Shown here: one piece after another, positions 1 to 64,000 of the stretch
How the letters are laid out: every line of letters starts with the position of its first letter
Position numbering within the stretch: the first letter of the stretch is position 1
Origin: Roseovarius litoreus
GTDB taxonomy: Bacteria; Pseudomonadota; Alphaproteobacteria; Rhodobacterales; Rhodobacteraceae
Length of the DNA stretch: 64,000 nt
Reading direction: 5' to 3'
Assembly: GCF_900142765.1 (NCBI RefSeq)
Contig: NZ_FRCB01000005.1
Location: forward strand, 186,001 to 250,000
Made by a program: the position numbers and the translations under genes
Notes under the pieces: model-generated
Seen by the model: only the letters and a program-made list of their open reading frames with translations
Database searches by the model: none
What the model was told of the DNA's origin: nothing

Positions 1-46
1 GACGCAACAGGCGATAGCCCTGCCCCCTGCCCCTGCAGCCTGTGGA

Positions 47-1270
47 TCAGAAGAACGCCTGCAACCCGGTCTGCGCACGTCCGAGGATGAGCGCGTGCAC
101 GTCATGCGTGCCTTCGTAGGTGTTCACGGTCTCGAGGTTCATCATGTGGCGAATGACTTGATATTCCTCGGAAATTCCATTGCCGCCATGCATGTCGCGG
201 GCCATGCGCGCGATGTCGAGCGCCTTGCCGCAATTGTTGCGCTTGATGAGGCTGATCATCTCGGGGGCGGCACTGGCTTCGTCCATCAGGCGACCGACGC
301 GCAGCGCGGCCTGCAGACCCAACGTCACCTCTGTTTGCATATCGGCAAGCTTTTTCTGGAAAAGCTGGGTCTGGGCCAGAGGGCGGCGGAACTGATGACG
401 GTCGAGACCATATTGACGGGCGGCGTGCCAGCAAAATTCGGCCGAGCCCATGACACCCCAGGCGATGCCATAGCGCGCGCGGTTGAGGCAGCCGAACGGC
501 CCCTTGAGCCCTTCGACATGGGGCAAGAGCGCGTCTTCCCCGACCTCGACGCCATCCATCACGATCTCGCCGGTGACCGAGGCGCGAAGGCTTTGTTTTC
601 CGGTGATTTTCGGGGCGCTGAGACCCTTCATGCCCTTGTCGAGAATGAAGCCCTTGATCTTGCCGTCATGGGCTTCGGACTTGGCCCAGACGACGAAGAC
701 ATCGGCGATGGGCGCATTGGAAATCCACATCTTGGAGCCGGTGAGACGGTAGCCCGTCGCGGTCTTCTCGGCGCGGGTCTTCATGCCGGCGGGATCCGAT
801 CCGGCATCGGGTTCGGTCAGGCCGAAACAGCCGATCAACTCACCGCTGGCCAATCCCGGCAGGTATTTGAGACGCTGGTCTTCGCTGCCATAGGCATAGA
901 TCGGGTACATCACGAGCGAGGATTGCACGCTCATCATCGACCGATAGCCGGAATCGACCCGCTCGATTTCGCGGGCAACCAGCCCATAGGCCACGTAACC
1001 TGCGGACAATCCACCATATTCTTCAGGGATCGTGGTGCCCAGAAGGCCCATCTGCCCCATCTCGCGAAAAATGCCGGGATCGGTTTCTTCATTGGCATAG
1101 GCGCGGATCACGCGCGGCTGCAGCGCCTCCTGAGCGAAGGTGCGCGCGCTTTGGGAAATCATCCGCTCTTCTTCAAGCAGTTGATTTTCCAGCATGAAAG
1201 GATCCTGCCAGTCGAAAGATCCGAGATCGGGCTTGTCTTTCTGGCGGATGCTGGGCGTGTCGAGGCTCAT
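47..1270 (-). CDS. gcdH: Glutaryl-CoA dehydrogenase
   Basis: This 407-residue FAD flavoprotein of the acyl-CoA dehydrogenase family should oxidise and decarboxylate glutaryl-CoA to crotonyl-CoA in lysine, tryptophan and glutarate breakdown in the cytosol. The sequence shows the family signature [10 protein letters not shown] near residue 151, the [11 protein letters not shown] stretch near 114 typical of the glutaryl-CoA branch, and [17 protein letters not shown] at the C-terminus, where the Glu is the catalytic base. An upstream in-frame Met would add 40 residues without homology character. I use the Met at 1270, preceded by AAGGA. It is transcribed divergently from a LysR gene, a common arrangement for gcdH and its regulator. 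The specific substrate is inferred from family resemblance. Confidence 0.92.
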
Positions 1271-1356
1271 GGTCTGTCCGTCCTTATGAGGAAATATCGG
1301 GTTAATTGGACAATACATCAGCTCTCGGGTAAGAAAAAACGCGAATTCTGCATTTA

Positions 1357-1376
1357 TCCATGAGGATTGCGCATAT
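1357..1376. repeat. 20-bp direct repeat, copy 1 (upstream of LysR gene)
   Basis: The 20 bases TCCATGAGGATTGCGCATAT occur here and again, without mismatch, at 2295-2314. This copy spans the ribosome-binding site and the first two bases of the start codon of the LysR gene. The two copies bracket the gene exactly. They may be a regulator binding site or the scar of a duplication or insertion. Confidence 0.9.
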
Positions 1377-2286
1377 GAGTACGATACCACGCCGCTTTCT
1401 GCCCTCGACCGCCAGCCTGCGGGCGCTGGAAGCGCTGGACCGAATGGGCAGTGCCACGGCGGCGGCCGAAGAGCTGTCGTTGAGCCAGAGCGCGGTGAGC
1501 CGACAGCTGCAAACGCTGGAAGAGCAGTTGGGGATCACCTTGATTATAAGGCAAGGGCGGCGGATGGTGCTGACGCCGGAGGCCGCCGACTATGCCGCCG
1601 AGATCCGCGCGGCGCTGCACAAGATCAGCCAGGCGACGTTGAAAGTGACGGTGAATCCGGCGGGCGGCAGTCTGAGCCTTGCCATCCTGCCCACGTTCGG
1701 GATGCGCTGGCTGGTGCCGCGACTGGCGGATTTCGCGCGGCGGCACCCGGAGGTGACGATTAACCTTTCGACCCGGATAAAGCCGTTCAACTTCGCCTCG
1801 GAACCCTTTGATGCTGCACTCCATTTCGGGCGCGCGGACTGGCCAGGAACGCAGGCTTTGCGGCTGAAGACCGAAGCCGTGATCGCGGTTTGTGCGCCAG
1901 AGCTTCTGGCGGGGCGCGCGCTCAGCGGGCCGGGTGATCTGTTGGGCTTGCCGCTTTTGCATATCGAGACCCGGCCCGAGGCGTGGCGGGCCTGGTTTGC
2001 AGCGCATGGAATCGAGGCGGGACAGGTTACGGGGACGATTTATGACCAGTTTTCAACGATTACGCAGGCGGCGCTGCACGGGTTGGGCGTGGCGCTTTTG
2101 CCCGATTACCTGGCCGAACAGGATCTGGCGACGGGGCGGCTGGTGCGGGCCTGGGGCGATGTGACCGAGACGCCGGGCGCCTATCACCTTGTTTGGCCAG
2201 TGGAAAAGGCGCGCGATGGGGCGCTGATCAAGTTTCGGGATTGGCTGAGCACACAGGCTGAGGACGAAGACCCCCTGCCCCGCTGA
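1375..2286 (+). CDS. LysR-family transcriptional regulator, probably controls gcdH
   Basis: The 303-residue protein has a LysR winged helix-turn-helix in residues 5-65 ([32 protein letters not shown] in two halves) followed by a periplasmic-binding-protein-like effector domain. The start at 1375 is preferred because GAGG lies 8 bases upstream. A Met at 1360 would place the start inside the repeat and lacks a good ribosome-binding site. It is divergent from gcdH with about 100 bases between the starts, so autoregulation and control of gcdH by a glutarate or lysine-pathway ligand is the natural inference. No ligand can be read from the sequence. Confidence 0.85.
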
Positions 2287-2294
2287 CGCAGCAG

Positions 2295-2314
2295 TCCATG
2301 AGGATTGCGCATAT
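2295..2314. repeat. 20-bp direct repeat, copy 2 (downstream of LysR gene)
   Basis: This is a perfect copy of the 20 bases at 1357-1376, starting 8 bases after the LysR stop codon. Here it is followed by no open reading frame of its own, so it is not a functional start region in this position. Confidence 0.9.
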
Positions 2315-2373
2315 AGCCCCAAAACCGACTTGTGTACGAACCGTACGAAACCGACGCGGGTTTGGGACGAAAC

Positions 2374-2390
2374 CCGGGCCATTCGCCCGG
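2374..2390 (-). terminator. Weak hairpin downstream of phoB
   Basis: The hairpin CCGGGC-CATTC-GCCCGG lies 30 bases past the phoB stop on the minus strand and is followed there by GTTTCG. The T-run is poor, so termination is only possible. Confidence 0.35.
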
Positions 2391-2419
2391 ATTTGTGTCC
2401 ATCCCGTACGCAAATCGCG

Positions 2420-3109
2420 TTAGCCGAGCGCGTAGCCCGCGCCGCGCACGGTGCGCAGCGGATCGCCCCCGCCATGCTGACAGAGCGCCTTGCGCAGCCG
2501 TCCGATATGAACATCGACGGTGCGGGTATCGACATAGATGTCGCGGCCCCAGACCCGGTCCAGCAATTGTTCGCGAGACCAGACGCGGCCCGGCTTTTCC
2601 ATGAAGGTCGAGAGTAGGCGAAATTCGGTCGGGCCGAGTTTCAGCGGCTTGTCGGAGCGGGTGACGCGGTGGGTTTCGGCATCGAGCACGATATCTTCAT
2701 ATTCCAGACGCTCGCCCACGGCCGAGGGTCGGGAGCGGCGCAGGAGCGCGCGCACGCGGGCCATCAGCTCGATCACGGAATAGGGTTTGACCACGTAGTC
2801 ATCGGCGCCGGTTTCCAGACCGCGCACCCGGTCCACCTCTTCCGAGCGGGCCGAGAGCATGAGGATCGGCACGTTGCGCGTATCGGCGCGGGTCTTGAGC
2901 TGGCGGCAAACCTCGATGCCCGAGACATTGGGCAGCATCCAGTCGAGCACGATGATGTCGGGGGCGGCCTCGTCGACGAGCAACAGAGCCTCTTCGCCGT
3001 TTTCGGCGGTGGTCACGCGGAACCCGTCGGCTTCGAGGTTGTAGCTGAGCACTTCGCGCTGCGCGGGCTCATCCTCGACCAGAAGGACGGAGGGCTGATC
3101 GATGGACAT
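2420..3109 (-). CDS. phoB: Phosphate regulon response regulator PhoB
   Basis: PhoB is the DNA-binding output of the phosphate-starvation two-component system. The 229-residue protein has a receiver domain with acidic pocket (VEDE, residues 11-14), phospho-acceptor Asp56 in DWMLP and Lys at KPYS. An OmpR/PhoB winged helix follows from about residue 130, with the TRTVDVHIGRLRKAL recognition segment. It is the last gene of phoR/pst/phoU on this strand, 17 bases after phoU, so it is probably co-transcribed and autoregulated through the Pho box before pstS. Confidence 0.96.
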   Translation of the reverse strand: MSIDQPSVLLVEDEPAQREVLSYNLEADGFRVTTAENGEEALLLVDEAAPDIIVLDWMLPNVSGIEVCRQLKTRADTRNVPILMLSARSEEVDRVRGLETGADDYVVKPYSVIELMARVRALLRRSRPSAVGERLEYEDIVLDAETHRVTRSDKPLKLGPTEFRLLSTFMEKPGRVWSREQLLDRVWGRDIYVDTRTVDVHIGRLRKALCQHGGGDPLRTVRGAGYALG

Positions 3110-3126
3110 GGGTCACAGTTCCTTGT

Positions 3127-3846
3127 TCAGGCCTTGGGTGCCACGGTGGGATCGATCGACGTGCGGTCCTGCTTGGGGCGCACATCGTCGGGCATGTCGC
3201 CGGTGACGAGATAGATCACCTGTTCGGCGATGGAGGTGACGTGGTCGCCCATGCGCTCGGTGTTCTTGGCGATGAAATGCAGATGCATGCAGGGCGTGAT
3301 GTTGCGGGGGTCTTCCATCATGAAGGTCAGGAATTCGCGGAAGAGCGCGTTATACATCTGGTCGATGTCATGGTCGCGATTGACCACGTCGCGGGCCAGA
3401 TCGGCGTCGCGCTGGATATAGGCGTCAAGCGCGTCGCGCAGCATCTTTTCGACTTCGCGGGCCATGCGGCGCAGCGCGACGGTGGAGCCGTTGATCGGCG
3501 TCATCTGGGCCAGAACGGTGGTGCGCTTGGCCATGTTCTTGGAATAATCGCCGATCCGTTCGAGGTTGCCGGCGATTTTCATGACGGTGAGGATCAGGCG
3601 CAGGTCGATCGCGGTGGGGGCGCGCAGGGCGATGGTGCGGGCGGCCTCTTCGTTGATCTGCTCTTCGAGCGCGTCGATGGCGCGGTCGCCCTGGCGGACC
3701 TGTTCGGCGAGCTCTTCGTCGCGGGTTTCCAGAGAGGTGGCGGCGTCGAGGATGGCCTGTTCGACCAGCCCGCCCATCTTCATGATCTGGGCCTGGATGG
3801 TTTCGAGATCGCGATCGAAAGCCGAGGCGATATGGGTGTCGGACAT
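3127..3846 (-). CDS. phoU: Phosphate signalling regulator PhoU
   Basis: PhoU links the Pst transporter to PhoR and keeps the Pho regulon off when phosphate is plentiful. The 239 residues form the usual two PhoU repeats of three-helix bundles, with the conserved metal-binding-type segments around ERIGDYSKNMAKR and ERMGDHVTSIAEQ. The length is normal for the family. The start has AAGGAG seven bases upstream. It sits 11 bases after pstB and 17 before phoB, which fits one operon. Confidence 0.96.
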   Translation of the reverse strand: MSDTHIASAFDRDLETIQAQIMKMGGLVEQAILDAATSLETRDEELAEQVRQGDRAIDALEEQINEEAARTIALRAPTAIDLRLILTVMKIAGNLERIGDYSKNMAKRTTVLAQMTPINGSTVALRRMAREVEKMLRDALDAYIQRDADLARDVVNRDHDIDQMYNALFREFLTFMMEDPRNITPCMHLHFIAKNTERMGDHVTSIAEQVIYLVTGDMPDDVRPKQDRTSIDPTVAPKA

Positions 3847-3857
3847 CTGAAGGCTCC

Positions 3858-4655
3858 TTAGCCGATACGGCCGGTGATGTAGCTTTCGGTGCGCTCATCC
3901 ACGGGATTGGTGAAGATCTGCCCGGTTTCGCCGAATTCGACGAGATGGCCGAGATGGAAGAAGGCGGTCTTCTGGCTGACGCGCGCGGCCTGCTGCATGG
4001 AGTGGGTGACGATGATGACCGAGTAGGACTGGCGCAGCTCGTCGATCAGTTCCTCGACCTGGGCCGTGGCGATGGGATCGAGGGCCGAGCACGGCTCGTC
4101 CATGAGAAGAACCTCGGGCGCGGTGGCGACGGCGCGGGCGATGCACAGGCGCTGCTGCTGGCCACCGGAAAGGCCGGTGCCGGGGGCGTCGAGCCGGTCC
4201 TTGACCTCGTCCCAGATGGCGCCGCGGCGCAGGGCGGTTTCAACGATCTCGTCCAGTTCCGCCTTGGAGCGGGCGAGGCCGTGGATGCGCGGGCCATAAG
4301 CCACGTTGTCGTAGATCGACTTGGGGAACGGGTTGGGCTTCTGAAAGACCATGCCGACCTTGGCGCGCAGCTGCACGGGATCGACGCGCTTGTCGTAGAT
4401 ATCCTCGCCATCGAGACGGATATCGCCTTCGACGCGGCAGACATCGATCGTGTCGTTCATCCGGTTCAGGCAGCGCAGGAAGGTCGACTTCCCGCAGCCC
4501 GACGGGCCGATGAAGGCGGTGACGGTATTGTCCTCGATCTCAACGGTCACGTCCTTGATGGCGTGGGTGTCTCCGTAATAGACCTGCACATTGCGGGCGG
4601 AGAACTTGATTTCTTTCTGGTCCACGTTTCTCTCCAGGCTGGGCGCGTCGTACAT
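3858..4655 (-). CDS. pstB: Phosphate ABC transporter ATP-binding protein PstB
   Basis: PstB is the ATPase of the high-affinity phosphate importer. The 265-residue product has Walker [10 protein letters not shown], the family-specific Q-loop [17 protein letters not shown] signature LSGGQQQR, Walker [14 protein letters not shown] and an H-loop in VTHSMQQ. A longer reading frame runs back into pstA, but the Met at 4655 follows GAGGGA and gives the normal length. It starts just past the end of pstA (overlap avoided by 17 bases of frame switch) and is followed by phoU. Confidence 0.96.
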
Positions 4656-4671
4656 GGGGGTTTTCCCTCGT

Positions 4672-6030
4672 TTACCAGCGGCGCTCGAAGCGGCGGCGCA
4701 GGATGATGGCAATGATATTCATGGTCATCAGGAAGACCAGAAGGATGATGATGCCGCCCCAGGCGCGTTCGTAATAGGCCGGATCGGCGCGCTTGGCCCA
4801 TTCGAAGATCTGCGCGGGCATGGCCGAGTTGGGGTCCATGAAGCCCGAGGCCAAGCCGTCGGGATAGTTGGTGGCGATGTAGCCCACCATCCCGATCAGA
4901 AGCAAGGGCGCGGTTTCGCCAAGCGCCTGAGCCAGACCGATGATCGTGCCCGTGAGGATGCCGGGCATGGCCATCGGCAGCACATGGTGGAACACCGCCT
5001 GCATCTTCGACGCGCCGACGCCCAGTGCCGCGTCGCGGATCGAGGGCGGCACGGATTTCAGCGAGGCGCGGGTCGAGATCACGATGGTCGGCAAGGTCAT
5101 CAGCGTGAGCGTGAGGCCGCCCACCAGAGGGGCGGATTGCGGCAGATGGGCGAACTGGATGAACACCGCGAGACCCAGGATACCGAACACGATGGAGGGG
5201 ACGGCGGCGAGGTTCGAGATGTTCACCTCGATCAGGTCGGTGAAGCGGTTTTTCGGGGCGAATTCCTCGAGATAGATGGAGGCGGCCACACCGATCGGCA
5301 GCGACAGGGCCAGAACCACCAGCATCATGAAGAACGAGCCCAGGATCGACACCCCCAGACCGGCCTGTTCGGGGCGGCTTTCGGAGGCGTCGGCGCCGGT
5401 GATGAACGTAAGGTTGAATTCCTTGACCACGATGCCGGCGGCGACCAGCCCATCGACGATATCGAGATGTTCGACATCGATGTTCTTGTCGCGCACCACG
5501 TCTTCGCGGAACACGCGGTCCTTGAGATAGCCATCCACGCGAGACGAGGCGAGGATGCGGAAGTCGACCGTCTGGCCGATGAGATCGGGATTTTCGATCA
5601 CCGTGTCGCGCACCTGCGCTGCGGCGGAGGGCGAGATCATCTGTTTCATGTCGCCGGGCTTGGCCAGCGGGGTTTCGATGCCTGCGGCCTGCACCACATC
5701 GAACAGCCCCTGCTGGATCAGCGGCGTGTAGCCGAAGGTGGACACCTTCTTGATCGCCTCGATGTCGCGCTCGCCGGATTTGTCGAGCTTGGCGGGATCG
5801 AGATAGACCGGAACCTTGATGAAGGTCTGCTGGAAGGCGCCGACCCCGTTGAAGAGGATCGAGCCGAGCAGGATCACCAGGAACACAAGACCGGTGGCCA
5901 CGGCGGCGATGCCATAGGCGCGAAAGCGGGCTTCGGCGCGGTTGCGCTTGCGGGTGCGCGCGTCAACGGTGTTGAGCGAGCGATGCGCGGGTGCGGCGGC
6001 GCTGTTCTCGGGAAGGCTCGCGTCGGTCAT
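4672..6030 (-). CDS. pstA: Phosphate ABC transporter permease PstA (with DUF3333-type N-terminal domain)
   Basis: PstA is one of the two membrane subunits of the phosphate importer. At 452 residues it is much longer than the roughly 290-residue E. coli protein. The extra part is a periplasmic-looking domain (about residues 60-215) after the first membrane helix, matching the DUF3333 extension known in proteobacterial PstA. The C-terminal half has the permease membrane helices and the EAA-type loop [25 protein letters not shown]. It overlaps pstC by 4 bases, which points to translational coupling. Its end runs into the region just before the pstB start. Confidence 0.95.
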
Positions 6031-7490
6031 TCGTATTGCTCCCGGTATTTGCGGACAATGAAGAGGGCGAAGACATTGAGCCCGAGGGTCAGCACGAAGA
6101 GCGTCATGCCCAAGGCGAAGGCCACGAGCGCCTCGGCGCTGGCGAAATCGGCGTCTCCGGTCAGCTGGCTGACGATCTTGGCGGTGACGGTGGTCATCGC
6201 GTCGAACGGGTTCATCGAGAGCCGGGCCGCGGCCCCTGCCCCGAGCACCACGATCATCGTCTCGCCAATGGCGCGGCTGGCGGCCAGAAGGATCGCACCG
6301 ACGATGCCGGGAAGTGCGGCCGGCAGGATCACCTGACGGACGGTTTCGGACTTGGTGGCGCCCAGACCATATGAGCCGTCGCGCATCGCCTGAGGGACGG
6401 CGTTGATGATGTCGTCGCTGAGCGAGCTGACGAAGGGAATGAGCATGATGCCCATCACCAGACCGGCTGTCATGACGGCGGTGCTGGCCTGCATGATGCC
6501 GACGCCGTCATCGCCGAAGATCTGCACCAGCAGCGGGCCGACGGTGAGCAGCGCGAAGAGGCCGTAGACGATGGTGGGGATGCCGGCCAGAACCTCGAGC
6601 AGGGGTTTGGCGACCGAGCGCACCTTGCCGGGGGCGTATTCGGACAGGTAGACCGCCGAGAAGAGACCGATCGGCACCGCCACCAGAAGCGCGATCAGCG
6701 AGATGTAGAAGGTGCCCCACAGAAGCGGCAGAACGCCAAGCTCGGAGCCGCCCCCGAAGCTGGGTGCCCATGTGGTGCCGAAGAAGAAATCCCATGCCGA
6801 GTAGAGCTTGAAGAACTCGAGCGTGTTGAAGATGAGCGACAGCACGATGCCGAGCGTGGTCAACACGGCGACACTTGCAGCCGCGACCAGAAGCGCGCGA
6901 ATGCCCTGTTCGACCACGTTGCGGGCGCGAAAGTCGCGGTCGGTGCGCGAGAGCGCATAGACGAAGCCAAGCGCGGCGATGGCCAGAACGGCAATGGTCA
7001 TCATCAGGTTGCCGACGCGCGACATGGAGCGGTAGTCCTGAGCGGCGCTGAGCACGGCGGCGTTGACATCCGAGCCGAGGGCGACGCCCACTTCGGCCAG
7101 ACGTTCACGCACCTGGGTGAATTCGCTGCGCAAAGTCGCGGCATCGTCGCGGGTCATGGCGCCTTGCGACACCGCAAGGTCCAGCCCGTCGGCGACGCGG
7201 CGCACATCGGACATCACGAGGCTGCGGGTCGAGCTTTCGGGGATGGCGCTGTCGGGCAGTTGCCCGGCGATGGTGTTTTCGACCAGAAGCGGTTGCGCGA
7301 TCAACCAGACGGCCAGAAGGCCTGTTGCCGGCACAAGCGCCATGAGCGCCACATGCCAGCCGTAATAACTGGGCAGGGAATGCAGAGCGCGGCTATCGCC
7401 GCCGGCATTCTGGAGGGCGCGTTGGCGGCCAAGGACGTATCCGATGGCCGACAGCGCGAGAACGATCAGGACAAGCCATGTTGCGGGCAT
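6027..7490 (-). CDS. pstC: Phosphate ABC transporter permease PstC (long form)
   Basis: PstC pairs with PstA to form the phosphate channel. The 487-residue product has an N-terminal extension with two membrane helices and a soluble segment (about residues 75-150), a third helix, then the canonical permease core from about residue 190. The EAA loop AMRDGSYGLGATKSETVRQVILPAALPG is evident. The start Met at 7490 lacks an obvious alternative that keeps the first helix. The gene begins beyond a strong terminator that follows pstS, so its expression is probably lower than that of pstS. Confidence 0.94.
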   Translation of the reverse strand: MPATWLVLIVLALSAIGYVLGRQRALQNAGGDSRALHSLPSYYGWHVALMALVPATGLLAVWLIAQPLLVENTIAGQLPDSAIPESSTRSLVMSDVRRVADGLDLAVSQGAMTRDDAATLRSEFTQVRERLAEVGVALGSDVNAAVLSAAQDYRSMSRVGNLMMTIAVLAIAALGFVYALSRTDRDFRARNVVEQGIRALLVAAASVAVLTTLGIVLSLIFNTLEFFKLYSAWDFFFGTTWAPSFGGGSELGVLPLLWGTFYISLIALLVAVPIGLFSAVYLSEYAPGKVRSVAKPLLEVLAGIPTIVYGLFALLTVGPLLVQIFGDDGVGIMQASTAVMTAGLVMGIMLIPFVSSLSDDIINAVPQAMRDGSYGLGATKSETVRQVILPAALPGIVGAILLAASRAIGETMIVVLGAGAAARLSMNPFDAMTTVTAKIVSQLTGDADFASAEALVAFALGMTLFVLTLGLNVFALFIVRKYREQYE

Positions 7491-7542
7491 GGGGGCCTCG
7501 GGGTCTGGTCGGAATTTCGGGGGTAACAGGCGACAGGAACGG

Positions 7543-7577
7543 AAAAAAGGGGGGTGGCACAGGCTGCGCCACCCCCC
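7543..7577 (-). terminator. Intrinsic terminator between pstS and pstC
   Basis: On the minus strand a 10-bp perfect stem GGGGGGTGGC / GCCACCCCCC with a 9-base loop is followed by six T. It lies 18 bases after the pstS stop, so it should uncouple abundant pstS message from the downstream permease genes by partial termination. Confidence 0.85.
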
Positions 7578-7594
7578 GAAGAACCGGGGATGGC

Positions 7595-8635
7595 TTACAT
7601 GCCTTCGCCCATGGTCACTTCGTCAGCGATCTTCGCCTGGGTCATGGCCAGTTCCGGATCCGAGACGAGGCCGTAGTTGGCCAGCGGGCCGTCGGGGCCT
7701 GCGATTTCGTCGGACACGAAGAATTCAGCGAATTCCTTGAGGCCGGGGATCACGCCGATATGCGCTTTCTTGACGTAGAAGAACAGCGGACGCGACACCG
7801 GGTATTCACCCGAAGCGATGGTTTCGGTCGAGGGTGCAACGCCCGACATGGTGGCAACCTTGAGCTTGTCGGTGTTGTTCTCGTAGAAGGCCAGACCGAA
7901 CACGCCCACGCCTTCGGCGTTGCTGTCGATACGGGCCAGAGTTTCGGTGTAGTCGCCGTCGATATCGATCGAACGGCCATCGGTGCGCACCGAGATGCAG
8001 GCATCTTCGATGGAGTCTTCGTCCATGCCGGCCTCTTCCATGGCCTTCATGGCGCCGGTGGCTTCACAGCCGTGGGCCAGAACCTTTTCCTCGAACACTT
8101 CACGGGTGCCGTGCTTGGTGCCGGGGATGAAGGCGGCGATTTCAACGGCGGGCAGATCGGCGTTGAACTCTGACCACATGGTGTAGGGGTTGTCGACCAG
8201 CTCGCCGTCTTTCAGCACCTTGGGGGCCAGGGCGTTGTACCAGTCGGCAGGCTCGAACGCGGTGAAGCCGGGGCCGTCGATCTGGCTGGCAAACACGATC
8301 CCGTCATAGCCGATGCGAACCTCGATGATGTCGGTCACGCCGGCTTCGGCACAAGCCTTGATCTCTTTTTCGCGGATGGCGCGCGACGCGTTGGCGATGT
8401 CGATGGTGTTTTCACCGACGCCTTCGCAGAAACGCTTGAGGCCCGAGGACGAGCCGCCCGATTCCACGACCGGTGTCGGGAAGTCGAAGTTTTCGCCGAA
8501 AGCTTCGGCGACGATCGAGGCGTAGGGCAGAACGGTGGACGAGCCTGCGACCTGCACGTTGTCACGGGCGGCGGCGGCGGTGGCCGAAACTGCGGCGATC
8601 GCCAGCGTCGAGGCGGTCATCTTGAAGTAGGACAT
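7595..8635 (-). CDS. pstS: Phosphate-binding periplasmic protein PstS
   Basis: PstS captures phosphate in the periplasm for PstCAB. The 346 residues begin with a Sec signal peptide (about 1-23, ending AAA|RD). The phosphate-binding motif VAGSSTVLPYA starts near residue 29 and ESGGSSSGLKRFC near 58. The start has AGGAG six bases upstream. It is the first gene after the Pho box and is followed by a terminator. Length is typical for the alphaproteobacterial form. Confidence 0.95.
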   Translation of the reverse strand: MSYFKMTASTLAIAAVSATAAAARDNVQVAGSSTVLPYASIVAEAFGENFDFPTPVVESGGSSSGLKRFCEGVGENTIDIANASRAIREKEIKACAEAGVTDIIEVRIGYDGIVFASQIDGPGFTAFEPADWYNALAPKVLKDGELVDNPYTMWSEFNADLPAVEIAAFIPGTKHGTREVFEEKVLAHGCEATGAMKAMEEAGMDEDSIEDACISVRTDGRSIDIDGDYTETLARIDSNAEGVGVFGLAFYENNTDKLKVATMSGVAPSTETIASGEYPVSRPLFFYVKKAHIGVIPGLKEFAEFFVSDEIAGPDGPLANYGLVSDPELAMTQAKIADEVTMGEGM

Positions 8636-8710
8636 GGAAAGCTCCTGATTGGTTTGGTTCGGGTTGCCCCGGGGCGACCCTCACCAGCGTGCTAGTGGCC
8701 TGCAGCGACG

Positions 8711-8744
8711 CTTTTGTTACACTTTTGTAACGGTTTCATGACAC
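8711..8744 (-). promoter_or_regulatory. Pho box: three 11-bp PhoB half-sites upstream of pstS
   Basis: Read on the minus strand the element is three consecutive 11-mers, TGTCATGAAAC, CGTTACAAAAG and TGTAACAAAAG. PhoB binds direct repeats with a 7-base core spaced at 11 bases (consensus CTGTCAT followed by an A/T-rich tetranucleotide). The site ends about 75 bases before the pstS start, a suitable activator position. Confidence 0.8.
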
Positions 8745-8823
8745 ATCCCGCGATGCGCCGGAATCCGAGCAAAAGCCGGCAGAAAATACGGGCCGCACAG
8801 CGCGAAAAAGCGCGAAACTCCGG

Positions 8824-9873
8824 TCAGGGTTGCGGGTAGGCAGGCAGAATCACCCGAAATTCGGTGCCCTGCCCCAGTTCGGAGTCGATTCGAAGCCGGC
8901 CGCGATGGCGATTCACGATATGTTTGACGATGGCCAGCCCCAGCCCGGTGCCGCCCATCTCGCGGGAGCGGTGGCTGTCGATTCGGTAAAACCGTTCGGT
9001 CAGGCGCGGAATATGGACGGCATCAATGCCGGGGCCTTCGTCGCGCACGGTGACGATGGCGGCGGGGCCGCGCAGCGACAGGGCATTGGCGTCGGTGGTC
9101 AGGCCGATATGCACGGTCTTGCCCTTGCCGCCATATTTGATCGCGTTTTCAATCAGGTTGGTGGCCACTTGCGTCAGCTGATCGACATCGCCCGGCACGA
9201 TCACCGGGGTTTCGGGCAGATCGAGCGCCAGATGGACATCGGCGGCCTGGGCCACGGGCCGCAGACTGTGCCCCACGCCGGAGAGGCACTTGCCCAGATC
9301 GACGCGGTCGGTGGGGCGCACACGCTCGTCGGCCTCGACCCGGCTGAGGGACAGCAGATCGCGCACCAGACGCTCCATGCGCTGCGCCTCGGAGAGCATG
9401 ACGCCGAGAAACCGCTCAGACGCGCGCGGATCGCCCTTGGCGGGGCCTTGCAGGGTTTCGATGAAGCCCATCAACGCCGTGAGGGGCGTGCGCAGCTCAT
9501 GGCTGACATTGGCCACGAAGTCGCGGCGCATCTGCCCGGCCTGTTCGAGATGGGTGATGTCCTCGAAGCAGACCAGCGCGCCCGAGGCGGCATCGGTGTC
9601 GACCCGTGAGACGGTGACGACGAAACTGGTGTCCTGCCCGCCTTCGCTGCCCAGATAGCGCGTGGTGCGCCGGGTGCCGTCGCGCAGGGTGTTTTCGATG
9701 GCGTCGAGCACGGGGGGCTGGCGCAGGGCGGTGATGAAATGCCGCCCCACGATCATTTGCCCCAGAAGCGTGCGGGCCTGATCGTTGGCGGCAAGGATAC
9801 GCTCGCCCCGCCCGATCAGCACAGCGGGCAGCGGGATCGCGTCAAGCAGGGTCGACAGCCCCTCGCCGGTCAT
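8824..9873 (-). CDS. phoR: Phosphate regulon sensor kinase PhoR, apparently without membrane helices
   Basis: PhoR autophosphorylates and passes phosphate to PhoB. The 349-residue product has an N-terminal PAS domain (about 5-105), a HisKA domain with His125 in FVANVSHELRTPLTAL, and a HATPase_c domain (N-box NLIENAIKYGG, G1 DEGPGI, G2 GGTGLGLAIVKHI). I place the start at 9873, where ATGA overlaps the stop of the upstream carbonic-anhydrase gene. The longer open frame is only the out-of-frame image of that gene. No transmembrane segment precedes the PAS domain, unlike E. coli PhoR. Confidence 0.93.
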   Translation of the reverse strand: MTGEGLSTLLDAIPLPAVLIGRGERILAANDQARTLLGQMIVGRHFITALRQPPVLDAIENTLRDGTRRTTRYLGSEGGQDTSFVVTVSRVDTDAASGALVCFEDITHLEQAGQMRRDFVANVSHELRTPLTALMGFIETLQGPAKGDPRASERFLGVMLSEAQRMERLVRDLLSLSRVEADERVRPTDRVDLGKCLSGVGHSLRPVAQAADVHLALDLPETPVIVPGDVDQLTQVATNLIENAIKYGGKGKTVHIGLTTDANALSLRGPAAIVTVRDEGPGIDAVHIPRLTERFYRIDSHRSREMGGTGLGLAIVKHIVNRHRGRLRIDSELGQGTEFRVILPAYPQP

Positions 9874-10394
9874 GTGACGGGTGTCAGCCCGGCGCGGAAC
9901 CGGCGCATATTGCGCTGATAATGCCGCGCCGATTCCCGCAAGCCTTCGATCGCGGCCTCGTCCAGTGTGCGGATCACGCGACCGGGCGATCCCACCACCA
10001 GCGAATTGTCGGGAATTTCCTTGCCTTCGGTGATGAGCGCCCCTGCCCCGATCAGGCAGTTGCGACCGATCACCGCGCGGTTGAGGATCGTGGCGCCCAT
10101 GCCGACAAGGGTGTTGTCGCCGATGGTGCAGCCATGCAGCATCGCCTTGTGGCCGATGGTACAACCGGCGCCGATGGTCAGCGGACAGCCCGGATCGGTA
10201 TGCATGACGGTGTTTTCCTGCACATTGGTGCCCGCGCCGATCAGGATGAGTTCGTTGTCACCGCGCAGGGTGCAACCGAACCAGATCGATGCGGCCTCTT
10301 CCAGGGTGACGTTGCCGATCACATTGGCATCGGGGGCGATCCATGTGTCCTCGGCGATGGTGGGCGACCGCCCGTCGAGCGCATAAAGGGTCAT
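9870..10394 (-). CDS. Gamma carbonic anhydrase-like left-handed beta-helix protein
   Basis: The 174-residue protein consists of hexapeptide repeats of the left-handed beta-helix fold with a C-terminal helix. Three histidines match the gamma carbonic anhydrase metal ligands: His65 in VMHTD, and His82 and His87 in GHKAMLHGC. Family members either hydrate CO2 or have an unknown role (YrdA, PaaY). The gene overlaps gmk and phoR by 4 bases each (ATGA junctions), so it is translated as part of a tightly coupled yicC-gmk-CA-phoR unit. Activity cannot be inferred with certainty. Confidence 0.9.
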
Positions 10395-11032
10395 CGGGTT
10401 TCCTCGAATTCGCTGTGCAGGGCTTTGACATGGGCGTTCAGCCCCGGCTGCTGGATACGTTTGAGGCGCGCGGCCTCGATGATGGTTTTCAGGCGTCGGT
10501 CGGTTTCGTCCAGATCGTCATTGACCAGAACATAGTCATATTCGGCCCAATGGCTGATCTCGTCCCAGCTTTTGCGCATCCGCTTGGCGATCACCTCGGG
10601 GCTGTCCTGCCCACGGGTTTCGAGCCGGCGGTGCAATTCGCGGATCGAGGGCGGCAGGATGAAGATCGACAGGGTGTGAGGCCCGAGGGCCGAGTTCTGG
10701 ATCTGCTGGGCGCCCTGCCAGTCGATGTCGAACAGCACGTCGCGCCCGGCATCGATGGCGGCCTGCACCGCGCCCCGCGGCGAGCCGTAGAAATTGCCGA
10801 ACACATGGGCATGTTCCAGCATGTCGCCATTGGCCACGTCACGCTGGAACTGTGCTTCGGTCAGGAAATGGTAATCCTGCCCGTCCACCTCGCCCTCGCG
10901 GGGGGTGCGGGTGGTGGCGGAGACCGAGAAGGAAATCGAGGGATCCCAATCGCGAAGGCGCCGCGACAGGGTGGATTTGCCAGCCCCCGAGGGCGAGCTG
11001 AGGATGATGAGAAGGCCGCAGCGGCGGGTCAT
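10391..11032 (-). CDS. gmk: Guanylate kinase
   Basis: Gmk converts GMP to GDP with ATP. The 213-residue protein has a P-loop [10 protein letters not shown] near residue 11 and the GMP-binding segments [19 protein letters not shown], split over residues 37-55, and [13 protein letters not shown] longer frame exists upstream, but the Met at 11032 has AGGAG eight bases before it and gives the usual length. It lies 28 bases after yicC, a common pairing in proteobacteria. Confidence 0.95.
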
Positions 11033-11060
11033 TGCGGGGGCTCCTGCTGAGGGCATTGGG

Positions 11061-11951
11061 TCATTCGACATTCTGCACCTGTTCGCGCATCTGGTCGATG
11101 ACCGCCTTGAGATCGAGCCCGATGGCCGTGAGCGCGGTGTTCTGCGCCTTGGAACACAGGGTATTGGCCTCGCGGTTGAATTCCTGAGACAGGAAATCGA
11201 GCTTGCGGCCGATGGGCGCGCTTTCGGCCAGAAGGGCGCGGGCGGCGGCGACATGGGCGCGAAGGCGGTCGATTTCCTCGGTCACGTCGGATTTGACGGC
11301 GATCAGGGCAAGTTCCTGCGCGATACGGCCCGCATCGGCGCCGTCGGCATTGTCCATGACGCGCGCAAGCTGGGTGCGCAGGATGCCGGCCATTTCGGCG
11401 CGGCGGGTTTCGGCGGCTTGTGCCGCCTGCTCCGTCAGGCTGGCGATCTGATCCAGCTGATCGGACAGGATGGTGGCCAGAGCGGCCCCTTCGGCGGCGC
11501 GCATGGCCAGGAAATCCGCAAGCGGCGCTTCGAAATCGGCGAGAATCGCGTCGCGCAGGGGGCCGGTTTCGGTCTCGGTGGTGGAGCTGTCGAGAACGCC
11601 GCGCATCGCCACCAGATCGGCGGGCGTGGACGGCGCGAGCGTCACGCCGGTTTCCTGAGCGCGCGCCTCGACCCGGGCCATGGCGGCAAGGATGTCGTCA
11701 AGCGCGGCCTCGTTCACCGCGAGACGCCCGGCGCGGTCCTCGGACTGGACCCGCAGGCCGAGGCTGATATTGCCACGCGCCAGACAGGACGACAGGCGCG
11801 CGCGCAGCGCGGGTTCCAGCCCCTCGATCCAGTCGGGAAGCCGCAGGCGCAGATCCAGCCCCTTGCCATTGACGGAGCGCAGCTCCCATGTCCAGGACTG
11901 GGGGCCGAACGCCCCCTTGCCCGAGGCGAAAGCGGTCATCGAATTCAGCAC
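11061..11951 (-). CDS. yicC: YicC-family endoribonuclease-like protein
   Basis: The 296-residue protein begins [13 protein letters not shown], matching the conserved YicC N-terminus (MIRSMTAFA in E. coli), and ends with the DUF1732-type segment [23 protein letters not shown] choose the GTG at 11951, because GGAGG lies 5 bases upstream and because it restores the family N-terminus. The more upstream Met is in non-conserved sequence. YicC proteins are stress-linked RNases acting on small RNAs in E. coli; the role here is inferred. It opens the operon with gmk. Confidence 0.9.
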
Positions 11952-12123
11952 GTGATCCTCCGGACGGTGTGTGACCCGTCCTAGCCAGTCGGGCGCGGGC
12001 TGGCAAGCGGCGCGCTGGAGGTTAACCATTTGTGCGGAATTTTAAACAAAACTGACGGCAATTGTGCCAAATACCCCGAAAGCGGCGCCGGTCCGCGGGG
12101 TGCGGGCTGGCGGCAAGGCGGCG

Positions 12124-12165
12124 GGACGATCCCTGCGGCGGGACGATCAAGGTGACAGGACGATC
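12124..12165. repeat. Three GGACGATC copies with 17-bp spacing before the PAS gene
   Basis: GGACGATC occurs at 12124, 12141 and 12158, an exact 17-base period. The last copy overlaps the likely ribosome-binding site of the PAS-fold gene starting at 12169. The spacing suggests either a small tandem duplication or an operator. Confidence 0.75.
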
Positions 12166-12168
12166 AAC

Positions 12169-12858
12169 ATGGTGTTCAAAGGCCCCTTCGGGCGAGGAAA
12201 TGTGCTGACGCTGGATGCCGCGGCAAAGCGGCGGACGGGTCTGCGCGCGCTGGATATCGAGGCGCTGCGCGCCTATTGGACGGCGCAGCGCGCGGGCGGA
12301 GATGTGCCACGTCGGGCCGATATCGACCCGCGCAAGATTGCGGAGCTGTTGCCGGATGTGTTTGTCGCCGAGCGGATCGCGCCGGGTCTGGCGCGCATGC
12401 GAGTGGCCGGGCTGCATCTCAGCGACCTGATGGGTATGGAAGTGCGCGGCATGCCGATCAGCGCGCTGATCGAGCCGGGAGATCGCGACCAGCTGGCCGA
12501 TCTGCTGGTGGATCTGTTCGACCGGCCTGCGACGCTGGATCTGGATCTGGTATCGGTGGGCGGTCTGGGGCGTTCGCAGCTGCACGGGCGGCTGATCCTG
12601 TTGCCGTTGCGCAGCGATCTGGGCGATATCTCGAGAGCGTTGGGCTGTTTGGTGACGGATGATGCGCCGGGGCGCACGCCGCGGCGGTTCTTCATCAAAT
12701 CCTGCAGGATACAGCCGATCGGCGAGATGCCCCTGCCTGCGACGCCGGCTGTCATGGCGCGGCAGACGGCGCGAGACGCAGAGCAGCAGACGGCACCAAA
12801 ACTGGCACGGTCGGAGCGCCCATATCTGCGGCTGGTCAGACAGGATGGCGCGGTCTAG
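12169..12858 (+). CDS. PAS_5-type (DUF1457-like) PAS-fold protein
   Basis: The 229-residue soluble protein has the alphaproteobacterial PAS_5 pattern: an ALRAYWTAQRAGGDVPRRADIDPRKI N-terminal segment in two parts, then LPDVFVAERIAPGLARMRVAG and HLSDLMGMEVRGMPISALIEP. Proteins of this family have a single PAS fold and unknown ligand, often tied to cell-cycle or general stress regulation. I take the Met at 12169 with AGGA upstream; an open frame extends back to 12064. No output domain is visible. The C-terminal 60 residues are polar and probably disordered. Confidence 0.75.
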   Translation: MVFKGPFGRGNVLTLDAAAKRRTGLRALDIEALRAYWTAQRAGGDVPRRADIDPRKIAELLPDVFVAERIAPGLARMRVAGLHLSDLMGMEVRGMPISALIEPGDRDQLADLLVDLFDRPATLDLDLVSVGGLGRSQLHGRLILLPLRSDLGDISRALGCLVTDDAPGRTPRRFFIKSCRIQPIGEMPLPATPAVMARQTARDAEQQTAPKLARSERPYLRLVRQDGAV

Positions 12859-12870
12859 CGGGACGGCGCG

Positions 12871-13506
12871 TCACGCAGGCTCGCCGCCCAGGATCTCCCA
12901 GAAATCGGCGCGCAGATTGTGATGGGGAAACGGCTCGGACGGGGTGCCCACGCCCAGAAAATCGCATAGCGGCTGCCAGCCTTCGGCCACATCGAAGATC
13001 AAGAGCCGCTCGGGCGGCAGGGCGTTTTGCACTGCGTTGGTCTGACGGTGAAAGGCGGCGATGGCGGCGGCCTTGTCCTTGAGATCGCCACCGAACACCG
13101 GCTTCCCTACCATGTGATTCCAGATGCGCAGAATATCCTGAACATGCGGCGGCAGGGGCAGATCCTCGTGACGGCGCATCAGCTTGCCGATGGTGCGCTC
13201 GAAGCTGGACCACCAGCTGTCATCGGGGCGGATGGTGTGAATGACCTTGGCTTCGGGAAAGGCAAGCGCGGTGTCGCGCCAGACATGCGCGCCCGGCCAA
13301 TCCACCTGTGAGCGATAGCCCGCGAAAACCGCGTGCCAGTCCACCTGCTCGCCAGCGGCGATGGCGCGCCAGAACGGCACCTGATCCGGATGTTCGACAA
13401 TTTCGTGCATGTGGTGGCACGGGCCGAAGCCCAGACGTTCAAGAGCCGCCTTGAGCGATTTGGTGCCTGTCCGGCCAAAGCCGGATCCGATGACCTGCAA
13501 TGCCAT
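12871..13506 (-). CDS. Sulfotransferase family protein
   Basis: The 211-residue protein carries the P-loop-like PAPS-binding motif GSGFGRTGTKSL near residue 7 and the second-site stretch KVIHTIRPDDSWWSSFE, as in the Sulfotransfer_4 group common in marine Rhodobacteraceae. It probably moves sulfate from PAPS to an unknown acceptor, or belongs to the NAD-dependent-epimerase-like offshoot of that group. Start at 13506 follows a GGGGGAAAG stretch; seven residues more are possible. It is convergent with the PAS gene and separated from aroG by tandem terminators. Confidence 0.8.
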   Translation of the reverse strand: MALQVIGSGFGRTGTKSLKAALERLGFGPCHHMHEIVEHPDQVPFWRAIAAGEQVDWHAVFAGYRSQVDWPGAHVWRDTALAFPEAKVIHTIRPDDSWWSSFERTIGKLMRRHEDLPLPPHVQDILRIWNHMVGKPVFGGDLKDKAAAIAAFHRQTNAVQNALPPERLLIFDVAEGWQPLCDFLGVGTPSEPFPHHNLRADFWEILGGEPA

Positions 13507-13609
13507 GGTCTTTCCCCCATCGACCAAATGGGATCAGCCTGCGCCCGCGGATCGTGGCTGTCTACACGTAACGGCGCATCGACATACAAGGCACGCGTGT
13601 GCGGTGGTC

Positions 13610-13637
13610 AAAAAACCCAGTAACGCCAGAGCGTTAC
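13610..13637 (-). terminator. Second intrinsic terminator after the DAHP synthase gene
   Basis: On the minus strand GTAACGC-TCTG-GCGTTAC (7-bp perfect stem) is followed by TGGG and six T. It stands 30 bases beyond the first hairpin and would protect the sulfotransferase gene from read-through. Confidence 0.7.
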
Positions 13638-13665
13638 GATGCGAACCTCATGCAACAAAGAGCAA

Positions 13666-13693
13666 GGCGAAAGGGGGTGGCCCCCCTTTCGCC
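13666..13693 (-). terminator. First hairpin after the DAHP synthase gene
   Basis: A 12-bp perfect stem (GGCGAAAGGGGG with its complement) closed by a 4-base loop lies 16 bases past the stop at 13709. The following T-tract on the minus strand is weak (TTGCTCTTTG), so it may act with the second hairpin. Confidence 0.7.
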
Positions 13694-13708
13694 ACCGTCT
13701 TTGGGCCG

Positions 13709-15082
13709 TCAGACGGCCTTGGCTGCCGGGGCGCGGGCTTCGCGCATGGCGACGAGTTCCTCGGCCACGAGGAAGGCCAGTTCGAGCGATTGGCTGGCGT
13801 TGAGGCGCGGATCGCAAGCGGTGTGATAGCGGTCCGACAGGTTCTCGTCGCTGAGCGCCCGCATGCCGCCGGTGCATTCGGTCACGTCCTGTCCGGTCAT
13901 CTCGAAATGCACACCGCCGGGGATGGTGCCCTCGGCGCGATGGACGGCGAAGAATTCCTGCACTTCGCGCAGCACGTTTTCGAAAGGCCGGGTCTTGTAG
14001 CCGGTGGCGGATTTGATCGTGTTGCCATGCATCGGATCGCAGACCCAGACCACGTTGGCGCCCTCTTCGCGCACGGTCTTGATGAGGCGCGGCAGGTGAT
14101 CGCCCACCTTGCCCGCACCAAAGCGCGCGATCAGGGTGAGGCGACCGGCCTCGTTTTCGGGGTTGAGCGTGGCCATCAGGCGCTTGAGATCGTCCGATTC
14201 CATCGACGGGCCGCATTTCAGGCCGATCGGGTTGAGCACGCCGCGCGCGAATTCGACATGCGCACCATCGGGCTGGCGGGTGCGGTCGCCGATCCAGATC
14301 ATGTGCCCCGAACCGGCAAGCCAGTTGCCGGAGGTGGAATCGAGCCGGGTCAGCGCCTCTTCGTATTCCAGCAACAACGCCTCGTGGCTGGTGTAGAATT
14401 CCACGGTGGCCAGCTCATGCTGGGTTTCGGCGGTCATGCCGGCGGCGGCCATGAAATCCAGCGTGTCCTGAATGCGGCTGGCCATCTCGCGGTATTTGGC
14501 GGCCTTGGCGTCGTCGGTGAAGCCAAGCGTCCAGGAATGCACGCGGTTCACATCGGCGAACCCGCCGGTGGAAAAGGCGCGCAGCAGGTTGAGCGTGGCT
14601 GCAGCCTGCGTGTAGGCCTGCAGCATGCGGGTGGGATCGGGGATGCGCGACTCGGGCGTGAAGGCCAGATCGTTGATGATATCGCCCCGGTAGCTGGGCA
14701 GCTCGACGCCGTTGAGCACCTCGGTGGGGGCGCTGCGGGGTTTGGCGAATTGGCCGGCCATGCGTCCGACCTTGACCACCGGCACCTTGGCGCCATAGGT
14801 CAGCACCATCGCCATCTGCAGCATCACCTTGAAGGTGTCGCGGATCGCGTCGGCGGAGAATTGATCGAACGCCTCGGCGCAATCGCCCCCCTGCAGCAAG
14901 AACGCCTCGCCGCGCGATGCGGCGCCGAGATGGCGCTTGAGCTTGCGGGCCTCACCGGCAAAAACCAGCGGCGGATATTGCGACAGGCGCGCCTCGACCT
15001 CGGCCAGGGCGGCGGCGTCGGTGTAGTCGGGCATCTGGACGCGCGGCTTGGCGCGCCAGTCTGATTTGTGCCAATCGGTCAT
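13709..15082 (-). CDS. Class II (plant-type) 3-deoxy-7-phosphoheptulonate synthase
   Basis: The 457-residue enzyme condenses PEP and erythrose-4-phosphate in the first step of aromatic amino-acid synthesis. It matches class II DAHP synthases in length and motifs: [12 protein letters not shown] near 61, [13 protein letters not shown] near 105, CDPMHGNT near 355 and [15 protein letters not shown] near 395, which hold PEP- and metal-binding residues. Two terminators follow it and a regulator of the GlxA type is divergent. Such enzymes are usually feedback-controlled; no separate regulatory domain is seen. Confidence 0.95.
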
Positions 15083-15266
15083 GGATATTCTCCGCTTGCA
15101 GGCCGTTCAGGGCCTTCCTATACAAAACACCCCATCAGGATACCATATCCGATTTAGGCCCATTGACGCAAAAGACAGGCTGTGGCTTGTGTCCCGGGTC
15201 GGGAAAATGTCACACTCGGACCGTGTGCCGCTGGACCGCGCCGCACATTTTAGGATGACCAGGACG

Positions 15267-16271
15267 ATGCAGCCCAATCCAAAGACCGTCCCTGTCGAAG
15301 CACCGAAGGCGCCGCGAAGGTTCGTCTTCGTTCTGCTCGACAATTTCACGCTGGTAAGCTTTTCGGCGGCGGTGGACAGTTTGCGGATCGCCAACCGGAT
15401 GTCGGGGCTGACGCTTTACGAATGGAAGCTTGCGGGTGAGCCCGAGGATGGGCGGGTGTCCTGTTCGGCGGGGGCGGTGTTTCAGACGGATATGGGGCTT
15501 GATGAGCTCAACCGCGACGACACGCTGGTGATCTGCGGCGGTGCGGATGTGCAGCGCGCGACCACGAAGCGGCTGCTCAACTGGCTGCGCCGCGAGGCGC
15601 GACGGGGGCTGAAGATCGGCGGTCTGTGCACGGCGGCCTATGTGATGGCGCGCGCGGGTCTGCTGGATGGCAAGCGGGCCACCACCCATTGGGAGAACCA
15701 CGACAGTTTCATCGAGGAGTTCGACGAGGTCGAGTTGACCAAATCGGTCTTCGTGGTCGATGGCGCGCGAATGACCACGGCGGGGGGCACCTCGTCGATC
15801 GACCTGTTTCTGAAGATCATCGCCGATGAGCATGGCGAGAAGCTGGCCAATGCGGTGGCGGATCAGTTGATCTATTCGTCAATCCGCACCGATCAGGACA
15901 CCCAACGCCTGAGCGTGCCGACGCGGATCGGCGTGCGGCATCCCAAGCTGAGCCAGGTCATCCAGATGATGGAGGCCAATATCGAAGAGCCGATCAGCCC
16001 GTCGGTTCTGGCGCGCGATGTGGGCATGTCGACCCGGCAGCTGGAACGGCTGTTTCGGCGGTATCTCAACCGCAGTCCCAAGCGCTATTACATGGAATTG
16101 CGCCTGCAGAAGGCGCGCAACCTGTTGATGCAAACCGATATGACGGTCATCAACGTGGCGCTGGCCTGCGGGTTTGCCAGCCCCTCGCATTTCTCGAAAT
16201 GCTACCGGGCGCATTACAACACAACGCCCTACCGCGAACGCGGCGCACAGGCGGCGCGGCTGTCGGTGTGA
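15267..16271 (+). CDS. GlxA-type AraC family transcriptional regulator
   Basis: The 334-residue protein fuses an N-terminal DJ-1/PfpI-like amidotransferase fold (about 20-190, including GGADVQRATTKRLL and GGLCTAAYVMARAGLLDG) to a C-terminal AraC DNA-binding domain with two helix-turn-helices (DVGMSTRQLERLFRRYL; INVALACGFASPSHFSKCYR). Related proteins control glycine betaine, carnitine or arginine breakdown in Pseudomonas and Roseobacter. The start is uncertain: Met codons at 15207, 15255 and 15267 are in frame, and 15267 has the best-spaced AGGA. Its targets cannot be read from the neighbourhood. Confidence 0.85.
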   Translation: MQPNPKTVPVEAPKAPRRFVFVLLDNFTLVSFSAAVDSLRIANRMSGLTLYEWKLAGEPEDGRVSCSAGAVFQTDMGLDELNRDDTLVICGGADVQRATTKRLLNWLRREARRGLKIGGLCTAAYVMARAGLLDGKRATTHWENHDSFIEEFDEVELTKSVFVVDGARMTTAGGTSSIDLFLKIIADEHGEKLANAVADQLIYSSIRTDQDTQRLSVPTRIGVRHPKLSQVIQMMEANIEEPISPSVLARDVGMSTRQLERLFRRYLNRSPKRYYMELRLQKARNLLMQTDMTVINVALACGFASPSHFSKCYRAHYNTTPYRERGAQAARLSV

Positions 16272-16278
16272 TGCGCAC

Positions 16279-17373
16279 CTAGCCGGGGGTCATGCGGTAA
16301 AGCGCGCCCTGCCCCACCGACAGGAACCAGATCGCGCCGTCCGGGCCTTCCCGAATGTCCCGCACCCGCAGCGTATCGGGACTTTCGAGACGCTCGACCT
16401 CTTGCAGGGGGTCGCCGGTGAGCCGCGAGATGTAGTCGAACTTGAGCGAGCCGACAAAGACATGCCCGCGCCATTCGGGCCAGAGCGCGCCGGAATAGAT
16501 TATCATGCCGGAGGGCGCCATCGAGGGGTCCCAGTAGAAGGCCGGTTGCTCCATGCCGGGTTTCGAGGTGCCTTCGCCGATCTTGAAGCCGGAATAGTGA
16601 CGCCCGTACGAGATCACCGGCCAGCCGTAATTGGCGCCGCGCCGCACCTTGTTGACCTCGTCGCCGCCGCGCGCGCCATGCTCGACCACCCACAGATCGC
16701 CCGAAAGATCGAGTGCCGCCCCTTGCGGGTTGCGGTGGCCATAGGACCAGATCTCGGGCTGAGCGCCGGAACGGTCGAGAAACGGGTTGCCAGGCGCTGG
16801 CGCGCCGTCGCGGGTGATCCGCAGAACCGAGCCGTTCTCGTTGGACAGGTCCTGCGCCGAGGGCCGGTCGCCGCGATCGCCGGTGGTGACGAACAGATGA
16901 CCGTCCGGCGCCTCGACCAGCCGCGAGCCGAAATGCCGCCCGCCCGAGCTGCCGGGCTCCATCTGCCAGATGATCGTCCAATCGGTGAGGCGGCGGGCAT
17001 CGGGCGAAAGCTGCGCGCGCGCAACAGCGGTGCCGGCATCGGAGCCTTGCGGTGACGAGAGGGTGAAGAACACCGTCCGGGAGCGCGAAAAATCGCGCGA
17101 CACGAGGACATCGAGCAACCCGCCCTGCCCGACCGCCGCAATCGGACCAAGCCCCGTCACCTCGTGCCGGGTGCCGTCCTGCAGATGCCAGAGCCGCCCG
17201 TCGCGTTCGGTGACCAGCAACCCACCGTCCGGCAGAAATCCCACGGCCCAAGGCGCATCGAACCCATCGGCGATCCTGGTTAGGGTCAGCGGCCCTGCCG
17301 AGCTGTCGAGGGCGGCGGCAGGCGGCGAGATCAGGCAAAGACTGACCAACGCGGCGGCGATATGGCGTAACAT
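16279..17373 (-). CDS. PQQ-dependent aldose sugar dehydrogenase-like secreted protein
   Basis: The 364-residue product has a Sec signal peptide (MLRHIAAALVSLCLI..., cleavage after about residue 22) and the six-bladed beta-propeller of soluble glucose/sorbosone dehydrogenases (YliI/Asd group). Signature stretches are RIADGFDAPWAVGFLPDGGLLVTER, split over 32-56, GGRHFGSRL, and SYGHRNPQGAALD. It should oxidise sugars in the periplasm when loaded with PQQ. The start at 17373 has GGGAGG five bases upstream; an earlier in-frame Met would spoil the signal peptide. It is divergent from the Liv operon. Confidence 0.88.
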   Translation of the reverse strand: MLRHIAAALVSLCLISPPAAALDSSAGPLTLTRIADGFDAPWAVGFLPDGGLLVTERDGRLWHLQDGTRHEVTGLGPIAAVGQGGLLDVLVSRDFSRSRTVFFTLSSPQGSDAGTAVARAQLSPDARRLTDWTIIWQMEPGSSGGRHFGSRLVEAPDGHLFVTTGDRGDRPSAQDLSNENGSVLRITRDGAPAPGNPFLDRSGAQPEIWSYGHRNPQGAALDLSGDLWVVEHGARGGDEVNKVRRGANYGWPVISYGRHYSGFKIGEGTSKPGMEQPAFYWDPSMAPSGMIIYSGALWPEWRGHVFVGSLKFDYISRLTGDPLQEVERLESPDTLRVRDIREGPDGAIWFLSVGQGALYRMTPG

Positions 17374-17506
17374 CGAAACCTCCCTTGGCATCCGTCCCCG
17401 GTGCATTGAGCGGCGCAGCAGGAACCGAAAATTACTTTGGCCAATATGTTGGGGCACCGTATCGCGCGGTCAATGGCGTTGCGGCAATGTCGCCCGCCGG
17501 TTCCGC

Positions 17507-17534
17507 TTGATTTTCGCCTGCCGAAAGATAACGT
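17507..17534 (+). promoter_or_regulatory. Likely sigma-70 promoter of the Liv operon
   Basis: TTGATT at 17507-17512 and TAACGT at 17529-17534 are separated by 16 bases and lie about 36 bases before the start of the binding-protein gene. This is a sequence match only. Confidence 0.45.
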
Positions 17535-17570
17535 CGGGCGTCAGGGGAAAATCAAACAGGGAGAACGACC

Positions 17571-18761
17571 ATGAAGAAGTTGCTTATGGCCACGGCCGTC
17601 GCCGCACTGAGTGCGGGCGCCGCGAGCGCGGACGATCACGCCGTTAAACTTGGCATCATCCTCGGCTTCACCGGCCCGATCGAGTCGCTGACCCCGCATA
17701 TGGCGGGCGGCGCGGAACTGGCCATGACCGAGGTCACGGACAGCGGCGCGCTTCTGGGTGGCAAGGCGGTGGAGCCTGTGCGCGCGGATTCCACCTGCAC
17801 CGACGCAGGCGCGGCCAGCGCCGCCGCCGAACGCCTGATCACCTCGGAAGGGGTCAAGGGCATCATGGGCGCCGATTGCTCGGGCGTGACCGGCGCGATC
17901 CTGTCGAATGTGGCGGTGCCCAACGGCATGGTGATGATCTCGCCCTCGGCCACGTCGCCGGCGCTGACCACCGCCGATGACAATGGCCTGTTCTTCCGCA
18001 CCGCGCCCTCGGATGCGCGGCAGGGCGAGGTTCTGGCCACTGTGCTGATGGAGCGCGGCATCGAAAGCGTCGCCGTGACCTATACCAACAACGACTATGG
18101 CAAGGGGCTGGCCGACAGCTTTGCCGCCGCGTTCGAGGCGGCGGGCGGCAGCGTGACCACCACGGCGGCACATGAGGACGGCAAGGCCGATTATTCGGCG
18201 GAAGTCGGGGCGCTGGCCTCGGCGGGTGGCGATGCGCTGGTCGTGGCGGGCTATGTCGATCAGGGCGGGCCGGGTGTGATCCGTGCCGCGCTGGATACCG
18301 GCGCGTTCGATCTTTTCGTGCTGCCCGACGGGATGATCGGCGCGGCGCTGGAAGAAACTTTCGGGTCGGACATCGACGGATCGGTCGGCACGGTGCCGGG
18401 CACCGAAAGCGAGGGGGCGGACACCATGCTGGAGATGGCCACGGCGGCGGGCATCGACGGCACCAGCCCCTATGTGGGCGAAAGCTATGACGCGGCGGCG
18501 CTCTTGATGCTGGCCATGCAGGCGGCGGGATCGGCGGAGCCGGGCGATTATTCGGCCAAGATCCTCGAGGTGGCCAACGCCCCCGGTGAGCAGATCTTCC
18601 CCGGCGAGCTGGGTCGCGCGCTCGAGATCCTGGCCGGTGGCGGGGATATCGACTATGTCGGTGCCACGGATGTGGAGCTGATCGGACCGGGCGAAAGTGC
18701 CGGATCCTATCGCGAGATCGTGATCGACGGCGGCAAGATCACCACGGCGGGCTATCGCTGA
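17571..18761 (+). CDS. Branched-chain amino-acid-type ABC transporter substrate-binding protein
   Basis: The 396-residue periplasmic protein has a signal peptide (about 1-20, SAGAASA|DD) and a type I periplasmic-binding fold starting KLGIILGFTGPIESLTPHMAGGAELA, split over 25-50. It delivers solute to the LivHMGF machinery encoded after it. Ligands of this family include branched-chain amino acids, urea and short amides, so the true substrate is open. GGGAG precedes the start. It is separated from livG by a strong hairpin that should give excess binding protein over transporter. Confidence 0.92.
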   Translation: MKKLLMATAVAALSAGAASADDHAVKLGIILGFTGPIESLTPHMAGGAELAMTEVTDSGALLGGKAVEPVRADSTCTDAGAASAAAERLITSEGVKGIMGADCSGVTGAILSNVAVPNGMVMISPSATSPALTTADDNGLFFRTAPSDARQGEVLATVLMERGIESVAVTYTNNDYGKGLADSFAAAFEAAGGSVTTTAAHEDGKADYSAEVGALASAGGDALVVAGYVDQGGPGVIRAALDTGAFDLFVLPDGMIGAALEETFGSDIDGSVGTVPGTESEGADTMLEMATAAGIDGTSPYVGESYDAAALLMLAMQAAGSAEPGDYSAKILEVANAPGEQIFPGELGRALEILAGGGDIDYVGATDVELIGPGESAGSYREIVIDGGKITTAGYR

Positions 18762-18783
18762 GCCCGGGTGACGAGACAAGAGC

Positions 18784-18813
18784 CCGGCCCGGGGGATCAT
18801 CCCCCCGGGCCGG
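18784..18813 (+). terminator. Strong hairpin after the binding-protein gene
   Basis: A 12-bp GC-only stem (CCGGCCCGGGGG with its complement) closes a 6-base loop 23 bases after the stop codon. No T-run follows, so it more likely stabilises the upstream message or attenuates transcription than fully terminates it. Confidence 0.6.
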
Positions 18814-18865
18814 TGCATCACCGGCCGGGATCTTGTGCGGCGCGGATCGGGGGAAGAGAGCGGCG

Positions 18866-19648
18866 ATGATTACTGTCGAGAACCTGCACAAGCATTTCGG
18901 CGGCTTTCACGCGGTGGATGGCGCGAGCCTGAGCGTGCGCGAAGGATCGATCACCGGGTTGATCGGCCCCAATGGCGCGGGCAAGACCACGCTGTTCAAC
19001 GTTATTGCGGGTGTCCTGCCGCCGACATCGGGCCGGGTCACGATGCAGGGCGAGGATATCACCGGCCTGCCGCCCCATGCGCTGTTTCACAAGGGCTTGC
19101 TGCGCACCTTCCAGATCGCGCATGAGTTTGCCTCGATGACATGCCGGGAAAACCTGATGATGGTGCCCGGCGGACAATCGGGGGAGACGCTGTGGAACAC
19201 GTGGTTCGGCCGCAAGCGCATCGCCGAGGAGGAACGCGCGCTGCGCGCGAAGGCCGATGAGGTGCTGGAGTTCCTGACCATCACCCATCTGGCCGACCAG
19301 CGCGCCGGAGAGATTTCCGGCGGGCAGAAAAAGCTGCTGGAACTGGGCCGGACGATGATGGTGGATGCGCGCATCGTCTTTCTGGACGAGGTGGGCGCGG
19401 GCGTGAACCGCACCCTGCTGAACACCATCGCCGAGGCGATCCTGAACCTCAATCGCGAGCGGGGCTATACGTTCGTGGTGATCGAGCATGACATGGATTT
19501 CATCGGCCGGATTTGCGATCCGGTGATCTGCATGGCCGAGGGGCGGGTTCTGGCTGAGGGCACGCTGGACGAGATCAAGGCCAATGAGCAGGTGATCGAG
19601 GCCTATCTGGGCACCGGGCTGAAGAACAAGGACATGGTGGGCACATGA
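18866..19648 (+). CDS. livG: Branched-chain amino-acid ABC transporter ATP-binding protein LivG
   Basis: LivG is one of two ATPases of the importer. The 260-residue product has Walker A GPNGAGKTT near residue 38, the ABC signature (ISGGQKKLLELGR) near 150, Walker B ARIVFLDEVGAGVN and the H-loop VIEHDMDFI. The start at 18866 has a purine-rich site upstream and gives the family length; 11 more residues are open upstream. LivF follows after 129 bases that contain a dispersed repeat. Confidence 0.93.
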   Translation: MITVENLHKHFGGFHAVDGASLSVREGSITGLIGPNGAGKTTLFNVIAGVLPPTSGRVTMQGEDITGLPPHALFHKGLLRTFQIAHEFASMTCRENLMMVPGGQSGETLWNTWFGRKRIAEEERALRAKADEVLEFLTITHLADQRAGEISGGQKKLLELGRTMMVDARIVFLDEVGAGVNRTLLNTIAEAILNLNRERGYTFVVIEHDMDFIGRICDPVICMAEGRVLAEGTLDEIKANEQVIEAYLGTGLKNKDMVGT

Positions 19649-19701
19649 CGGGGGCTGGCCTTTGCATCCGGGACGGTGCGCGTGCTGCGGGCGCAAGACG
19701 T

Positions 19702-19748
19702 GGGGGCCCTGCCCCCACACCCCCGGGATATTTCCAGCCAGAAGAAAC
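19702..19748 (+). repeat. Rhodobacteraceae GC-rich dispersed repeat, copy A (inside the Liv operon)
   Basis: The stretch begins GGGGGCCCTGCCCCC, a small hairpin, then CCCCGGGATATTT and CAGCCAGAAGAAAC. The same module occurs at 23189-23238 and, inverted, at 50039-50121. Here it lies between livG and livF, so it is transcribed with the operon. Confidence 0.85.
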
Positions 19749-19777
19749 GGGGGCGTGCAGGCGCTTGGGTGGCGGTC

Positions 19778-20494
19778 ATGGCTGAGCCTTTCCTGATCGG
19801 CGAGGCGATGACGGGCGGCTATGGCAAGACCGGGCCGGATATCCTGCATGGCTGCACGGTGGCGGTGGATCGCGGCGAGATCGCCGTGATCGTGGGCCCC
19901 AACGGTGCGGGCAAATCCACCGCGATGAAGGCGGTGTTCGGGATGCTGGATCTGCGGCAAGGCGCGGTCAGGCTGGATGGCGAGGACATCACGCGTCTGA
20001 CGCCGCAAGAGCGCGTGCGACGCGGCATGGGCTTCGTGCCGCAGACCGGCAATATCTTCACCTCGATGAGCGTGGAGGAGAACCTTGAAATGGGGGCCTT
20101 TATCCGGGAGGACGACATTTCGGAGACGATGGGGCAGGTCTATGACCTGTTTCCGATCCTGCGCGACAAGCGCCATCAGGCGGCGGGCGAATTGAGCGGC
20201 GGGCAGCGCCAGCAAGTGGCCGTGGGGCGCGCGCTGATGACGAAACCCAAGGTGCTGATGCTCGATGAGCCGACCGCGGGGGTGAGCCCGATCGTCATGG
20301 ACGAACTCTTCGACCGCATTCTCGAGATCGCGCGCACCGGGTTGCCGGTGCTGATGGTGGAGCAGAACGCGCGCCAGGCGCTGGAGATCGCCGACAAGGG
20401 CTATGTGCTTGTGCAGGGGCGCAATGCCCATACCGGCAGCGGCAAGGAGCTGTTGGCGGATGCGGATGTGCGGCGGAGTTTTCTGGGCGGATGA
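19778..20494 (+). CDS. livF: Branched-chain amino-acid ABC transporter ATP-binding protein LivF
   Basis: LivF is the second ATPase. The 238-residue product has Walker A GPNGAGKST near 41, the signature LSGGQRQQVAVGRAL near 134, Walker B PKVLMLDEPTAGVSP and H-loop-region VEQNARQAL. I start it at 19778 because upstream codons translate the dispersed repeat. It overlaps the following small gene by 4 bases (ATGA). Confidence 0.93.
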   Translation: MAEPFLIGEAMTGGYGKTGPDILHGCTVAVDRGEIAVIVGPNGAGKSTAMKAVFGMLDLRQGAVRLDGEDITRLTPQERVRRGMGFVPQTGNIFTSMSVEENLEMGAFIREDDISETMGQVYDLFPILRDKRHQAAGELSGGQRQQVAVGRALMTKPKVLMLDEPTAGVSPIVMDELFDRILEIARTGLPVLMVEQNARQALEIADKGYVLVQGRNAHTGSGKELLADADVRRSFLGG

Positions 20495-20853
20495 GCGGGA
20501 TCTGGACATATCGGGCGGCGGCTCTTGCGTTGGTGCTTTTGGGAGGGGCTGCGGCCGAGGCGGGCGCCGGCCGTCTCACTTGTGTGGCCAGTATCCAGTG
20601 CCGGGGCGATGCGCAGCGCATGTGCGCGCCTTCGGGGCTGCGCATCGAGGCGGCGCGCCGCGGTGGCCGCGTCGATATGTGGATCGACGGGCAAGGGCCG
20701 TATGTGGCGCGGGTGAGCGGCGGCTTGGCGCCGCTTCGGCTGGAGGTGCCGCTTTTTGCGGGTCATGGCTTTAGCATGGGCCCGGATGGGCGCTTCGTCT
20801 GGCTGGGCAATCGCGGCAAGCGGTTTTCCGGCCAATGCGAGGGGGAGCTGTGA
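20491..20853 (+). CDS. Small secreted cysteine-containing protein embedded in the Liv operon
   Basis: I do not recognise this 120-residue protein. It has a clear signal peptide (residues 1 to about 26, AALALVLLGGAAAEAGA) and a mature part of about 95 residues with four Cys (near 31, 37, 45 and 116), suggesting disulfides in the periplasm. It overlaps livF by 4 bases and its stop TGA shares one base with the livH start, so it is translationally coupled on both sides. That placement suggests a role with the transporter, for example at the binding protein or permease face, but nothing in the sequence proves it. Confidence 0.8.
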   Translation: MSGIWTYRAAALALVLLGGAAAEAGAGRLTCVASIQCRGDAQRMCAPSGLRIEAARRGGRVDMWIDGQGPYVARVSGGLAPLRLEVPLFAGHGFSMGPDGRFVWLGNRGKRFSGQCEGEL

Positions 20854-21863
20854 TGGATGTCCTCAACGCGCTTGTGGCGCTGTCGAATTTCGTGCTGGTT
20901 CCGGCGCTGGCCTATGGCAGCCAGCTGGCGCTTGGCGCGCTTGGGGTGACGCTGATCTACGGGATCCTGCGGTTTTCGAATTTCGCCCATGGCGACACGA
21001 TGGCCTTCGGCACGATGGTCACGATCCTTGTCACATGGGCCATGCAGGCGGCGGGCATCGGGCTTGGGCCTTTGCCCACGGCGCTGCTGGCGATGCCCTT
21101 CGGCATCCTGGGCTGCATGGCGCTGGTGCTGGTCACCGACCACGCGGTCTATCGGTTCTACCGGGTGCAAAAGGCCAAGCCCGTGATCCTTGTGATCGTG
21201 TCGATCGGGGTGATGTTCATTCTCAACGGGCTGGTGCGCTTCGTGATCGGGCCGGATGACCAGCGCTTTGCCGATGGCGAGCGGTTCATCATCTCGGCGC
21301 GGACCTTCAAGGAGATGACCGGGCTCGAGGAAGGTCTGGCGATCCGCACCACGCAAGGCATCACGGTGGTGACGGCGGTGATCGTGGTGGCGCTGCTCTT
21401 CTGGTTTCTCAACCGCACGCGCACCGGCAAATCCATGCGCGCCTATTCCGACAACGAGGATTTGGCGCTCTTGTCGGGGATCAACCCGGACCGGGTGGTG
21501 ATGGTGACATGGCTGATCGTGGCCGCCCTCGCGACGGTGGCGGGGGTGCTTTACGGGCTGGACAAGAGCTTCAAGCCCTTCACCTATTTCCAGCTGCTGC
21601 TGCCGGTCTTCGCCAGCGCCATCGTGGGCGGCCTCGGCAATCCGCTGGGCGCCATTGCCGGAGGGTTCATCATCGCCTTCAGCGAGGTCACGATCACCTA
21701 TGCGTGGAAAAAGGTGCTGGGCTATGTGATGCCCGAGGGGCTGGAGCCTGAGGGGCTGGTGCAGCTGCTGAGCACGGATTACAAATTCGCGGTCAGCTTC
21801 GTGATCCTGCTGATCGTGTTGCTGTTCCGGCCCACGGGGCTGTTCCGGGGGAAATCGGTATGA
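20853..21863 (+). CDS. livH: Branched-chain amino-acid ABC transporter permease LivH
   Basis: LivH is one membrane subunit of the importer. The 336-residue protein is hydrophobic with about eight helices and has the family segments ALGVTLIYGILRFSNFAHGD (residues 29-48) and SAIVGGLGNPLGAIAGGFI. The start ATG at 20853 shares a base with the previous stop and follows GAGGGGGAGC. It overlaps livM by 4 bases. Compared with E. coli LivH it has a slightly longer central loop with charged residues (about 125-160). Confidence 0.93.
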   Translation: MDVLNALVALSNFVLVPALAYGSQLALGALGVTLIYGILRFSNFAHGDTMAFGTMVTILVTWAMQAAGIGLGPLPTALLAMPFGILGCMALVLVTDHAVYRFYRVQKAKPVILVIVSIGVMFILNGLVRFVIGPDDQRFADGERFIISARTFKEMTGLEEGLAIRTTQGITVVTAVIVVALLFWFLNRTRTGKSMRAYSDNEDLALLSGINPDRVVMVTWLIVAALATVAGVLYGLDKSFKPFTYFQLLLPVFASAIVGGLGNPLGAIAGGFIIAFSEVTITYAWKKVLGYVMPEGLEPEGLVQLLSTDYKFAVSFVILLIVLLFRPTGLFRGKSV

Positions 21864-23164
21864 GCGAGAGGATGCGCAACACCACCCTTTTCGGGCTCGT
21901 GGCGGGGCTGATCCTGCTGACCGGCATCATGCAGAGCTGGAACAGCGCGCTGCTCATTGTCAACATGGGGCTGATTTCGGCGATCATGGCGCTTGGCGTG
22001 AACCTGCAATGGGGCTTCGCGGGGCTGTTCAATGTGGGCATCATGGGCTTTGTGGCCCTGGGCGGGCTGGCGGCGGTGCTGGTGTCGATGCCGCCCACGA
22101 CCGAGGCCTGGGCGGCGGGCGGCGCGCGGGTGCTGGCGGGGCTGGCCACCGGCGCGGGCGTGCTGGTGGCGACGATACTCGTGCGGCGCAAGATGCGGCC
22201 CGGATCCTTGCGCGGTCTGGTGACGCTGGCCCTGCTGGTGGGCGGATTTTTCGTCTTTCGCGCGGTGTTCGATCCGGGCGTCGAGGCGGTGGAGGCGGTC
22301 AACCCGGCCGGCACGGGCTATCTGGGCGGGCTGGGCCTGCCGGTGCTGCTGGCCTGGCCGGTGGGTGGGCTGCTGGCGGCGGGGGCGGCATGGATCATCG
22401 GCAAGGCGGCTTTGGGTCTGCGCTCGGATTACCTGGCGATCGCGACGCTGGGGATCGCCGAGATCATCCTTGCGGTCCTGAAGAACGAGGATTGGCTGGC
22501 CCGGGGGGTCAAGAACGTGAACGGCCTGCCGCGCCCGGTCCCCTACGAGGTGGATCTGCAGAACGATCCGGGCTTCGTGGGGACGGTGCAGGGCTTTGGT
22601 TTCGATCCGGTGACGGCCTCGTCGATCACGGTCAAGCTGGGCTATGCGGGGCTGTTTGCCTGTGTCCTGCTGGTGATCCTTGTTGCGGCGCAACTGGCGC
22701 TCAACAGCCCCTGGGGGCGGATGATGCGCGCCATACGCGACAATGAGGTGGCGGCCGAGGCGATGGGCAAGGATGTCACGCGGCGCCATCTGCAGGTGTT
22801 CATCTTGGGGAGTGCGGTCTGCGGGATCGCGGGCGCGATGATGACGACGCTCGATGGGCAGCTCATCCCGACCTCGTACCAGCCGCTGCGCTTTACCTTC
22901 CTTGTCTGGGTGATGGTGATCGTCGGCGGATCGGGCAACAATTTCGGCGCGGTACTGGGCGGGTTCCTGATCTGGTTCCTGTGGGTGCAGGTCGAGCCGA
23001 TGGGGCTGTGGCTGATGCAGGTGATCACGGCACCACTGGCCGAGGGCAGCGCGCTCAAGGCGCATCTGCTGGAGAGTGCCGCGCATATGCGGCTCTTGAC
23101 GATGGGGGTGATCCTGCTGCTGGTGCTGCGGTTCAGTCCACGCGGGCTGATCCCCGGCAAATAA
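21860..23164 (+). CDS. livM: Branched-chain amino-acid ABC transporter permease LivM
   Basis: LivM completes the membrane part of the importer. At 434 residues it has about ten hydrophobic helices and the family segments SAIMALGVNLQWGFAGLFNVG, split over 35-55, LGLRSDYLAIATLGIAEI and AIRDNEVAAEAMGKDV. A large loop after residue 185 (KNVNGLPRPVPYEVDLQND) is typical of LivM. It overlaps livH by 4 bases. The dispersed repeat that follows could end the transcript. Confidence 0.93.
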   Translation: MSERMRNTTLFGLVAGLILLTGIMQSWNSALLIVNMGLISAIMALGVNLQWGFAGLFNVGIMGFVALGGLAAVLVSMPPTTEAWAAGGARVLAGLATGAGVLVATILVRRKMRPGSLRGLVTLALLVGGFFVFRAVFDPGVEAVEAVNPAGTGYLGGLGLPVLLAWPVGGLLAAGAAWIIGKAALGLRSDYLAIATLGIAEIILAVLKNEDWLARGVKNVNGLPRPVPYEVDLQNDPGFVGTVQGFGFDPVTASSITVKLGYAGLFACVLLVILVAAQLALNSPWGRMMRAIRDNEVAAEAMGKDVTRRHLQVFILGSAVCGIAGAMMTTLDGQLIPTSYQPLRFTFLVWVMVIVGGSGNNFGAVLGGFLIWFLWVQVEPMGLWLMQVITAPLAEGSALKAHLLESAAHMRLLTMGVILLLVLRFSPRGLIPGK

Positions 23165-23188
23165 AGCGGGAGCGACAGGGGAAAAACT

Positions 23189-23238
23189 CCGGGGGCCCTG
23201 CCCCCGGACCCCCGGGATATTTGCGGCCAGAAGAAACG
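23189..23238 (+). repeat. Rhodobacteraceae GC-rich dispersed repeat, copy B
   Basis: CCGGGGG-CCCTG-CCCCCGG hairpin followed by CCCCCGGGATATTTGCGGCC and AGAAGAAACG. It occupies the gap between the convergent livM and dxs genes and shares about 40 positions with copies A and C. It may terminate both genes. Confidence 0.85.
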
Positions 23239-23273
23239 CGCGAGAAACGTGAGGGGCCGGCGCGCGGCGAGGA

Positions 23274-25202
23274 TCAGGCGCGCTGATGGCCGATCCGGGC
23301 GATGCCGAGCACGTCGAGGACCCTGGCCTCGATATGGTCGGCGTCGAGACCGGCGGTGGCATACATGTCTTCGGGGCTGGCCTGATCGATGAAGGTATCG
23401 GGCAGCACCATGGAGCGGAATTTCAGCCCGTCATCGAACACGGCGTGATCGGCCAGAAGCTGCGCCACATGGCTGCCGAAGCCGCCGACGGCGCCTTCTT
23501 CGATGGTGATGAGCGCCTCGTGGCGGGCGGCGAGATCGAGGATCAGATCGCGGTCCAGAGGTTTGGCGAAGCGGGCATCGGCCACACTCGGGGTGATGCC
23601 GCGCGCGCGCAGGGCCTCGGAGGCTTTCATCACCTCGCCCAGCCGGGTGCCGAAGGACAAAAGCGCGACACGGCTGCCTTGCTGGATCATGCGGCCCTTG
23701 CCGATCTCGAGCGGCTCGCCGCGTTCGGGCATCTCGACGCCTTGCCCCTCACCGCGGGGATAGCGAAAGGCGATGGGGCCCTCATCATGCGCGACGGCGG
23801 TGGCGACCATATGCTTGAGTTCGGCCTCGTCGGCGGCGGCCATCACGGTGAAGCCCGGCAGATTGGCGAGATAGGCCACATCGAAGGCACCCGCATGGGT
23901 CGGACCATCCGCACCCACCAGCCCGGCGCGGTCGATGGCGAAGCGCACCGGCAGACGCTGGATCGCCACGTCATGCACCACCTGATCGTAGCCGCGCTGC
24001 AGGAATGTGGAATAGAGCGCACAGAAAGGTTTCATCCCGCCCGCGGCAAGCCCTGCGGCGAAGGTCACGGCATGCTGTTCGGCAATGCCCACATCGAAGC
24101 AGCGCGAGGGGTAGCGCTGCTCAAAGAGGTCCAGCCCGGTGCCTTCGGGCATGGCGGCGGTGATGGCGCAGATCCTGTCGTCTTGCGCCGCATGCTCGAG
24201 CAGCGCATCGGCGAAGACGCGGGTGTAGCTGGGCGCGTTGGAGGGCGCTTTTTTCTGCTCGCCGGTCACGAGGTCGAATTTCGCGGTCGCATGGCCGCCA
24301 TCGCGGCGCGCCTCGGCGGGGCCATAGCCCTTGCCCTTGCGGGTGATGACATGGATGAGCGTGGGGCCGGTGGCCCGCGCGCGCACGGTGCGCAGCACCG
24401 GCAGCAACTGGTCCATGTCATGCCCGTCGATCGGGCCGATATAGCTGAAGCCAAGCTCTTCGAAGAGCGTACCGCCGACGGTCAGGCCCTTGAGCATGTC
24501 CTTGGCGCGGCGCGCGCCTTCCTGAAAGGGCGGCGGCAGGAGCGACACGGCACCTTTGGCCGCGGCCTTGAATTCCTGGAACGGCTCGCCCGCATAGAGC
24601 CGCGAGAGATAGGACGACAGCGCCCCCACGGGCGGCGCGATGGACATCTCGTTGTCGTTGAGAATGACGATCAGGCGCTGTTTCAGATGGCCTGCATGGT
24701 TCATCGCCTCGAAGGCCATGCCCGCCGACATCGCCCCGTCGCCGATCACCGCGATCGCATCGCCATGGCCCGTGTCGCAGGCGCCGCCCAGATCGCGCGC
24801 CACGGCAAAGCCGAGTGCGGCGCTGATCGAGGTGGAGCTATGGGCCGCGCCGAACGGATCATAGGGCGACTCGGAGCGTTTGGTGAAGCCCGACAGCCCG
24901 CCCTTCTGACGCAGGGTGCGGATGCGGTCGCGGCGCCCGGTGAGGATCTTGTGCGGATAGGATTGGTGGCTGACATCCCAGATGATCTTGTCGCGCGGCG
25001 CATCGAACACCGCATGCAGCGCCACCGTCAACTCCACCACGCCAAGCCCCGCACCCAGATGTCCGCCTGTCTCGGAGACGCAGGAGATCGTCTCGGCGCG
25101 CAGGTCATGGGCCAGCTCGACAAGCTGCGCATCGGAGAACCGCTTGATATCGGCGGGGCTTTGGACCAGGTCCAGGAGCGGGGTATCGGGACGGTTGGAC
25201 AT
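23274..25202 (-). CDS. dxs: 1-deoxy-D-xylulose-5-phosphate synthase
   Basis: Dxs joins pyruvate and glyceraldehyde-3-phosphate with thiamine diphosphate, the entry to the MEP isoprenoid pathway. The 642-residue protein has [15 protein letters not shown], the ThDP motif [18 protein letters not shown] near 155, and the C-terminal transketolase stretch with [21 protein letters not shown]. Length is normal. It ends the xseB-ispA-dxs operon seen in many alphaproteobacteria, 29 bases after ispA. Confidence 0.96.
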
Positions 25203-25231
25203 GGTGGCGTGCGCCCTCCTTGGGGCAAAAC

Positions 25232-26128
25232 TCAGCTGTGACGCGAGATAACGAAGCGGGCGAGCGCCCGCAAGCTTTCGGCGTCATCGCCGTAACCAGA
25301 TAGCGCATCACAGGCACGGTCAACCAGCGATGCGGCCCGCGCGCGCGCCTCATCGAGCCCCAGAAGCGACACGAAGGTGGCCTTGCCGGCGGCGGCGTCC
25401 TTGCCCACGGCCTTGCCGGCGGCGGCCGCATCCCCGATCACGTCGATCACATCGTCCTGGATCTGGAAGGCCAGACCGAGCGCTGCGGCATAGGCGGCTA
25501 GCGGTGCTGTGTCGGCCAGCGCCATGCGCGGCCCGGCACAGGCGGCCCATTCGATCAGGGCGCCGGTCTTGCCCGCCTGCAGATGGGTGATCTCATCCAG
25601 GGTCAGGGGGCGGTCGGCGGTTTCGGCGGCGATGTCGAGTGCCTGGCCCAGCACCATCCCCTGCCCGCCCGCCGCACGCGCAAGGCTGAGCGCCAGATCG
25701 GCGCGGGCCTGCGCCGTGGCGGCGCCGTCGGGATGGGCGGCCAGTTCGAAGGCGAGCGCCTGCAGCGCGTCGCCGGTCAGGACGGCGGTCGCCTCGTCCC
25801 AGCGGATATGCACGGTGGGCTGGCCCCGGCGCAGATCGTCATCGTCCATGCAGGGCAGATCGTCATGCACCAGCGAATAGGCATGCATGGCCTCGATCGC
25901 GCAGGCGGGCCAGAGCGCCCGCGCCTCGGGGATGTCATGCAGGCGCGCGCCATCCAGAACCAGCCGCGCGCGGATGCGTTTGCCGCCCGAGCAGGCATAG
26001 CGCATGGCCTGCGCCACGGCCCCGTCGCCGAAGGCGTCCAGCACCCGGTCAAGATGCTCCTGAACGCGCGCCGCCTGCCCGCTTTCACCCAAGCTCACCG
26101 GCGCACCGGCCCTGTCGCCGTGCTCCAT
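25232..26128 (-). CDS. ispA: Farnesyl diphosphate synthase-type polyprenyl synthetase
   Basis: IspA makes FPP from IPP and DMAPP for quinones, bactoprenol and carotenoids. The 298-residue protein shows both aspartate-rich motifs, [16 protein letters not shown] and [13 protein letters not shown], plus GGKRIRARL near the N-terminus. The Met at 26128 gives the normal length and sits 4 bases after the xseB stop; the longer frame upstream only mirrors xseB. Confidence 0.94.
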
Positions 26129-26132
26129 CGGG

Positions 26133-26375
26133 TCACAGGCCTTCGACGGGCTGTGTTCCGGTGGGGGTGCCATCGCCATCGAGCGTGATGGCGGCCACCT
26201 TTTCCTCGGCTTCCTTGAGCTTGGTCTCGCAGCGTTTTTTGAGCTGCGCGCCGCGCTCGTAGAGTTTGATCGACGCGTCAAGCGCGACATCGCCGCGTTC
26301 CAGCTTGCCCACGACCTCTTCGAGCTCTTTCATGGCGTCTTCGAAAGACATCTCGGAAACGGGGGTGTCGGTCAT
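26133..26375 (-). CDS. xseB: Exodeoxyribonuclease VII small subunit
   Basis: The 80-residue XseB pairs with XseA to degrade single-stranded DNA. It has the family helices MSFEDAMKELEEVVGKLERGDV, split at residue 8 onwards, and SIKLYERGAQLKKRCETKL. It begins the xseB-ispA-dxs operon. XseA is not in this window. Confidence 0.94.
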   Translation of the reverse strand: MTDTPVSEMSFEDAMKELEEVVGKLERGDVALDASIKLYERGAQLKKRCETKLKEAEEKVAAITLDGDGTPTGTQPVEGL

Positions 26376-26479
26376 GGGATATGTCCTGTGTGCTTGTCCT
26401 TTGTGCGCCCACCTTACCGATGGCGGCGGGCGGGTTCAATTCGGTTGACGCAGGCAAATGGCTGGGAAATGGTCAGCCC

Positions 26480-27442
26480 ATGACCAAATCCCGTCAAAGT
26501 GATCGCATGCCGGATCTGGATGCCCTGGAAGAGATTGTCGGTCGCTTCGAAGCGGCCCGCTCGGCCGATCCGGGCCTTGCGGATGCCGAACTTGGCGATC
26601 TCATCCGTCTTGTGCCCGGCAAGCGCGCGGTGATCCGGGGAAGGATCGGCGGGCGGGCCTGTGTCTGGCGGATGTTCATGGACCCGCTGGACGATGTCTC
26701 GTCCCGCGAATGGGAGGAATTGCAGCGCATCTGGCCCGAGATGCAGGGCAAGCGGTTTCGCGTGGTCGAGCCGCTGCGTCACAATGCCGAGCATCGGTTG
26801 CTGGCGATCGAAGAGGTGGAGGGCACGCCCCTGCTGGAGCTGGTCCGCGCCTCGCCCGAGGCGGTGCGCGCGGATCTGGTGACACCGGCGGCGGACTGGC
26901 TGAGGCGCTATACCGAAAGCACCGAAAGCTGGGTGCCTGCAAAGCCGGTGGGATGGCTCAAGCGTGCAGAACGCGCGTCGGCGACGCAGCCATTCGCACG
27001 GTTGCACAAGCTCGAGACGCAGCTGATCGTACAGATGACCCGTCTGGCCGAGCGGATCGAGGGGCTGGAGTGGCGCGTCGCCATCAGCCATGGCGATTTT
27101 CATCCCAACAACCTGATCGTCGAAGGCCAGCGGATGACCGGCATCGACACCGGCGGATCGGGGCGGATGCCGATCTACAAGGATATCGCGCGCTTTGCCA
27201 TGCATATGGGGCGGCGCGGCGTGATCCCGTCGGGGCGCCGCATGCTGGGGGTGGATGGCGCCCTACTGGATGCGTTCACCGACGCTTTCGCGATGACCGA
27301 AGCAGAACGCCGGTGCATCCTGCCCTTCATGCTGGGGGTCGATGCGCTGCTCAGGGTCGAGACGCGCGCGCTGTCGAAGTCGCGGATCCGGCGCGCGGGC
27401 GAGATGTACGAGGCGCTCATCGAAGATATGAGCAGGCTTTAG
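26480..27442 (+). CDS. Kinase-like (APH-type) phosphotransferase
   Basis: The 320-residue protein resembles aminoglycoside/choline-kinase-fold phosphotransferases: the catalytic loop [11 protein letters not shown] and the metal-binding segment [19 protein letters not shown] are clear in the C-terminal half, and a weaker N-lobe with EWEELQRIW precedes them. The substrate is unknown. The start is uncertain: Met codons at 26381, 26480 and 26507 are in frame. It is divergent from xseB and tail-to-tail with the HerA-like gene, their stop codons overlapping by 3 bases. Confidence 0.7.
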
Positions 27443-28998
27443 CGGCCCTTGAAAAGCCCGCCTAGTATCCCGCGCACGATCCGGCGGCCCGTGGTGCCCT
27501 TGAGCTCTTTCAGAACCGCGCCGGTCAGGGCCTCACCGAAGGCGCCAAGCCCCGAGTCGTCCTTGTCCCGTGCACTGGACCCGCTGACGCGTGAGCCGGA
27601 ATACCGCCGCGCGGCGGTGAATTCGCGCGGCTCTTCCGCCTCGGGCGCAGGCGGGGCGTTTTCGGCCAATTCGGCTTCGGCTGCGGCTTTTGCCGCCTCT
27701 GCGGCGCGTTCGGCAAGGATCTCATGGGCCGATCTGCGATCAATCACCGTCTCGTATTTTCCGGCGAGCGGAGAGGTGGCGATCACACCGGCGCGCGTTA
27801 TGGCATCCACCGGCCCCAGTTTCGACGAAGGCGGGCGGATCAGCGTGCGCTCCACCACGCCCGGCGCGCCCTTGGCCTCGAGCATCGAAGTCACCGCCTC
27901 GCCGGTGCCGACATCGCGGATCGCGTCGGCGGTGTCGAAACGCGGGTTCGGACGATAGGTTTCTGCCGCACGCATCAACGCCTTCTGGTCGCGGGCGGTA
28001 AAGGCGCGCAGCGCGTGCTGCACGCGGTTGCCGAGCTGGCCCAGGATATCCTCGGGAACGTCATCGGGGTTCTGGGTGATGAAATAGACCCCGACCCCCT
28101 TGGAGCGGATCAGGCGCGCGACCTGTTCGACCTTGTCCACCAGAGCGTCGGGCGCGTCGTCGAACAGAAGATGCGCCTCGTCGAAGAAGAACACCAGCTT
28201 GGGTTTGTCGGGATCGCCCACTTCGGGCAGGCTCTCGAAGAGTTCCGACAGAAGCCACAGAAGGAAGGTGGCATAAAGCCGGGGAGAGCCCATCAGCTTG
28301 TCGGCGGCAAGGATGTTGATCCGCCCGCGCCCATCCGGCGCGGTCTGCATCAGATCGGCAAGGTCGAGTGCCGGTTCGCCGAAAAACTGCGTGGCCCCCT
28401 GATTTTCAAGCACCAGAAGCTGGCGCTGGATCGCACCCACCGATTGCGGCGAGACATTGCCATATCGCAGCGACAGCGCATCGCGGTTTTCCCCGACCCA
28501 GACCAGAAGCGCCTGCAGATCCTTGAGATCCAAGAGCGGCATCCCCTCTTCATCCGAGACCCGGAAGGCGATGTTCATGATGCCTTCCTGCGCCTCGCTG
28601 AGGCCCATCAGGCGGCTGAGCAGAAGCGGACCCATCTCGGCCACGGTGGTGCGGACGGGATGGCCCTGCTCGCCGAAGAGATCCCAGAAGGTGACCGGGA
28701 AGGACTCGTAGCGGTAATCGGCAAAGCCGATCTGAGTGGCGCGTTTGGTGAAGGCCTCGTGCAGCTTGAACTCGACACTGCCCGAGGCGGCCAGCCCCGA
28801 CAGATCGCCCTTCACATCCGACAGGAACACCGGCACGCCCGCCGACGAGAACCCTTCGGCGAGGATCTGCAGGGTGACCGTCTTGCCGGTGCCGGTGGCC
28901 CCCGCGATCAGCCCATGCCGGTTGGCGTATTTCAGTGACAGGCCCTGAGCGGTACCGTAATCGGCCCCACCGCCCCCGATGAAGATATGTTTGTCCAT
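27439..28998 (-). CDS. HerA/FtsK-like P-loop ATPase (DUF853, YjgR type)
   Basis: The 519-residue protein has Walker [11 protein letters not shown] near residue 34, Walker [14 protein letters not shown] near 262, and the DUF853 hallmark region [29 protein letters not shown] in two parts. It ends with an alanine/glutamate-rich linker (about 425-465) and a glycine-rich tail. The role of this family is not settled; DNA translocation or helicase activity is presumed. The start at 28998 follows GGCGAG; nine extra residues are possible. Confidence 0.85.
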
Positions 28999-29020
28999 GT
29001 CACTCGCCCTCGTCCGGTTT

Positions 29021-29049
29021 TTCACGCTTCGAACATACTTACTTAACGT
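29021..29049 (+). promoter_or_regulatory. Possible promoter of the first small RNA
   Basis: TTCACG at 29021-29026 and TAACGT at 29044-29049 have 17-base spacing and would start transcription near 29056. The match to consensus is modest. Confidence 0.35.
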
Positions 29050-29055
29050 TTGACC

Positions 29056-29151
29056 GCCAGTATGAATCTTGCCCCGAATCTCATGTCCTCCTGGTTCGGG
29101 GTGACTTCCTCCCTGTCAGACTGGCCGCGTCTTCGGACGTGGCCTTTTTTT
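29056..29151 (+). ncRNA. Candidate small RNA 1 with two anti-Shine-Dalgarno loops
   Basis: No gene lies upstream on this strand, yet a textbook Rho-independent terminator ends here. The predicted transcript folds into three hairpins. The first pairs CCCCGAA (29072-29078) with TTCGGGG (29095-29101) around a 16-base loop containing TCCTCC. The second pairs TGAC with GTCA (29102-29118) around TTCCTCCCT. The third is the terminator stem GGCCGCGTC/GACGTGGCC with a TTCG loop and seven T. Exposed CCUCC loops resemble alphaproteobacterial anti-Shine-Dalgarno small RNAs such as alpha-r14 and the Cuckoo/CcsR group. The 5' end is a guess. Confidence 0.6.
29123..29151 (+). terminator. Intrinsic terminator of small RNA candidate 1
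   Basis: A 9-bp stem with one G-T pair, a UUCG-type tetraloop at 29132-29135, and seven consecutive T form a very strong Rho-independent terminator. Confidence 0.9.
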
Positions 29152-29175
29152 GCGCATATGGTTCTCTTTCGACTG

Positions 29176-29204
29176 TTGACGGATTGCGATAACTGTCCTA
29201 GCGT
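29176..29204 (+). promoter_or_regulatory. Sigma-70-type promoter of small RNA candidate 2
   Basis: TTGACG at 29176-29181 and TAGCGT at 29199-29204 are separated by exactly 17 bases. Transcription would begin near 29211, in sequence with no open reading frame. Confidence 0.55.
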
Positions 29205-29210
29205 TCGCTC

Positions 29211-29279
29211 AATTACTAAGTCGGCCAGTCCGGCAGGGAGACTAAAGGAAAGAGGCCGCAAGGTCTCTTTTCTGTTTTT
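29211..29279 (+). ncRNA. Candidate small RNA 2, about 70 bases, purine-rich
   Basis: Between the promoter at 29176-29204 and a second terminator lies a short transcript with an SD-like purine run (CAGGGAG at 29234-29240, then AAAGGAAAGAGG). It has no start codon with a usable frame. The terminator stem is AAAGAGGCC/GGTCTCTTT with a GCAA loop. It could be an independent small RNA or a terminated leader of the ialB transcript that starts 180 bases further on. Confidence 0.55.
29249..29279 (+). terminator. Intrinsic terminator of small RNA candidate 2
   Basis: A 9-bp stem (one G-T pair) with a GCAA tetraloop at 29258-29261 is followed by TCTGTTTTT. Confidence 0.8.
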
Positions 29280-29461
29280 CGCGGCATGCGGCGGCGACGG
29301 AACAGCCCGGCGCCATCGCCCGGGACGATCATCCGGCACGGGCGCGCGAGCGGCGGTTTGTCGCCGTGATGAAGGGCGCGGAATGGGATTTGATCCTGAC
29401 ACCTCGGCAGCGCCATGTTAGAGCGCATGAAATGTAACTTAGTCAGATGAACGGGGACGCA

Positions 29462-30133
29462 ATGCCCAGACTTCTTCACCTTCTTCCCTTGGTCGCCCTT
29501 CTGGGCATGAGCACCTCGCTTGCAGCGCAGGACACCGCGACGGGCGACAGCGCCACGGACCCGGCCCAGACCACGCAGCCCGCGCCCGAGACCGCACAGG
29601 ACCAATCCGCAGCCGAGCCGGAAACCCCCGGTGACGAGGCAAAGCCTGATGAGGAACTGGATCTGGGCCGTCCCGCGCGGGAGAATCCGAACTACATCAA
29701 GGATCAGTATGGCGACTGGCAATTGCGCTGCTTCCGCAGCGGCGGCGAGGAAGACCCCTGCCAGATGTACCAGCTGCTGACCGAAGACGCCGGCAACCCG
29801 GTTGCGGAATTCAGCCTGTTCCGTCTGCCCGAGGGCGCGCAGGCCGTGGCGGGTGCCACGATCATCGTGCCGCTCGGCACGCTTTTGTCAGAAGAGCTGA
29901 AGCTGTCGGTCGATGGCGGCCGCGCCAAGACCTATGCGTTCTCCTTCTGCACGATGGTGGGCTGTTATGCCCGCATCGGCTTCACGCAGGCGGATATCGA
30001 TGCGTTCAAGGCGGGTGCCATGGCCAATCTGCAGATCGTCCCGGCGCAGGCGCCCGATCAGGTGGTGGACATCAAGGCCTCGCTTTCAGGCTTCACCGCC
30101 GCCTATGACAATGTGACCATCGTCGACAACTGA
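29462..30133 (+). CDS. Invasion-associated locus B (IalB) family secreted protein
   Basis: The 223-residue protein has a signal peptide (about 1-22, LVALLGMSTSLAAQ), a proline/threonine/glutamate-rich linker to about residue 65, and an IalB domain starting NYIKDQYGDWQLRCF with Cys pairs in RCF...PCQMYQ and FCTMVGCYARIGF. IalB-family proteins are periplasmic or surface-exposed and widespread in alphaproteobacteria, well beyond pathogens; their role is unclear. The start at 29462 has GGGGAC upstream; a Met five codons earlier lacks one. A terminator follows directly. Confidence 0.85.
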   Translation: MPRLLHLLPLVALLGMSTSLAAQDTATGDSATDPAQTTQPAPETAQDQSAAEPETPGDEAKPDEELDLGRPARENPNYIKDQYGDWQLRCFRSGGEEDPCQMYQLLTEDAGNPVAEFSLFRLPEGAQAVAGATIIVPLGTLLSEELKLSVDGGRAKTYAFSFCTMVGCYARIGFTQADIDAFKAGAMANLQIVPAQAPDQVVDIKASLSGFTAAYDNVTIVDN

Positions 30134-30158
30134 CGCCACGGATGGTCCGAAGATTCAG

Positions 30159-30190
30159 GGCGCAGCGCTTCAAGCGTTGCGCCTTTTTCT
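30159..30190 (+). terminator. Intrinsic terminator after the IalB gene
   Basis: A 10-bp stem GGCGCAGCGC/GCGTTGCGCC with loop TTCAA is followed by TTTTTCT. Confidence 0.88.
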
Positions 30191-30219
30191 TTGTTTAACA
30201 GCGTGTTGCAGACGAAAGC

Positions 30220-31431
30220 TCAGGTGAAACGCTTGAGGGCCAGAACCGCATTCAGCCCGCCGAAGGCAAAGGCATTCGAAAGCGCCACGCTGACATCGGC
30301 CTCGCGTGCTTCGTTTGGCACGACATCGAGCGCGCATTCGGGATCGGGTTCCTCATAGCCGATGGTCGGCGCGATCACCCCATCGCGGACCGCCAGAATG
30401 CAGGCCAAAAGCTCGACCGCGCCGGTGCCGCCGATCAGATGGCCGTGCATCGACTTGGTCGAGGAAATCATCAGCCGGTCGGCATGGGCACCAAACACAT
30501 CGGCCACAGCCGCGCTTTCGGTCTTGTCATTGGCCGCCGTTCCGGTGCCATGCGCGTTGATATAGCCCACTTCCGAGGCGTTGAGCCGCGCATCGGCCAG
30601 CGCGCCCTTGATCGCGCGGGCCGCCCCCTGCTTGGAGGGCATCACGATATCGGCGGCATCCGAAGACATCGCGTAGCCCGCCACTTCGGCAAGGATCTCG
30701 GCGCCGCGGGCACGGGCATGCTCGTATTCCTCGAAGACGAAGATACCTGCGCCTTCGCCCTGCACCATGCCGTTGCGATTGGCCGAGAACGGACGGCACC
30801 CATCCTTGGACATCACGCGCAGACCTTCCCAAGCCTTGACGCCACCGAAGCACAGCATGGATTCCGACCCGCCCGTGACCATCACCGGGGTCATCCCGCC
30901 ATGCACCATCTGAAACGCCTGTGCCATCGCGTGATTGGACGAGGCGCAGGCGGTCGAGACGGTAAAGCTCGGCCCCTTGAGATTGAACTCCATCGACACA
31001 TGGCTGGCGGCGGCATTGTTCATCAGCTTGGGCACAACGAAAGGATGCACCCGGTTCTTGCCATCCTCGTAGACCGAGCGGTAATTCTCGTCGAGCGTGG
31101 TCATCCCGCCGCCGGAATTGCCCAGCACGACCCCGGCCCTTGCGGCGAGCTCGCCGGAAAACTCGAGCCCGGATTGGGCAATCGCCTCGCGGGCGGCGAT
31201 CAGCGTGAATTGGGTGAACCGGTCGTAGAGCGACAATTGCTGGCGATTGAAGCGGGTTTCCGGCTCGTAGCCGCGCACCTGACCGCCGATGCGGATGGCC
31301 AGCCGGTCGACATCGCGAAACTGCAGATCGCCGATCCCGCAGCGCCCTTCGCGCATCGCCTCGAGCGTGTCGGGCACGTTGTGACCAAGCGCGTTGATCG
31401 TGCCCGCGCCCGTTATGACGACACGTTTCAC
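30220..31431 (-). CDS. Beta-ketoacyl-ACP synthase (KAS II-like), module with dedicated ACP and LpxD
   Basis: The 403-residue condensing enzyme elongates acyl-ACP with malonyl-ACP. The catalytic triad is visible: Cys162 in STACASSNHA, His294 in NAHGTGT and His331 in KSMHGHLIGGTGA. The last motif differs from the usual KSMTGHLLGAAG, so it is not the housekeeping FabF. It overlaps the upstream acyl carrier protein gene by 4 bases. With the ACP and LpxD next to it, it most likely builds or extends a special acyl chain for lipid A. Confidence 0.9.
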   Translation of the reverse strand: MKRVVITGAGTINALGHNVPDTLEAMREGRCGIGDLQFRDVDRLAIRIGGQVRGYEPETRFNRQQLSLYDRFTQFTLIAAREAIAQSGLEFSGELAARAGVVLGNSGGGMTTLDENYRSVYEDGKNRVHPFVVPKLMNNAAASHVSMEFNLKGPSFTVSTACASSNHAMAQAFQMVHGGMTPVMVTGGSESMLCFGGVKAWEGLRVMSKDGCRPFSANRNGMVQGEGAGIFVFEEYEHARARGAEILAEVAGYAMSSDAADIVMPSKQGAARAIKGALADARLNASEVGYINAHGTGTAANDKTESAAVADVFGAHADRLMISSTKSMHGHLIGGTGAVELLACILAVRDGVIAPTIGYEEPDPECALDVVPNEAREADVSVALSNAFAFGGLNAVLALKRFT

Positions 31432-31688
31432 GACTGCTCTTTCACAAGCGCCTCGATGCCGTCGATGATACTGGCCACCGAGGAGATGTCGAACTCGCTC
31501 TCTTCGGGTGCGTTTGCGTTGAACGGCACCGAGATGTCGAATTCTTCCTCGATCGCGAAAATGCTTTCGACCAGCCCGAGGCTGTCGATGCCCAGATCCT
31601 CCAGCGTGCTTTCGGGTGACACATCCGAAGGATCGAGTACGGCTTGCTGCGCGATGATGTCGATCACGCGGTCCTTGATGCTGCTCAT
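31428..31688 (-). CDS. Acyl carrier protein, specialised
   Basis: The 86-residue protein carries the phosphopantetheine attachment site GIDSLGLVE with Ser36 and the acidic helices of acyl carrier proteins. It is not the canonical AcpP sequence and lacks the usual fab neighbours. It starts at 31688 with GGAAGG upstream and overlaps the KAS gene by 4 bases. Its neighbours suggest service in lipid A acylation, comparable in idea to AcpXL of rhizobia, although sequence identity to AcpXL is not claimed. Confidence 0.9.
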   Translation of the reverse strand: MSSIKDRVIDIIAQQAVLDPSDVSPESTLEDLGIDSLGLVESIFAIEEEFDISVPFNANAPEESEFDISSVASIIDGIEALVKEQS

Positions 31689-31730
31689 TGTGGTCACCTT
31701 CCTGAAGTCATCCCCAGAATCACCGTGGAT

Positions 31731-32822
31731 TTAGTCACTCTGCCTCAGGTTTGAAACAGTTTTCTTGAGATCCGCGACATCCTGGAAAAGCCGTTTGAGG
31801 CGGCGCAATCCCTTGTAGACCTCCATCTGGCTGTCCATCTTCATCGCCGGATATCCCAGCATCACCCGACCGGCCGGGATATTCGACAAGGCCTTGGTCG
31901 CACCGCCGCAGATGACATTGTTGCCGACGAACAGATTGTCGCCGATTCCGGTTTGACCGGCCATCACCACATTATCCCCGATCACTACCGATCCGCCGAT
32001 GCCGACCTGACCACAAAGCAGCGTGTCGCGGCCAATGATGACGTTGTGTCCGATCTGCACAAGGTTGTCGATCTTGGTCCCGTTGCCGATCTGGGTGTCG
32101 CGGATGGTGCCCCGGTCGATGCAGGTATGCGAGCCGATTTCGACATCATCGCCGATGGTGACGCCGCCCAGACTGTGGATACGGGCATAGGACTGGCTTT
32201 TGACCTCGCCCTGATCGCCAAGCGTGGCGCGGGCGCGTTCCACTCCGGATTGCTCTGGCGTGACAAAGGAAAATCCGTCGCTGCCGATGACCGCGTTGGG
32301 CTGCGCGATGAAGCGGTCACCGATGCGCACGCGCGGCCCGATCCGCACCCCCTCGCGCAAGAAACCGCCCTGCCCGATCACGCTGTCCGCGCCGATGAAA
32401 CATTGCGGGCCGATCACCGTGCCTGCACCGATCCGGGCGCGCGCCCCGATCACGCACAAAGGCCCGACGCTGACGCCCTCCGCCAGCTCGGCCCGAGGAT
32501 CGATCACCGCCGAGGGATGAATGCCGCTGTCCCAGCCCTGCCCCGGGTCCATCAACGCCGACAGCCCCGCCAGAGCGAAACGCGGGCGCGGTGCGATGAT
32601 CGCCGCCTCAAGCCCGAGCGCGGCCCAGTCGGCCCCCTGCCACAGCATCGCTGCGCGCGCGCGCCCCTGTCCGATCTTCTCGGCATATTCGGGCTTCATC
32701 GCCAGCGCGAGATCGCGCGGCCCGGCATCTGACGGCTCTGCGACGGCGTCGATTTCCAAATGGGTCGCTCCCAGGGCGCTGGCCCCGAGAGAGTCGGCAA
32801 TCTGCTGGACGGTATAGGCCAT
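31731..32822 (-). CDS. lpxD: UDP-3-O-(3-hydroxyacyl)glucosamine N-acyltransferase
   Basis: LpxD adds the second 3-hydroxyacyl chain from ACP onto UDP-acylglucosamine in lipid A synthesis. The 363-residue protein has an N-terminal uridine-binding domain (about 1-100), a left-handed beta-helix of hexapeptide repeats (about 105-310) with the catalytic-type His in NLVQIGHNVIIG, and a C-terminal helical ACP-binding tail. It is away from the usual lpxA/fabZ/bamA cluster and instead heads an ACP-KAS pair (43 bases apart), so it may be an additional copy. Confidence 0.93.
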   Translation of the reverse strand: MAYTVQQIADSLGASALGATHLEIDAVAEPSDAGPRDLALAMKPEYAEKIGQGRARAAMLWQGADWAALGLEAAIIAPRPRFALAGLSALMDPGQGWDSGIHPSAVIDPRAELAEGVSVGPLCVIGARARIGAGTVIGPQCFIGADSVIGQGGFLREGVRIGPRVRIGDRFIAQPNAVIGSDGFSFVTPEQSGVERARATLGDQGEVKSQSYARIHSLGGVTIGDDVEIGSHTCIDRGTIRDTQIGNGTKIDNLVQIGHNVIIGRDTLLCGQVGIGGSVVIGDNVVMAGQTGIGDNLFVGNNVICGGATKALSNIPAGRVMLGYPAMKMDSQMEVYKGLRRLKRLFQDVADLKKTVSNLRQSD

Positions 32823-32849
32823 GACACTCCCCTCGATACGGAGTGTGGT

Positions 32850-34460
32850 TTACCCCTGAACCGCGCGTAGAGAAACCCCCGCCTTGTCGAGCGCATCCCA
32901 GATCCGTCCATCACGCCCATAGACGTCGCGACGATACTGCACCGGGCCTTTCGCCTGCGTGAAGGCGGTGCGGTAAATGATGTGCACCGGCACGACCTCC
33001 TCGAGGTTCACCCGCGTTTCGCGGCCAGTATCGAGAATCGAATGGAAGGCCCGCTTGGGGTCGGTCTCTTGCTTGGACAAAAGCTCATAGGCCAGCTCGA
33101 ACGGCTTTTGCACGCGCACGCAGCCGTGGCTATAGGCCCGCACTTCGCGTCCGAACAGGTCCTTGGCCGGCGTGTCATGCAGATAGATGTTGTACTTGTT
33201 GGGAAACATGAACTTGACCAGCCCCAGAGCGTTGCTCTGCGAGGGCGGCTGCTTGATCGAGAACGGGAAATTCGAGGCATTGTAGGCCGCGAAATTCACC
33301 GCGCCACGGCTGACCTGCTGGCCGCGGCTGTTGTACAGCCTGAGGTGGCTGACCGCGTTGGGGTTGCGCTTCATCTTGGGCAGGTATTCCCCGACCGCGA
33401 TCGAGCGCGGCACATGCCATGTCGGGTTGATGACCATATGGTCCATCTCGTCGGAAAACTCGGGGCTGCGCCGGTCGCCGGTATTCTTGCCGATGACCAC
33501 CCGGGTTTCGAAACTCACCGCGCCATCGTCGATGATGCGGGCATGAAAATCGGTCAGGTTCACAAGGATATGGCGCTCGCCCAAGGGCATGTTGATCCAG
33601 CGTTCGCGCTCCATCGCGACAATCAGCGATTTGAGACGCTCCTGCACAGGCACGTTGATCTCGGCCAAAGTGCCCGGCCCGGCCACGCCGTCGGGTGTCA
33701 GCCCATGCGCCAGCTGGAAGCGCTGCACCGCATGCAGCATGTTCTCGTCATAGACCTGTGTTGCCGAGCGATCGAGAAACCCCATCGCCACGAGCCGGTC
33801 GCGCAGCGCCGTGACCGCAGCCCCCGATTGGCCGGGCTTCACCGCCTCGGCGGGAACGGCCGGCCCCCATCCGCCCCTGTCGGCCAGCCGCTCGAGACGC
33901 AGCTTTTCCTTCATCAGACGGGCATATTCGTTGGATTGCGGCGGCAGAGCACGGAAGAAAGCCTGCGGGCTGGATTGCACGAAATTGGTCAGATAGGACA
34001 GCCGCTCGCGATAGGGCACTTGCCGCTTGATGTCGTCGTCCACCTGTCCCGGCACCAGAACGCCGGTCTGCATGTCGCGCGAAAGCCGCAGGAACACCTG
34101 ACTGAGCGCCACCTCCGCCTTGCCCAGATCGCGAGCGCTGCGGGCGGATTTCAGCTTGGCCATAAGCCCCTCGGCGTCATAGCGTGCCGCCGGAAGCCCG
34201 TGGTCCTCGGCGCTGCGGATCGCATCGAAAAGCGCCACGCGCCGGGCCTTGTCGGCCGCGCTGTCGCCGATCCAGATGCCGGTGAATTCATTGTCCTGGT
34301 AGAACGCCGCCAGATCGCGGTCCTTGGCGGCTGCTTCGGCAACCGCCTGTTTGAAGGCGGTGACCTGCGCCTGCGCGCCCGTGCCCAGCAGAAGCTGGCC
34401 CAGAAAGATCAGTGAACTCAGCAGAACCGCCCTTGGCAGGACAGTGGCAATCATCGGCAT
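32850..34460 (-). CDS. L,D-transpeptidase of the YcbB (LdtD) type
   Basis: The 536-residue periplasmic enzyme forms 3-3 cross-links in peptidoglycan. It has a signal peptide or anchor (about 4-30, AVLLSSLIFLGQLLLGTGAQA), a scaffold domain, a peptidoglycan-binding helical domain (about 220-280, MLHAVQRFQLAHGLTPDGVAGPGT in two parts) and a YkuD catalytic domain with the motif YSHGCVRVQKP near residue 455. The start at 34460 has GAGGGA five bases upstream. A much longer frame exists upstream but the signal peptide fixes the start. It is divergent from a DUF882 peptidase, recalling ycbB-ycbK of E. coli. Confidence 0.92.
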   Translation of the reverse strand: MPMIATVLPRAVLLSSLIFLGQLLLGTGAQAQVTAFKQAVAEAAAKDRDLAAFYQDNEFTGIWIGDSAADKARRVALFDAIRSAEDHGLPAARYDAEGLMAKLKSARSARDLGKAEVALSQVFLRLSRDMQTGVLVPGQVDDDIKRQVPYRERLSYLTNFVQSSPQAFFRALPPQSNEYARLMKEKLRLERLADRGGWGPAVPAEAVKPGQSGAAVTALRDRLVAMGFLDRSATQVYDENMLHAVQRFQLAHGLTPDGVAGPGTLAEINVPVQERLKSLIVAMERERWINMPLGERHILVNLTDFHARIIDDGAVSFETRVVIGKNTGDRRSPEFSDEMDHMVINPTWHVPRSIAVGEYLPKMKRNPNAVSHLRLYNSRGQQVSRGAVNFAAYNASNFPFSIKQPPSQSNALGLVKFMFPNKYNIYLHDTPAKDLFGREVRAYSHGCVRVQKPFELAYELLSKQETDPKRAFHSILDTGRETRVNLEEVVPVHIIYRTAFTQAKGPVQYRRDVYGRDGRIWDALDKAGVSLRAVQG

Positions 34461-34607
34461 CGCGTTCCCTCGGCTCATTCGGTCTGTAAACACATGCTTG
34501 AGTGTGCCAGCACTCGCCTGTCGCTTGTCCATAAAATTCTGTGTGATCCTCCAAGACGGCCCGAGGCCTGAGGCGAAAACGCATCGTCTTAAGTGTAAAA
34601 CGGTGAC

Positions 34608-34619
34608 ACTGGTTCCAGT
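34608..34619. promoter_or_regulatory. 12-bp inverted repeat in the 323-bp divergent promoter region
   Basis: The 323 bases between the L,D-transpeptidase and DUF882 gene starts (34461-34783) hold no convincing gene. ACTGG-TT-CCAGT is the clearest symmetrical element and could be an operator for either gene. A/T-rich tracts at 34624-34700 suggest promoters. Confidence 0.35.
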
Positions 34620-34783
34620 TTGCGCAAAAAACTGCCGAAAAACCTTGATCGTTTCAATTTGCATCAAAACAGGCTTGGTCCGTGATTCTTTTTATGCGAT
34701 ATGTTTCACGCACTTGGGGAACAGACACCGAGTTCGCTGGATAGCGGACCGAACGAGCAAGATACGGGACAGGCGCTAAGCAT

Positions 34784-35353
34784 ATGACGGACTACAGCTC
34801 TTCGGGCATCACGCGTCGCGCGTTGCTGGGTGCTTTTGCAGCCAGCGCGGTTGCGGCGGCACCGACCTACTCGAACGCCGCTGGCTTCCTTCGCGGAGCA
34901 GGCGACATCAGGCGGTTGCGGATGACATCTCCGCGCACGGGCGAAAGCATCGACACGATCTACTGGATCGAAGGCGACTATATCCGCGACGCGGTTCGCG
35001 AGATTTCGCTCTTCATGCGCGACTGGCGCACGAATGACGTTCACAACATCGACCTGCGCACGATCGACATCATGGCGGCGGCGCATAATCTCATGGATGT
35101 GAACGAGCCCTACATGCTCTTGTCGGGCTATCGCAGCCCCAAGACCAACGCGATGCTGCGCAGCCGCTCGAGCGGTGTGGCGCGCAACTCCCTGCATCTG
35201 CAGGGCGAAGCGGCGGATCTTCGGCTCAATTCCCGCTCTGTCGGGCAGATGTTCCGCGCGGCCTCGGCCTGCAGGGGCGGTGGCGTCGGCAAATATTCCG
35301 GGTCCAACTTCGTGCATATGGATTGCGGTCCCGTGCGCACCTGGGGCGGCTGA
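34784..35353 (+). CDS. DUF882 / YcbK-type (peptidase M15A) murein hydrolase-like protein
   Basis: The 189-residue protein has a twin-arginine-like signal (ITRRALLGAFAASAVAAA, cleavage near residue 32) and the metal-peptidase motifs HLQGEAADLR and FVHMDCG of the M15 group. E. coli YcbK (MepK) cuts 3-3 cross-links, the product of LdtD, so divergence from an L,D-transpeptidase gene makes biological sense. The second motif reads HMD, so one ligand should be checked against active homologues. A bidirectional terminator follows. Confidence 0.88.
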   Translation: MTDYSSSGITRRALLGAFAASAVAAAPTYSNAAGFLRGAGDIRRLRMTSPRTGESIDTIYWIEGDYIRDAVREISLFMRDWRTNDVHNIDLRTIDIMAAAHNLMDVNEPYMLLSGYRSPKTNAMLRSRSSGVARNSLHLQGEAADLRLNSRSVGQMFRAASACRGGGVGKYSGSNFVHMDCGPVRTWGG

Positions 35354-35383
35354 GCACGGTCTCTCCCGCACCCTGTTGGACAT

Positions 35384-35417
35384 AAAAAAACCGGCCTTTC
35401 GCAGAGGCCGGTTTTTT
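35384..35417. terminator. Bidirectional intrinsic terminator
   Basis: CCGGCCT and AGGCCGG form a 7-bp stem extended by seven A on the left and six T on the right around a 7-base loop. It can end both the DUF882 gene (plus) and lipA (minus, stop at 35447). Confidence 0.9.
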
Positions 35418-35446
35418 CATGTCTGCCAGCTATCGCGGCCCTCGGG

Positions 35447-36391
35447 TCAGCCGATTTTCTTCAGCCGCGCCGCGCGCAGCCGCTCGAAATCGTCGCCCGC
35501 ATGATAGGACGAGCGCGTGAGCGGCGTCGCCGACACCATCAGGAAGCCCTTGCCATAAGCCACCTTTTCATAGGCCGCGAATTCATCGGGATGCACGAAC
35601 CGATCCACCGCGTGATGCTTGGGCGTGGGCTGCAGATACTGGCCGATGGTCAGGAAATCGATGCCCGCGGCGCGCATGTCGTCCATCACCTGATGGACCT
35701 GCACGCGGTCCTCGCCAAGCCCCACCATGATGCCCGATTTGGTGAACATCATCGGATCGATCTCTTTCACCCTCTGCAAAAGGCGCAGCGAATGGAAATA
35801 CCGCGCTCCCGGGCGCACCGTGGGATAAAGCGCCGGCACCGTCTCGAGATTGTGGTTGAACACGTCCGGTTTCGCCGCCACCACGGTTTCCAGAACCGAC
35901 GGCGCGCAATGCAGGAAATCCGGGGTCAGGATCTCGATCGTGGTGCCGGGGCTGCGATGACGCACGGCGCGGATGGTCTGGGCGAAATGCTCGGCCCCAC
36001 CATCGTCGATATCGTCGCGGTCCACGCTGGTGATGACCACATGGTTCAGTCCCAGTTTCTGCACCGCATCGGCTACCCGGCCCGGCTCGAACAGGTCAAG
36101 CGCATCCGGCTTGCCCGTGGCCACGTTGCAAAAGGTGCAGCCGCGCGTGCAGACATCGCCCATGATCATCATGGTGGCATGTCCCTGGCTCCAGCATTCG
36201 CCCGCATTGGGGCAGCCGGCCTCTTCGCAGACCGTCACCAGCTTGTGCTCGCGGATGATCTTGTGGGTCTCGCGATACCCTGCCCCGGTCGGCGCCTTGA
36301 CGCGAATCCAGTCGGGTTTCTTGGGTTGCGCATTGTCCGGGCGATGCGCCTTTTCGGGGTGTCGCTGGCCCGGTATCTTGATGTCTCGCAC
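35447..36391 (-). CDS. lipA: Lipoyl synthase
   Basis: LipA inserts two sulfurs into octanoyl groups using radical SAM chemistry. The 314-residue protein has the auxiliary cluster motif [12 protein letters not shown] and the SAM cluster motif [10 protein letters not shown], and the C-terminal [11 protein letters not shown] start it at the GTG at 36391, where GGGGAG sits 6 bases upstream and the N-terminus [20 protein letters not shown] matches the family. Longer ATG-initiated frames are not conserved in style. Confidence 0.94.
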
Positions 36392-36559
36392 GGAAAACTC
36401 CCCGCTGCTCGGTCCTTGTGATGTGCGTAACATAGTCCAAGCCAGGCGCGAGTGCCAGTTCCGCATATCCGCCATGCACCGCCGCGCGGTGCCGCCGGGT
36501 TGCAGCCTTCGCGCCTTGGTCTATTCTGCGCGCAACCATCACACAACAAGGGACAGCGT

Positions 36560-37294
36560 GTGGAACATCTGGACTGGCAGGCCCATCGGCGCGAGGATCA
36601 TGCCTTGGGCAAGACACAGGAATTCCTCAAGCAAATCGTCTATGGCGGCAATGACGGGATCGTCACCACCTTTGCGATCGTCGCGGGATTCGCGGGGGCA
36701 TCGGCCGATGGCGTGGCCCAGATCGGCGGGGTCGCGGTGCTGGTCTTCGGGCTTGCCAACCTCTTTGCCGATGCGGTCAGCATGGGCTTGGGCGAATTCC
36801 TGTCGGCCCGCTCGCAGCATGATCTCTACCGGGCGCGGCGACAGGCCGAACTGCGCGAAATCGCCCGCAACCCCGAACAGGAGCGTATGGAACTGTTCGA
36901 AATCCTGCGCCAACGCGGCCTGCCGGCGGGCGAGGCCGACACCGCCACCGCGATCCTGTCGCGCCATCCGCAGATCATGGCCGATCTGATGATGACCTAT
37001 GAATTCGGCATGCAGGACCCGGACGAGGAAAACCCGGCCCTCAACGGGCTGTTCACCTTCATGTCCTTCGTGATTTTCGGCTCGATTCCCTTGGTGCCGT
37101 ATTTCCTCTTCGAGCCGACCCAAGAGACCTTCTACATGTCCATCGGCACGACGCTCAGCGCCCTGATCGGCCTTGGCCTTCTGCGGTTCAGCGCGACGCG
37201 TGAACGCATCACCCGTTCGGTCGGGGAAACGGTTCTTGTCGGCACGGTCTGTGCCATCGTCGCGTTCTTCGTGGGCTGGCTGGTGGGCGGCTGA
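36560..37294 (+). CDS. VIT1/CCC1 family metal transporter
   Basis: The 244-residue membrane protein has the VIT segment EFLKQIVYGGNDGIVTTFAIVAG near residue 20 (in two parts), a soluble cytosolic loop with Met/Glu-rich sequence (about 85-165) and three further membrane helices. VIT1/CCC1 proteins export iron or manganese from the cytosol. I start it at the GTG at 36560, which has AAGGGAC upstream. It is divergent from lipA and convergent, 15 bases apart, with the regulator that follows. Confidence 0.85.
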   Translation: MEHLDWQAHRREDHALGKTQEFLKQIVYGGNDGIVTTFAIVAGFAGASADGVAQIGGVAVLVFGLANLFADAVSMGLGEFLSARSQHDLYRARRQAELREIARNPEQERMELFEILRQRGLPAGEADTATAILSRHPQIMADLMMTYEFGMQDPDEENPALNGLFTFMSFVIFGSIPLVPYFLFEPTQETFYMSIGTTLSALIGLGLLRFSATRERITRSVGETVLVGTVCAIVAFFVGWLVGG

Positions 37295-37309
37295 GGCAGG
37301 CCCCGCGCC

Positions 37310-38440
37310 CTACCCGATCAGCCCCCCGCCATCATGCAAGCCGTCATAATGGCGGCGCAACCGCTGCAGCGCGATGCGCAGCACGATCTTGCCCGAGCGC
37401 GCCGACCAGCCCATGCGTTTCTCGGCGGTCTCCAGCCCTTCGAGATAGCAACAGCACCGCAGCGCCACATCCCCAAGGCCGGGGCCAAGCTCGCGCAGCG
37501 CCTCGAGCACACGCAGGCGCGCGGCATCCGGGCTGCCCGGACCACCCTGTGCATGCCCCGGCGCGTGTGTCGTCTGCAGCATCATCTGATCCCAGCTGCC
37601 CGGTCGCAACGGCACAAGCCCCGCAAGATCGAAATCCTCGCGCAGACGCTCTCCGGCGCGCACGAGCTCGGGAGACAGGAAATGCAGCCCGTCGCGATCC
37701 CGGCGCCGCGCCAGCGCGATCAGCGGCGTTTCGGCCGCGCCATAGCGCAGCCTGCGCTGCCGATCCGAGGCGTCGTTCGCATGGCTGTCTGCCCGGTCAT
37801 GCGCCAAGGCCGGGCGCATGTCCCGAAAGCCCGCAGCGATGCCGTCCTGTGACGCCGGGGTGTCATCCAGCAGCGTCATCATGGCCTCGCGCCCGCTTTT
37901 TGTGATCCGGTAGCGGGACACCCGGCCCTGGGACTGGCAGGCGATCCAGTGATTGAGCGCCATCGCCTCGGCCACCGAACGATCCACCACCGCGGTCCGG
38001 CTTGCCTGCCCTGACGGGCCGTCGCGCAGCACAACCGCCTTTTCCATATCCGCCGCCACGGCCAGCACCGCGCCGGATTCGCACAGCCGCTTGAGCACGC
38101 GGCAGGCTTCGCTCAGCAACGTCCCGCCAGCCAGCGCAGCGGTATCCTGAAGAACAGTCTTGTCCATTTTTCTGGTCTCCTCCTGGGCGGGGTGCCGTCT
38201 GACAGGCGGCGGCATCCGCCGGCCAATGCGCCTGAGCGCGGCATCCACCAGCGGATCGTCGCGGCGGGCCTCATAGGCCCTGATCTGGCGCAGAACGGTC
38301 GAGGCGTGACAGCCGGCCCGCCGCGCGAGGGCGCGGATGGATGTGCCCGCCTCGGTATGGGCGATGTAGCGCCGCGCAGGTTCCGGCACCCAGTCCGGCA
38401 GCGCGGCTATCGGGTCGATGGTCTCTGGATCAGCAGCCAC
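37310..38440 (-). CDS. Helix-turn-helix protein with DUF6456-type C-terminal domain
   Basis: The 376-residue protein has a helix-turn-helix near residues 20-55 (AGTSIRALARRAGCHASTVLRQ) and a C-terminal region about 240-376 of the Rhodobacterales-restricted DUF6456 kind (family name from memory), with RLRVLEALRELGPGLGDVALRCCCYLEGLE, split over two lines of helices. I start it at the GTG at 38440, which has GGAGAG five bases upstream. It resembles a regulator; its targets are unknown. Two DnaA-box-like sites and an inverted repeat lie just upstream. Confidence 0.75.
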   Translation of the reverse strand: MAADPETIDPIAALPDWVPEPARRYIAHTEAGTSIRALARRAGCHASTVLRQIRAYEARRDDPLVDAALRRIGRRMPPPVRRHPAQEETRKMDKTVLQDTAALAGGTLLSEACRVLKRLCESGAVLAVAADMEKAVVLRDGPSGQASRTAVVDRSVAEAMALNHWIACQSQGRVSRYRITKSGREAMMTLLDDTPASQDGIAAGFRDMRPALAHDRADSHANDASDRQRRLRYGAAETPLIALARRRDRDGLHFLSPELVRAGERLREDFDLAGLVPLRPGSWDQMMLQTTHAPGHAQGGPGSPDAARLRVLEALRELGPGLGDVALRCCCYLEGLETAEKRMGWSARSGKIVLRIALQRLRRHYDGLHDGGGLIG

Positions 38441-38481
38441 GGCGTCTCTCCATCGGTCAGGCCACGCAGGGCGCGGCAAAA

Positions 38482-38502
38482 TCATCCACAGGGTTATCCA
38501 CA
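38482..38502 (+). promoter_or_regulatory. Two DnaA-box-like sites
   Basis: TCATCCACA (38482-38490) and the perfect consensus TTATCCACA (38494-38502) lie 12 bases apart, about 40-60 bases upstream of the regulator start. Confidence 0.55.
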
Positions 38503-38519
38503 ACCCTTGCGTGTAAATC

Positions 38520-38543
38520 GTTACCAGTTCGTTAACTGATAAC
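38520..38543. promoter_or_regulatory. 24-bp inverted repeat, possible operator
   Basis: GTTACCAGTT and AACTGATAAC are 10-base arms with one mismatch around CGTT. The site lies between the divergent regulator and the DUF6477-like gene and could control both. Confidence 0.55.
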
Positions 38544-38671
38544 GTTTCAGCAACAATTGTTTCCGAATTATGAACAAGCACATATCACGGCGCGCGCCAC
38601 ATCAGCCAGATGCGCAACACCCGCTCAGGTTGTGTCACCAAGAGGGGAGACGATCTGATCGGAGACCAGAC

Positions 38672-38962
38672 ATGAACGACATCCTCTCGCATATGGCCGC
38701 CCTGCGCCGGCCCCGCCTTTTGATCCATGCGGCCCGTTTCGGGCTCATGGAGTATCGCCGCAACACGCATCTGCCCCGGCATCTGGGCATGGGCACCCTG
38801 CCCCGCAGCGGACCTGCTCTCATGCGGCTGATGGATATGGAACTGATTCTCGAAAGCCAGCGCACGCATCGCGACGCGGGCTATTCCGCGGAACGCCATG
38901 TCGAGATTCTGATCGCGATGATGGGCGAGGCGCGCCTGCTGCGCGCCTCGCTATCGGCCTGA
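38672..38962 (+). CDS. Small basic protein, DUF6477-like
   Basis: This 96-residue protein has no recognisable catalytic or membrane feature. It is rich in Arg, Leu and Met, likely helical (MNDILSHMAALRRPRLLIHAARFG). Sequence and placement opposite a DUF6456-type gene suggest the Rhodobacterales family DUF6477 (from memory). GGAG precedes the start. Partner of the divergent regulator is a reasonable guess. Confidence 0.65.
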   Translation: MNDILSHMAALRRPRLLIHAARFGLMEYRRNTHLPRHLGMGTLPRSGPALMRLMDMELILESQRTHRDAGYSAERHVEILIAMMGEARLLRASLSA

Positions 38963-38971
38963 CCGCAACGC

Positions 38972-40516
38972 TCAGGAGAACGCGTCGGGCATCGAGGCTT
39001 TCTTGTGCGCCACATAGGCGGCCAGCGCCTCGGCGATGGCGGGATCAAGCGGCGGCTGCTGATAATTGGCCAGCATCTGATGCATCTTGGCGTTGGCCAG
39101 AACCATCGTGTCGCGCCCGCCTTCCTCGTGCCATGTCTCGAACGGTTTGTAATCCAGCACGTCCGAGCGCCAGAACGCCTTCTTGAAATTGGACTGCGTA
39201 TGTTCGCACCCAAGGTAATGGCCGCCGGGGCCGACCTCGCGGATCGCGCCCATCGCCTGCCCGTTCTCGTCGGTGGTGATGCCTTCAGCGAATTTGTGGA
39301 GCGCGCCAAGCTGGTCGGCGTCCATCACGAATTTCTCGAAGCTCGCCACCAGACCGCCTTCCAGCCAGCCACAGCTGTGCAGCATGAAGTTCACCCCGCC
39401 CATCATCGCCGCATTGAGCGTGTTGGCGGTCTCATAGGCGGCCTGCGCATCCGGCAGCTTTGAGCCGCACAGGCTTCCGCCCGACCGGAACGGCAGGTTC
39501 ATGCGCCGCGCCAATTGTCCCGCGCCATACAGGATCTGGCTGGCCTCGGGCGTGCCGAAAGTGGGCGCGCCGCTGTTCATGTCGATCGAGGTGACGAACG
39601 CGCCGAAGATCACCGGCGCGCCCGGGCGCACCAGCTGGCTATAGGCGATGCCCGCCAGCACCTCGGCCAGAACCTGCGTAAGTGTGCCCATGACCGACAC
39701 CGGCGCCATCGCGCCACCGACGATGAAGGGCGACACGATGCAGGCCTGATTATGCTCTGCATAGACTTCGAGCGCGCCCATCATCACATCGTCGAAGGTC
39801 ATCGGCGAGTTGATGTTGATGAGCGAGGTCATCACCGTATTGTCGCGCACGAACTCCTTGCCGAACAGGATCTCGCACATTTCGACACTGTCGCGTGCCC
39901 GGCTCGGTTCGGTGACCGATCCCATGAAGGGCTTGTCGCTCAGCGTCATGTGGGCATAGAGCATGTCCAGATGGCGCTTGTTCACCGGAACATCCGTGGG
40001 CTCGCATACGGTGCCGCCGGAATGATGCAGCCATTTCGACATATAGCCCAGTTTCACGAAACGTTCGAAATCGGCCATCGTCGCATAGCGGCGTCCGCCT
40101 TCCATGTCGCGCACGAAGGGCGGGCCATAGACCGGCGCACAGACCAGTGTCTTGCCGCCGATCTCGACATTGCGGGCGGGGTTGCGGGCATGCTGGACAT
40201 AGCGCGAGGGCGCCGTCGCGCAGAGCTGCCGCGCCAGACCGCGCGGAATGCGCACCCGCTCGCCCTCGATGCTGGCACCGGCGTTGCGCCAGCGCTCCAA
40301 CGCCTTGGGGTTCTCGACGAAATTGACGCCGATCTCTTCGAGAATCGTTTCCGCGTTCGTCTCGATGATCTCCAGCGCCTCATCGGTCAGGATGTCATAT
40401 ACCGGAATGTTGCGCTCGATATAGCGCGCGGTCTCGATGCTGACGGATGTGCGTTCGGCCCGGCGTGCGGCGCCGCCGCCGCCCCGTGCCCGTCTGCGGG
40501 TTTCTGCTTCGACCAT
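38972..40516 (-). CDS. Non-pyrrolysine MttB-family methyltransferase
   Basis: The 514-residue protein belongs to the trimethylamine methyltransferase MttB superfamily. There is no in-frame TAG, so no pyrrolysine, which argues against trimethylamine as substrate. Members without pyrrolysine demethylate glycine betaine, proline betaine or carnitine and pass the methyl group to a corrinoid protein. Sequence hallmarks are the VRPGAPVIFGAFVTSIDMNSGAPTF region, split around residue 330, and MLHSCGWLEGGL. No corrinoid protein or RamA gene lies next to it. Start at 40516 has AGGGG upstream. Confidence 0.85.
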   Translation of the reverse strand: MVEAETRRRARGGGGAARRAERTSVSIETARYIERNIPVYDILTDEALEIIETNAETILEEIGVNFVENPKALERWRNAGASIEGERVRIPRGLARQLCATAPSRYVQHARNPARNVEIGGKTLVCAPVYGPPFVRDMEGGRRYATMADFERFVKLGYMSKWLHHSGGTVCEPTDVPVNKRHLDMLYAHMTLSDKPFMGSVTEPSRARDSVEMCEILFGKEFVRDNTVMTSLININSPMTFDDVMMGALEVYAEHNQACIVSPFIVGGAMAPVSVMGTLTQVLAEVLAGIAYSQLVRPGAPVIFGAFVTSIDMNSGAPTFGTPEASQILYGAGQLARRMNLPFRSGGSLCGSKLPDAQAAYETANTLNAAMMGGVNFMLHSCGWLEGGLVASFEKFVMDADQLGALHKFAEGITTDENGQAMGAIREVGPGGHYLGCEHTQSNFKKAFWRSDVLDYKPFETWHEEGGRDTMVLANAKMHQMLANYQQPPLDPAIAEALAAYVAHKKASMPDAFS

Positions 40517-40726
40517 GATTGTCTGACCCCTGCATTGGTTGAAACGCCCCGGCTCGGGGGCAGCTGCGCGCATCCATATCGCAGCAAAACGCCCCGCCAT
40601 CGGAGATTTGCGCCCTCTTGGGGTCTAAAGCGACATGCAGCCCGCCATTCCGCCGCACACAGGCGCTTTCGGGGCGAATCCTGTCTGGGTCTTGCGCAAA
40701 GCGCGCCTGCGTCCTACTAGGCAATC

Positions 40727-42289
40727 ATGAGCCAGACATCGCATGACCGCCTTCTCATCATAGACTTCGGAAGCCAGGTGACGCAGCTGATCGCGCGTCG
40801 CCTGCGGGAACTGAACGTCTATTGCGAAATCCACCCGTTCCAGAACGTGACCGAGGCGTTTCTCGCCGAGTTCGCGCCGAAAGCGGTGATCTTTTCGGGC
40901 GGTCCCGCCAGCGTGATCGATGCAGGCTCGCCGCGCCCGCCTGAAAAGGTGTTCGATCTGGGCGTGCCCATCCTTGGTATCTGCTATGGTCAGCAGGTCA
41001 TGATGGAGATGCTGGGCGGCAAGGTCGAACGCGGCGACGGCACCGCCGAATTCGGCCGCGCCTATGTCAGCCCGACGGCGCATCGAATCGACCTTCTGAA
41101 TGGCTGGTTCCTCGAAGAGCGCGAACAGGTCTGGATGAGCCATGGCGACCATGTCAGCCGCATCGCGCCCGGATTCGAGGTCTTTGGCACCTCGCCCAAC
41201 GCACCTTTCGCCATCACCGCCGATCTGAGCCGCAATTTCTTTGCCGTGCAGTTCCACCCCGAGGTGCATCACACACCGAACGGCAAGACGCTCTATGAGA
41301 ATTTCGTGCGCCTTGCCGGGTTCAAGGGCGACTGGACCATGGCCGCCTATCGCGAAGAGGCGATTCGCCTGATTCGCGAACAGGTCGGCGACAAACAGGT
41401 GATCTGCGGTCTCTCGGGCGGCGTCGACAGCTCGGTTGCCGCCGTTCTGATCCACGAGGCGATCGGCGATCAACTGACCTGCGTCTTTGTCGATCACGGC
41501 CTCTTGCGCCATAACGAGGCCGATGAAGTGGTCACCATGTTCCGCGACCACTACAACATCCCGCTGATCCATGCCGACGAGGCGGACCTGTTCCTGGGTG
41601 AGCTCGAAGGCGTAAGCGACCCCGAGGTGAAAAGAAAAACCATCGGCCGCCTGTTCATCGACGTGTTCCAGAAATACGCCAGCCAGATCGAAGGCGCCGA
41701 GTTTCTGGCCCAGGGCACGCTTTATCCCGACGTGATCGAATCGGTCAGCTTCTCGGGCGGCCCCTCGGTCACGATCAAGAGCCACCACAATGTCGGCGGC
41801 CTGCCCGAGAAGATGGGCCTCAAGCTGGTCGAGCCGCTGCGTGAACTGTTCAAGGACGAGGTCCGCGCGCTTGGTCAAGAACTGGGCCTGCCCGCCTCGT
41901 TCATCGGCCGCCACCCCTTTCCCGGTCCGGGCCTTGCCATCCGCTGCCCCGGCGAGATCACGCGCGAAAAGCTCGACATCCTGCGCAAGGCCGATGCGGT
42001 CTATATCGACCAGATCCGCAAGCATGGCCTTTACGACGAGATCTGGCAGGCCTTCGTTGCGATCCTGCCGGTGCGCACTGTCGGCGTGATGGGGGACGGG
42101 CGGACCTATGATTTCGCCTGTGCCCTGCGCGCGGTTACCTCGGTCGATGGCATGACCGCCGATTACTACCCGTTCAGCCATGAATTCCTTGGCGAAACCG
42201 CCACACGGATCATCAACGAGGTGAAGGGTATCAACCGCGTCACCTATGACGTGACATCGAAGCCGCCCGGCACCATTGAGTGGGAGTGA
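40727..42289 (+). CDS. guaA: GMP synthase (glutamine-hydrolysing)
   Basis: GuaA converts XMP to GMP. The 520-residue protein has a class I amidotransferase domain (about 1-200) with the nucleophile Cys in [11 protein letters not shown] near residue 87 and catalytic His in QFHPEVHHT, a PP-loop ATPase domain with [12 protein letters not shown] near 230, and the C-terminal dimerisation domain ending [22 protein letters not shown] in two parts. Length is normal. The next gene probably starts within its last codons (GTGA overlap). Confidence 0.97.
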
Positions 42290-43206
42290 CCTCTCCGACC
42301 GGAGATATCCCTCGCGCCGACACAGCTGAAATTCTTCGTGCGGCGCTCTGGATGCTGGGGGCGGTGGTGTCGTTCTCTGCGATGGCAGTGGGCGGCCGGT
42401 CGGTCAGTTTCGAGCTCGATACCTTTGAAATCATGATGTATCGCAGCCTGATCGGGCTGACACTCGTGGTCCTCGTCGCATGGGCCACAGGGGCGCATCG
42501 CACCATCACGGGCCGCAAGCCCGGCCTTCATCTGCTGCGCAACGTGTTTCATTTCAGCGGCCAGAACCTGTGGTTCTACGCGATCACCGTGATCCCGCTG
42601 GCGCAGGTGTTCGCGCTGGAATTCACCTCTCCGCTCTGGGTGCTGATCCTGTCGCCGCTGGTGCTGGGCGAGCATCTGACGCGGGTGCGCATCCTTGCGG
42701 CCTGCATCGGCTTTGCCGGCATCCTGATCGTCGCGCGCCCCAGCCCCGACACGATCAATTTCGGCACGCTGGCCGCGATGTGCGCCGCGATCGGCTTTGC
42801 CGGATCGATCCTCGTGACCAAGCGCCTGACCCGCACCGAGACGCTGACCTGCATCCTGTTCTGGATGACCCTCAGCCAGTCGATCTTCGGGCTGCTCTGC
42901 GCGGGCTTCGACGGCGATATCGCCCTGCCCTCGGCACAATCCCTGCCTTGGCTCGCCGTGATCGCCTGCGGAGGGCTGATGGCGCATTTCTGCCTGACCA
43001 CCGCCCTTGCGATGGCGCCCGCGACGCTTGTGAGCCCTGTGGATTTCATGCGCCTGCCGCTGATCGCGGTGATCGGCCTCATGATCTATGACGAGCCGAT
43101 CGACACCCTGACCATCGCCGGCGCGCTGGTGATCTTCGGGGCCAATTACCTCAACATGTGGTCCGAAACGCGGCAAGGCCGTCAGCCCATCGCACATACC
43201 CGTTAG
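42286..43206 (+). CDS. DMT (EamA) family transporter
   Basis: The 306-residue membrane protein has two EamA domains and about ten hydrophobic helices, for example [33 protein letters not shown]-like [16 protein letters not shown] and [15 protein letters not shown]. It is likely an exporter of amino acids, nucleosides or other small metabolites. The start is uncertain: GTG at 42280 and GTG at 42286 are both possible, the latter giving a GTGA overlap with the guaA stop. No ATG with a ribosome-binding site is present. Confidence 0.85.
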
Positions 43207-43246
43207 AGGTGTGGCGCGGCTACAACCGTTTGTGCCGTTACGTCAC

Positions 43247-43259
43247 TGACGCGGCGTCA
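43247..43259. promoter_or_regulatory. 13-bp palindrome upstream of the FadL-like gene
   Basis: TGACGC-G-GCGTCA is perfectly symmetrical and ends just before the -35 element at 43264, so a regulator bound here could affect the promoter. Confidence 0.5.
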
Positions 43260-43263
43260 AAGA

Positions 43264-43291
43264 TTGACCGCGACCGCGCCGCCGATAGCAT
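43264..43291 (+). promoter_or_regulatory. Sigma-70 promoter of the FadL-like gene
   Basis: TTGACC at 43264-43269 and TAGCAT at 43286-43291 have 16-base spacing, giving a leader of about 20 bases with GGAGGAG before the start codon. Confidence 0.6.
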
Positions 43292-43318
43292 GGCCGAAAT
43301 TCGGAGGAGAGCACCAGA

Positions 43319-44428
43319 ATGAGAAACGCATCCACCACCGCCCTCGCCCTCTGCGTCATCGCAGGCGGCGCTTCTGCTGGCGGTATAGACCGCTCCGGTC
43401 AATCCATCGCGCCCCTGTTCCAGGAAGGCAACTATGCCGAGATCAGCCTCGGCACAGCCGTTCCTTCGGTATCCGGTTCGGTCGTCGGGATTCAATCGGG
43501 CGACATGGCCAAAACCTATTGGCAGTTCGGCGCTGCGATGAAGCAGCAGATCAACGACAGGTTGAGCTACTCGATCATCCTCGACCAGCCCTTCGGCGCC
43601 GATGTCGACTATAGCGCGTCCACCGGCTATCCGCTGCGCAGCACCTTTGCAGAGTTCGATTCGACCGCCCTGACCGGCGTTCTGCGCTACAACATGGATA
43701 ACGGGTTCGGCGTGCATGGCGGCCTGCGCGTTCAGCGCGTCACGGCAAACGCAAGCGTCCCGACGGTCGCTGGCTATAGCGTGGAAGGTAAGGCCGATTA
43801 TGGCACCGGATATCTCGCCGGCGTGTCCTACGAGCGTCCCGACATCGCGCTGCGCGTCTCGTTGACCTACAATTCCAAGATCAAGACCGAGCACCGCACC
43901 AGCGAAAACCTGGCCCTTGCCGCCACATCGCTGGTCACCAAGACCACGATCGAAACCCCGCAATCGGTCAACCTCGATTTTCAAACCGGCATCGCGAAAG
44001 ACACCCTGCTGTTCGGCGGCGTGCGTTGGGTGGACTGGAGCGATTTCACGATCGACCCGCTTCTCTATCGCACAGCGACGCGCGTTCCTTTCCTGTCCTA
44101 TGACGATGATACCTACACCTACACGCTCGGTGTTGGCCGCCGCATCACGGACACCTGGAGCGGCTCTCTCGCGCTGACCTACGAAGATGGCGACTCCAAC
44201 AAGCCGGTCTCGAACCTCGGCCCGACCAGCGGCAAGTTCGGCGTCACGCTCGGTGCGCGCTACAAGAACGACAATTTCTCGGTGTCCACCGGCGTGAACT
44301 ATACCTGGATCGGCAATGCCACGACGAATGTGCCGATCGCAGCCGGCCCGCCCCCGGTGCTGGCGCGCTCGAGCTTCTCGAACAACAGCGCCGTCGGCTT
44401 CGGCGTCAAGGTCGGCTGGCACTACTGA
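43319..44428 (+). CDS. OmpP1/FadL-family outer membrane protein
   Basis: The 369-residue beta-barrel protein has a signal peptide (about 1-20, ALCVIAGGASA|GG) and ends in a terminal aromatic, VKVGWHY, as outer membrane barrels do. The pattern of alternating hydrophobic residues and segments such as VGIQSGDMAKTYWQFGAAMK and GVRWVDWSDFTIDP fits the OmpP1/FadL family that takes up fatty acids and hydrophobic compounds. No fad gene is adjacent. A clear promoter and terminator make it a single-gene unit. Confidence 0.88.
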   Translation: MRNASTTALALCVIAGGASAGGIDRSGQSIAPLFQEGNYAEISLGTAVPSVSGSVVGIQSGDMAKTYWQFGAAMKQQINDRLSYSIILDQPFGADVDYSASTGYPLRSTFAEFDSTALTGVLRYNMDNGFGVHGGLRVQRVTANASVPTVAGYSVEGKADYGTGYLAGVSYERPDIALRVSLTYNSKIKTEHRTSENLALAATSLVTKTTIETPQSVNLDFQTGIAKDTLLFGGVRWVDWSDFTIDPLLYRTATRVPFLSYDDDTYTYTLGVGRRITDTWSGSLALTYEDGDSNKPVSNLGPTSGKFGVTLGARYKNDNFSVSTGVNYTWIGNATTNVPIAAGPPPVLARSSFSNNSAVGFGVKVGWHY

Positions 44429-44454
44429 CGCCCCGACATAAGCGGCTTCATCCC

Positions 44455-44483
44455 CCCCGCCCGGGCAATCGGGCGGGGTTTTT
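44455..44483 (+). terminator. Intrinsic terminator after the FadL-like gene
   Basis: A 9-bp stem CCCCGCCCG/CGGGCGGGG is followed by five T. Confidence 0.9.
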
Positions 44484-44552
44484 GCTGCGCATCGCTTGGC
44501 ATTGACCTGCCTCGCGCCGCTGGCTACCACTTGCGCGCAGAAAGGACGCCCC

Positions 44553-45413
44553 ATGATCTACAAATCAGCCCAAGATTGGCGCGACGCGGCGCAAAAGCGC
44601 GTTCTGTTTTATGGGATGTCCGGCCTGGGCAAGACCCACCTGTCCAACATGCTGCGCGATGCCGGCGACTGGTTCCATTACTCCATCGATTACCGCATCG
44701 GCACCCGCTACATGGGCGAGCTTATCGCCGACAACGCCAAGGCGCATGCCATGCAGGTGCCGTTCCTGCGCGATCTGCTGTTGACGGATTCGATCTATAT
44801 CGGCTCGAACATCACCTTCGACAATCTCGCTCCCGTCTCGACCTATCTTGGCAAACCGGGCGATCCGGCCAAGGGCGGCCTGCCGATCGACGAATATCGC
44901 CGCCGCCAGCAGCAATTCCGCACCGCCGAAATCGCGGCCCTGATGGACACCGCGCATTTCATCGACCGGGCCGAGCGGCTGTATGGCTATCCGAATTTCG
45001 TCTGCGACACCGGCGGGTCGATCTGCGAATGGGTCGATGGCGACGATCCCGCCGATCCTTTGCTGACCGAGCTCTCGCGCCATTGCCTGCTGATCTATAT
45101 CGAAGGCTCCGAGGCGCATACCCAGTCGCTCATCCGCCGCTTTGACCGCGCGCCCAAGCCAATGGCCTACCAACCCGAGTTCCTGGATCAGGCATGGGCG
45201 CAATATCTCAACGAAAACAAGTGTGAAGCGGACGAAGTTGATCCTGACGCCTTCATCCGCTGGACCTATGCCCGCGCCCTTGCACATCGCAAACCGCGCT
45301 ACGAGGCGATGGCGAAATGGGGCATCACCGTCACCGCCGACGAAGTCGCCGAGACCCGCGATGCCGACGCCTTCGATGCGCTTGTCGCCACCGCGCTTGA
45401 GCGCAGCACCTGA
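44553..45413 (+). CDS. P-loop ATPase of unknown role
   Basis: The 286-residue protein has Walker A YGMSGLGKTH at residues 20-29, and resembles small nucleotide-dependent kinases or AAA-like ATPases, without a named family I can fix. The segments DTGGSICEWVDGDDPADPLL and LLIYIEGSEAH may form the Walker B and acidic region. It is upstream of metA by 40 bases in the same direction, so co-transcription is possible. Conservation in Rhodobacteraceae is likely but not checked. Confidence 0.65.
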   Translation: MIYKSAQDWRDAAQKRVLFYGMSGLGKTHLSNMLRDAGDWFHYSIDYRIGTRYMGELIADNAKAHAMQVPFLRDLLLTDSIYIGSNITFDNLAPVSTYLGKPGDPAKGGLPIDEYRRRQQQFRTAEIAALMDTAHFIDRAERLYGYPNFVCDTGGSICEWVDGDDPADPLLTELSRHCLLIYIEGSEAHTQSLIRRFDRAPKPMAYQPEFLDQAWAQYLNENKCEADEVDPDAFIRWTYARALAHRKPRYEAMAKWGITVTADEVAETRDADAFDALVATALERST

Positions 45414-45453
45414 CGCCCTATCTACACCGGACCCGACGAAAGCCTGAGACGCC

Positions 45454-46377
45454 ATGCCCATCAAGATCCCCGAAGACCTGCCCGCCTATGACGTGCTCAC
45501 GCGCGAAGGCGTCATGGTCATGTCCGAGGATCAGGCCGCCCGACAGGATATCCGCCCTCTGCGCATCGGCCTTCTGAACCTGATGCCCAAGAAGATCCAG
45601 ACCGAGAACCAGTTTGCCCGGCTCATCGGCGCCACCCCCCTGCAGATCGAACTCAGCCTCATTCGCATGAGCGAGCACCGCACCAAGAACACCGCCGCCG
45701 CCCATATGGAAAGCTTCTATCGCCCGTTTTCCGAAGTGGCCGATACCGGCGAGCGGTTCGATGGCCTCATCATCACCGGCGCGCCCATCGAACATCTGGA
45801 TTTCACCGATGTCACCTATTGGGACGAGCTTCAGGCGGTGTTCGACTGGACGCAGTCACATGTGCATTCCACCTTCGGCGTCTGCTGGGGCGGCATGGCG
45901 ATGATCAACCATTTCCACGGCGTGCAGAAACACCTGCTGGATCACAAGGCCTTCGGCTGCTTCCGGCACCGCAACATGGACCCGGCCTCGCCCTATTTGC
46001 GCGGATTTTCAGACGATTGCGTGATCCCCGTCAGCCGCTGGACGGAAATGCGCCGCACCGAGATCGAAGCCGTACCCGGCCTCAAGATCCTGCTCGACAG
46101 CGACGAGGTCGGCCCCTGCCTCGTCGAAGATCCTAGGCATGGCGCGCTCTATATCTTCAACCATCTCGAATATGACAGCGACACGCTGAAACAGGAATAC
46201 GACCGCGATGTCGCCAGCGGTACGCCCATCGCCGTACCCTGCAACTACTATCCCGGCGACGATCCCTCGCGCCCGCCGCAGAACCGCTGGCGCAGCCACG
46301 CGCATCTGCTTTACGGCAACTGGATCAACCAGATTTACCAGACAACGCCCTTCGATCTGCATTCCATTGGCCGCTAA
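45454..46377 (+). CDS. metA: Homoserine O-acyltransferase, predicted acetyl-CoA specific
   Basis: The 307-residue enzyme activates homoserine in methionine synthesis. It has the catalytic Cys in [18 protein letters not shown] and the [15 protein letters not shown] stretch. In the MetA family the residue at the position of E. coli Gly111 sets acyl-CoA choice; here GAPIE has Glu, the acetyl-CoA type. So homoserine O-acetyltransferase (MetAA) is predicted rather than succinyltransferase. The next gene probably starts inside its last 11 bases. Confidence 0.93.
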
Positions 46378-47329
46378 GATCGTCCTTGCCGCGCTTGTCG
46401 CCCTCGTCGTGCTCTGGGCCTATGCCCAGCACCGCGCCCGTCAGCACGAAGCCCGCGCCGAAGCGGCCTTTCCCCCGCAGGGCCGCATCCTCGATGTGAA
46501 CGGCCACCGTGTCCATGCGCTCACCCTGGGCTCTGGGCCGGATGTCGTGCTGATCCACGGGGCCAGCGGCAATCTGCGCGACATGACCTTCAGCCTCGCG
46601 CCGCGCCTTGCCGCGCGCTACCGCGTCACCGTGTTCGACCGTCCGGGCCTCGGATATACCGACCGCATCAACCGCACCGGCGCCACGATCCGCCAGCAGG
46701 CCGAGCTTCTCTCGGATGCCGCGCGCCAGCTCGACATCGAGCGCCCCATGGTTCTGGGCCATTCCTATGGCGGTGCCGTGGCGCTGGCCTGGGCGGTGCA
46801 CCGCCCGGATCACATCGCGGCCCTCGTGCCGCTCGCGGCCCCCGCGAAACCCTGGAAAAGCGATCTCAGCCTCTATTACAAGACCTTGTCGCATCCCGTC
46901 ATTGGCCCCCTCGTCATTCCGCTTCTGACCGCCTTTGTCCGCGACGCGCGGGTGGAACGCGCCGTCTCCGAAATATTCGAGCCGAACGCCGTGCCGCCGG
47001 GCTATATCGCGCATGTCGGCGCGCCTCTGACCCTGCGCCGCGACAGCCTGCGCGCCAATGCCCTGCAACGCGCCAACCTGCTCTCCGAAATCACCGCCAT
47101 GCAGGACGCCATCGCCCGGCTCACCCTCCCGATCGAGGTGGTCCACGGCACCGAAGACACCACCGTCGGCCTGCGCATCCATGCCGAGCCGCTCGCCGAA
47201 GAGCTACCCTCCGCCACCCTGACCCGCCTGCCCGGCATCGCCCATATGCCGCATCACGCCGCCGAAGACGCGGTGATCGACGCCATCACGCGCGCGGCCG
47301 TCCGCGCCGGATTGCACCCCGCCGATTGA
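46367..47329 (+). CDS. Alpha/beta hydrolase with N-terminal membrane anchor
   Basis: The 320-residue protein begins with a hydrophobic helix ([19 protein letters not shown]) and then an alpha/beta-hydrolase domain: oxyanion region LIHGASGN, nucleophile elbow GHSYGG and catalytic His in GIAHMPHH. No ATG precedes the helix; I infer a TTG start at 46367 overlapping the metA stop by 11 bases. A longer ATG frame inside metA is out of frame with that gene and translates to low-complexity sequence. Substrate unknown. Confidence 0.75.
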
Positions 47330-47365
47330 GCCGCCATAGTGGCGCGAAACTGCAGGGAGACACCC

Positions 47366-48235
47366 ATGGAGCTGCCATTCGACGGGGCGATCAGCGCCTT
47401 TTACGCCAACGAAGCGCCCGAACGCATCCGCAACGCGATCCGCCGCGGCGAAAAAGGCGACATCATCGACCCGGGCTTTCCCCATTCCGAACGCCTGCCG
47501 CGCAAACATTACGAAAAAGAGCTCGAGGCGCTGCAGATCGAACTGGTCAAGCTGCAGAACTGGACCAAGTCCAGCGGCGCGCGCATCGCCATCGTCTTCG
47601 AAGGCCGCGACGCCGCCGGCAAGGGCGGCACGATCAAACGCTTCCGCGAGCATCTCAATCCGCGCGGCGCGCGGGTCGTGGCGCTGTCCAAACCCTCGGA
47701 TGTCGAAAGCAGCCAGTGGTATTTCCAGCGCTATGTCGATCACCTCCCCTCGGGCGGCGAAATGGTGTTCTTCGACCGCAGCTGGTATAATCGCGGTGTC
47801 GTCGAAAAGGTGTTCGGCTTTTGCACCCATGCGCAGCGCGAACATTTCTTCCACCAGGTCACCGATTTCGAAAAAATGCTGGTGGACGAGGGCATTCAAC
47901 TTTTCAAATTCTGGCTCAACGTGGGCCGTGGCGAACAGCTGCGCCGCTTTCTCGACCGCGAGGCCAGCCCCCTCAAGCAATGGAAACTCAGCCGGATCGA
48001 CGTGGAAGGGCTGGCCAAATGGGACGAGTATACCGCCGCGATCTCCGAAACGCTGGACCGCTCGCATACCAGCCACGCGCCCTGGACCGTGGTGCGCTCG
48101 GATGACAAACGCCGTGCCCGGCTCGAAACCCTCCGCCATCTGCTGCTGAATATCGAATACGGGCGCAAGGATGCCCGCGCCATAGGCTCTCCCGACAGCT
48201 CGGTCTGTGCCGGGCCGGATATCTGGAATGCCTAA
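47366..48235 (+). CDS. ppk2: Polyphosphate kinase 2
   Basis: PPK2 moves phosphate between polyphosphate and nucleoside di- or monophosphates. The 289-residue protein has Walker [17 protein letters not shown] near 75, the lid-region motif [15 protein letters not shown] near 135 and C-terminal [14 protein letters not shown]. The length fits single-domain class I enzymes. Start at 47366 has AGGGAG upstream. The TetR gene starts inside its last 8 bases. Confidence 0.94.
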
Positions 48236-48845
48236 ACAGGGCTACCACCACGGCAACCTGAAACAGGCCCTTGTGGATGCCGCCCTGCGCCTGATCGAAG
48301 CCAGGGGGCCATCGGGCTTCACCCTGTCGGAGGCGGCCAAACAGGCCGGGGTGACGCCCGCGGCGGTCTATCGCCATTTCGCAGGGCGCGACGACCTGAT
48401 CGCCGAGGCCGCGCGCCAGGGCTATGTGATCTTCGCCGATGTCATGCAGGAGGCCTATGATCGCGGCCAGCCCTCGGCCCGGGCCAGCGTCGAGGCCACG
48501 GGCCGCGCCTATCTCGCCTTCGCGCGCCAATACCCCGGCCATTACATCGCGATGTTCGAAAGCGGTCTCTCGGTGAACCGCACGCCCGAGCTCTCCCTCG
48601 TCGCGCGCCACGCCCGCGCGGTGATCGAACAGGCCGCCGAAGACCTCAGCCAGCATATCCCCCCAGAACGCCGCCCGCCTGCGGCGATGTTCAGCGCCCA
48701 TATCTGGGCCATGTCGCATGGGGTGGTCGAGCTTTTCGCGCGCAACTCCCCCGGCGCGGTCGTGCCCTTCGCCCCCGAAGAGCTGCTCGAGACCGGCATC
48801 GGCATCTACCTGCGCGGCCTCGGCCTTAGCGCCCCCGACACCTGA
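48228..48845 (+). CDS. TetR/AcrR family transcriptional regulator
   Basis: The 205-residue protein has an N-terminal TetR DNA-binding domain (residues 1-60, [46 protein letters not shown]) and a WHG-type ligand domain ending [15 protein letters not shown]. It overlaps ppk2 by 8 bases, so polyphosphate metabolism or an unrelated ligand are both possible. Its regulon cannot be inferred. Confidence 0.87.
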
Positions 48846-48862
48846 CCACCACCCGGGCCGCG

Positions 48863-48897
48863 CAAAGCAAAAGGGCCACCCAACCGGGCGGCCCTTC
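48863..48897 (-). terminator. Intrinsic terminator after rpsI
   Basis: On the minus strand GGCCGCCC-type hairpin AAGGGCC/GGCCCTT with internal loop is followed by TTTTGCTTTG. It lies 23 bases after the rpsI stop. Confidence 0.75.
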
Positions 48898-48919
48898 CAT
48901 GAAAATCGCGAGGATCGGC

Positions 48920-49408
48920 TCAGCGCTTCGAGAACTGGAAGCTCCGACGCGCCTTGCGGCGACCGAACTTCTTGCGTTCCACAACGCGGCTGTCGCGTGT
49001 CAGGAAGCCAGCGGCCTTCAGCGCGCCGCGCAGCGACGGATCATAGAGCTGCAGCGCTTTCGAGATGCCGTGCTTGACCGCACCGGCCTGACCCGACAGA
49101 CCACCGCCCTTGACCGTCGCCATCACGTCGAACTGGTCTTCGACACCGGCAACGGTGAACGGCTGGCGCAGGATCATCTGCAGAACGGGGCGCGCGAAAT
49201 ACGCGTTCATTTCCTTGCCATTCACGCTGACCTTGCCGGAGCCCGGCTTGATCCAGACGCGGGCGACCGCATCCTTGCGCTTGCCGGTCGCATAGGACCG
49301 GCCCAGCTCGTCACGGACAGGCTCGCGCGGCGCTTCGATCGCGGCCTCGGCCACGGCGCCACCGGCGACCGCTTCCAGACCCTCGAGGGATTTGATTTCT
49401 TCAGCCAT
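48920..49408 (-). CDS. rpsI: 30S ribosomal protein S9
   Basis: The 162-residue S9 has the long N-terminal extension of alphaproteobacteria, and the conserved [18 protein letters not shown], and C-terminal [25 protein letters not shown] in two pieces, ending with the tRNA-contacting tail. Its start overlaps the rplM stop by one base (TGATG), the universal rplM-rpsI operon. Confidence 0.98.
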
Positions 49409-49872
49409 CAGTTCGCCACCCGCGTGTTCTTGTTGTTCATCGACTTGACGTCCAGCACCTCGGGGCTCTGCGCCTCATGGGGGTGCTCGGTGCCGGCATA
49501 GACGCGCAGATTGGTCATCTGCTTGCGCGACAGACGGTTGCCCGGAAGCATCCGCTTGACCGCCTGCATGACGACGCGCTCAGGATACGCCCCTTCCAGG
49601 ATCTGGCCCGTGGTGCGCGACTTGATGCCGCCCGGATAGCCGGTGTGCCAGTAATTGGGCTTGTTGCGCTTGTTGCCCGTCAGCTGGACCTTGTCGGCAT
49701 TGATGACGATGACATTGTCGCCCATGTCCATATGCGGCGTGAAGGACGCCTTGTGCTTGCCGCGCAGGCGCATCGCGACGATCGAGGCAAGACGGCCCAG
49801 AACAACGCCCTCGGCGTCGATCAGGATCCATTTCTTGTCGATATCTGCCGGAGTTGCAGAGAATGTTTTCAT
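49408..49872 (-). CDS. rplM: 50S ribosomal protein L13
   Basis: The 154-residue L13 has [16 protein letters not shown] near residue 15, [22 protein letters not shown] in two parts and [21 protein letters not shown]. It is the first gene of the rplM-rpsI operon. A promoter is visible upstream and a small hairpin in the leader. Confidence 0.98.
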
Positions 49873-49938
49873 TGCAGGGAAATCCCTTGGTTGACGTGTC
49901 GGGCGATCGAAACTGCCGCCCCTTCATGCGATTGCGCG

Positions 49939-49966
49939 GTTATATAGCCCCACACAAACAGGTCAA
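49939..49966 (-). promoter_or_regulatory. Sigma-70 promoter of rplM-rpsI
   Basis: On the minus strand TTGACC (49961-49966) and TATAAC (49939-49944) are 16 bases apart, a near-consensus promoter with a leader of about 60 bases. The leader can fold GGGCG...CGCCC before the L13 start. Confidence 0.75.
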
Positions 49967-50038
49967 GGCCCTCTTTCCTTATAAAATCTAACAAATTCAA
50001 TATCTTGCAATAACGGTATCTATTTACCCCAACTTTCG

Positions 50039-50121
50039 CGGCTTCTTCTGGCCGCAAATATCCTCGGGGGGAGTCGGTGAAATCCCATGGGATTTCAACG
50101 GCGGGGGGCAGACAGCCCCCC
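50039..50121 (-). repeat. Rhodobacteraceae GC-rich dispersed repeat, copy C, with palindrome
   Basis: In reverse orientation this copy has the GCCAGAAGAAGCC end, the hairpin GGGGGGC-AGACA-GCCCCCC at 50103-50121, and, in between, a perfect 20-bp palindrome TGAAATCCCATGGGATTTCA at 50078-50097. The palindrome is absent from copies A and B. A short open frame across it is repeat-derived and not a gene. Confidence 0.8.
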
Positions 50122-50132
50122 ATCCTGCCCCC

Positions 50133-50558
50133 TCAGCCCTTGGCCGGCGGGATCGAATAGGTCAGGCTCGCGCGGGCCACCGGCGCTTCCATCCCTTCGG
50201 AATAGAGCAGCACATCGCCCACCGCCAGCACCCGCCCCAGCTTGAGGATCCGGCACTCCGCGATCAGATCCGCGCCGGCGGCGGGCTTGCGCATGAAATC
50301 CATGCTGCAATTGGTGGTCACCGCCAAAGCCTCCGGCCCGATCATCGCCAGGATCGCCAGGTAAAGCGATACATCCGCCAGCGCGAACATCGCCGGGCCC
50401 GACACCGTGCCGCCCGGCCGCAAATGCCGCTCCTGCGTCATCAGGCGCACGCGGATCCGGTTCTCGTCCAACTCGTCAATGGCGAAATCGCCCGCCACCT
50501 GGGGAAACTCCTCCTCCAGAAATCGCGCCAGCGCCTCGCGCGTCATCTTCAGACCCAT
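50133..50558 (-). CDS. PaaI-type thioesterase (hotdog fold)
   Basis: The 141-residue protein has the PaaI/hotdog signature RPGGTVSGPAMFALADVSLYLAILAMIGPEALAVT, spread over 50-85, with the Gly/Ser active-site region and the Asp in ALADV. It hydrolyses acyl- or aryl-CoA esters of unknown type. Start at 50558 has GGAGAGGA upstream; an additional arginine-rich N-terminus is unlikely. It is divergent from an enoyl-CoA hydratase gene by 89 bases, which fits acyl-CoA breakdown. Confidence 0.85.
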   Translation of the reverse strand: MGLKMTREALARFLEEEFPQVAGDFAIDELDENRIRVRLMTQERHLRPGGTVSGPAMFALADVSLYLAILAMIGPEALAVTTNCSMDFMRKPAAGADLIAECRILKLGRVLAVGDVLLYSEGMEAPVARASLTYSIPPAKG

Positions 50559-50647
50559 CCGCTGTCCTCTCCGCCCTTTTCTACCCGGCCCTTTTCTCCC
50601 CGGCCCTCTCCGCGTAAGGTTGCCCATAACGGCCAGGGAGGTTCAAG

Positions 50648-51436
50648 ATGACAATTCTCCAACGCAGCGATCAGGGCGCCGTCGCCCGGCTGACCCTCAA
50701 CCACCCCGAAAAGCTCAACGCGCTGAGCGACGCGATGCTGGCGGCCCTGCAGGATCAGTTCGACAGCCTCGCGCAGGATCCCTCCATTCGCGTGGTGATC
50801 CTCGGCGGCACCGGCAAGGCGTTCTGCGCGGGCCACGACCTCAAGGAAATGACCCAAGGCCGGCAGGCGCCCGATGACGGGCGCGCCTATTTCGCCGATC
50901 TCTTCGCGCGCTGTGCGCGGGTGATGACCGCCATCCGCACCCTGCCCCAGCCGGTGATCGCCCAGCCTCATGGCATCGCCACCGCCGCGGGCTGCCAACT
51001 GGTCGCCTCCTGTGATCTCGCCATCGCCGCCACCGGTACGCGGTTTGGCGTGAACGGCGTGAATATCGGGCTGTTCTGTTCCACGCCGATGGTGGCCCTG
51101 AGCCGCAACATCCCGCGCAAACAGGCCTTCGAGATGCTCACCACCGGCGAATTCATCGACACCGACCGCGCGCTGGCGCTCGGCCTCATCAACCGCGCCG
51201 TCGATCCTGACCGGCTCGAGGCCGAAACCGACGCGCTGGCCGCACAGATCGCCGCCAAGCTCGGTGCCGCCGTGCGCATCGGCAAGCGCGCCTTCTACGA
51301 TCAGCTCGAAATGCCGCTCGAGCAGGCCTATGCTTATACCGGCGAGGTGATGGTGGAAAACATGATGTATCGCGATACCGCCGAAGGCATCAGCGCCTTT
51401 CTCGAAAAGCGCAGCCCCGACTGGGATCAGGACTGA
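50648..51436 (+). CDS. Enoyl-CoA hydratase/isomerase family protein
   Basis: The 262-residue crotonase-fold protein has NHPEKLNALSDAML, AFCAGHDLKEMTQGR and IAQPHGIATAAGCQLVASCDLAIA (in parts). The second catalytic position region lacks the usual Glu in EITLG-like form and reads GVNIGLFCST, similar to the ECHDC3 branch, so classical hydratase activity is not certain. AGGGAGG precedes the start. It is divergent from the thioesterase. Confidence 0.85.
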   Translation: MTILQRSDQGAVARLTLNHPEKLNALSDAMLAALQDQFDSLAQDPSIRVVILGGTGKAFCAGHDLKEMTQGRQAPDDGRAYFADLFARCARVMTAIRTLPQPVIAQPHGIATAAGCQLVASCDLAIAATGTRFGVNGVNIGLFCSTPMVALSRNIPRKQAFEMLTTGEFIDTDRALALGLINRAVDPDRLEAETDALAAQIAAKLGAAVRIGKRAFYDQLEMPLEQAYAYTGEVMVENMMYRDTAEGISAFLEKRSPDWDQD

Positions 51437-51569
51437 CCGCCGCGCGCCCCCGCCTTGTTGTTTCCGAAACCATGCCTTGTTTTTTCCACAATCGGTATTT
51501 TTCCGGGGCGCGGGTTGGGGTATACATTGCGGGAAAGAACGGCATCGATTGAGCTTGCGATGCATTTCG

Positions 51570-51640
51570 GGGTCGCCGCCGGCGTCCAGTCCCTCCAGAC
51601 CGGCCTCTTCCCGGTTCCGACAGGACCATCGCGGCGACCC
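51570..51640 (+). other. Structured leader region upstream of trmFO
   Basis: GGGTCGCCGC (51570-51579) is perfectly complementary to GCGGCGACCC (51631-51640). Inside this 10-bp long-range stem is a smaller hairpin ACCGG (51599-51603) with CCGGT (51611-51615). Of the 254 bases between the enoyl-CoA hydratase stop and trmFO, no gene is evident. A -10-like TATACA at 51521 would put the structure in the trmFO leader. Confidence 0.5.
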
Positions 51641-51690
51641 GAGCGTTCCCTCCCTTTCCAAACGCCGCGCAATCCCCTACATCCAGCGCC

Positions 51691-53049
51691 ATGAGCAAGA
51701 CACTCCATATCATCGGCGGCGGCATGGCCGGCTCCGAAGCCGCCTGGCAGGCCGCCCGCATGGGCGTATCCGTCGTGATTCACGAAATGCGCCCGCGCGT
51801 CGAAACCTTCGCGCACCGCACCGGCGATCTGGCCGAGATGGTGTGCTCGAATTCCTTCCGCTCGGATGATGACGAACAGAACGCCGTGGGCCTGCTGCAT
51901 TGGGAAATGCGCGCCGCCGACGGGCTCATCATGCAGACCGCCGACCGTCACCGCCTGCCCGCGGGCGGCGCCTTGGCCGTGGACCGCGATCTTTTCGCCC
52001 GCGATGTCACGCAAACCCTGCGCAACCATCCCCTCATCACCATCCAGCACGACGAGATCACCGAACTTCCCGCCGATGGCCATTGGATCATCGCCACAGG
52101 CCCGCTCACCAGTCAGGGGTTGGGACAGGCCATCGCGCACGAGACCGGCGCCGATGCGCTGGCCTTCTTCGATGCCATCGCCCCCATCGTCTATGCCGAC
52201 AGCATCGACATGTCCAAGGCTTGGATGCAATCGCGCTACGACAAGGGCGAAACCGAGGAAGAGCGCACCGCCTATCTCAACTGCCCGATGGACCGCGCCA
52301 CCTATGACGCCTTCATCGACGCGCTTCTCGCCGCCGACAAGACCGAGTTTCACGAGGGCGAGACCGCAGGCTATTTCGACGGCTGTCTGCCCATCGAGGT
52401 GATGGCAGAACGCGGCCGCGAAACCTTGCGCCACGGCCCGATGAAGCCGGTGGGCCTGACCAATCCGCATCAGCCGGATGTCAAACCCCATGCCGTCGTG
52501 CAGCTGCGCCGCGACAACGCGCTCGGCACGTTGTTCAACATCGTGGGCTTTCAGACCAAGATGAAATACGGCGCCCAGACCGAGGTGTTCCGCATGATCC
52601 CCGGCCTCGAAAACGCCTCCTTCGCGCGGTTGGGCGGCATTCACCGCAACACCTTCCTCAACTCGCCCACGCTGCTCGATGACCAGATGCGCTTGCGCTC
52701 GCGCCCGCATATCCGCTTTGCCGGACAGATCACCGGCGTCGAGGGTTATGTGGAATCCGCCGCCATGGGCCTTCTGGCGGGCCGTCTGGCTGCCGCCGAG
52801 ATGCTGGGCCATCCGTTGCCCTCCCCGCCGCAGGACAGCGCCATGGGCGCGCTCATACACCACATCACCGGCGGCGCCGAGGCCAAGACCTTCCAGCCGA
52901 TGAACGTCAATTTCGGCCTTTTCCGCCCCGTCGATGGGCTCAAGGGCGGGCGTCGTGGCCGCAGCGACCGCTACAAGGCCTATACCGACCGCGCCAAGGC
53001 CGCATGGCAGGACTGGCTGCAGCTTCAGAACATGAGCTGTGCCTCGTAA
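51691..53049 (+). CDS. trmFO: tRNA (uracil-5-)-methyltransferase TrmFO, folate/FAD-dependent
   Basis: TrmFO makes ribothymidine at tRNA position 54 using methylene-tetrahydrofolate and FADH2. The 452-residue protein has the FAD-binding motif [13 protein letters not shown] at residue 7 and CSNSFRSDD near 52, and the family segment [12 protein letters not shown] and [20 protein letters not shown]. Length is normal. gluQ follows 9 bases after its stop, so the two may be co-transcribed. Confidence 0.95.
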
Positions 53050-53058
53050 CCCACTGAT

Positions 53059-53913
53059 ATGTCATTCATAACACGATTCGCGCCGTCGCCCACAGGCCCG
53101 CTGCATCTGGGCCATGCCTATTCGGCGATCCTGGCCCATGACAGCGCCGCGCGCGAAAACGGGACGTTTCTTCTGCGCATCGACGATCTCGACCAGACCC
53201 GCTCGCGCCCCGAATGGGAGACGCAAATCTTCGACGACCTCTCGTGGCTTGGCCTCAGCTGGCCGCAGCCCATCCTACGCCAATCCGACCGGTTACCGCT
53301 CTATGCAAGCGCCCTTGAAACCCTTTGGGATCAAGGGCTTCTCTACCCTTGCTCATGCAGCCGCGCCGATATCCGCGCCGCCGTCTCGGCCCCACAGGAA
53401 GGCGCGCCGCTGCATGGCCCCGACGGGTTGATCTATCCCGGCACCTGCAGGCCCGCGCATCCGCCCTCGGGGCCGATGCCCGATAGCCCGCTGCGCCTCG
53501 ACATGGCCCGCGCCCTTGCGCATCTGGGGCGCGCGCCCGCCTTCACCGAAACCGGCGCCGGCCCCGATGGGGAAACCGGCCTCATCACGCCCTCGACCAT
53601 GACCCGGACCGTGGGCGATGTCGCCCTGGCCCGCCCCGGTCTGGGCGCGTCCTATCACCTGTCGGTGGTGGTGGATGATGCCGACCAGCAGATCACCCAT
53701 GTGATCCGCGGCCGCGATCTCTTCAGTGCCACGCAAATTCATGTGCTGTTGCAAGGGCTTCTGGGCCTGCCCACACCGATCTATCACCATCATCGCCTGA
53801 TCCGCGACGAGACCGGCAAGCGGCTGGCCAAGCGCGACGACGCCCGCGCCATCGCCACCTACCGCGCCGAAGGCAAGACCCCGCAGGACATCCGCGCGAT
53901 GCTGGGCCTCTGA
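53059..53913 (+). CDS. gluQ: Glutamyl-Q tRNA(Asp) synthetase
   Basis: This truncated glutamyl-tRNA synthetase relative attaches Glu to queuosine of tRNA(Asp). The 284-residue protein has the N-terminal HIGH-like HLGH (16-19) in RFAPSPTGPLHLGHAYSA, the second signature TGKRLAKRDDARAI and lacks the anticodon-binding domain. Zn ligands are in CSCSRADI and the region around YPGTC. It ends 3 bases before the convergent hisI stop. Confidence 0.93.
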   Translation: MSFITRFAPSPTGPLHLGHAYSAILAHDSAARENGTFLLRIDDLDQTRSRPEWETQIFDDLSWLGLSWPQPILRQSDRLPLYASALETLWDQGLLYPCSCSRADIRAAVSAPQEGAPLHGPDGLIYPGTCRPAHPPSGPMPDSPLRLDMARALAHLGRAPAFTETGAGPDGETGLITPSTMTRTVGDVALARPGLGASYHLSVVVDDADQQITHVIRGRDLFSATQIHVLLQGLLGLPTPIYHHHRLIRDETGKRLAKRDDARAIATYRAEGKTPQDIRAMLGL

Positions 53914-53916
53914 CTC

Positions 53917-54279
53917 TCAGCCCGCTTCCGGCGCCATGATCTCGATCTCTTCGCCGTCTCTCACCGCCGTATAGAAGCAGCTCCGCCGGTTGGTATGACA
54001 GGCCGGACCGGTCTGACGCACCTGCACCAGCAGGCAATCGCGGTCGCAATCCACCCGCATCTCCACCAGCTCCTGCACATGCCCCGAGCTTTCGCCCTTC
54101 ACCCAGAACGCCGCCCGCGACCGGCTCCAATAAGTCACGCGCCCGCTCTCCAGCGTGCGCGCCACCGCTTCCGCGTTCATCCACGCCATCATCAGCACCT
54201 CGCCCGTAGCCTCGTCCTGCGCGATCGCCGGAATGAGGCCGCGATCATCATATGTCAAACTGGCGGGATCGAAGGGCAT
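53917..54279 (-). CDS. hisI: Phosphoribosyl-AMP cyclohydrolase
   Basis: HisI opens the purine ring of phosphoribosyl-AMP in histidine synthesis. The 120-residue protein has [14 protein letters not shown], the magnesium/zinc-binding DCDRDCLLV and [12 protein letters not shown] with its Cys and His ligands. Start at 54279 gives the family length; a longer frame upstream covers the start of the next gene. It is divergent from the Fe-S scaffold gene. Confidence 0.95.
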
Positions 54280-54346
54280 GGGCGAAAACCTTTTGCATCT
54301 GCGGTCAGGTTTTCTATCTATTGGGTAACGCAGCAAAGGAAAAGTC

Positions 54347-54802
54347 ATGAGCGGCGAAACCGACCTCATCAAACTCTATTCGGCGCGCATCCTCGAACTG
54401 GCCGCCGATATTCCGCATCATGGCCGGCTCGACGCCCCCGACGCGACCGTGAAAAAACGCGCGCCGCTCTGCGGCTCGACCGTCACGGTCGATATCTGCA
54501 CCGATGGCAGCACCATCACCGACTATGCCGCCGAGGTGAAGGCCTGCGCGCTTGGACAGGCCGCAGCCTCCGTCGTGGGCGCCCATATCATCGGCTGCAC
54601 CCCCGATCAGGTGGTCGCGGCCCGCGACGCGCTAAAGGAGATGCTCAAGGCCGATGGCCCACCGCCCGCCGCCCCCTTCGACGGGCTCGAGGTGCTCAGC
54701 CCCGCGCGCGACTACAAGAACCGTCACGCCTCGATCATGCTGACCCTCGATGCCGCCGTCGAAGCGCTCGAACAGGCCCGCGCGGCCCAGTCCTGCATCT
54801 GA
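54347..54802 (+). CDS. NifU/IscU-like iron-sulfur cluster scaffold protein
   Basis: The 151-residue protein has Cys42 in APLCGST and Cys67 in [13 protein letters not shown], the scaffold Cys pattern, though the third usual Cys is not in its normal place (another Cys is at 84 and one at 149). Family members hold nascent Fe-S clusters or are degenerate scaffold proteins. The neighbour hisI is a common partner in Rhodobacteraceae. Start is the Met at 54347 after AAAGGAAA. Confidence 0.85.
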
Positions 54803-54817
54803 CAGCGCCTCTCGCAT

Positions 54818-54853
54818 AAAAAAACCGCCGCACGCTCGGTCGAGCGGCGGCGG
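54818..54853 (-). terminator. Strong intrinsic terminator ending the SOS-type small gene transcript
   Basis: On the minus strand a long stem (CCGCCGC and CGCTCG with complements, one bulged base) is followed by seven T. No minus-strand gene other than the 40-residue one at 55010-55132 is available to use it. The same site gives no T-run in the plus direction. Confidence 0.85.
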
Positions 54854-55009
54854 AAGGAAAAGCGGGCTCCGGTAACTCCGATTTGCGCATCAAGGGATCA
54901 GGCAGAAACCCTTGTCGGACCTCGGGACAGGTAAGGGGTCAGTCACATCCCGCTTGGGGACAAGGATGCAACAGGCGCGGTACGGATCGGAACGTCGCAG
55001 GCAGAAACT

Positions 55010-55132
55010 CTAGAACAGACCGGGCAGCCAAAGCCCGGCAATCAGCGTGACCATGAGCGCCGCCGCCCCCAGAAAATCTCCCAACAGGGTGTCCGAGGAT
55101 CGTATCGCGGTGGCCTTGATCTGACGAAACAT
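55010..55132 (-). CDS. 40-residue membrane protein behind a LexA box (SidA-like candidate)
   Basis: This small gene is too short for a routine 60-residue cutoff. It translates as MFRQIKATAIRSSDTLLGDF followed by LGAAALMVTLIAGLWLPGLF: a basic N-terminus and one hydrophobic helix (about residues 21-36). AAGGA lies 8 bases before the ATG. A perfect alphaproteobacterial LexA site is 64 bases upstream and a terminator lies downstream. It follows recG on the same strand by 143 bases. Caulobacter SidA is a 29-residue SOS-induced inner membrane protein that blocks division; similarity here is in architecture and regulation, not demonstrated sequence. Function is inferred. Confidence 0.8.
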   Translation of the reverse strand: MFRQIKATAIRSSDTLLGDFLGAAALMVTLIAGLWLPGLF

Positions 55133-55195
55133 GATCTGTTCCTTTCGCTGACGGTGTGTTGCTCCTTTGTTCTCATTTTCTTAACCATGTGTAAA

Positions 55196-55210
55196 GAACT
55201 TTGTGAGAAC
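55196..55210 (-). promoter_or_regulatory. LexA (SOS) box, GTTC-N7-GTTC
   Basis: On the minus strand the site is GTTCTCACAAAGTTC, the exact direct-repeat consensus GTTC-N7-GTTC of alphaproteobacterial LexA. A further GTTC (55217-55220) sits 6 bases away. It is in the gap between recG and the 40-residue gene, so it most likely represses that gene. Confidence 0.8.
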
Positions 55211-55275
55211 ATTTGCGAACTTTTCGGCATTTTCTGGCCAAGCTTCTGATTTCGCTTGCGAAAAATTCGGGGCGC

Positions 55276-59573
<4,298 letters not shown>

Positions 59574-59658
59574 CTATCCGGTCAAAGTGATAGGCCGCGC
59601 GGGGTCTGACGTCCAGTGCCCGAGAGGGTGCTATGCAAGAGCCATGCGCCGCAGGGTC

Positions 59659-59905
59659 GGACCACTCAACACAGGTCCGGTTCTCCCCGGGCATCGGACC
59701 ACTCAACACAGGTCCGGTGCTCCCCGATCATCGGACCACTCAAGACAGGTCCTGTGATCCCCGAGCATCAGACCACTCAGCACAGGTCCTGTGATCCTCG
59801 GGCATCTGACCACTCAACACAGATCCGGTGATCCCGGGCATCAGACCATTCGCGACAGGCCCGCGGAACCAGACTGTCGGACCGCGCAAAACAGACCGCG
59901 ATCCA
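59659..59905. repeat. Tandem array of about 6.5 units, 36-37 bp each
   Basis: Units start at 59659, 59696, 59733, 59770, 59807, 59843 and 59879, the last truncated. Each begins with (G/A/T)GACCACTCAACACAGGTCC, in which GGACC and GGTCC can pair around a 10-base loop. The units drift to the right. The array fills most of the 409-base gap between ligA and ctrA (59526-59934), which holds no gene. Confidence 0.92.
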
Positions 59906-59934
59906 CCGCCGCCAACCCTCAGGCCCTCAACCTC

Positions 59935-60651
59935 TCAGGCCCCGAGCGCCAAGCGGCCCGATCCGATGGCCCCCGGCTCAGGGTCGCGCAGCACATAGCC
60001 CCGGCCCCAGACGGTCTCGATATGATTGTCGCCGCCCGTCGCCTCACTCAATTTCTTGCGAAGTTTACAGATGAACACGTCGATGATCTTCAGTTCCGGC
60101 TCGTCCATGCCGCCATAAAGGTGATTGAGGAACATCTCCTTGGTCAGGGTCGTGCCCTTGCGCAGGCTCAGCAATTCGAGCATCTGGTATTCTTTCCCGG
60201 TCAGATGCACCGTCCGCCCCTCCACATCCACCGTCTTGGCATCCAGATTGACGTTGATGCGCCCGGTGCGGATCACGGATTGCGAATGCCCCTTCGAGCG
60301 GCGGATGATCGCGTGGATCCGCGCCACAAGCTCTTCGCGATGGAACGGTTTGGTCAGGTAATCATCCGCGCCAAAGCCGAACCCCTTGATCTTGTTGTCC
60401 GTATCATCCGCACCGCTCAGGATCAGGATCGGCGTATCGATGCGCGCAAGCCGCAACTGGCGCAACACCTCGTGACCGTTCATGTCCGGCAGACCCAGAT
60501 CCAGAAGGATCAGATCGTAATCATAGAGCTTGGCAAGATCGATCCCCTCCTCGTCCAGATCGGTTGTATAGACGTTCAGATTCGCATGGGTCAGCATCAT
60601 ATCGATGCTTTTCGCGGTCGTGGGGTCGTCTTCTACCAACAGCACACGCAT
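59935..60651 (-). CDS. ctrA: Cell cycle response regulator CtrA
   Basis: CtrA is the master regulator of motility, GTA and cell-cycle genes in alphaproteobacteria. The 238-residue protein has receiver phospho-acceptor Asp51 in [13 protein letters not shown] and the highly conserved DNA-binding domain [52 protein letters not shown], split over 140-190. A CtrA-type box lies 56 bases upstream and sciP, encoding a CtrA co-regulator, is the preceding gene. In Rhodobacterales ctrA is usually non-essential. Confidence 0.97.
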
Positions 60652-60706
60652 TCACTCAACTCCGCTATGTCTTCGACTATCCGAACGAAACCATGGACAA
60701 GATTGG

Positions 60707-60721
60707 TTAAGCACAAGTTAC
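60707..60721. promoter_or_regulatory. CtrA box between sciP and ctrA
   Basis: TTAA-GCACAAG-TTAC matches TTAA-N7-TTAA with one mismatch. It sits in the ctrA upstream region and would allow autoregulation. Confidence 0.6.
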
Positions 60722-60744
60722 CAGTGCGATAAAAATACAATTTT

Positions 60745-61029
60745 CTACCTCAGGTTGTCCACCTCTTTCGTTCTGACCGTCGCGCGCAACCCCGATGTGC
60801 CCTCTCGTTCGGCCGCACTCAGCCATTCGGCAAGCTCCGCTTCGCTCAGTTCGTAAAAGCTCTGCGCCTCGTCCGGCGACATCAGCCCATGCACCACGCC
60901 GCGCACCACCGCCATCTTGCGTCGCGCCGTCCAGCGCCGCGTATCCGCCGGCGGCAGATCGCCCCTGCTCAGGATACTGCCATCCGGCAAGGTCACCATT
61001 CGCGGCCCGTTCACCTTTTTCAGAAACAT
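60745..61029 (-). CDS. sciP: SciP, CtrA inhibitory protein (DUF1153)
   Basis: SciP binds CtrA and limits transcription of some CtrA targets. The 94-residue protein has the DUF1153 pattern RMVTLPDGSILSRGDLPPADTRRWTARRKMAVV in parts, then MSPDEAQSFYELSEAELAEWLSAAEREGTSGLRAT. Start at 61029 follows GAGGGTGAGAGAG. It is 93 bases before ctrA on the same strand, so the two are likely linked in expression. Confidence 0.92.
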   Translation of the reverse strand: MFLKKVNGPRMVTLPDGSILSRGDLPPADTRRWTARRKMAVVRGVVHGLMSPDEAQSFYELSEAELAEWLSAAEREGTSGLRATVRTKEVDNLR

Positions 61030-61152
61030 CTCTCTCACCCTCAAAAGCAACCGGACAGGAATCTGCCCCTAAGGCTTTAACGGCAGGTGAAACCGCCCCT
61101 TGAGACTGTCTCGCATTTTCTTATATTCCGTCACACCAAGGAGACCCGTCCA

Positions 61153-62292
61153 ATGCCCCTCGAATCCGGCCTCAATTCCCTGGGCTTCGCCAAAGCCCCA
61201 GCCGACACCCGTGTCGTCGTCGCCATGTCCGGCGGCGTCGACAGCTCGGTCGTGGCCGCCCAACTGGCCGAGGAAGGCTATGACGTGGTGGGGGTCACCC
61301 TGCAGCTTTACGATCATGGCGCCGCCCTTGCGAAAAAAGGCGCCTGCTGCGCCGGCATCGACATCCATGACGCCCGCCGCGTGGCCGAGGACATGGGCTT
61401 TCCCCATTATGTACTCGATTACGAAAACATCTTCCGCGACGCGGTGATCGACGAGTTTGCCGACAGCTACCTTGCGGGCGCCACGCCCGTGCCCTGCATC
61501 CGCTGCAACGAGCGGGTGAAATTCAAGGACCTTCTGGAAACCGCCCGCGATCTCGATGCCGATTGCATGGCCACCGGCCATTACATCCAGCGCAAGATGG
61601 GCGCGCATGGCCCTGAATTGCACTGCGCCGCTGATGCCGCCCGCGATCAAAGCTATTTCCTGTTCTCCACCACCCCCGAACAGCTCGATTTCCTGCGCTT
61701 TCCCTTGGGCCACCTGCCCTCCAAGCACGCCACCCGTGAGCTGGCCGCGCGCTACGGGCTGAAAGTGGCCGACAAGCCCGACAGTCAGGATATCTGCTTC
61801 GTCCCCGATGGCAATTATGCCGCAGTGATCGAAAAACTGCGCCCCGGCGCCGCCGAACCCGGCGAAATCGCCCATGTCGATGGCCGCATCCTCGGCACCC
61901 ATGAGGGCGTGATCCACTACACGATCGGCCAGCGTCGCGGCCTTGGCATCGGCGGGCTGAGCGAGCCGCTCTATGTGGTCAAACTCGATGTCGACGCGCA
62001 CCGCGTCATCGTCGGCCCCAAAGAACTGCTCGCCACCCGCCTCGTTCCCGTGCGCGAGATCAACTGGCTGGGCGACGCCCCCCTCGACAGCCGCCCGGAA
62101 TGGCACCTCTCGGTCAAGCTGCGCTCCACCCGCCCCCCGCAAGAGGCGATCCTTCGCCCCCTGCCGGATGGCGGCGCCGAGGTCGAACTTCTCAACCCCG
62201 AAGAAGGCGTCAGCCCCGGTCAGGCCTGCGTCTTCTATGAAACCGGCGACAGCCGCATCCTTGGCGGCGGCTGGATCTGGCGCGGATACTGA
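61153..62292 (+). CDS. mnmA: tRNA-specific 2-thiouridylase MnmA
   Basis: MnmA puts sulfur at U34 of tRNA(Lys/Glu/Gln). The 379-residue protein has PP-loop SGGVDSS at 26-32, catalytic Cys in [13 protein letters not shown], and [14 protein letters not shown], with C-terminal domains from about residue 225. Start at 61153 has GGAG upstream; a longer frame exists. It is divergent from sciP. Confidence 0.96.
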
Positions 62293-62333
62293 GCGCGCGT
62301 TTCGCAAACGCCCTGCACCCGTCCAGTCATGTC

Positions 62334-62363
62334 CCTGCACAGGCACATCCGCGCCCGTGCAGG
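62334..62363. other. Weak inverted repeat between convergent genes
   Basis: CCTGCAC (62334-62340) pairs with GTGCAGG (62357-62363) across 16 bases. It may assist termination of mnmA, with only a poor T-run after it. Confidence 0.3.
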
Positions 62364-62377
62364 AACGTCTTTAGGCG

Positions 62378-62995
62378 TTACCGCGTCTCCACGATCCCGG
62401 AATAGGCCCCGCCAAGCTGCAGGGTCACCGTGATGGCGGCATCATCGCGGTTACGCCAGAACCAGCCGTGCTCTCCGGCAAAACCCGCCTCGATCCGGCC
62501 CTCGCCCTCGGTCGCACCCCGGCCCCGGTCATAATCGACGGACTGACCGTCACCATGCGCGTGCAGGTCGAAATTGATCCGTCCGCCTGTCGCACTCCAG
62601 GCATAGGTCGCGATATCGCCCGCCTGCATCACCAGCTTGATCTCCGCCGACGCGTCTGGCTCCAGCGTGAAGCTGACAACATCCGTCCACGCCTGCTCCT
62701 GCGCCTGCGCGGCCCCTGCGAACAGGCCCAACACATCCCGCAACAGGCTCGATGATGTCTCGCTCCCGTGCAAAAGCCGGTCGCGTTCGGCCTCTTCGGC
62801 CAGCTCTCGCTTGATTTCGCCCATTTCCGTCAGGCCCAGCACACGCCCGATCCCCGTGGGGTCGATCGCGCGTTCGGCGGGCAGAACCACGGTCACAAGG
62901 ATCGCCACGCCGGCCACCCCTGCCAAAAGGGCCGACCGCTTCAGGCTGGCCAATGAGGGCAGCTCTTCGAGGGTGGGTTTTCTCACATTATGCAT
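62378..62995 (-). CDS. Membrane-anchored periplasmic protein partner of HupE-type transporter
   Basis: The 205-residue protein has one membrane helix (about residues 22-41, LLAGVAGVAILVTVVLPA), a helical region with acidic and basic residues, and a C-terminal domain with regular beta pattern (about 95-205, AEIKLVMQAGDIATYAWSATGG, INFDLHAHGDG). I recognise it only as the 'transmembrane anchor protein' often found beside HupE/UreJ_2 proteins. Start at 62995 has GGGAGAG upstream. It follows the HupE gene by 17 bases. Confidence 0.75.
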   Translation of the reverse strand: MHNVRKPTLEELPSLASLKRSALLAGVAGVAILVTVVLPAERAIDPTGIGRVLGLTEMGEIKRELAEEAERDRLLHGSETSSSLLRDVLGLFAGAAQAQEQAWTDVVSFTLEPDASAEIKLVMQAGDIATYAWSATGGRINFDLHAHGDGQSVDYDRGRGATEGEGRIEAGFAGEHGWFWRNRDDAAITVTLQLGGAYSGIVETR

Positions 62996-63012
62996 CTTGT
63001 CTCTCCCTTGTC

Positions 63013-63741
63013 TCAGCCATGCGCCACAAAGCCGTGCACCTGCACATAGGTCAGCCACAGCCCAAGCCCGATCATCACCACATTCGCGATGGTCGCCTGC
63101 CGCATGAAATTCGGTTGTCTGCGCCAGACCCCCATCACGATCAGGATCACCGCCAAAGCCAGCAGCTGCCCGATCTCGACCCCCACGTTGAAGGCGATCA
63201 GATTGGCCAGCAGCCCGTCCTCGGCGATCTGGTATTCAAGGATCTTCGTCGCGAGCCCCGTGCCATGGAACAGCCCGAAGATCAGCGTCGCGGCCTTGGT
63301 ATCGGGCTGAACCCCGAACCACCGCTTGTAGACGCCCAGATTGTCCAGCGCCTTGTAGACGACCGACAGGCCGATGATCGCGTCGATGACATAGGCGTTG
63401 ATGCCCCAGCCATACCAGACGCCCAGAAGCATCGTCACCGAATGGCCGAAAGCGAAGATGCTGACATAGATCGCCACATCCTTCATCCGGTAAAGGAAGA
63501 AAACCACCCCCAGCAGGAACAGGATGTGGTCATAGCCGGTAACCATGTGTTTGGCACCGAGATAGATGAAGGGGATGATATGCACCCCCCAGATTTCCTG
63601 GATATAGCCCGCGTCACCTGGCGTGACATTATGGGCCAGCGCCGGAACGACGCTAAAGGCGATCGCGCAAACCGCGATCAGGGTCATGACAAGCGACCGG
63701 CGCACAGCCGTATCGCCCGCATGTCGGGATGTCGAAATCAT
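63013..63741 (-). CDS. HupE/UreJ_2 family metal transporter
   Basis: The 242-residue membrane protein has a signal-like first helix (about 20-38) and the family motif AKHMVTGYDHILFLLGVVFFLYR, split at residue 66, then IYVSIFAFGHSVTMLLGVWYG with His/Asp-containing helices. HupE/UreJ family members transport nickel, cobalt or other divalent metals, but the type 2 group is less defined. Start at 63741 has GGAGAG upstream; four more residues are possible. A histidine-rich upstream gene is cut by the window edge. Confidence 0.82.
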   Translation of the reverse strand: MISTSRHAGDTAVRRSLVMTLIAVCAIAFSVVPALAHNVTPGDAGYIQEIWGVHIIPFIYLGAKHMVTGYDHILFLLGVVFFLYRMKDVAIYVSIFAFGHSVTMLLGVWYGWGINAYVIDAIIGLSVVYKALDNLGVYKRWFGVQPDTKAATLIFGLFHGTGLATKILEYQIAEDGLLANLIAFNVGVEIGQLLALAVILIVMGVWRRQPNFMRQATIANVVMIGLGLWLTYVQVHGFVAHG

Positions 63742-63797
63742 GGAACTCTCCATTTATGCGTGAACTCTTTCGGTCAGCCGCAGCACGGCGGCACCGA

Positions 63798-64000
63798 TCA
63801 CGCACGCGGAGGTCGGTCTATCCTGAAAACCCGATACGCGCCCGGGTCCGACGATCTGAACCGCCAGCCATCGCGGCTGGCCGCTTGGGTCCCGGCTGGC
63901 GCACGCGCCACCAGAACCGCCTGACTGTGATCGTGATCGGCAGCATCGTGGCTGTGACCATGCAGCAGCCGATCAAGGTCATGCTCATGTTGAATTTCGT
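63798..64000 (-). CDS. 3' end of a histidine-rich protein (partial)
   Basis: This frame runs off the right edge, so only the last 66 residues are visible. They begin EIQHEHDLDRLLHGHSHDAA and continue with DHDHSQ, a metal-binding-looking stretch, and end RFRSSDPGAYRVFRIDRPPRA. The same-strand HupE gene starts 57 bases after its stop, so a metal-uptake operon is likely. Identity of the full protein cannot be decided here. Confidence 0.6.
   Translation of the reverse strand, partial: EIQHEHDLDRLLHGHSHDAADHDHSQAVLVARAPAGTQAASRDGWRFRSSDPGAYRVFRIDRPPRA

Follow-up and report, generated by a model that had tools for sequence, protein, structure and literature searches.

The window, by which we mean the whole stretch of 64,000 nucleotides that was analyzed and which lies within contig C5 of a 3.93 Mb genome in 30 contigs, contains a gene of only 40 codons directly downstream of recG. 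This open reading frame (ORF) almost certainly encodes a real protein, the untranslated region behind it is, to judge from its conserved pairing, with near certainty a real structured RNA, and an exact match to the LexA consensus lies in front of it. We regard it as an even call whether these elements belong to a single transcript under LexA repression that yields both a bitopic peptide of the inner membrane and a C-rich structured RNA.

The small gene and its product

The genes ligA and recG have the same orientation, with a 4-base overlap (57363-57366), and the small gene thus trails this pair of DNA repair genes. The features of the locus are listed in the order in which they are read on the minus strand, with the convergent neighbor last.

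57363-59525, minus strand: ligA (NCBIfam)
55276-57366, minus strand: recG (NCBIfam), the conserved neighbor directly upstream of the small gene
55217-55220, minus strand: third half-site, giving GTTC-N6-GTTC
55191-55220, minus strand: extended operator GTTCGCAAATGTTCTCACAAAGTTCTTTAC, three GTTC half-sites with spacings of 6 and 7
55196-55210, minus strand: exact LexA box GTTC-N7-GTTC, GTTCTCACAAAGTTC, 63 nt before the ATG
55157-55174, minus strand: GAGAACAAAGGAGCAACA, the second conserved block, which contains GAAC-N7-CAAC and follows TTTAC by 16 nt
55140-55145, minus strand: ribosome-binding site AAAGGA, 7 nt before the ATG
55010-55132, minus strand: 40-codon ORF, MFRQIKATAIRSSDTLLGDFLGAAALMVTLIAGLWLPGLF, ATG at 55132, stop codon at 55010-55012
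54818-55009, minus strand: conserved structured 3' RNA, terminator included (covariation, covariance model, folding)
54818-54853, minus strand: intrinsic terminator CCGCCGCCGCTCGACCGAGCGTGCGGCGG-T7, a GC-rich hairpin
54347-54802, plus strand: convergent SufU-like gene on the far side of the terminator (sole model match, below the cut-off)

The first-pass annotation had described the 40-codon frame with its ribosome-binding site, the LexA box and the strong T-tailed terminator, and everything that it listed is present, but it overlooked the second conserved block and the structured 3' RNA. It was wrong in stating that no other gene on the strand could use the terminator, since the gene immediately upstream, recG, has the same orientation. 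No T-tailed hairpin was seen by eye between recG and the small gene, and read-through from recG can therefore also end at this terminator. A simple terminator scanner flagged nothing in 54780-55300, missing even the hairpin at 54818-54853, and was thus uninformative.

With a single sequence as query and a cut-off of E 0.1, 211 of 295 genomes of the family gave a match, and the best-scoring 90 of these 211 matches were fetched as loci. In 87 of the 90 a recG gene of the same orientation ended upstream, in 86 of these within 310 nt; it was not seen in the stretches fetched for L022, L082 and L083. Conservation of the frame, which the first-pass annotation had made the touchstone of its reading, was evident with a profile (A2) built from 45 members. 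Run at E 0.01 on 292 genomes of the order, this profile detected the gene in 267, nearly always as a single copy, and in 107 of 112 genera, and every genome listed in this search belongs to the Rhodobacteraceae. A check for divergent versions covered the sequence at the recG end in 20 of the 25 profile-negative genomes and revealed, in 18 of the 20, a GTTC-N7-GTTC box together with a short, hydrophobic but divergent ORF downstream of recG (ORFs read by eye). The other two, L321 and L330, had neither box nor short hydrophobic ORF within 420 nt after recG. Among the divergent versions, several g24 genomes encode a peptide of 31 residues that lacks the N-terminal part, others one of 43-45 residues, and g305 one of about 41 residues with a basic N-terminus and the sequence D(V/I)LGG. 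The box and the GAGAAC block were still recognizable in most of the divergent genera (L320-L339) despite the rebuilt peptide. Across 240 genomes of the class, profile A2 produced four hits, three of them in Rhodobacteraceae and one inside a 362-codon frame that is probably due to chance. With nothing credible outside the family, the gene is, within this sample, a trait of the family and not of the class.

An ATG start is present in all 90 fetched loci, and 76 of the 90 encode exactly 40 residues. Mean column entropies, computed for the 76 members that could be aligned by codon, were 1.13, 0.70 and 1.59 bits at the first, second and third codon positions, and the median pairwise dN/dS was 0.33 (2307 of 2850 pairs with finite dS), which is a rough value because dS is near saturation. 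Both measures indicate protein-coding (purifying) selection on the ORF. Substitutions are mostly synonymous and not, as the first-pass annotation had named as the adverse case, non-synonymous throughout.

D19, G22 and P37 do not vary among the 76 members with exactly 40 residues, while T15, L26, L30, L34 and L36 are nearly invariant in the 45-row alignment. Residues 1-18, including K6 and R11, carry a mean net charge of +1 (76 sequences), and from residue 20 to the end only one charged residue, at position 38, occurs across all 76 sequences. The N-terminal part is basic, hydropathy indicates one hydrophobic helix that reaches the C-terminus, and AlphaFold2 predicted a single helix from residue 2 to 39 (mean pLDDT 83), consistent with the one hydrophobic helix originally proposed. 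From charge and hydropathy we infer a bitopic peptide in the inner membrane, with a cytoplasmic N-terminus and a C-terminus flush with the periplasmic face. The conserved Asp would sit at the inner interface, and the small-residue face formed by G22, A23 and A/S25 would suit packing on a second membrane helix. The protein of the window matched no family in Pfam or NCBIfam. Weak family hits (four in NCBIfam, one in Pfam and two in PHROGs), each obtained with just one of the 45 members, were rejected as chance-like. The gene had been called unannotated, and indeed no family in Pfam, NCBIfam, PHROGs or Rfam claimed what was tested.

The operator and LexA sites of the family

The exact GTTC-N7-GTTC box recorded in the first-pass annotation is kept within 200 nt upstream of the start in 88 of the 90 fetched loci (it is absent in L030 and L074), and GTTC-N6-GTTC is additionally present in 83 of the 90. 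The third half-site was likewise described correctly, but the operator is larger than that description, reading GTTC-N6-GTTC-N7-GTTC-TTTAC. GTTC-N7-GTTC alone is not rare, with 80 sites in the 3.93 Mb genome versus 121 for the pattern read backwards, and therefore proves nothing by itself; conservation is what lifts the box above chance. Of 290 genomes, 167 contained the extended pattern GTTC-N6-GTTC-N7-GTTCTTTAC, always as a single copy, and none contained its reversed control.

Scanning titled genomes for the extended operator yielded at least 117 stretches, a set that overlaps with the 90 fetched loci in that some of the genomes are the same (L143/L031, L208/L025 and L248/L066). Among these at least 117 stretches, 112 carried an ORF matching the profile (E 1e-4) and 111 had recG just upstream. 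The five stretches that lack the ORF comprise L157 (Paenimyroides), L169 (Christiangramia) and L229 (Halorubrum), unrelated organisms whose operator matches are probably due to chance, as well as L211 and L232, where the operator lies 160 nt or less from the end of the fetched stretch.

GTTC-N7-GTTC is the alphaproteobacterial LexA site (PMC3323433). Inspection of 20 of the 80 genomic boxes, chosen visually by features such as AT-rich spacers, placed it in front of recA, lexA, uvrA, a uvrD/pcrA-type helicase gene and a radical-SAM gene of the PA0069 family in the genome of the window. The box also precedes genes read by eye as imuA, imuB and mmcB, which NCBIfam at E 1e-4 did not name from the gene fragments submitted. 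Among relatives in the family, the best-scoring 30 lexA and 30 recA loci, drawn from 57 and 61 genomes, were compared; the box stood before lexA in all 30 distinct loci and before recA in 25 of 30, the exact box being absent at the other five. Because like boxes precede recA and lexA, we consider it very likely that LexA controls the small gene. A point against is that sites at the small gene have A immediately in front of the second half-site in 97% of cases, while T prevails there at recA (85%) and lexA (80%) sites, where A forms the minority. All eight SOS sites picked by eye in the genome of the window likewise have T at this position, while the A form GTTCTACAAAAGTTC occurs at two lexA promoters.

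Several observations concern other LexA sites. The lexA promoters of several relatives (for example L294, L301, L309, L315 and L319) contain three to four tandem GTTC half-sites at 11 bp spacing, and chained LexA sites seem to be common in Rhodobacteraceae. The exact box before the PA0069-family gene (L100, C5:49300-51400; NF033668 matches the first 83 residues submitted) suggests that this radical-SAM enzyme is SOS-controlled. GTTCTATCTTTGTTC (L097, C4:173700-175900) separates the 3' end of a gene read by eye as dnaE2 from an ISC-type ferredoxin gene of opposite orientation.

The second conserved block was found as GAGAACA or GGGAACA at 16 nt past TTTAC in 74 and at 17 nt in two of the 76 loci, out of 90, that match both block patterns. 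The sequence GAGAACAAAG..GCAACA (55157-55174 and its relatives) is nearly invariant even though it would be operator or leader RNA. We considered that it could be a reverse LexA site, the promoter and start region, or a leader signal; its GAAC-N7-CAAC makes a degenerate reverse LexA site possible, and the block probably overlies the transcription start. A consensus sigma-70 promoter was not found at the small-gene locus.

The conserved 3' RNA

About 155 nt separate the stop codon from the terminator in the window. As mere filler this stretch should drift, but instead it displays fixed blocks. A usable terminator was present in 82 sequences, and in an alignment of 40 of these the blocks follow one another as UUUCUGCC(UGCG), CCUGUCCC(C)AA, CUGCCUGUCCC, UGCCUC and the terminator. 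The RNA is laid out as a long closing stem (P1), a hairpin with a UGUCCC loop, a hairpin with a CUGUCC loop, a UGCCU region and the terminator. Its body upstream of the terminator is more stably folded than dinucleotide shuffles, with a mean z of -2.36 and values below -1 in 70 and below -2 in 48 of 82 sequences. CTGCC, TGCCT and TGTCC were counted 180, 191 and 130 times compared to 49, 34 and 28 times in shuffles (an enrichment of about 4-6-fold), and CTGTCCC occurred 84 times versus 3.4. The mean unpaired probabilities of the three 5-mers were 0.75, 0.79 and 0.64, respectively, against 0.43 for all 5-mers.

A covariance model (R1) was derived from 13 sequences. At E 0.01 it matched the strand of the ORF in 87 of the 90 loci, with short matches in L011 and L027 and no RNA match in L021, L030 and L082, and seven further hits corresponded to the terminator read on the opposite strand. 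At 1e-8 it still detected 79 of the 90 loci, including 66 of the 77 non-seed loci. In the genome of the window the small-gene locus scored 74.6 bits and the next best place had an E of 0.011. At E 0.001, R1 recognized 107 of the at least 117 operator-fetched stretches (72 of 80 and 35 of 37) and only 6 of the 20 divergent, profile-negative genomes.

In a 79-row alignment (A5), standard pairs made up 94.1% of cells versus 74.8% after shuffling, 29 of 33 pairs were changed on both sides versus 22.6, and 419 cells carried double changes versus 98. The covariation score was 0.449 compared to 0.145 for shuffled and at most 0.070 for slid controls. These covariation figures are inflated, as A5 was fitted to the structure. 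We nevertheless regard the structure as established, given that the slid controls were far lower and that many long-range pairs are compensated, for example one pair of the long-range stem that appears as CG in 34, GC in 15 and UA in 11 sequences. The weakest element was helix 5, which forms the foot of the second hairpin, with 75.5% paired. P1 was also examined by folding each sequence on its own and requiring six or more of the leading 60 nt to pair with the 55 nt that immediately precede the terminator. All 69 non-seed sequences passed, but 146 of 207 shuffles did too, which makes this a weak test of P1 and leaves the reliance on covariation. MAFFT alignment of 40 3' regions alone recovered only the terminator stem, and the long stem emerged from aligning 13 closer sequences.

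No match at gathering score was obtained in Rfam 15 with 54700-55400 of the window and six loci; the best sub-threshold match in 54700-55400 was suhB over the terminator (15.1 vs 41 bits). The target pattern GGGACAGG-N2-12-ATG was present in 61 of 61 genomes and commoner than its reversed control, which differs in make-up, and it gave no readable target. Self-regulation by the RNA was rejected as a candidate, as the duplex between the start region and the 3' RNA was no better than cross-species duplexes (the own duplex was lower in 34 of 82) and the start was paired with the 3' RNA in only 7 of 82 folds.

The 3' RNA could do no more than stabilize and terminate the small mRNA and the read-through from recG, with the protein alone being of importance. 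Structured 3' ends do protect mRNAs, and this RNA ends in the sole T-tailed hairpin seen by eye after recG. We consider this reading rather unlikely, because the long-range stem P1 and the loop sequences are conserved beyond what a hairpin calls for, and the enrichment and exposure of the CTGCC, TGCCT and TGTCC motifs exceed what stability needs. Alternatively, the C-rich loops might titrate an RNA-binding protein, which would make the RNA a sponge rather than a base-pairing regulator. UGCC and UGUCC are repeated in separate unpaired places, as in multi-site sponges of the CsrB type, but the motif is not GGA and the reading comes without a candidate protein; we judge it improbable. Whether the 3' RNA instead acts in trans we hold to be an evenly balanced question.

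Proposed role and known systems

The two-product transcript may work as follows. Uncut LexA bound to the three-half-site operator would cover the promoter, and upon DNA damage RecA-driven cleavage of LexA would free the operator so that one transcript is made. The 40-residue peptide would insert into the inner membrane with its N-terminus inside, where the helix side bearing D19 and G22 would grip a membrane partner, most likely of the late divisome (FtsW/I/N), and delay division during DNA repair, as SidA does in Caulobacter. The 3' RNA, ending in the terminator, would persist as RNA, and its unpaired C-rich loops would pair with the G-rich ribosome-binding regions of other mRNAs. That the peptide acts as a brake on division or on a membrane target we rate at slightly less than an even chance.

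The division-brake reading was adopted because SidA is the best analogue in build and control. The available part of PMC4211646 describes SidA of Caulobacter crescentus as an SOS-induced inner-membrane protein of 29 amino acids that interacts with FtsW. Both proteins are very short and alphaproteobacterial, and the 40-residue peptide is predicted to share the single-pass inner-membrane location and the SOS control; the divisome target, which was reported for SidA, would here be a matter of analogy. A conserved 3' RNA is present here, whereas none is mentioned for sidA in that part of PMC4211646. DidA, also from Caulobacter, resembles the peptide as a small single-helix membrane protein and is induced by DNA damage, in this case via DriD and independently of SOS; it has 71 amino acids with short cytoplasmic and periplasmic parts (PMC4211646, available part). 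We do not class the peptide as SidA, the likeness seen being one of general build and of the LexA-type operator.

The main rival to the division brake is a TisB-like SOS toxin, in which the peptide would depolarize the inner membrane and produce dormant cells, while the 3' RNA would control translation or an antisense RNA would serve as antitoxin (type I). TisB and DinQ of Escherichia coli are LexA-controlled hydrophobic peptides regulated by antisense RNAs, in which untranslated RNA parts matter, and their distribution is patchy. The LexA-type operator and the one hydrophobic helix in a 40-residue protein resemble these two, and type I mRNAs typically contain an untranslated part with structure. 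On the other hand, the peptides of TisB and DinQ are built differently and are not known to be accompanied by a family-wide conserved C-loop RNA; a near-universal, mostly single-copy and syntenic gene is unlike the patchy toxin loci; the helix is almost uncharged, given the lone charged position past D19; and pairing of the start region with the 3' RNA did not surpass the cross-species level. A toxin of this kind is thus unlikely. An operator serving a regulator other than LexA, for instance an OmpR-type activator on direct repeats, would fit the 10-11 bp period, the lack of a consensus sigma-70 promoter among our findings and the A before the second half-site, but is very improbable in view of the exact LexA consensus and of the tandem GTTC repeats at several lexA promoters of Rhodobacteraceae. 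With one extended site per genome, no separate regulon was seen. ChvI was rejected as the regulator, the motifs given for it in the available part of PMC9731502 (TTGC-N3-GCAA and GCC-N8-GCC) being a misfit to the operator.

The small gene combines an ORF under protein-level selection with a conserved structure outside the ORF, which are features of dual-function RNAs. SgrS/SgrT and RNAIII/hld are transcripts that each unite a short ORF and a base-pairing RNA, and RNAIII uses C-rich loops; they differ from the RNA described here, which has no Rfam match, in their stimuli and structures. The rhizobial small RNAs NfeR1 and alpha-r14 similarly present several loops with repeated C-rich motifs complementary to ribosome-binding sites, followed by an intrinsic terminator. 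They are not known to contain an ORF or to be linked to the SOS response and differ in motif and structure, and Rfam likewise returned no hit for the small-gene RNA.

Small membrane proteins induced by the SOS response are a known kind, and so are dual-function RNAs. Their combination under a LexA-type operator, the near family-wide presence and the RNA structure appeared in none of the searched libraries. We are not aware of any SOS regulon in which a single transcript of a core member joins a membrane brake to a conserved RNA that acts in trans, nor, to our knowledge, has a SulA or SidA been recognized in Rhodobacteraceae. No prior description of the gene or the RNA appeared in the titles or abstract openings among the open-licence literature matches listed, and the terms recG, SOS and lexA are absent from the main text of PMC4809877.

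We put forward only tentatively that this LexA-controlled dual-function RNA constitutes a damage checkpoint throughout the Rhodobacteraceae, in which the peptide would halt division and the C-loop RNA would reprogram the translation of mRNAs belonging to the same response. If this is true, the SOS core of the Rhodobacteraceae (Ruegeria, Roseobacter, Sulfitobacter, Celeribacter and others) would hold an unnamed gene, almost always beside recG, and the SOS response of a family of ecological importance in sea and soil would include a conserved RNA. A single locus could then reveal how Rhodobacteraceae hold division after DNA damage.
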